Positions 1 through 27,566 of a stretch of 27,566 nt of DNA are shown here, in pieces; position 1 is the stretch's first letter, and each line of letters starts with the position of its first letter. The stretch covers positions 1 through 27,566 of IMG/VR virus record IMGVR_UViG_3300037827_000056. One strand, written 5' to 3'. The position numbers and the translations under genes were made by a program. The DNA comes from a virus. Below the pieces are notes generated by a model that was not told the DNA's origin, made no database searches, and saw nothing but the letters and a program-made list of their open reading frames with translations.

Positions 1-2
1 AG

Positions 3-1301
3 GACATCTGGAAGGGTGTCAGCGATCATTGGAGCCAGCGAACCGACACGCCGGGATACCGACTGACATCGATGTCGCTGCAGTCGGAGAATCCGAACAT
101 CAAGCGTGGCGAGGTCAACGTCGGCGACGCTGCGAAGATGATCCAGAAGCGTGCGCAGGGAATCATTCAGCAGAAGTTCGGCGTCAAGGAATTGACGGTC
201 GAGAACCGCACACCGGAGCGTGATAAATTCCTGACCGATCTCGTCGCCACTGAAATGCGCGACGCGCTGATCAACGGCAAGGGCGGCGAGTATTGGTACG
301 ACGACACGATGAAGCGTGCGATGGACGTTGCCGCGAAGATATATCCCGGCATGGACAAGGACCCGCGTCAGAAGTTCATGTACACGGTGGCGCTCGCGAT
401 CACGTCGCAGGGTGAGATCGTCTCGCGTTCTGCCGATCTCGCTGATCAGGCTTACACCGGCTATCTGGAGACCGAAGCGAAGTCGCCGGGCAAGGGTCGC
501 TTCCCGACCGACATCAGCGCAGCCGATCCGAACATCTCGAACAACCTGATCAAGGTCAACAAGATGATCGATCAGATCGGGATCGATAAGACGATCAAGT
601 TCTTCAACGAGGAGATGACCGCGCGCGATCTGGAGAAGCGCACCGGCGTGATACTCGGCACCAAGAAGGGCGTTGAGCCCGGTGCGACCAACAAGGACGA
701 CATGGTGCTGGGCTCGGCGTATCTCGGACCGAAGATCGGCAACGGCTTCTATCAGAACCTCAACGGCAACTTCAATCCGATCACGATGGACCTGTGGCTG
801 ATGCGTTCGTGGGGACGCCTCACCGGCACCGGCGTCAACGCCGACATGAGCGGACAGCTTGAGCGCATGCAGCGTGCTGTTGCTCACGGTGGTGATGGCG
901 AATTGTCGAAGGCTGAACTGATCGCGCGTGCGCATGAAGTCGAGGCGCGTCACGAGAAGGCTTACAAGAAGTGGCAGGAGACCAAGAAGCCGGGCGAGAA
1001 GTACAAGAAGAGCGAACTGGTCAGCGCTGCTGAACGTCTCGCGCTCTACGACAGGGGCAAGCTCAACGAGCAACCTGCTTCAGGTGCGCAGCGCAAGTGG
1101 ATCACCGAGATCATGCACGGCGCGATTGACAAGCTGAACAAGGAAGACGGCTACAAGCTCACACCCGCAGGTGCGCAGGCGACATGGTGGTGGCCTGAGA
1201 AAGATTTGTGGGAGCAAATGGGCGTGATGCCGAAGGAGCGCGACAGCGATTACGAGAAGAGCCTGATCAATCTCGCGAAGAAGAAGGGCATCAAGCTATG
1301 A
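3..1301 (+). CDS. Left-truncated phage protein of unknown function, possibly part of a polyvalent virion-associated protein
   Basis: The reading frame is open from base 3, so the gene probably begins upstream of the window; an ATG at base 72 (409 residues) is the first internal start but has no convincing Shine-Dalgarno. The protein is soluble, with no membrane segment or signal peptide. The middle holds a conserved-looking block with GSAYLGPKIGNGFYQNL followed by NPITMDLWLMRSWGRLTG, a pattern I associate with domains of large phage polyvalent proteins, though I cannot name the family. A charged helical stretch lies at about residues 270-320 and a WWWPEKDLWEQMG motif near the C-terminus. Its stop overlaps the next start (ATGA), so it is coupled to the metallopeptidase-like gene. 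Codon bias is GC-rich at third positions in the 69 bases before ATG 72, which supports truncation, but a start at 72 is not excluded. Confidence 0.75.
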   Translation, partial: DIWKGVSDHWSQRTDTPGYRLTSMSLQSENPNIKRGEVNVGDAAKMIQKRAQGIIQQKFGVKELTVENRTPERDKFLTDLVATEMRDALINGKGGEYWYDDTMKRAMDVAAKIYPGMDKDPRQKFMYTVALAITSQGEIVSRSADLADQAYTGYLETEAKSPGKGRFPTDISAADPNISNNLIKVNKMIDQIGIDKTIKFFNEEMTARDLEKRTGVILGTKKGVEPGATNKDDMVLGSAYLGPKIGNGFYQNLNGNFNPITMDLWLMRSWGRLTGTGVNADMSGQLERMQRAVAHGGDGELSKAELIARAHEVEARHEKAYKKWQETKKPGEKYKKSELVSAAERLALYDRGKLNEQPASGAQRKWITEIMHGAIDKLNKEDGYKLTPAGAQATWWWPEKDLWEQMGVMPKERDSDYEKSLINLAKKKGIKL

Positions 1302-2386
1302 CACGTGTTCGCAGCGAGCCAAATTTCGCTCCTTGGATTGACGACCCAGACCCTCCCGATTATTCGCGGTTCGGTCCCGGCTACTGGGAGCACGACGACT
1401 ACAAGGACATGCAGCTTCGCATCCAGAAGTATCAGGACGAGCAAGACGGCATCACTCGCACCGGCGAGTGGGTCTATGACTCGCTCGGTGGCGTGTGGAA
1501 AGAAGAGGATCATCCGCGCGGACAGCCGGACAATCCCGGCAAGTTCGGACCCGGAGGCAGTAGTAGCAAGACGGGCAAGGCCTCCAGCACCGGGAGGTCG
1601 CACCGCGCGACGGCCTCCCTCCGAACAGCAGCGCGGGAGAAGATCGGTAGAGGCACGCGCAATCTCAGTGCGAGCTTCTCATACGCGAACGATCTGAAGG
1701 GCAAGATCGCTGCGGCGAAGAAGGCCAACAAGCAACCGAAGCAGACACCGGGCTTCAGCGTGCACAGCGATACGCAGAAGTGGACGCAGGCGCTCAAGGC
1801 GTCGAAGATCGCTGGTGCAATGGCGACGAAGCTCGGCTTCAATCCTGATCACATCAGCTACAGCATCAAGAGCGGCAAGGGCGCTGCGGCGGACTACGAA
1901 GACTATGATGGCGAGATCGCGGTCTATGGTCGCGCGATCTACTACGACAAGAAGGTGCTGGAGGGCATCGTCGCGCACGAGATCAACCATCACAAGTACA
2001 ACATCGTCGCCGCGAACGCGGAGCACGGTGGCGGACCCGCGAAGGAATTGTGGGACAAGCACATGTCGAAGCAGAACATCGAGGTGCTGCGCGCGAACTC
2101 CGACGGCATCTCATCCTATGCCGACGGATACTGGAAGGCCGACAAGAAGCGAGACACATCGTGGGACCCGCCGGATGCACCAGCGTTCGAGACCAGCCTC
2201 GCGATCAACGAGACGCTGGCTGAAGTTGCCGATGCCATCACCTATGACAAGCGTGATGCGATGAAGAGAATTCCTGCGGTGTGGATGGACTTCTACAGCG
2301 ATCTCAACAAAGCCTATGACATACTCGGCGGCGTCAAGGCGAAGACGTGGGGCCAACAAGGCATTGAGAAGCACGGCAGGTCATGA
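1298..2386 (+). CDS. Zinc metallopeptidase-like phage protein (HExxH)
   Basis: A 362-residue protein; the ATG at 1298 overlaps the upstream stop as ATGA, preferred over an in-frame ATG at 1208 buried in the previous gene. Residues 222-235 contain HEINH (227-231) in a hydrophobic helix context, the zinc-binding HExxH signature; NETLAEV at 304-310 offers acidic residues (E305, E309) that could be the third ligand, as in gluzincins. Residues 68-87 read like the DHPRGQPDNPGKFG linker common in phage head morphogenesis and polyvalent proteins, followed by a Ser/Lys/Arg-rich low-complexity stretch to about residue 125. The N-terminus is acidic and aromatic. No signal peptide is seen, so it probably acts in the virion or infected cytoplasm. 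Protease activity, substrate and third ligand are inferences. Confidence 0.8.
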   Translation: MTRVRSEPNFAPWIDDPDPPDYSRFGPGYWEHDDYKDMQLRIQKYQDEQDGITRTGEWVYDSLGGVWKEEDHPRGQPDNPGKFGPGGSSSKTGKASSTGRSHRATASLRTAAREKIGRGTRNLSASFSYANDLKGKIAAAKKANKQPKQTPGFSVHSDTQKWTQALKASKIAGAMATKLGFNPDHISYSIKSGKGAAADYEDYDGEIAVYGRAIYYDKKVLEGIVAHEINHHKYNIVAANAEHGGGPAKELWDKHMSKQNIEVLRANSDGISSYADGYWKADKKRDTSWDPPDAPAFETSLAINETLAEVADAITYDKRDAMKRIPAVWMDFYSDLNKAYDILGGVKAKTWGQQGIEKHGRS

Positions 2387-2580
2387 TCGAGTACAAAGAG
2401 ATCGACGGCAGGAAGGTTGGCATCGCGTACATCAACGATGATCACGAGCTTGTCGAGAAGGACCAAGCGACGCTGATGAAGATGACGTTCGAGGATGGCG
2501 ACGTCTCCTACGTCGAGGTGAATGGCGGACCGAAGCTCGAAGACGATCCGGGTGAAGTGGAGGACAACGATGTTAGCTAA
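2383..2580 (+). CDS. Small acidic protein, unknown function
   Basis: A 65-residue protein that starts on an ATGA overlap with the metallopeptidase-like gene and ends 11 bases inside the next gene. It is strongly acidic towards the C-terminus and has no membrane segment or recognisable motif. Its tight coupling on both sides and GC-rich third positions support a real gene. Small acidic proteins of this kind occur in phage head regions, but I do not recognise the family. Confidence 0.7.
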   Translation: MIEYKEIDGRKVGIAYINDDHELVEKDQATLMKMTFEDGDVSYVEVNGGPKLEDDPGEVEDNDVS

Positions 2581-3082
2581 TCTGCCAGCGAAGATCGCAG
2601 CGGGTGAGAGCCTGTCCGAAGGCGTCGATTGCTCCGGCGGTCGCGTCGTGCGCATCACCATCCCTGACAACTACACCGAACACGCCACGCCGGTGATGAC
2701 GTTTCAGGCGTCAGCCGATGGCGTCAACTATCATGATCTCGTCAACGACGAAGGTCAGCAGGTCACGATCACCGCACGCATGGCGACGACGATCCACGTT
2801 GCGCAGGTGTGGACGATGGCGCTGGGCTGGATCAGGGTGCGATCAGGATCGAAGTCCAACGCGACACCGCAGACCGAAGACGTCGAGGTGATGATCTCGA
2901 TCACGCCATCGACCGCCGTCGTGTTCGGTGGTGGCGGCGCTGTGATCAGCGACACCGCGCCGCAAGGCCAGCCTGATGGCACGATCTGGTGGAATTCCGC
3001 AGAGGGTCCGAGTGCTGCGAAGCGGCTCTACGTGAAATACTTCGACGGAGATTCTTCGCAGTGGGTGGCTGCGGAGCAATGA
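2570..3082 (+). CDS. Small structural protein ending in an LWW fibre module
   Basis: A 170-residue protein. The ATG at 2570 is preferred because GGAGG lies just upstream (in GTGGAGGACAACG) and it leaves only a short overlap with the previous gene; an in-frame ATG at 2522 has no such site. Residues 1-120 look beta-rich (alternating hydrophobics, with SADGVNYHDLV typical of beta-sandwich virion proteins). The last ~45 residues form a module, ISDTAPQGQPDGTIWWNS ... FDGDSSQWVAAEQ, that recurs four times in the collagen-like fibre (4328-7591) and once in the repeat fibre (9164-12034). This suggests a virion-surface or fibre-associated role despite its position beside the gpF-like head gene. The function of the N-terminal part is unknown. 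Confidence 0.8.
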   Translation: MLANLPAKIAAGESLSEGVDCSGGRVVRITIPDNYTEHATPVMTFQASADGVNYHDLVNDEGQQVTITARMATTIHVAQVWTMALGWIRVRSGSKSNATPQTEDVEVMISITPSTAVVFGGGGAVISDTAPQGQPDGTIWWNSAEGPSAAKRLYVKYFDGDSSQWVAAEQ

Positions 3083-4146
3083 CGGGCTCGCGCGATCCCA
3101 CACGCAGCTTGAGCCTGCGCCGTGAAGGGCGCGGCAAGGTCACGCGCAAGGTGTTCGAGCTTCATCGCGGCATGCGTCAGGCTGTTGTGGACAGCGACAT
3201 CGCCGGGCTTCGAGGGCGTGAACCGACAATGTCCCGGATCAACTGGGGCGAAGCTGCAGAGCATCGACTTTCACGCAGTGACGCAGTGATGCAGGCCACG
3301 GTGGATACGGCGTTGCTCAATCCTCCGGACTGGCTCGGCGGTCTGATCGAGCGCGCGATCCTGAAGGGCGTTGAACAGGCGTCGCAGGAATTGCGCACGG
3401 AGCTTGCGATTGATCTCGGCGACGTCAACGCGGTGCACACGTTCGCGGTGATGAGCGAGGTCACCGGCATCGCCAATGAAACGATCCGACGTGCGCTGCG
3501 CCTGATCGGCGACGCGGTCGAGCGCAAGACATCGCCGGAAATCCTGATGCGTGATCTGCGCATCGTGCTGGAGAAGGTCACCAAGCTGCGGCTCAACATG
3601 CTGGTGAACACCGCAGTGGTGCGCGCGGTGAATGCTGGCAAGCTCGTTGCCTACAAGGATCAGGGCGTCAAGCAGGTCGGCGTCAATCCGGAGTGGATGC
3701 CGGTGCCGCACGTGCACGACGCGAAGAAGATCAAGGCTGGCGACATCGAGGTGTATGAGTGGGAGAGCGAGACCGCGTTTCTGCTTCGCTGCATGGAAGA
3801 GGTCGGCAACGAAAGCCAGTGCCAGTTGGTCTGGGACCTCGAAGCCGCAGACAGAGCGGCGGCACGAAAGAAGGCGGCGACGCGAAAGACGGCAGCGAAG
3901 AAGAAGGCGGCAAAGAAGAAATCCAAATCGAAGAAGGGTTTGTTCAGCCCTCCGGTGCTGGTGAATGTGCTGACGTCAGGCGATGATCGTGTCTGCGACG
4001 ATTGCAACGACATCGCCGCCGAAGGACCATACGACATCGACACCGCGCAAGGCCTGATACCAAGTCACCCGAATTGCAGATGCGCGTTCGTGCCGTTCGA
4101 TGATAGTCGATACGCTCCAATCGAAGAACAGGATGAGGAGTGGTGA
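3079..4146 (+). CDS. Phage Mu gpF-like head morphogenesis protein
   Basis: A 355-residue protein starting on an ATGA overlap. The C-terminal region carries the hallmark of the Mu F family (PF04233): VLTSGDDRVCDDCNDIAAEG followed by HPNCRC, giving candidate zinc ligands C306, C309, H330, C333 and C335. The central part (about 60-190) is helical, as in the family. An unusual insert at residues 259-287 is almost only Lys, Ala and Arg, resembling histone H1 tails, and sits directly before the zinc motif. The C-terminus is acidic. In Mu-like phages this minor head protein acts with portal and scaffold in capsid assembly and may enter with the DNA; here it is separated from the protease and capsid genes by about 11 kb of fibre genes. 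The family call is firm; the role of the basic insert is unknown. Confidence 0.9.
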   Translation: MTGSRDPTRSLSLRREGRGKVTRKVFELHRGMRQAVVDSDIAGLRGREPTMSRINWGEAAEHRLSRSDAVMQATVDTALLNPPDWLGGLIERAILKGVEQASQELRTELAIDLGDVNAVHTFAVMSEVTGIANETIRRALRLIGDAVERKTSPEILMRDLRIVLEKVTKLRLNMLVNTAVVRAVNAGKLVAYKDQGVKQVGVNPEWMPVPHVHDAKKIKAGDIEVYEWESETAFLLRCMEEVGNESQCQLVWDLEAADRAAARKKAATRKTAAKKKAAKKKSKSKKGLFSPPVLVNVLTSGDDRVCDDCNDIAAEGPYDIDTAQGLIPSHPNCRCAFVPFDDSRYAPIEEQDEEW

Positions 4147-4149
4147 GGT

Positions 4150-4335
4150 ATGTATCGAGGTCCAATCGATGAGGGCAAGGATCGTCAGCATCCAGTCAAC
4201 CCACCGTATCCTGAAGCAGAGGTGATGACTCCAGCGTTGTGGGTCACCCATCGTTTGCCGACGTGGTATCAACTCAGCGGCGTGCCACTTGTGCCACCGG
4301 CAACAGTGATACCGGAAGAACCGGATAATGGCTGA
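4150..4335 (+). CDS. Small proline-rich protein, unknown function
   Basis: A 61-residue protein with a good ribosome site (TGAGG) just before ATG 4150, three bases after the gpF-like stop. It is rich in Pro and aromatic residues ([20 protein letters not shown]), with no transmembrane segment. It overlaps the collagen-like fibre start by 8 bases, suggesting coupling. Short proline-rich proteins with PPYP and W-x-THRLP motifs are often found next to phage tail genes, but I do not recognise a named family. Confidence 0.65.
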
Positions 4336-7300
4336 TGGCAACTCACGCGCAACGATGCGTGGCTTCGTTGGTGATGGCAAGTTGCTACCCAATGAGGTGC
4401 CTGCCGATCCGCGCGTCTGGCTGATCAATCGACTGCACCGTGATGAGAACGGTGAGATAGTTCAAGAAGGCATCTTCTCGAACTACAACGACGACATCGT
4501 CATCGAGTCCGATCCGAACACTCTCGTTGGCCGCACCTCCCCAGCGAGAGGACCCGCTCAGCGCATCGTCGTCGCGAGTCCCCTGACGTTGCAAGACGGT
4601 GTGCTGAGCGGCACGCCCGGCGGTGAGCAAGGACCGCAAGGCCCGATGGGTCCGCAAGGTCCGCAGGGTGCGCAAGGTCCGAAGGGAGACAAGGGCGACA
4701 AGGGCGACACCGGCGCACCGGGCATGAACGGATCGCCGGGACCGCGAGGCCCGCAAGGTGAGCGCGGCTATCAGGGACCGAAAGGCGACAAGGGCGCGGA
4801 CTCAACAGTGCCGGGTCCTCCCGGTCCTGCAGGTCCGCGCGGTCAGCAAGGTGATGCTGGTCCCGCAGGCGAAGACTCAACGGTGCCGGGTCCGCCCGGC
4901 GCTGCAGGTGTTCAAGGTCCGCAAGGTCCTGCAGGTCCTGCAGGCGCTGCATCAACGGTGCCCGGTCCCGCTGGTGCTGAAGGCCCGCAAGGTCCGATAG
5001 GTCCTGCAGGTCCGGCAGGTGCAGACAGCGTCGTGCCCGGCCCGCCCGGCCCGACAGGCGATGAAGGTGCACAAGGCCCGCAAGGTTTGCCGGGTGCAGA
5101 CTCGACAGTGCCCGGTCCCGCTGGCCCGCAAGGTGTCGCTGGTCCGATGGGACCGCAAGGTGATCAGGGACCGGCGGGGCCGCAAGGCCTGACTGGAGAG
5201 AAGGGCGACACTGGCGACGCATCGACAGTGCCCGGTCCTGCCGGACCGCAAGGCGTCGAAGGTCCTGCAGGTGCGAAGGGCGATCAGGGAGTCGCTGGCG
5301 CGCAAGGTGAGCAAGGCATTCAGGGTGTGCCGGGCGCAGTCGGCGCAGAAGGCCCGCAGGGTTCGGTCGGTCCGCCTTCAACCGTGCCGGGTCCTGCGGG
5401 TCCGAAGGGTGATGCAGGCGCGCAAGGCGAGCAAGGCGTTGCTGGTCCGAGTGGACCGCAAGGCGTGCAGGGCGTGCAAGGTCCTGCAGGTGCGCAAGGT
5501 GAGCAAGGCCCGGCAGGTCCGCAGGGTCCGCCCGGCACAGGCGAGGGCGGCGGCGAGCAAGGACCGATGGGTCCGCCCGGTCCGCAAGGGCCGCCCGGCG
5601 TCGATGGCGTGCAGGGACCGCAGGGCGAACAAGGTGCCGCTGGTGCGCAAGGCCCGGCTGGTGCTGACGGCGCGGCTGGTCCTGCAGGTGCCGACGGCGC
5701 GAATGGAATTGATGGCGCACCGGGAGCGATAGGTCCGCCCGGCCCGCAAGGCGCGAACGGTCCGCGTGGTCCCGAAGGTCCGCAAGGCGTCGCTGGTGCT
5801 GACGGTGCAGACGGCGCACCGGGAGCGCAGGGACCGCAGGGACCGCAGGGGCCACAAGGCGCAGCGGGCGTCGCTGGTGCCGATAGCACGGTGCCCGGCC
5901 CGCAAGGCCCGAAAGGCGATCAGGGACAACAGGGCGCGCCCGGCGCTGACGGTGCGCAGGGTCCTGCAGGTGTCGCCGGTCCCGCAGGTGCCGACGGCGT
6001 CGACGGCGTCGATGGTGCGGAGGGTCCGCCCGGCGCTGATGGTGCTGACGGTGAGAACGGGCTCGAAGGTCCGCGCGGTCCGCAAGGCATTCAAGGCCCG
6101 CCCGGCATGGCGGGATCGCAGGGCGCGCAAGGTGTGCAAGGTCCTGAAGGTCCTCCGGGTCCTGAAGGTCCTGCGTCAACGGTGCCGGGTCCTGAAGGTC
6201 CGGCGGGTGTCGCTGGTCCTGTTGGTCCGCGCGGACCGCAGGGCATTCAGGGCATGCCCGGCGCAATCGGTCCGCAGGGTGAGCAAGGTGAGCAAGGCGA
6301 TCCCGGCCCGATAGGCCCGCAAGGCGTCGAGGGTGCGAAGGGCGAATCGGGATCGCAAGGCGAACAAGGCGAGATCGGCCCGGCTGGTCCGATAGGTCCG
6401 CAGGGTGACATCGGCCCGCAGGGTCCGCAGGGTGCGATGGGTCAACCCGGTGAGGTGCAAGAGGCACCCATCGACGGGAGAATCTACGGGCGCATCAACG
6501 CGACGTGGCAGGAGGTCATCCACGGCGAAGGCGGTGGAGGTGGCAGTGCACGTGTCACGATCTCCGACACAGTGCCGACGACGGCTGTGCATGGTGATCT
6601 GTGGTGGCAGTCATCGTCGGGCACGATGTTCATCTACTTCGATGATGGGTCGAGCGCTGCGTGGATTGTCGAAGCGCAATGGCCTGTCATCTCGTCGGAC
6701 TCTCCGCCGCAAGGCGTGCGCGATAACACGTTGTGGTTCGACACGCGCACGTGCGTGCTCTTCATTCGGCTGAACGACGGCACATCAACGCAGTGGGTGC
6801 AGATTGGATCGAGCGGTGGTGGTGGTGGAGGAGAAGGAACGCAGGGTCCGCCGGGTCCGCAAGGCCCACCGGGCGAGACAGGACCACAAGGTCCTGCAGG
6901 CAATGATGGTGCTGATGGCAGCGCTGGCGCTGATGGCGTTGATGGTGCTGATGGTGCTGTAGGTCCGCCGGGACCGATGGGGCCGCAAGGTCCTGCAGGC
7001 GGCGGCGGAGTCATAACATCAGATGCGCCGCCGGAGAATCCGATCGATGGTCAACTCTGGTTCGATACGCGCGTCGGCCAGATGTTCGTCTACTACGTCG
7101 AGGACGATGCGTCGTCTTCGCAATGGGTGGTCTCGAATGTTGGCGCTAACGGACCAAAGGGAGACACTGGAGATGCAGGTCCTCAAGGCGCAGTTGGTCC
7201 TGTTGGACCTGCAGGCGAGAAGGGTGACACTGGACCGGCTGGTGATGCAGGCGCTGATGGAATTGACGGTGCTGCAGGCGTTGCGGGTGAACAAGGCCCA

Positions 7301-7591
7301 GCGGGACCGGCTGGTGCCGATGGAGCGCAAGGACCTGCAGGTGCAGTCGGCCCGCAGGGTCCGCCAACCTACGCGCTGATCTCCGACGCTGCGCCGCTCG
7401 ATGCGCCGGATGGCTCGTTCTGGTGGCGCTCAAGCAATGGCGTGCTCTATGTTCGCTTCAATGACGGTGACAGCACCGCGTGGGTGCAGGCTGTTGCAAA
7501 TCCTGCGGCTGATATTGCGATGTTGACGAAGGCTCTGCAGAATGCGCTCGAACGCATCACTGCGCTGGAGGCGAAGATCGATGGGCTTTAA
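4328..7591 (+). CDS. Giant collagen-like tail fibre protein
   Basis: A 1087-residue protein. Residues 1-95 form a unique N-terminal head ending in [14 protein letters not shown] and a short beta segment, a hinge style common in phage collagen proteins. About residues 98-711 are Gly-X-Y repeats; shorter collagen blocks follow near 838-895 and 940-1014. The collagen contains nine S-T/V-V-P-G-P interruptions (eight STVPGP, one SVVPGP) that shift the triplet register. Four LWW modules (about bases 6550-6680, 6685-6810, 7010-7140 and 7375-7497) lie between and after collagen blocks, and the protein ends in a heptad coiled coil (ALTKALQ-type, [12 protein letters not shown]). Trimeric collagen-like shafts with globular interruptions are known in phage fibres; the exact position on the virion is inferred. 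It is the first large gene of the adhesion cassette. Confidence 0.9.
4611..6460 (+). repeat. Collagen-type Gly-X-Y coding repeat array
   Basis: About 1.85 kb of 9-base-periodic GC-rich sequence encodes Gly-X-Y with mostly Pro, Ala, Gln, Asp and Glu at X and Y. Codons vary enough between units that it is not a simple tandem DNA repeat. Nine STVPGP-type interruptions are spread along it, and one [10 protein letters not shown] break lies near base 5540. Confidence 0.9.
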
Positions 7592-9161
7592 TTTCCCTGC
7601 ATCACCGATTGTCGGCGAGGTTTATCCGACGCCAGCGATCCCCGGCGTGCCGCAGTACATGTGGGACGGCGAGGTGTGGGGCGCGTCGCTGGTCGATCCC
7701 GATCTCTACGTGAAGAAGACCGGCGATCAGATGGTCGGCCCGCTCGATATGGTTGGCGACAGACTTCAAGGCACGGCGTCGCTGACCTTCGGTGATCCGA
7801 AGACCGGCATCTACGGCGACGACACCGGCGTCTACTTCATGGGAAGCGGTTCGCCGTCGGCGTGGATCAGAACCTATGACGTGCAGTTCAACATCCCGGT
7901 GTTCTTGCACGGCGATCCAGTGGTCGGATCACAGGCGGCGACCAAGGCTTACGTTGATGCAATCGAGATGACGCCCGGCCCGCAAGGTCCCGCAGGTGCC
8001 GATGGTCTCGACGGTGCAGAAGGCGCACCGGGACCGGCAGGGCCAGCGGGTGCAGACTCAACCGTGCCCGGACCGCAAGGCCCGGCAGGTGCAACGGGTC
8101 CGCAAGGTCCGGCAGGCACACCGGCGGATGTCTCCGGGCTCGTGCTCAAGAGCGGAGACACGATGACAGGCGCATTGCGTGTGCCGAACCTGATCATGGG
8201 CGCAACGTCGATCACCGAGAGCTTCACGGAGTGGGGCTCGCTCACGGTGGCAACGCCGGTCTATTTCGACTTTCATTCGAGCGCGAGCGGCTCTGACTAC
8301 GACGTGCGGCTGACGTACTCCGGCGGCAACGCAGGAGCGGGTCAGGGTCACCTGTTGATGGAAGCCGCAGGCGGCTTGCAGGTGAGCGGACCCATAACGT
8401 CTAACGCAGACATCAAGTGCGGCGGCAGTCAGCCGTTCCGCTCGACCTACGGCACCTACGGCACATTCTGGCACAACGATGGTGCGAGTCGTTACTACCT
8501 CATGCTCACCAATGCGTGGGATACAAATGGCGGGTGGAACGGACTTCGCTCGATGACGGTCCGACAAGACAGCGGAGTCGTTGACTTCGGTCATGCGATA
8601 ACAACTGGTGGCGCTATCCAGTTGTATTCGTTCAATACCCACACTGGCATCTATGGTGGCTACGGTTCGTCGCAGCACAACTTTGAATGGAACGGAAGCC
8701 TGCTGGCGTGGGTGGATGCGACGATGGTCGGTCTACTTGTCTATTCGGACTACCGTGCGAAGAAAGACATCGTCGAGCTTCCGAGTACATGGGAGACGGT
8801 TAAGAAGCTGAAACCAGTAAAGTTCACTCGTCAAGATTTCTCAACTCCATCGCATCAGCGCTACCAGCGGGAAGTAGCACTGAAAGCAACGGAGCAAGCC
8901 GAAGCAAAGGCGAGAGGAGAAAGCGTCGGCGTTCAGAACGCCATTGATGACGCGATTGGCCCGTTAGTCGTTGGCGATGATATCGAACGATGGGGCTTCC
9001 TCGCGCACGAACTGCAAGAGGTCTTGGTGCCCAGTGTCGCGACAGGTGTTAAGGATGCGGATGACATTCTGCAATCTCCGGACCCGATGGCAGTGGTCGC
9101 GGCGCTGACGAAGGCACTTCAGGAAGCTATGACGCGCATTGAAGCGCTGGAGGCGAGATAA
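7581..9161 (+). CDS. Tail fibre protein with S74 intramolecular chaperone domain
   Basis: A 526-residue protein; ATG 7581 is chosen because GGAGG (7567-7571) lies 9 bases upstream and the resulting N-terminus ([11 protein letters not shown] ... MWDGEVW) matches two other fibre genes here. Next come fibre repeats ([29 protein letters not shown]), a short collagen block with one STVPGP (about 133-178), a beta-rich receptor-binding candidate region (about 185-380) and a C-terminal S74 endosialidase-type chaperone (PF13884). The self-cleavage dyad is visible as S389 and K394 in SDYRAKKDI, followed by [13 protein letters not shown]. By analogy with phage endosialidase, the C-terminal ~138 residues would fold the trimer and be cut off. 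The end is a coiled coil ([19 protein letters not shown]) like that of the preceding fibre. Confidence 0.92.
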
Positions 9162-9163
9162 TC

Positions 9164-12034
9164 ATGGCAATGAACTTTCCAGACGCACCTTCACTCGGCG
9201 AGGTCTTCGGCCCATACGAGTGGGACGGAGAGAAGTGGGTGACCATCGGAAGTGGTGGCGGTGAAGGCGGCGGTGGCGGCATCGATCAGGCGACGGCTGA
9301 TTTCCGCTACGTCAACGTCACGGGCGATGAAATGACCGGCGAACTCACGCTGCCGTGGCTGAACACCGCGACTGGCATCGGTGGTGGACCTGATGGCAAT
9401 GCGCTTCTGTCGGTCGATTCCGATCAGACGGTGTCGCTCTGGTCTCCGTGGAGTCCGACAGCGTCGATCCACATCGGCGCGCCCGGTGAGATGCACTCGA
9501 CCTATAACGGCAAGTCGCACAAGTTCGGCAACGAGGTCGGCTTCCATTACGCGTCGCTTGATGAAGGCGGACTTCTTCTGCCGCTCGATCCAACTCTGGC
9601 GCTGCACGCGGCGACGAAGCAGTACGTCGATGCGGTCGCTGGCGGTGGTGGTGGCGGCGGAGGCGGTGATTATCTTCCGCTTGCTGGCGGCGTGCTGACA
9701 GGGGCGCTGTCACTTCCGCCGACATCCGACATCGCGAACACGACGCTCAACTGGGGTACACCGAACACCGGCATCTTTGGCGACAACAACGAGATTTATC
9801 TGGTCGTCAACGGAGGCATCAAGCTCGCGCTCGGTAACGGTGGCACGACCGCTATGTCACCGCTCTCTCTGGTGAACGATCCGACCAGCGACATGCAGGT
9901 GACGAACAAGCGATACGTCGATGCGCTTGTCGCAGCGAGCGGCGGAGGTGGTGGTGGTGACTTCCTTCCGCTGGCTGGCGGTACGCTGACCGGCCAGTTG
10001 ATGAACACCCACGTCGGCACGATAGCAAATCCAAGCTACGCTCTTGCTCCCGGCACCGGAATGTATGGCGGCGCTGGCTGGTTGGCCTTCGCGGTTGACG
10101 GCGCGTTCATGTTCTCGGTCAACTCCGCTGTGTTTGCTCCGATAGTGCCGATCATGCTGCCCGCCGATCCAACTCTGGCGCTGCACGCGGCGACGAAGCA
10201 ATACGTCGATAGCGTCGCGATGGCTGGCGGCAGCTTTATCGATGCGCCAAGCGATGGTCAGCAGTACGCGAGACAAGACGCGAACTGGGCCGTTGTTGTT
10301 GGCAGTGGTGGCGGAGATTATCTGCCGCTGACCGGTGGCACAGTGTCCGGCGATATCATCATGACGGAGTGGGGCACTCAGCTTCAACTGATGCATGACG
10401 GCAATCAGTTGAACACGACCCTTCACTTCGGCACGCCGGGCACCGGCATCTATGGCGATGTCAACGCCGTGAGGATTGCCGCTGGCGAGATGCACGTCGC
10501 CAACTTCTTGAAGAACCGCGTTGACTTCATGTTTCCGGTGTTTCTGCCGACGACTGATCCGACTGAAGTGAACCATGCGACCACCAAGGCCTACGTCGAT
10601 GCAGCGATTGCTGCAGGTGGCGGTGGTGGTTCAGCGGTGCTCGTGAGCGAGACGATCCCGGTCGGAGCACCAGAGAATGCGCTGTGGTGGAATTCGTCGG
10701 AGGGCCAACTCTACATCAACTACGGCGACGTTGACTCCACGCAGTTCGTGCCTGCGGTGAAGGGTATCGAGGAAGCGCCAAAGGACAACTTCCCCTACAA
10801 TCGGCGTAATGGCGAATGGGTCGACGCGTCTGTCACTGGCGGGTATCTGCCGCTGACCGGCGGTACGCTGACCGGCGCGCTGCACGGCGAGTTCGCACAG
10901 TTCAAGAGAAACGTCTCTATCCAATCAGAGTTGAGTATCAATACCAAGGCTGGCCAGACGATGGCGTCGGTTGAGTCCTACCTGAATGATGATACTGGAG
11001 AAATCATTCACGGTCTTTGGAGCATGTTTCTTGGCGACGGAAGCCCGGAAACCGGAGGTAATACTGGATCGGACTTTGCTCTGAAGGCGCGTCCTGACGA
11101 CAGGGAATCTCCCACTACAATTGACGCCTTGAGGATCGCTCGCTCCACCGGTCTTGCGACTGTCATAGGTGATCCTGTCGATCCGCTTGGCATCGCGACC
11201 AAGCAGCATGTCGATGCGCAAGCGGGTGGTGGCGGTGGTGGAGACTTTCTCCCGCTGACTGGCGGCGTGCTGACCGGCGCGCTGCAGTTGCCCAACGGCA
11301 CCAATGCTGCGCCAGCGCTCGCCTTCGCAACGGCTGGCAATGGGTTCTCCGCCGACGCCACGTCGATCAAGGCAACCCTTGCTGGACAGCCGGTCCTTAC
11401 GCTCGCGGGCTATATCTTGACCAGCTTGGCGATCAGAGGTGCCGACGGCTGGTCTGGTAATCCGGCCTATTCGTTCGGGTCTGAGTTCAACAGCGGGTTG
11501 TTCAAGAAAGGATCAGGCAGCATTTCGATCAGCGTCAGTGCTCAAGAGGTCATCAACTGGAAGGGAGTTGACAAGAGCACCACCGTCTACGGGCCGCTGA
11601 TGCTCAACGCCGATCCGGTAGTTGCTCTGGAGGCCGCGAGCAAACAATACGTCGATGCTGCCGTTGCCGGTGCTGGCGGTGGTGCAGAGCCTCCGATAGC
11701 AATCTCGTTTCCGTTCAGCGGCAAGCCTGCGGTTGACGCGGTAGTCAACATCCCGGTGGTGTTTCCAATAAGGCTCGGCCAATGGCTTGGCGGCAGCATC
11801 TCGTTCGCAGGCGTGGCACCGACAGGAACGGTGGCGTTCAAGCTGTACAAGGTTGTCGCGGGTGTCGAGACAGAGATCGGGACCATCGACTTCGATTCAT
11901 CAAGACCGAATGGTGGATGGAGCGGTTCTTCTGGATCATTGGCAGTTGGAGAGGTACTGCGAATGAAAGCGCCTTCTGTTCAGGACGCAACGCTCGCCGA
12001 TGTCGGTCTCACCGTGTGGGCGGAGCGGGTATGA
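9164..12034 (+). CDS. Large modular tail fibre protein with ATKxYVD / LPLxGGxLTG repeats
   Basis: A 956-residue protein; GGAGG at 9149-9153, inside the end of the previous gene, lies 10 bases before ATG 9164. Residues 1-28 carry the shared NFPDAP-SLGEV ... WDGEKW tag, then a glycine linker. The body repeats a module: ATK(Q/A)YVDA, a poly-Gly linker, (Y/F)LPLxGGxLTG, then GTPxTGIYGD-type beta hairpins; YVD-type units occur near bases 9610, 9915, 10190, 10585, 11205 and 11640. One LWW module lies at about 10636-10765. The last ~115 residues form a tip domain (ISFPFSGKP ... GEVLRMKAPSVQDATLADVG) duplicated in the next gene. There is no S74 chaperone or coiled coil at the end, unlike the preceding fibre. 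A role as receptor-binding fibre is inferred from these phage-typical repeats. Confidence 0.9.
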   Translation: MAMNFPDAPSLGEVFGPYEWDGEKWVTIGSGGGEGGGGGIDQATADFRYVNVTGDEMTGELTLPWLNTATGIGGGPDGNALLSVDSDQTVSLWSPWSPTASIHIGAPGEMHSTYNGKSHKFGNEVGFHYASLDEGGLLLPLDPTLALHAATKQYVDAVAGGGGGGGGGDYLPLAGGVLTGALSLPPTSDIANTTLNWGTPNTGIFGDNNEIYLVVNGGIKLALGNGGTTAMSPLSLVNDPTSDMQVTNKRYVDALVAASGGGGGGDFLPLAGGTLTGQLMNTHVGTIANPSYALAPGTGMYGGAGWLAFAVDGAFMFSVNSAVFAPIVPIMLPADPTLALHAATKQYVDSVAMAGGSFIDAPSDGQQYARQDANWAVVVGSGGGDYLPLTGGTVSGDIIMTEWGTQLQLMHDGNQLNTTLHFGTPGTGIYGDVNAVRIAAGEMHVANFLKNRVDFMFPVFLPTTDPTEVNHATTKAYVDAAIAAGGGGGSAVLVSETIPVGAPENALWWNSSEGQLYINYGDVDSTQFVPAVKGIEEAPKDNFPYNRRNGEWVDASVTGGYLPLTGGTLTGALHGEFAQFKRNVSIQSELSINTKAGQTMASVESYLNDDTGEIIHGLWSMFLGDGSPETGGNTGSDFALKARPDDRESPTTIDALRIARSTGLATVIGDPVDPLGIATKQHVDAQAGGGGGGDFLPLTGGVLTGALQLPNGTNAAPALAFATAGNGFSADATSIKATLAGQPVLTLAGYILTSLAIRGADGWSGNPAYSFGSEFNSGLFKKGSGSISISVSAQEVINWKGVDKSTTVYGPLMLNADPVVALEAASKQYVDAAVAGAGGGAEPPIAISFPFSGKPAVDAVVNIPVVFPIRLGQWLGGSISFAGVAPTGTVAFKLYKVVAGVETEIGTIDFDSSRPNGGWSGSSGSLAVGEVLRMKAPSVQDATLADVGLTVWAERV
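9587..9631 (+). repeat. 45-bp direct repeat, copy 1
   Basis: This segment encodes DPTLALHAATKQYVD and matches bases 10166-10210 at 44 of 45 positions by eye (a CAG/CAA difference). It is the most DNA-conserved part of the YVD module within the repeat fibre gene. Confidence 0.9.
10166..10210 (+). repeat. 45-bp direct repeat, copy 2
   Basis: Second copy of the DPTLALHAATKQYVD-coding segment, in frame with copy 1, 579 bases downstream of it. Recombination between the copies would remove exactly 193 codons. Confidence 0.9.
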
Positions 12035-12456
12035 GTGGACGCGGACCAGCACGCATCGTCTCGACGCTGACTAAGCCAGAGCGTCATCTGCGCCGCGATG
12101 CTTCGCTGGTGCCGGTGGCTGCGGTGGCTTTCCTGTTTCCGGGCAAGCCGACGTGGCGCGTCAACGTCGTGATGGTGGACAGGGTCGAGATCGACTTCGT
12201 CGGATCGCGCGGCTTCTGCGAGTCTGCTGCTACGGCTGACGCGCAATTCCAGATCAGGAAGATTGATCCTACTGGCAAGATGACGATCATCGGTGCCGCG
12301 ACCTTCAAGGCGACGCAGCTATTCCACGTCATGTTCTCCGGATACGCGACATCGATCCTCGATCCGGGCGATCTTCTTCAGGTGATGGCACCAAGCGTGG
12401 TTGATGTTACCTTGGCGCACGTCAGCATGACGATCAGAGCGGTGAGGATTTTATGA
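12031..12456 (+). CDS. Small fibre-tip protein, paralogue of the preceding fibre's C-terminal domain
   Basis: A 141-residue protein starting on an ATGA overlap with the repeat fibre. After a basic ~30-residue leader it aligns along its length with the last ~110 residues of that fibre: AVAFLFPGKP matches AISFPFSGKP, the IGAATF strand matches IGTIDF, and DLLQVMAPSVVDVTLAHVSM matches VLRMKAPSVQDATLADVG. It lacks the repeat body, so it is a free-standing tip or head-binding domain, perhaps a cap, accessory adhesin or alternative tip. In-frame starts further upstream lie inside the fibre gene and were discounted. Homology is seen directly; function is inferred. Confidence 0.85.
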   Translation: MSGRGPARIVSTLTKPERHLRRDASLVPVAAVAFLFPGKPTWRVNVVMVDRVEIDFVGSRGFCESAATADAQFQIRKIDPTGKMTIIGAATFKATQLFHVMFSGYATSILDPGDLLQVMAPSVVDVTLAHVSMTIRAVRIL

Positions 12457-12459
12457 GAA

Positions 12460-12501
12460 ACGATCCGCATTGGCTTAACCGTATGGGCGGAGCGTGAGTG
12501 A
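12460..12501 (+). pseudogene. Remnant 3' end of a third fibre-tip domain copy
   Basis: Read in the frame ending TGA at 12499-12501, this gap encodes TIRIGLTVWAERE and stop, nearly the same as the last residues of the repeat fibre (VGLTVWAERV), and the DNA is alike (CCGTATGGGCGGAGCG against CCGTGTGGGCGGAGCG). It has no start of its own, so it looks like the stub left by deletion of a duplicated tip gene. Its stop overlaps the next ATG by one base. Confidence 0.65.
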
Positions 12502-12689
12502 TGAGTAACTTTGTCGGCGTCATAATTCGGGAAGGGGCAATCGTCGCCCTCATCATTCCTGATAAAGACAGTGAACTGGACAACCCGAATTTCAATTCTA
12601 TGGGTGAGATGGTTAAGGTGCCTCGCGAGACTTACGAAGCGATGACGTCGATGGAAGAACTCGCAGCCTACATAGAGCAGATGTCATGA
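12501..12689 (+). CDS. Small protein, unknown function
   Basis: A 62-residue protein starting at ATG 12501 (a GTG at 12498 is equally in frame and adds one residue). It begins with a beta-type hydrophobic segment (FVGVIIREGAIVALIIPD) and ends in an amphipathic helix (TSMEELAAYIEQM). It sits between the fibre-tip genes and the glycine-rich adhesin candidate and overlaps the latter by ATGA. A fibre chaperone or assembly role is possible for such a gene, but nothing in the sequence proves it. Base composition is less GC-rich than in its neighbours. Confidence 0.65.
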   Translation: MSNFVGVIIREGAIVALIIPDKDSELDNPNFNSMGEMVKVPRETYEAMTSMEELAAYIEQMS

Positions 12690-13489
12690 CGAAGATTTTC
12701 CTCTGGGGTCCATCAATTGGTGGTGAAAGAGCGCAGTCTTTTCCCGATCCGGGTAATTGGAATCCGGTGAACACCGTCATATGCGTTGGCGCTGGCGGGC
12801 TCGGTATTGGACCTGATACTGTTGGAGGAAGTGCGGGAGGCGGAGGTGGTGGTGGTGCCTATGCCATCGGCCATGACATCGTACCTGCAGTATGGCCAGT
12901 GTCGTATTGGGCTTACGATCCAAGAACACCAACAGCCGTGCAAACATTTACTACTTTTAACAAAGCCGACAATTTGACGAATGGCAGTGTGCCGGGTGAG
13001 GTGACGGCGCAGAATGCGACGGCACCAGCTATCGGTGGAGCTGCAGGTCTTGCCGGGTTGTTGTTCTATCCGGAAGGTTTTCCCGGCGGCGCTGGTGGAT
13101 CGGCTGCCGTTGGCACAGGCGGCGGAGGTGGAGGCGGTGCGGCAGGACCCAATGGTCCGGGTGGCAATGGTGCCAATGGCAGCGCTGGCACGGCTGGCGA
13201 AGGTGGTGCGGCTGATGGTGGCTCTCTCTCAGGCGGCGTGATCGGCAATCCAAATGGTCAAAAGGGCAGGCAATTCAGTACATCAGTTGGCTGTGGTTCA
13301 GGCTCATGTGGATCGCACCCACCGACCTATGGCATGGCTGGAACAGCCGGGCAGTATGGAGCGGGCGCTGGCGGCGGTAGTTCGGTGATGCCCCCTGCCG
13401 GAATGGGTCAAGGCAGCATTGTCTTCATCGAATACGAACCGATAGAGCCGCCAGCTTCTTCTGACGCTCGCGCGATCATCATGAGTTAA
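12686..13489 (+). CDS. Glycine-rich tail adhesin-like protein
   Basis: A 267-residue protein with several poly-Gly runs (GGGGGGG near 52-58, GGGGGGG near 145-151, GAGGG near 228), Asn/Gly-rich turns between them, and a C-terminal beta strand GSIVFIEYEP. The pattern N-terminal VICVGAGGLG, glycine islands, then IVFIEY matches glycine-rich phage tail proteins and recalls the polyglycine-II sandwich of gp38-type adhesins of T-even-like phages. A Cys pair (CGSGSC) lies near residues 210-215. ATGA overlap couples it to the 62-residue gene. A receptor-contact role at a fibre tip is an inference; the fold is plausible but unproven. Confidence 0.82.
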   Translation: MTKIFLWGPSIGGERAQSFPDPGNWNPVNTVICVGAGGLGIGPDTVGGSAGGGGGGGAYAIGHDIVPAVWPVSYWAYDPRTPTAVQTFTTFNKADNLTNGSVPGEVTAQNATAPAIGGAAGLAGLLFYPEGFPGGAGGSAAVGTGGGGGGGAAGPNGPGGNGANGSAGTAGEGGAADGGSLSGGVIGNPNGQKGRQFSTSVGCGSGSCGSHPPTYGMAGTAGQYGAGAGGGSSVMPPAGMGQGSIVFIEYEPIEPPASSDARAIIMS

Positions 13490-13500
13490 AGGAATCAAAC

Positions 13501-14391
13501 ATGGCCGCTCTCGACTTTCCAGCAAGCCCGACGACCGGCGACACCTATGACGTCTACACGTTCGACGGTGAGAAGTGGATCATCGGCGACTTGCCGACGG
13601 TGGGTGCTGCCGCGCCTGACTGGGTGCCGCCCGGCGCGGTGTTCTACTTCGACTTCAAGACTGATCCGGCGCGCGGATGGGATGGTGCCACCTCGACCGT
13701 GCTCGATGCCGCCAGCATGGCGACGCTGCTTGGCAGCGACATGATGAACACCTACTACGGTGAAGGTTTCTACGTGCCGGAGGTCATCGTCCCCGATTTC
13801 GGTTATGACTATCGCTCCAATACCGCGCTGTCCGGCAATCAGGGTCCCGCTGCTATTGGTGCCTTCAAGGCGATGGTCCCGAACGGCATGACGGTGGTAT
13901 TCACCGGAGCGATCAAGAGCATCTATACCGAACCGTGGATTGCGTTCTCCAACGCTTCGGGAGATTACGTTGAGTGGTGGTGCTATAGCTCGTCTCATGA
14001 GCTTGAAGCGTGGTCAACCAACGACGTGATCTACCTGATGAGCAACGTGTTCGATCAACTCGCTGATACATTCATGCCAAATCGCGTCGCATTCACCCAT
14101 ACGGCGACGCGGCTTGAGAGTGCGGTCAATGGATCAGTGGCGATGGGCGTGGTGCTCGATCCAGCCGTCGATACGCCTAACGGTCCACTAAACATGCTGG
14201 TGTTTGATGCCGCGCCAATCGAAACCATCGCGGTGTATTCCGCGCTGCCTGACATGACCGGCCTGTCTGAGTTGAGCTTCCTTGAAGGTGCGGTCAACCC
14301 GGCAACAGCGGCGCAGAAGCAAGACCCGCAAGATCGCGATAAGCATCGAGCGGAACGACGCAAGCGGACTCAAACCAAAGGAGAGAAGTAA
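13501..14391 (+). CDS. Virion-attached lectin-like (LamG/ConA-type) protein
   Basis: A 296-residue protein with AAAGGA before ATG 13501. The first 28 residues (LDFPASPTTGDTY ... TFDGEKWIIG) repeat the N-terminal tag of the two fibres at 7581 and 9164. The middle has a jelly-roll flavour: FYFDFKTDPARGWDG, then NRVAFTHTATRLESAVNGSVA and IETIAVYSALPDMTGLSEL, which resembles the laminin-G/ConA-like domains of phage structural proteins. The last ~30 residues are highly charged (RDKHRAERRKR). I infer a carbohydrate-binding or decorative appendage plugged into the same socket as the fibres. It closes the adhesion cassette. Confidence 0.8.
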   Translation: MAALDFPASPTTGDTYDVYTFDGEKWIIGDLPTVGAAAPDWVPPGAVFYFDFKTDPARGWDGATSTVLDAASMATLLGSDMMNTYYGEGFYVPEVIVPDFGYDYRSNTALSGNQGPAAIGAFKAMVPNGMTVVFTGAIKSIYTEPWIAFSNASGDYVEWWCYSSSHELEAWSTNDVIYLMSNVFDQLADTFMPNRVAFTHTATRLESAVNGSVAMGVVLDPAVDTPNGPLNMLVFDAAPIETIAVYSALPDMTGLSELSFLEGAVNPATAAQKQDPQDRDKHRAERRKRTQTKGEK

Positions 14392-14721
14392 ATGCAGCAA
14401 CAGGATCGAGCCCAGAGGCTCAGCCAGATGGTCGAGAAGGAAGTCCGATATCAACTCGGCGACCTTCAGATGCAGGTCATCGTGCTGAAGAGCATGATGG
14501 AGATGCAGGGCGGTGAGCCGCAGCGTGGAGAGCCGCGCCCGAACGACAAGCCGAACGATCCGGCGAATCCGCATCCGTCGCCCGACTATCCGCCGGTGCC
14601 TCCGACGCGCTCGCCTTCTCCCGATCCGGGTGAACAGAAAGAGCCGGGACCGCATCCGCCGGAGCACGCTGCTACGGTTTCTCGCGCCAGCGGCAAAGCA
14701 AACGGGCAGCTTATTCGATGA
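14392..14721 (+). CDS. Small coiled-coil and proline-rich protein
   Basis: A 109-residue protein that starts directly after the previous stop, with AAAGGAG upstream. Residues 1-40 form a charged amphipathic helix likely to coil (AQRLSQMVEKEVRYQLGDLQ); residues 45-92 are dominated by Pro with Asp, Glu and Arg, and should be extended. No membrane segment or family is recognised. It overlaps the next gene by ATGA. Confidence 0.7.
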   Translation: MQQQDRAQRLSQMVEKEVRYQLGDLQMQVIVLKSMMEMQGGEPQRGEPRPNDKPNDPANPHPSPDYPPVPPTRSPSPDPGEQKEPGPHPPEHAATVSRASGKANGQLIR

Positions 14722-15140
14722 CGATTACAACCAGCGTCGATGCGACGTGGCGGGTCGGGCGTGTCGAGATCGACACGCCCCACGACCACGACAAGGGCGG
14801 CACCGTGCGCGGTGTCGGCGAGGTGCTGATCTCTGAGCCCAGTGGCGCAAGCCTGTTCGGCACAGGGAAACCATACGGTGCAATTATGGGCGACGCCGTC
14901 GCGCGCAACAACGACGACGTGATCGACGACGAGGTCGAGGTTGCCGGTGGCACCTCGATCAGTTGGCGCACGATCATGGAAGCGATGCCGCTCTTCATCG
15001 AGAAGTGGCGCAGGGAGGACATCGATAATCCTCCGGTGAAGATTCTCACCAAGCCTGAAGCAGCGCCGCCGACAACCGTGCCTGACTACGGGGACTGGGC
15101 GGTCACTGGCCCCGATCAACTACCTCCGCCGAAGGTGTGA
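14718..15140 (+). CDS. Hypothetical phage protein
   Basis: A 140-residue protein on an ATGA overlap. The first half is beta-like (TTSVDATWRVGRVEIDTP ... GVGEVLISEPSGASLFGTG), the second half has a short helix (SWRTIMEAMPLFIEKWRRED) and a Pro-rich acidic tail. I do not recognise the family. It lies between the proline-rich protein and a membrane-anchored coiled-coil protein. Confidence 0.7.
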   Translation: MTITTSVDATWRVGRVEIDTPHDHDKGGTVRGVGEVLISEPSGASLFGTGKPYGAIMGDAVARNNDDVIDDEVEVAGGTSISWRTIMEAMPLFIEKWRREDIDNPPVKILTKPEAAPPTTVPDYGDWAVTGPDQLPPPKV

Positions 15141-15141
15141 G

Positions 15142-15408
15142 ATGCCAGACGGGATGAAGAGTTGGTTCAAGGAGAACATGGTTCTGGTCATGGCCCTGAT
15201 CGGTCAGGCATTGATCGCCGTGGTCTACATGACGAACCTTGAGTCTCGCGTGGCGACTCTGGAGAATCGCGGCTCTCCGCATCTCAACATTATCGACACT
15301 CGGCTGACGACGCTGGAGAAGCAGACCGAGAGTCAGGAAACTCGTCTTTCAAAGATCACCGACATCATGACGAGAGAGCTTCACATCTCTCCGGTAAAGG
15401 ACAAGTAG
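15142..15408 (+). CDS. Membrane-anchored coiled-coil protein, possible lysis-related
   Basis: An 88-residue protein whose residues 12-31 (NMVLVMALIGQALIAVVYMT) form one clear transmembrane helix, followed by a coiled coil (LESRVATLEN ... RLTTLEKQTESQETRLSKI). One TM helix plus a short coiled coil is the architecture of some phage holin-like, spanin-like or membrane-tether proteins. No endolysin is visible next to it, so the lysis reading is weak. It lies one base after the previous stop and two bases before the protease gene. Confidence 0.72.
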   Translation: MPDGMKSWFKENMVLVMALIGQALIAVVYMTNLESRVATLENRGSPHLNIIDTRLTTLEKQTESQETRLSKITDIMTRELHISPVKDK

Positions 15409-15410
15409 CC

Positions 15411-16598
15411 ATGCCCGATTTCACCGAGACGTTCGCGCTCGACTCCAAGATGTTCGCCGACGAGAATGGTCTGCGCGAGACCGGCGATGGCTACATGATC
15501 TGTAAGCCGCGCATCGCGCGCACCGGCATCCAGATTTATCAGGGTCGCGAAGTCGGTCGTCCTGATCTCAAGGAGGTCCGGGTCTATCGGCCTGAGACCG
15601 AAGTCTTCTCCGCTGATGCAATGTCGTCGCTGGCGCACAAGCCGGTCACAGTCGAACATCCGTCTGAGCCTGTCACCGCGAAGAACTGGCGCAAGTACGC
15701 TGTCGGTCGGCTCGACGACGAGATCGTGCGTGATGGAGAGTTCATCCGCGTGCCGCTGATCCTGATGGATGCGGAAGCCATCGAAGTGGTGAAGGGCGGC
15801 AAGTCGCAGTTGTCGGTCGGCTATAGCGCGCAGCTACAGTGGGCCGATGGTGTGACCAAGGACGGTGAGAAGTACGATGTCACGCAAACAGCGATTCGTG
15901 CCAACCACGTTGCGATCACCCATACCGCACGAGGTGGACCCAAGCTGCGTATGGGCGACAATGTTGATCATCAAAGGAGAACGAACATGGCTACCAGAAC
16001 GATCCAAGTGGACGGCATCTCGGTTGAAATGGAAGAGCGCGATGTGCAGGTCGTGGAAAGGCGTATCGCCAATCTTCAGAGTGAAGTTGCCGCCGCACAG
16101 GCAGCATTAGCGACTGCGCAGACCACCTCGCAGAACGACGTCGCTGCGGCGAAGACCGAAGCGGCGAACGCGAAGGCCGAAGTGCAGACAAAGCTCGCGG
16201 AGATTGCGACGCTGACGAAGCAGCTTGGCGATGCGAAGCTGACACCGGCGCAGATCGATAAGCTGGTGTCGGACCGCGCCGCCACGGTGACGCGTGCGAA
16301 GTCGATCATCGGCGATGCTCTCGTCATCGACGGCAAGACCGATGCCGACATGCGTCGTCAGGTGGTCAACTCAAAGATGGGCGACACCGCCAAGGACTGG
16401 AACGACGACATGATCGCCGCTTCGTTCAATACGCTGGCTGTGCTGCCTGACAGCGGCGGACACAACAGCCTCAATCACGTGATCGGCGTGATGCGCACCA
16501 ACGACACCGGCGGCGGTGATCCGCGCGCGAAAGCCTACAGCGAGTACGACGAGAACATCCAGAATCGCTGGAAGACTGCGGGCAAAGCGAAGGCGTAG
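15411..16598 (+). CDS. DUF2213-type prohead protease with C-terminal scaffold
   Basis: A 395-residue protein. Residues 20-185 match the DUF2213 (PF09979) phage protein pattern: SSLAHKPVTVEHP, AVGRLDDEIV, GGKSQLSVGYSAQL and NHVAITHTARGGPKLRM; H83, S135 and H166 are candidate catalytic residues. Residues 193-285 are an Ala/Glu/Lys-rich coiled coil and the rest an alpha-helical tail, as expected of scaffold. In related phages this protein matures the prohead and its C-terminus helps capsid assembly. An internal ATG at 15987 with a strong ribosome site would make the scaffold part alone. The gene precedes the cement and major capsid genes, the usual order. Catalytic assignment is inferred from conservation. 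Confidence 0.9.
   Translation: MPDFTETFALDSKMFADENGLRETGDGYMICKPRIARTGIQIYQGREVGRPDLKEVRVYRPETEVFSADAMSSLAHKPVTVEHPSEPVTAKNWRKYAVGRLDDEIVRDGEFIRVPLILMDAEAIEVVKGGKSQLSVGYSAQLQWADGVTKDGEKYDVTQTAIRANHVAITHTARGGPKLRMGDNVDHQRRTNMATRTIQVDGISVEMEERDVQVVERRIANLQSEVAAAQAALATAQTTSQNDVAAAKTEAANAKAEVQTKLAEIATLTKQLGDAKLTPAQIDKLVSDRAATVTRAKSIIGDALVIDGKTDADMRRQVVNSKMGDTAKDWNDDMIAASFNTLAVLPDSGGHNSLNHVIGVMRTNDTGGGDPRAKAYSEYDENIQNRWKTAGKAKA
15973..15980 (+). promoter_or_regulatory. Internal Shine-Dalgarno for nested scaffold
   Basis: AAAGGAGA lies inside the protease gene, with GGAG 7 bases before the in-frame ATG at 15987. It is as strong as any ribosome site between genes of this window, and falls exactly at the protease/scaffold domain junction. 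Confidence 0.75.
15987..16598 (+). CDS. Nested scaffold protein (internal in-frame start)
   Basis: Starting at ATG 15987 in the same frame as the protease gives a 203-residue protein. Residues 1-95 are a long coiled coil (VVERRIANLQSEVAAAQAAL, then AEVQTKLAEIATLTKQL), typical of phage scaffolds, and the C-terminal half is helical with a basic end. The start follows a strong Shine-Dalgarno and sits at the domain boundary. The arrangement mirrors lambda C/Nu3, where the scaffold is made from an internal start of the protease gene. Expression as a separate product is inferred, not shown. Confidence 0.72.
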   Translation: MATRTIQVDGISVEMEERDVQVVERRIANLQSEVAAAQAALATAQTTSQNDVAAAKTEAANAKAEVQTKLAEIATLTKQLGDAKLTPAQIDKLVSDRAATVTRAKSIIGDALVIDGKTDADMRRQVVNSKMGDTAKDWNDDMIAASFNTLAVLPDSGGHNSLNHVIGVMRTNDTGGGDPRAKAYSEYDENIQNRWKTAGKAKA

Positions 16599-16610
16599 TC
16601 ACTCGCCTTC
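16589..16610 (+). terminator. Hairpin overlapping the protease/scaffold stop codon
   Basis: GAAGGCG (16589-16595) and CGCCTTC (16604-16610) form a 7-bp GC-rich stem around an 8-base loop that contains the TAG stop. There is no following T-run, so an RNA-stability or processing element is as likely as a terminator. Confidence 0.4.
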
Positions 16611-16650
16611 ACCTGCTGATCAATTCAATTCCCAACAGGAGTTTACGAAC

Positions 16651-17262
16651 ATGACAGAACATCAAGCTAATCAGACGACCGCTGCACCTCCGCCGCGTGC
16701 AGCGACCGGGCATCCCGGTGACGCCACCAGAGTCGGCGACGCGAAGTTGCCGCAGACGAAGGCTGGCGCTGAAGGGCAACTCGTGCCTTCGCAGCGTGTG
16801 GTGCAGTCGGAGTTTCCGGAGCACATGAAGGCTGGCATTCCCGGCATGATCAACCGGATGGTGGACTACAACTCGGTGACGCGTTCGGCTGAAGCTATTG
16901 CGATTCCGGCGTGCCGCGCCGTGAGCCAGTCGCTGCAGAGCGACATCGGCGCGGTGCTCGGCGGACCGGAAGCGCAGTTCGTCGGCCTCACGATCCTCGA
17001 TCCGACGCTGATCGTCCCGCTCACCGTGAGCGGCACTCCGATTGATGCCTATCCGCCCTACACGAACATGGGCGTGCTGACGAAGGGCGAGATGTTTGCA
17101 ATCGCAGACGTCCCGACCACCGCTGGCGATCCGCTCTACTACGAGGCAGCGACCGGCATTCTCAAGAACCTTGCCGGTGTCGGTCCGGTGGCCGGTGGTC
17201 GCTGGAAGTACACGCGCGCTCCGGGCGAACTCAACGTCGTCCAGTTGGGCATCCAGACCTAA
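16651..17262 (+). CDS. Head decoration / structural cement protein (gp24-like)
   Basis: A 203-residue protein. ATG 16651 is chosen for AGGAG 9 bases upstream; an in-frame ATG at 16516 lies inside the protease gene. A disordered Pro/Ala-rich N-terminus (1-50) precedes the domain: PGMINRMVDYNSVTRSAEA, then PYTNMGVLTKGEMFAIADV and AGDPLYYEAATGILKN, a pattern of the phage structural cement / DUF2190-like head proteins that bind the capsid surface. Its place between protease and major capsid gene agrees. It is flanked by small inverted repeats in the gaps on both sides. Confidence 0.82.
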   Translation: MTEHQANQTTAAPPPRAATGHPGDATRVGDAKLPQTKAGAEGQLVPSQRVVQSEFPEHMKAGIPGMINRMVDYNSVTRSAEAIAIPACRAVSQSLQSDIGAVLGGPEAQFVGLTILDPTLIVPLTVSGTPIDAYPPYTNMGVLTKGEMFAIADVPTTAGDPLYYEAATGILKNLAGVGPVAGGRWKYTRAPGELNVVQLGIQT

Positions 17263-17278
17263 CGTCTTCTTCGACGTT
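17261..17278 (+). terminator. Hairpin overlapping the cement protein stop codon
   Basis: AACGTC (17261-17266) and GACGTT (17273-17278) form a 6-bp stem with a TTCTTC loop, starting in the TAA stop. No T-run follows. Weak by itself, but similar elements follow the protease and capsid genes. Confidence 0.3.
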
Positions 17279-17315
17279 TGCCATTCAACAGACTTCAACC
17301 GTCAAGGAGGCGGAG

Positions 17316-18272
17316 ATGAACTTCAACATGTTTACGAGAGACGCACAGCAAAGTGCTTACAACTTTGTTGTGAACCAGACGTCTGCGATTGAAACGCAGG
17401 TCGTCAAGATTCAGTATCCGGAAGTGCAGTATCCGGACCTCGTGCCGGTGGACACCACCACCGGCAACGAGTGGGTGAAGTCGATCACGTACTACTCACA
17501 AGACATGGTGGGTGCTGCGGATTGGTTTCACCACACCGCACTCGACGTGCCGCTGGCTGAACTGACCCGCGACAAGTTTGAGCGTGGGATCGAGATGGCG
17601 GCGATTGGTTATCGCTACACTCTCGAAGAGGTCGCAACGGCAATGAACACGCCGGGCCTCAACCTCACCGCAGACAAGGCGGTCGCTTGCCGCCGCGCCT
17701 ACGAGGAGTTCGTTGACAACATCGCATTGCGCGGTGCGCCAGCGAAGAACATGCAGGGCCTGATCAACTCGACGCAGGTCGCTGCAACGATGCTGCCCGC
17801 TGATGGTGCGACAGGCGGCACCGAGTTCGCGGATAAGACCAACGAACAGGTCATCCGCGACATCAACAGCGCGATGATGGGAATCGCGCAGGGGACCAAC
17901 TGGCTCTACTACGCCGACACGGTCCTGCTTCCACCGGCGGTGCTTCTCGGGCTCGCCGGTCGCGTCATCCAGTACACGAACACGACGTTGCTGGAGTGGA
18001 TCAAGCAGTACAACGTCCTCACGGTGCAGACCGGCGCACCGATCACACTGATGGGCGTTCGTGGTCTTGAGACCGCAGGCGTCGGCGGCACCTCGCGCAT
18101 GGTGACCTATCGCCGCGATCCGCAGGTGCTGAAGATGTGGATTCCGATGGCTCATCACTTCCTGCCGGTGTGGCAGCGTGGGCCGTTGGTGTTCGACGTG
18201 CCCGGCATCTTCCGTCTCGGCGGAGTCGAGGTGCGCATGCCCGCAGCGATGCGGTACAGCGACGGCTGCTGA
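17316..18272 (+). CDS. Major capsid protein (DUF2184 type)
   Basis: A 318-residue protein with AAGGAGG before ATG 17316, one of the best ribosome sites here, as expected for the most abundant virion protein. The sequence follows the DUF2184 (PF09950) capsid family: an N-terminal arm, then VDTTTGNEWVKSITYYSQD, an alpha/beta middle (ERGIEMAAIGYRYTLEEVAT, RRAYEEFVDNIALRG) and a C-terminal beta part ending in FRLGGVEVRMPAAMRY. Length is typical for the family, whose members adopt the HK97 fold. It follows protease/scaffold and cement protein and precedes connector genes, the standard head order. Confidence 0.92.
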   Translation: MNFNMFTRDAQQSAYNFVVNQTSAIETQVVKIQYPEVQYPDLVPVDTTTGNEWVKSITYYSQDMVGAADWFHHTALDVPLAELTRDKFERGIEMAAIGYRYTLEEVATAMNTPGLNLTADKAVACRRAYEEFVDNIALRGAPAKNMQGLINSTQVAATMLPADGATGGTEFADKTNEQVIRDINSAMMGIAQGTNWLYYADTVLLPPAVLLGLAGRVIQYTNTTLLEWIKQYNVLTVQTGAPITLMGVRGLETAGVGGTSRMVTYRRDPQVLKMWIPMAHHFLPVWQRGPLVFDVPGIFRLGGVEVRMPAAMRYSDGC

Positions 18273-18282
18273 TCCTCAGCAG
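18266..18282 (+). terminator. Hairpin overlapping the major capsid stop codon
   Basis: CTGCTGA (18266-18272) and TCAGCAG (18276-18282) form a perfect 7-bp stem around TCC, and a G-U pair may extend it. The TGA stop is the last part of the left arm. No T-run follows, so it may protect or process the abundant capsid mRNA rather than end it. Confidence 0.4.
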
Positions 18283-18303
18283 TCGAACATCAGGGGAGAC
18301 TAC

Positions 18304-18576
18304 ATGGCGCACATCAAGAACATCGGCAAACAGCCTATGGGCTTCTTCGACGAGAATGGAAACAACGTCGTCGTTCAGCGTGGGGCTGAAGCCGATATCC
18401 CCATGACCGAACCTTATTACGAGAAGTTGGAGACGATCCTCTCGAAGTGCGACCCGAAGCCTTACGAGCTTACGGGTGGCGCGGGAGGGAAGCCGCCAAG
18501 AGAGGTCAAGAAAGCTGAGCCCGCGAAGGCGGACACGGCGAAGACTGACGACAAGCAAGACAAGGTGAAAGGCTGA
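18304..18576 (+). CDS. Small protein following the capsid gene, unknown function
   Basis: A 90-residue protein. ATG 18304 follows GGGGAG and is preferred to in-frame starts inside the capsid gene. Residues 1-50 look like a small beta domain (MGFFDENGNNVVVQRGAEAD); residues 58-90 are a Lys/Ala/Glu/Asp-rich disordered tail (VKKAEPAKADTAKTDDKQDK). Genes of this size between capsid and connector are common in phages, but I do not recognise this one. It ends five bases before the DUF4054 gene. Confidence 0.75.
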   Translation: MAHIKNIGKQPMGFFDENGNNVVVQRGAEADIPMTEPYYEKLETILSKCDPKPYELTGGAGGKPPREVKKAEPAKADTAKTDDKQDKVKG

Positions 18577-18581
18577 GAGCT

Positions 18582-19043
18582 ATGGCCATCGCAACCAACA
18601 TGCCTCCGACCGTCGAAGAATTCCGGAAAGCGTTTCCGCAGTTCGACACGGCGACCGATGATCAGATTCAGATGGCCATCGACACCGGCATGACTTGGGT
18701 CGATGTCTGGTGGTTCTGGCCTGACATGAAGATGGCTGTGATGTATGCCGCCGCTCACTACCTGACACTGAACGACAGGGCGAGCGGCGGAGCGATCACA
18801 GGCGGCGGCGGCACGGGCGGTGGCGGCAGCGTCACTGACCCTGACGTCGGCCTGATCTGGGTGAAGAGCGTTCGCTTCCGTGATCGCTCTGTCACCTATG
18901 ATCGCGTCGGCACCGACTCCAGCGAGAGTGCCAGCGCAGGTCCGGGCTCGTCGTCGGCCACGGACTTCTGGAAGTCCACGCCTTACGGTCAATTGTATCT
19001 TTCATTCCTGCGTCGCAACGCACCACATGTGGCGGTGATCTGA
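18582..19043 (+). CDS. Head-tail connector protein (DUF4054-like)
   Basis: A 153-residue protein. The N-terminal half follows the DUF4054 (PF13262) pattern: FRKAFPQFDTATDDQIQMAI, a Trp-rich helix (WVDVWWFWPDM) and AVMYAAAHYLTL, a four-helix adaptor that docks under the portal. A Gly-rich loop (GGGGTGGGGS) at about residues 72-84 breaks the domain, and the end has YGQLYLSFLRRN, also seen in this family. It directly follows the small post-capsid gene, the usual site for the first connector. The family call is good; stoichiometry and contacts are inferred from relatives. Confidence 0.85.
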   Translation: MAIATNMPPTVEEFRKAFPQFDTATDDQIQMAIDTGMTWVDVWWFWPDMKMAVMYAAAHYLTLNDRASGGAITGGGGTGGGGSVTDPDVGLIWVKSVRFRDRSVTYDRVGTDSSESASAGPGSSSATDFWKSTPYGQLYLSFLRRNAPHVAVI

Positions 19044-19426
19044 TGGAATACACGCTTCCAGTTAAACGCGCTCGCATGACACAGGTGCTTGACGCAATCG
19101 ACGGCGGCAACGGTCCCGGCACCATCGAGCTTCGCAACGAGGAGCGCGTGATCCTCGCGACGCTCCTTCTGACGAAGCCATCGTTCTATCTGGTCGGCGC
19201 TGATCTGCAGTTGGCTGCGCCGACGACTGCGTTCGTCGCGATCCAAGGCACGGCGGTGATCGGCACCATCAGCGATGGCAGCGGCAATCTCGTGATCGAC
19301 GAGATGAGCATCGGTGTCGATGTCACCGAAGACGAGGTGCACGACTACGAGATCATCCTCGACAATAACGTGCTGGAGATCGGCAAGCAGGTCACTATCG
19401 TCTACGCAACGATTGAGCACGGATGA
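19043..19426 (+). CDS. Putative head/neck virion protein
   Basis: A 127-residue beta-rich protein whose ATG shares one base with the preceding TGA. Features are PGTIELRNEERVILATLLLT near 25-45, a VAIQGTAVIGTISDGSGNLV hairpin, and a C-terminal strand IGKQVTIVYATIEHG. It looks like a small beta-sandwich of the kind found among phage neck or decoration proteins. No membrane or catalytic motif is seen. Its position between DUF4054 and a stopper-like gene supports a virion role; the exact function is not known. Confidence 0.75.
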   Translation: MEYTLPVKRARMTQVLDAIDGGNGPGTIELRNEERVILATLLLTKPSFYLVGADLQLAAPTTAFVAIQGTAVIGTISDGSGNLVIDEMSIGVDVTEDEVHDYEIILDNNVLEIGKQVTIVYATIEHG

Positions 19427-19824
19427 GCACCTACAACGACACCAAGCCACTCGACAATCGCGTTGACAGCGTCTTCGGCGAGCCTGTTGTGCTGAAGCCG
19501 ATGATGACGCAGGGCCGTGGCATGCGCGAGGCGACGCCCGATCCTGATCGCGTCGAGACAATCGCGGTCGGCATCTACGACTCGACACGCGGCGCTGTAG
19601 AGCCGACAGGCGGCGGAGCGATCCATCGTCAGGCAACGGTGGACGTCTCGCTGTCGATCCGCGACGAGCACATTCAGCGAGTGCAGCTTCGCAAGAGCGA
19701 CCGGGTCTACTTTCCGGATCGCAAGGAGATGTACGACGTGACGTTCATCCACGCCGATCCCGGCGGTCGGCCTGACGTGCATCTGGTTCGTGTGCTCGAC
19801 GACGTGCCGGTGGTGAACCCATGA
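19423..19824 (+). CDS. Putative head-tail joining (stopper-like) protein
   Basis: A 133-residue protein on an ATGA overlap. It has an Arg/Asp-rich N-terminal half and a beta-rich C-terminal half (RQATVDVSLSIRDEHI, KSDRVYFPDRKEMYDVTFIH) that fits the small beta-barrel of stopper or head-tail joining proteins. The location, second after the DUF4054 adaptor, is where that function is expected. Sequence similarity alone is too weak for a firm family name. Confidence 0.72.
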   Translation: MSTYNDTKPLDNRVDSVFGEPVVLKPMMTQGRGMREATPDPDRVETIAVGIYDSTRGAVEPTGGGAIHRQATVDVSLSIRDEHIQRVQLRKSDRVYFPDRKEMYDVTFIHADPGGRPDVHLVRVLDDVPVVNP

Positions 19825-20750
19825 GCATCACACGCATGCTGACACGGATGGCGGCTGTGGCCGCGTTGCGCGGATCGACGTGGGCTGATGATCGCGTGTT
19901 CGACTCCGACAATACGCCGCTAAGCCAAGCGCTCACGCTGAACGCTGCGGCGAAGCCTTACATCGTGGTCTATACCGACAGCGACAGCCGGATGGATCAG
20001 AACGGCACCGACGTCTACGGCATGACGCGCGAACTCAATCTGGTGCTGGAGATCGGCGTCGCGTCTAAGATCGAGGGCCAGACCGGCGAGGAGACGATCA
20101 AGACGCCGCTGACCGACGAAGGCATGGAGATCGCGCTCGACATGGTTGAAGAGCAAGCGCTCGCTGCGTTGTTCGGCGACGCACAGTCCGGCTGGTCCGA
20201 ACTGCTGAAGAGCTTGGTCCTGCGGGTGCAGCGTGTCGCTGGCCAGCGCGGTGCAAGTGCTGATCGAGATCGCAGGTGGGCGGCGCGTCAGTTGTCGATT
20301 GTCTGCGACGTGGTGAGCGATCTCCCGCACGGTGTGCCGGTGCCGCACGATCATCCGATCCAGTTGTTCATTCGCACGTCGAAGGATTATCCGGATGCAG
20401 GGATGGAGCCTATCGCGGAAATCTGCAGGGCGCTGACTGGCGCGCGGGTTGCGCCGAAGTGGGAGCAAGTGCAGGCGGTGTTCGGCGTCAGGCGCATCGG
20501 TCTTCGCGCGGCTGGTCTCGCGCCATTGTCCGCCGGTCCGCTGTCTCGGTTCGCAACGATGCATGGTCCCGACCTCACGGACCCGAAGGGCGAGGCACCG
20601 ATCCTGCGCGAGATCGGCGCAGATGACTTCGACTGGGAGCCCGATCCGAGTATCGGTCTGACAGAAGAGAGAACGATCTCGACCAACGTCGGCACCGTCG
20701 AGCCGAAGGAGAAGAAGGACAAGGTCGAGATGGGCGATGCTGAAGATTAA
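19821..20750 (+). CDS. Putative neck / tail-terminator-related protein
   Basis: A 309-residue protein starting on an ATGA overlap. The N-terminal half resembles tail terminator or completion proteins: RMAAVAALRGSTWADDRVFDSD, then KPYIVVYTDS and TRELNLVLEIGVASKI. A long helix (IALDMVEEQALAALFGD) and a second alpha/beta half follow, with an acidic/Lys tail (EPKEKKDKVEMGDAED). It overlaps the gpZ-like gene by 14 bases. The order adaptor, small beta protein, stopper-like, this gene, gpZ-like fits a neck module. Function is inferred mainly from position and the N-terminal pattern. Confidence 0.75.
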   Translation: MSITRMLTRMAAVAALRGSTWADDRVFDSDNTPLSQALTLNAAAKPYIVVYTDSDSRMDQNGTDVYGMTRELNLVLEIGVASKIEGQTGEETIKTPLTDEGMEIALDMVEEQALAALFGDAQSGWSELLKSLVLRVQRVAGQRGASADRDRRWAARQLSIVCDVVSDLPHGVPVPHDHPIQLFIRTSKDYPDAGMEPIAEICRALTGARVAPKWEQVQAVFGVRRIGLRAAGLAPLSAGPLSRFATMHGPDLTDPKGEAPILREIGADDFDWEPDPSIGLTEERTISTNVGTVEPKEKKDKVEMGDAED

Positions 20751-21363
20751 TGTCGATACGAGCGAGCTTGTCGAGTTCGTCGGTGCGCTCGACAAGGCGC
20801 AGAAGCTGACAACGCCGCTGATCGCGGCAGGTCTCAACGAAATGGGCGACGCCGTCTCATCCCTGATCGCGCAGAGCCTGTCGAAGCAAAGCGGTCTACC
20901 GCTCGAACAGGTGCGCGGTGTGATGGACATCCGTCGAGCCACGCGCGGCAACATGCGGTACGAGATCAAGGTCGATCCCGACTTGATGGAAGGCAAGCCG
21001 ATGCAAGATGGCGGTCGCGAGCGCACCGACTTTCTCGGTAAGACAAATCCATCAATGATGGTGATCGTGGTCTCGAAGCAGGACGAACTGGTTTGCATGG
21101 ACTGCGAGGAGCTTGCCGCCGCCGGGCCGATGCCGATGAGCGTTGCGATGCAGCACGTGCCGAAGCATCCACACTGTCGCTGCATCATCATGCCCTACGT
21201 GCAGAGGGGCAAGCGCATGCCGGTGACGATGACGACGCTGTCAGGCACCAGCGCAAGCAAGCGGATGGGGTCGCAGTCGCTGGACGTCGATCTGACATTG
21301 CGACAGATGGCGCAGAAGATTCTCGACAGCACGTCGAACAGCATCAAGATCGAATTGTCATGA
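20737..21363 (+). CDS. Minor tail protein Z-like protein with a gpF-type zinc motif
   Basis: A 208-residue protein. Residues 1-85 have the style of tail completion / minor tail protein Z families: VDTSELVEFVGALDKAQKLT, ALNxxG-like LNEMGDAVSSLIAQ, SLSKQSGL and VMDIRRATRG. Residues 117-155 then carry CMDCEELAAAG and HPHCRCIIMPY, giving C120, C123, H144 and/or H146, C147 and C149, very like the zinc site of the gpF-like protein at 3079. The remaining C-terminus is an amphipathic helix (TLRQMAQKILDSTSNSIKI). The combination suggests a domain insertion or shared zinc knuckle in a tail completion protein. Both halves are pattern matches; zinc binding is not shown. Confidence 0.8.
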   Translation: MLKINVDTSELVEFVGALDKAQKLTTPLIAAGLNEMGDAVSSLIAQSLSKQSGLPLEQVRGVMDIRRATRGNMRYEIKVDPDLMEGKPMQDGGRERTDFLGKTNPSMMVIVVSKQDELVCMDCEELAAAGPMPMSVAMQHVPKHPHCRCIIMPYVQRGKRMPVTMTTLSGTSASKRMGSQSLDVDLTLRQMAQKILDSTSNSIKIELS

Positions 21364-21372
21364 GGTGATGTT

Positions 21373-22068
21373 ATGGCAGACGATTATCAGAGAGTGCTGC
21401 AGCAACTCGCCGATGTCCGGCGACAGATCGCAAACACGCACCAGACCGGCACCGTGCACGAGGTGAAGGGCACCAAGCTGCGCGTGGTGATCGGCAAGGA
21501 CAAGGACGGCAAGGATGTGCTGTCCCCTTGGCTGAACACCAACAACATGCGTGGCGGCGCACGCGAGCAACGGTTCTATAAGAAGGGGCAGACGCTGTCG
21601 CTGGTCTGCCCGAACGGCGACATTGGTCAGGGAATGATCGCGCCGTATGCGCCAAGCGAGAACTTCAAGACGCCGGAGCATGCTGACAGCAGCGGGCAGG
21701 ATGAGGAGAGCTATCAGCAGGAAGACTATCGCGGCAAGCAGACCAAAGACGGCCACGACCACTGGCTGCAGCCTGACGAAGACGAGAAGAAGCAAGGTCA
21801 GCAGGGCGGCGGTCAACAAGGCGGCGGTGGTGGTGGCTCGCAGAAGAAGAAGGGCCACGTCGGCGGCGACAAGGCGGTGATGAAAGCTCGCATGAACAAG
21901 GACGGTGGGCACACGCTCCGCGTCGGCAAGGACGTCAGAGTTGCTTCGCACAAAGAAGGTGCGAAGATACGCGCATCGTCAGACTGGGTGGTGGTCAAGA
22001 AGGGGAAGATCATCTTCAGTCGGCCACCGATTCTCGGCAAGGACCCGATCCCGAACGACAACAAGTAA
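21373..22068 (+). CDS. Baseplate assembly / spike protein gpV-like (Mu gp45, P2 V)
   Basis: A 231-residue protein with a strong GAGGTGAT ribosome site before ATG 21373. Residues 22-100 follow the OB-fold of the spike family: TGTVHEVKGTKLRVVIG, LSPWLNT and KKGQTLSLVCPNGDIGQGMI. Residues 101-160 are polar, including a Gln/Gly-rich linker (QQGGGQQGGGGGG) unusual for the family. The C-terminus (HTLRVGKDVRVASHKEGAKI and DWVVVKKGKIIFSR) gives short strands of a spike beta-helix. Family members form the trimeric central spike of contractile tails. An AT-rich palindrome overlaps its stop codon. Confidence 0.88.
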   Translation: MADDYQRVLQQLADVRRQIANTHQTGTVHEVKGTKLRVVIGKDKDGKDVLSPWLNTNNMRGGAREQRFYKKGQTLSLVCPNGDIGQGMIAPYAPSENFKTPEHADSSGQDEESYQQEDYRGKQTKDGHDHWLQPDEDEKKQGQQGGGQQGGGGGGSQKKKGHVGGDKAVMKARMNKDGGHTLRVGKDVRVASHKEGAKIRASSDWVVVKKGKIIFSRPPILGKDPIPNDNK

Positions 22069-22089
22069 TTTATCAGTCACTGATAAATT
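22067..22089 (+). promoter_or_regulatory. Perfect AT-rich palindrome after the gpV-like gene
   Basis: Arms AATTTATCAGT and ACTGATAAATT are perfectly complementary around one C, beginning at the last two bases of the TAA stop. As RNA it would be a 10-bp stem with a TCA loop; as DNA it is a symmetric site for a dimeric protein. It is much more AT-rich than everything around it. No T-run follows. Confidence 0.55.
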
Positions 22090-22112
22090 AAACGATCAAC
22101 AGGAGAAGTCAC

Positions 22113-22583
22113 ATGGCACCTACATCTGCATCGCTTCGGAAGTTCTACGTCTACGATCCCGGCATTCACGCTGGCGACGAACTCGGTCGTCTGCGAGTCA
22201 TTGAAGACGACAAGGGTCTGCACGTCATGGCACCGCACATGACGATGCAATACTGGATCGATCAGGGAATGGTCGGCCTCGTACCGTTCGATGAGGTGAG
22301 CGAGACCGGCAAGAAGTTCATTGCGCAGGTCACGCGCGGTCGCAGCGAGAGCGATGAGGACCCGAAGAAGCTGCCGAAGTACGACCGGCAGATTCAATCT
22401 GGTGCTCCGGGCATGGCATTGAAGGTGCCGCTGTCAACGCAGCGTCGCAACGCCATGCTGAAGGCGCGGAAGAAGAGCGAGAAGAACGACAAGGGCAAGA
22501 AGCCAGCAACGAAGAAGCCGGAGCCGAAGAAGCCGGATGACGACAAGACTCCCGGCAACTACTTCAGCCGCCCGGCGGAGTAG
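22113..22583 (+). CDS. Hypothetical phage protein with Lys/Pro-rich tail
   Basis: A 156-residue protein with AGGAGA before ATG 22113. Residues 1-75 form a compact alpha/beta part (FYVYDPGIHAGDELGRLRVI, MTMQYWIDQGMVGLVPFDEV); the rest is very basic and Pro-rich (KKSEKNDKGKKPATKKPEPK) and likely disordered. The first half recalls the small phage proteins found between spike and wedge genes, but I cannot name it. It ends three bases before the gpW-like gene. Confidence 0.75.
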   Translation: MAPTSASLRKFYVYDPGIHAGDELGRLRVIEDDKGLHVMAPHMTMQYWIDQGMVGLVPFDEVSETGKKFIAQVTRGRSESDEDPKKLPKYDRQIQSGAPGMALKVPLSTQRRNAMLKARKKSEKNDKGKKPATKKPEPKKPDDDKTPGNYFSRPAE

Positions 22584-22586
22584 CGC

Positions 22587-23150
22587 GTGGCCTACGTCTA
22601 CGATCCCAACTTGGACATGTGGCCGGACCTCAAGTACGGCCACATCGTCCTGACTCCTGTCCGCATCGGTGTGGATCGACGCAGCGGCAAGATGCTGACC
22701 GGGTGGGATCACGTGATCCAAAGCATGCTGCTGATCTTCTCGACCAAGTATCACGAGCGAGTGCTGCGCCGCTGGTGCGGTTCGTTCGTGCCTCACCTGA
22801 TCGGACAGAACGCCGATGAGCCAACCATCGCTCGCTTCTACTTCGCGATCTGCACCGGCATCGATCTCTGGGAGCCGAACTATCGCATCAACCGCGTGCG
22901 CGTTGCCAACCGCTCCGACGGTTCGCTAATGACATCGCCGGAGGAGCTTCGCACCGGCAAGCTGCAGACGTCGATGGAGGGCACCTATCGACCGCGTGGC
23001 CATCTGGGCAATAGCCAACCGCAGGTTCGTCGTGCTGTTGGTCTGGTGTCGCGTGGTTACAATCTATGGGAAGGGCGAGTCGGCAACATCGGCGGCGCAC
23101 CTGAAGGCGGCATCGGCACCACGCCGACGATACCGGGAGCGAAGCCATGA
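22587..23150 (+). CDS. Baseplate wedge protein W (gp25-like)
   Basis: A 187-residue protein starting with GTG at 22587 after GGAG. Residues 26-110 match the GPW/gp25 family (PF04965): GVDRRSGKMLTGWDHVIQSM, TKYHERVLRRWCGSFVPHLI and FAICTGIDLWEPNYRINRVRV. The gp25/W proteins sit in the inner baseplate wedge core and nucleate the tail sheath. The C-terminal ~60 residues are Gly/Arg-rich and extend beyond the family core. ATGA overlap links it to the gpJ-like gene, the canonical W-J-I order. Confidence 0.92.
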   Translation: MAYVYDPNLDMWPDLKYGHIVLTPVRIGVDRRSGKMLTGWDHVIQSMLLIFSTKYHERVLRRWCGSFVPHLIGQNADEPTIARFYFAICTGIDLWEPNYRINRVRVANRSDGSLMTSPEELRTGKLQTSMEGTYRPRGHLGNSQPQVRRAVGLVSRGYNLWEGRVGNIGGAPEGGIGTTPTIPGAKP

Positions 23151-24109
23151 GCGACATCTACGACATGGGCAGCGGCACCAAGGCAGGGCAGGCGATTGCA
23201 TCGCGTCTGAGCGAGCGCATCTCGGTCCTGATCCCGGCCAACCTGCAGCCCATGATCGTGCTGGAGAAGATCAGCACCGAAGACATTCTTGAGACGCGGA
23301 TGATCCGCTTCAAGCAACTCTGGGCGAAGTACGATCCGCCGATGGCGGCGCAGTACGACGTCGAGAATCTCGAATTCGATCCGATCAAGATCAATCAGGA
23401 AGCGTGCACATACTTCGAGTTGATGCTGCGCGACCGCGTCAATCAGGCCGCTCGCTCGATCACGCTGGCCTATGCCATCGGCACCGATCTCGACGCCATC
23501 GCATCGCGCTATCCCGGCGGCGTGCCGCGTCAGGAGGGCGAGCCCGATGATCGATATCGTCGGCGCATCTGGCTGTCGCCGAACACGCTGTCACCGCACG
23601 GCACAGCAGAGGCTTATGAATTCTGGGCGCTGACGGCATATCCCGAACTGCGCGACGCCACGGCACAGCGCAAGGTGACGCACGATTACTATCCGACGAT
23701 CCTGATCACCTGCCTGATGCAGCCGCCCGCCGATCCCGGCCCGCCCGATGACGCTCTGGTGCGCATACGCGCCTACATCCAGACGCTGTCGCGGATGGGA
23801 TTGACCGACGTCATCTCGGTGGACAAGCCGAAGATCAAGGAGATCAATTACAAGGTCGCCGTGTGGCTCTATCCCGGCACGCTGCAGGACCAGTGCCTTG
23901 CGAGGATCGAGAGCAATCTGTCGATCCTGATCGCTGAGCAATACTGGCTTGGGCATGATCACTCGCTGATGGCAATCAACGCTTGCTGCGCAATGCCCGG
24001 CGTGCACCATGTCGACATCATCGAGCCGACCGAAGACATCTTCGTGCCGCTCGACTGGGTGGTTCGCGTCAACATCCTCGAAGTCAAGATGGCAGGTCGC
24101 ACACTGTGA
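23147..24109 (+). CDS. Baseplate protein J-like
   Basis: A 320-residue protein on an ATGA overlap with W. It follows the P2/Mu baseplate J family (PF04865): an acidic helical N-terminus, QEACTYFELMLRDRVNQAA, LAYAIGTDLDAIASRYPGG, EPDDRYRRRIWLSP, then a beta-rich end with DVISVDKPKIKEINYKVAV and MPGVHHVDIIEP. J proteins form the wedge arms of contractile-tail baseplates. Length and gene order W-J-I agree with the family. Confidence 0.92.
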   Translation: MSDIYDMGSGTKAGQAIASRLSERISVLIPANLQPMIVLEKISTEDILETRMIRFKQLWAKYDPPMAAQYDVENLEFDPIKINQEACTYFELMLRDRVNQAARSITLAYAIGTDLDAIASRYPGGVPRQEGEPDDRYRRRIWLSPNTLSPHGTAEAYEFWALTAYPELRDATAQRKVTHDYYPTILITCLMQPPADPGPPDDALVRIRAYIQTLSRMGLTDVISVDKPKIKEINYKVAVWLYPGTLQDQCLARIESNLSILIAEQYWLGHDHSLMAINACCAMPGVHHVDIIEPTEDIFVPLDWVVRVNILEVKMAGRTL

Positions 24110-25575
24110 ACGATATCGTCACTGAAGGCATCATCTCGGCACCGGGAGCCAAGCTGCTTTATCGCAACGCGACCGGCCTTGAGAAGGCGATGGCCGACGT
24201 TGACGGTGAGCGGCTGATCGGCACCTACGCCGAGATCATCCACGATCAGTGGGACCCTTACGCGATCTCGCTCAACAACCTGCCCTATCTCGCATACGCG
24301 ATGGGCGCTCTGCTGTGGGAGGAAGGCTGGAGCGAGTCCACGCAGCGCGAATGGGTGGATCGCCAGTTCGAGTACAAGAGCCTGCGCGGTACGCCTGACG
24401 GCATCTCGATGGCTCTGAAGTATTCGGGCCGCGATTTCTCGCCGCCGACCGGCTACACGATTCAGGAGATGCTACGACCGCCGCAGGGATTCTGGGCGTC
24501 GCCTTCCATGAGCAAGGAAGCGTTCGACTACTGGATTCATCTGATGCCGGAGTTGCGCATCACGTTCTACGAGGGCGTCGGCTGGGATAGCGAAGACGTC
24601 CTGTTCTGCGGTGACGGCGGCTGCAACTGGTTCGTCGGACTTGATGATGGTGAGGCGCTGCATGGTCGTAAGGCCTTCCTGCGCGTGAACGGCAAAGATA
24701 TTCCGCTGGAGATTTACACCTTCACGAAGGAGATCAACAGCGAGGTCTCCATCGACTACGAGCGCGTCTGCATTCCCGGTCTCGCTGGTCCGGCCTATCT
24801 GCAGGGCGACTTCGTCAACGACGATCAGTATGTCTGCGCCGAAACGCTGGTGCCGCAACTGGTCACGGTGCGGATCGACGGCAGCTACGATCACGAACAG
24901 AGTGCGCTGCATCTCGACACCGTGGTGCCGGGCATGGAGCCCATCGACGTTCGCTACGAACGCGAGAGCGACATCGGATGGGGCAACAGCTTCTTCTTCG
25001 TCGGCGACTGGAGTGATCATCGCAATACGCTGCCGGAGAATGAACCGAAGCCTCCGACGCCAGAGCATCCAGCCGTGCTGCCGCCGCCGCTTCAGCCGGA
25101 GCATCCGATCACCTATCCGCCGTCATCAGGCTTGCCGACTGAGCCGCCGCCGATACCGACGCAGCCGATCCCGATTGTTTACTACGCCGATGCAGGATAC
25201 GACGCAGCACGCATGCTTGCGGATCGCGTCTTCCTGCACGACCCGGAGATCATGGGAGTCATCACCGGCGGCATCTCGTATGTCGGCGTCGATTATGTCT
25301 CGTGGCCTGCGTACACTGCCGACTTGATGATCGACCTGCACATGAACGATGACCTCTGGTCGTGGTTCGCTGATGAAGGCCACACGAACGATGACAACTA
25401 CTTCGCCAGTCACGTTGACATGGCTGACTTTGACCGGGCCTGTCGCGCGGTCGTCGTATCGCAGGCGCTGCGTGATCGAGTGCGCACCGCGTTCGATCCG
25501 ACACGATTGATCGAACTACGCGAAAGAGCTTGGGCAGAAACAACGGTTGACCAACAGGTCATCAACTTACTCTGA
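24106..25575 (+). CDS. Tail protein I-like baseplate protein with C-terminal extension
   Basis: A 489-residue protein starting GTG at 24106, overlapping the J stop as GTGA; in-frame codons further upstream lie inside J. Residues 14-110 fit P2 I (PF09684): LLYRNATGLEKAMADVD, QWDPYAISLNNLPYLAYAMG, LLWEEGWSESTQREWVDRQF and LRGTPDGISMALKYSG. A beta-rich region follows to about 310. Residues 311-357 are a Pro-rich hinge, after which about 130 residues form an extra acidic domain (IPIVYYADAGYDAARMLADR ... DLMIDLHMNDDLWSWFADEG). P2 I is only about 180 residues, so this is a large fusion. The core role is at the baseplate rim; the extension may link to fibres. Confidence 0.88.
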   Translation: MNDIVTEGIISAPGAKLLYRNATGLEKAMADVDGERLIGTYAEIIHDQWDPYAISLNNLPYLAYAMGALLWEEGWSESTQREWVDRQFEYKSLRGTPDGISMALKYSGRDFSPPTGYTIQEMLRPPQGFWASPSMSKEAFDYWIHLMPELRITFYEGVGWDSEDVLFCGDGGCNWFVGLDDGEALHGRKAFLRVNGKDIPLEIYTFTKEINSEVSIDYERVCIPGLAGPAYLQGDFVNDDQYVCAETLVPQLVTVRIDGSYDHEQSALHLDTVVPGMEPIDVRYERESDIGWGNSFFFVGDWSDHRNTLPENEPKPPTPEHPAVLPPPLQPEHPITYPPSSGLPTEPPPIPTQPIPIVYYADAGYDAARMLADRVFLHDPEIMGVITGGISYVGVDYVSWPAYTADLMIDLHMNDDLWSWFADEGHTNDDNYFASHVDMADFDRACRAVVVSQALRDRVRTAFDPTRLIELRERAWAETTVDQQVINLL

Positions 25576-25589
25576 GGAGAGGGAATCAG

Positions 25590-27566
25590 ATGGAACGCAA
25601 AGTTAATATTCAAGATTGGCAGAAGGTAACGGTCGAGGATTTCAACAACTTCGGTCTGTTTCCTCGCGCGTCGTTCGATCACATCGTCTTCGACACGATC
25701 ATTCCCGACATGGCGTTCACCGGCTTCACGGTGGTGCAGACCGCACCGGCGGTCGTGACCGTCGGCTCTGGTCGGCTCTATCACGCCGGGCTCGTGTTCT
25801 ATAACGACAACGAGGGTGGCACCTCGCTCGATCTTCTCGGCGTTCTCCCGGTTGTGACGCGGCGCTGGGTCGGCGTCGTCACGTGGGGACAGGAGATTCA
25901 AACCGACACTGAGCCGCGCACGTTCCTCACCGATCCGGTGACCCGCGCAACGGTCGCTCGCGTCGTCTCCACCGAGTCGCGCCGCTGGGCCAACATCTCG
26001 ACGGTAGTCGGCGCTGAGAGTCCCGATCCGCAGAAGCCAGCGATTGCATCGAACACGCTGGCGGTGTGCTGGATACTGCTGGACTCGACAGGCATCCTCG
26101 CGATCCAGATGGAAGAAGAGAACCGCGCACCGAACCTGCGCGATCTCGACAACAGGATGAACGAGAATGATGGCTGGCGCATTCGCACGTCTTCGCGGCT
26201 CGACACGCTGGCGACCGATCTGGCCGCACTGGCTGCGCGTCTTGCTGGCACTGCGTCAATGCAGCTTGCACTTCGCCTTGCTGCCGACATCGCACGGGTG
26301 AAGGAGGAGCTTAACCTTCCAGACACTTACACCTCGTGGGGCGCGGATCACTTCCTGACCAACGACGAGACCGACGTCCACACCGATCCGCCAAATCCTG
26401 ACGTGCTCTGCAAGGTCGAAGAGGGCATCCGCTTCGCGTGGGCCGCGCAGCGCGACTCGCAATTCGCGATGCTGAACCCGCTCGACCCGGCGGTGATCAA
26501 TCAGAACAACTTCGTGCTGCCGGTCTATCACGAGAAGGCGCGGCTCGAAGTGCTTGGCAACGACAGCGAACTGTCGATCTCGCAGTATCAATTCCAGACC
26601 ATCAGTTGGGAATTGTGCACGCGCACGCGCACGCGCATCCGCTTCGGCACGCCGATGTATGTTTGCTACAACGGTTGCTGGTGGTTCGCGCCGTCAGGTC
26701 AGGACTGGCAGACGTCAATCGGCATGGGTGAGTGGGCCAACAACTTCGGCGGCTCGACCGGCATGACGCCGAACACCGATCTGATCTACGATCCGATCCG
26801 CAACATCCTGACGCGCGGCGAAGAGACGTTTCAAATCCTCGACGTGCAGGACGTCTCGACGCACACCATCCTACGCATCGCTCAGTTCTGGGTGGATGAG
26901 ATCATTGACTCCTACTACTGGCGGCAGATCATTACCGTCGAAGGTCTCAACGGTGCAGTCATCGGGCAGAGCTTCCTGAATTCGCAGGGCGGCTGGCTGA
27001 CGTCGGTGGAAATCTTCTTCACGCGCGTTGCCACCAGCGGCGACGTTCACGTGCTGATCGTGGAGTGCAACGACATCGGCGCTCCGAACTATCAGAAGGT
27101 GATCGCTCGCTCGACGCATCCGGCTGATCTCCTGCGCATCTATCCCTACGCGACAAAGGTCGGCGTGCTGCCAACCTATCTGGCGAAGGGCAAGCGCTAT
27201 GCCGTCGTGCTGCAGACGGCTGGCAATCACTTCGTCGCCTGCGTTCACAACAACAAGTTCGCTCAAGGCTCGCTGTTCACTTCGACGGATGGCGCTTGGG
27301 CTTCCGGCGATCTGCAGAAGGACCTGTCGTTCCGACTGAACTTCGCGGAGTTCGAGGCGACACGCTGCACCGTGCAGCTTGCGCCGCTGGAGTTGAATGG
27401 CGGCATTGCGCAGATCGATCTCAACTTCGACTCGACGCGTCCTCCGGGCACGACGATCACGTTCGAGATTCAGCACAACGGCGTGTGGGTGCCGCTCGGC
27501 TACTACGACGATAACCCGCTGGTGAACCTGCCGCCGCTGTTGCAATTCCGCTGCTTGCTGGTCGGC
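25590..27566 (+). CDS. Large tail/baseplate-peripheral protein, right-truncated
   Basis: The frame is open from ATG 25590 (GAGGAGAGGG just upstream) to the last base, giving at least 659 residues. The N-terminus (VNIQDWQKVTVEDFNNFGLF, HIVFDTIIPDM) and VVTRRWVGVVTWGQE resemble large phage tail proteins that follow the I gene and connect baseplate to fibres. Residues about 175-250 hold a coiled coil (LDTLATDLAALAARLAG ... IARVKEELNL). Two beta-rich, Trp- and aromatic-rich domains follow, with SFLNSQGGWLTSVEIFF and GKRYAVVLQTAG recalling jelly-roll carbohydrate-binding domains. Its end and total length are not visible. Function is inferred from position and domain style. Confidence 0.88.
   Translation, partial: MERKVNIQDWQKVTVEDFNNFGLFPRASFDHIVFDTIIPDMAFTGFTVVQTAPAVVTVGSGRLYHAGLVFYNDNEGGTSLDLLGVLPVVTRRWVGVVTWGQEIQTDTEPRTFLTDPVTRATVARVVSTESRRWANISTVVGAESPDPQKPAIASNTLAVCWILLDSTGILAIQMEEENRAPNLRDLDNRMNENDGWRIRTSSRLDTLATDLAALAARLAGTASMQLALRLAADIARVKEELNLPDTYTSWGADHFLTNDETDVHTDPPNPDVLCKVEEGIRFAWAAQRDSQFAMLNPLDPAVINQNNFVLPVYHEKARLEVLGNDSELSISQYQFQTISWELCTRTRTRIRFGTPMYVCYNGCWWFAPSGQDWQTSIGMGEWANNFGGSTGMTPNTDLIYDPIRNILTRGEETFQILDVQDVSTHTILRIAQFWVDEIIDSYYWRQIITVEGLNGAVIGQSFLNSQGGWLTSVEIFFTRVATSGDVHVLIVECNDIGAPNYQKVIARSTHPADLLRIYPYATKVGVLPTYLAKGKRYAVVLQTAGNHFVACVHNNKFAQGSLFTSTDGAWASGDLQKDLSFRLNFAEFEATRCTVQLAPLELNGGIAQIDLNFDSTRPPGTTITFEIQHNGVWVPLGYYDDNPLVNLPPLLQFRCLLVG

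Follow-up and report, generated by a model that had tools for sequence, protein, structure and literature searches.

Nested protease and scaffold genes in described systems

The nested design, in which a head maturation protease and a scaffold share one gene region, is already known, and several described systems bear on the DUF2213 locus reported here. In phage lambda, the protease gene C contains the scaffold Nu3 nested in frame at its 3' end, the arrangement also predicted here, although the Shine-Dalgarno (SD) sequence of Nu3 is weak at the start as annotated (-2.7 kcal/mol, against -8.7 kcal/mol at our locus). Lambda C (L121:933 and L121:1143, C/nu3) also contains an in-frame ATG at codon 309 with a very strong SD sequence (-10.8). 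In phage Mu, the I protease and the Z scaffold lie in one frame, and the annotated Z site (AGGAG...ATG at codon 179, -7.4) gives the same layout as in our gene. An internal site has also been described for Pseudomonas Mu-like phages, including a Val-codon version in PaMx73 (PMC4378225).

In herpesviruses (UL26/UL26.5), a protease of the fold predicted here is fused to a scaffold and accompanied by a co-terminal free scaffold; the free form, however, comes from a separate gene, UL26.5, whereas the conserved element at our locus is a ribosome-binding site, and the likeness is that of the protease fold. The fusion-derived VP21 of HSV-1 accounts for about 10 % of total scaffold (PMC12474303). T4 gp21 offers the closest solved fold; in T4 the scaffold is a protein of its own, gp22. 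An essential short form of gp21 starts at the internal Met45 (PMC9026906), but this is truncated protease protein and not a scaffold, unlike the nested product considered here. P2 gpO is a fused protease-scaffold form without a strong internal site. No report of a near-universal internal start in DUF2213 phages was found in the literature searched, with most subscription papers lying outside it, and the passages found in one paper dealing with DUF2213 (PMC8770471) do not mention an internal start.

The protease-scaffold gene and its internal site

The window analysed is the stretch of 27,566 nucleotides of viral DNA taken from IMG/VR record IMGVR_UViG_3300037827_000056. Its head module contains the following features.

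15411..16598, + strand: full-length open reading frame (ORF), joining a DUF2213 head maturation protease to a putative scaffold (395 aa, 43 kDa)
15477..15959, + strand: protease domain, residues 23-183 (PF09979)
15960..15986, + strand: linker, residues 184-192, disordered (pLDDT <50 at 186-193) and differing in length between relatives, in which the internal ribosome-binding site lies
15973..15980, + strand: internal SD sequence AAAGGAGA (-8.7 kcal/mol to the anti-SD)
15987..16598, + strand: nested putative scaffold ORF from ATG 15987 (MATRTIQVDG...), sharing its stop codon with the protease ORF (203 aa, 21.6 kDa, predicted)
16651..17262, + strand: structural cement protein, the next gene of the head module (PF22758, 9e-19)
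17316..18272, + strand: major capsid protein of the DUF2184 type (PF09950 Major_capside, 1e-73), with which the scaffold presumably pairs

The 395-residue ORF matched PF09979 (DUF2213) over residues 23-183 at 6e-50 (169.9 bits, with a curated cut-off of 22) and phrog_530 at 2e-91. The order of protease, cement and DUF2184 capsid genes is the same in Pam3, RHEph04 and PB1, and Pa193 gp24 (a Pbunavirus; gp22 in PB1), Pam3 gp5 and T1 gp50 are members of the same family located before the cement and capsid genes.

The internal site lies in the sequence ATCAAAGGAGAACGAACATGGCT. The initial annotation had placed AAAGGAGA at 15973-15980 with an in-frame ATG at 15987, and both coordinates and frame proved exact, the distance from 15411 being 576 nucleotides (3 x 192), which makes the ATG codon 193 of 395. 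It had further described the site as lying at the boundary between the DUF2213 protease and the scaffold and as being as strong as true gene starts. Both descriptions hold: the PF09979 match ends at residue 183 and disorder at 186-193 is followed by a hairpin and a helix, while in anti-SD pairing energy the internal site falls between the starts of the major capsid gene (-11.4 kcal/mol) and of the next gene (-6.9), with the protease start weaker at -5.3. The expected product of about 22 kDa likewise agrees with the size predicted for the nested ORF. Amongst 191 in-frame internal ATGs in the genes of the window, eight have a correctly spaced SD sequence at -6.5 or better, and three of these lie no more than 17 codons away from an assigned start. 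The RNA around the site is less folded than expected from shuffled sequences, 186 of 200 shuffles folding at least as well.

An AlphaFold2 model built with 57 sequences (mean pLDDT 84.7) shows a confident beta-rich protease domain, the disordered segment, a hairpin at 195-208 and a helix of 67 residues at 209-275, and the nested product modelled alone gave the same prediction as within the full-length protein. On structural comparison, the modelled protease domain shares the T4 gp21/herpesvirus assemblin fold, with T4 gp21 (5jbl_A) at Z 11.7 over 128 residues and 2.5 A and the best of the assemblins (4v08_A) at Z 8.7 over 118 residues and 3.2 A; Foldseek support for this fold is weak (best E 0.002). 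His83, Ser135 and Asn165-His166 are invariant in the 57 sequences, and H83, S135 and H166 are candidates for a Ser-His-His site. Homology to Mu I was undetectable (hhalign probability 0.2 %); the Mu protease matches only PF10123 (Mu-like_Pro), a family that our ORF does not match. The analogy with lambda C/Nu3 drawn initially stands as regards the way the arrangement works but not as regards family membership, since lambda C is annotated as S49 and the protease here is a DUF2213 protein of gp21/assemblin-like fold, not of the S49/ClpP type. Herpesvirus UL26/UL26.5 and Mu I/Z are therefore the closer parallels.

Fold searches with the model of the scaffold part retrieved only coiled-coil look-alikes. 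The family profile matches Pa193 gp24 (PDB 9b40) at 4e-17; the match is strongest in the protease half, with the scaffold half aligning only poorly, and the scaffold role suggested for the C-terminal part is based on homology to this protein. Inside the Pa193 capsid, below the five-fold vertices, residues 286-326 of gp24 were observed as a helix-turn-helix pentamer; the authors called the protein a putative scaffold and could not say if it is cleaved (PMC11042391). As the internal start of PB1 is at codon 182, the visible Pa193 fragment would, by homology, fall within the nested product.

Conservation of the internal site

Amongst 16 close relatives from IMG/VR (63-96 % identical), the internal Met is invariant, although the preceding linker varies in length and sequence. 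GGAG is present in all 16, while its reading changes between AGG-AGA (Arg-Arg) and AAG-GAG or CAG-GAG (Lys/Gln-Glu), so that at this range the nucleotide signal is retained as the protein reading changes. In IMG/VR record 3300045141_000061 (L106), the linker between protease and scaffold is expanded to about 80 residues and the SD sequence and ATG are still found just before the scaffold hairpin. Genome contigs searched with the protein yielded no relatives.

A wider set of 80 non-redundant sequences was collected by a profile scan and from annotated phages. Considering windows of 20 residues, an in-frame ATG with an SD sequence was found at the junction in 73 of 80, against at most 12 in any window without the junction site; with a weaker rule that takes the first ATG, mean pairing was -6.8 kcal/mol, compared with -2.1 for 563 other in-frame ATGs. 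After three added scans, which took T1-like, Pbunavirus-like and CP-T1/Jedunavirus-like sequences as their seeds, the set numbered 357 proteins, of which 144 remained at <80 % identity. Here a site was scored where an in-frame ATG or GTG with an SD core 3-11 nt upstream was present at the junction. Counting ATG only, 132 of 143 genes carry the site, as against 7-16 in six windows of equal size from the same genes, and GGAG cores occur at the junction in 69 (0-3 in such windows). Synonymous recoding (100 trials) gave a mean of 80 sites and a maximum of 88 for the 132 observed, and a mean of 24 and a maximum of 36 GGAG cores for the 69 observed. A chance origin of the site is ruled out by these window controls together with the recoding. 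That the null is as high as 80 in 143 reflects the abundance of Lys, Glu, Gly and Arg codons in the linker, and part of the SD signal therefore follows from composition.

The initial annotation had held that lack of conservation of the site in relatives would speak against it. In this comparison, once GTG was admitted and the window lengthened slightly, the site was found to be kept in 136 of the 144 non-redundant relatives (133 with ATG and three with GTG, where the protein reads Val; one of the 144 is cut by a contig end). The Met is thus retained at 133 of 136 sites while neighbouring residues vary. The spacing between SD sequence and start has its mode at 7-8 nt, all three codon phases are used by the SD sequence (58/43/35), and the peptides encoded over it are almost all different (RR, KE, QE, KGD, GGH). 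The three phases, the differing peptides and the variable linker lengths show that it is the nucleotide signal itself that is kept. Constraint at the protein level alone is ruled out by the phases, the peptides and the GTG variants, composition accounting for a part.

Of the eight relatives in which no site was scored, one (L357) is cut by its contig end. The clearest absences amongst the other seven are L222 and Escherichia phage GJ1 (Chaseviridae; L028), whose DUF2213 protein has no internal ATG or GTG with an SD sequence at the junction; L018, L058, L063, L191 and L295 have a weak SD sequence or none. The architecture can thus work without an internal site. No relative with split genes was seen; the ORF stops shortly beyond the protease domain in only four cases, of which L357 was confirmed to end near its contig end. 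The reading frame otherwise continues far beyond the junction, save in a small number of short ORFs apparently cut by contig ends. A C-terminal WK motif, present in some scaffolds, was dropped as it occurs in only 42 of 144.

Amongst named phages, the internal start is at codon 209 in T1, 213 in a Klebsiella Webervirus, 193 in Vibrio CP-T1, 182 in Pseudomonas PB1, 195 in Escherichia WFC and 191 in Pseudanabaena Pam3. The site in PB1, Pam3 and T1 is of the same kind as ours, and in all examined records of site-bearing phages a single protein is annotated with no internal start. Amongst 22 annotated phages, 16 have an internal SD sequence stronger than the one at the protease start (mean -7.1 vs -5.0; Wilcoxon p 0.014). 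With the full protein as query, tblastn matched 1,502 phage records, mostly through the protease half, the site being scored in sampled records only. The scaffold part alone matched 13 phages and hit only DUF2213 genes.

A two-product reading and its alternatives

On these observations from sequence, the protease gene very probably has an additional in-frame start from which the scaffold is made as a separate protein. At a probability of about 0.88, we propose that one gene yields, from two in-frame starts, a little protease-scaffold fusion and more of a free scaffold of about 21.6 kDa. Ribosomes starting at 15411 would produce the fusion, and those binding AAAGGAGA would start at ATG 15987 and make the scaffold alone, comprising the hairpin, the long coiled-coil helix and a helical tail; both products would end in an identical C-terminus. 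Having the stronger ribosome-binding site, the free scaffold is probably made in excess, and by analogy a ratio of fusion to free scaffold like that of HSV-1 is plausible. The free form would co-assemble with the DUF2184 capsid protein, and the fusion would join the procapsid through its identical scaffold part and so bring a few protease copies inside, where the protease may later cleave the scaffold so that DNA can enter.

The alternative that survives best, which we consider improbable, is that only the fusion is made and autocleavage in the linker frees the scaffold, as for P2 gpO or at the herpesvirus R site, the SD sequence and ATG being by-products of a charged linker. The predicted disorder of the linker, the fused P2 gpO with no strong internal site and the core that recoding alone still yields in about 80 of 143 genes are consistent with it, but the conserved Met with its three GTG counterparts, the spacing and the excess over the recoding null are left unexplained. 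Autocleavage and an internal start are also not mutually exclusive. SD-like motifs within genes can pause ribosomes, and the position of the site exactly between two domains might fit a translational pause or a frameshift-stimulating element with no start; however, pausing would not require an ATG at a set distance, nor would it account for a Met kept amid varying neighbours, and the frame open past the junction makes a frameshift unneeded, so this is very unlikely. Equally unlikely is a separate internal transcript as for herpesvirus UL26.5, whose output would be functionally equivalent and whose partner protease shares the fold, since the conserved element is a ribosome-binding site and no sigma-70-like promoter, the type searched for, was found in 15100-16700.

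Extending the two-product reading beyond this locus, it is likely, though less so than for the gene itself, that nearly all phages of the DUF2213/DUF2184 type, a group with >1,500 deposited genomes to which T1 and therapeutic Pbunaviruses belong, produce by internal initiation a free scaffold that is missing from their annotation, as a phage counterpart of UL26/UL26.5 with the same protease fold. If so, the nested design would either go back to the ancestor of that protease lineage or have been invented repeatedly, and a herpesvirus-like arrangement with a phage protease that shares the fold makes the question of ancestry testable. It would also name the missing scaffold in a large group of phages including the classic T1 and the Pbunaviruses used in therapy, predict an unannotated protein in many deposited genomes and offer a means of supplying more scaffold than protease. 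For the scaffold fragment observed in the Pa193 capsid, it would provide a possible source other than full-length gp24.

Apart from this gene, a 1087-residue tail-fibre-like protein consisting largely of collagen triple-helix repeats is encoded at 4328-7591, and further tail-fibre genes extend to about 12034, an unusual place for fibres between the head morphogenesis and protease genes. A short Cys/His-rich module is common to two distant genes, those of a MuF-like head morphogenesis protein (2989-4146) and a Minor_tail_Z-like protein (20737-21363), with 39 % identity over 54 aa (E 4e-14).
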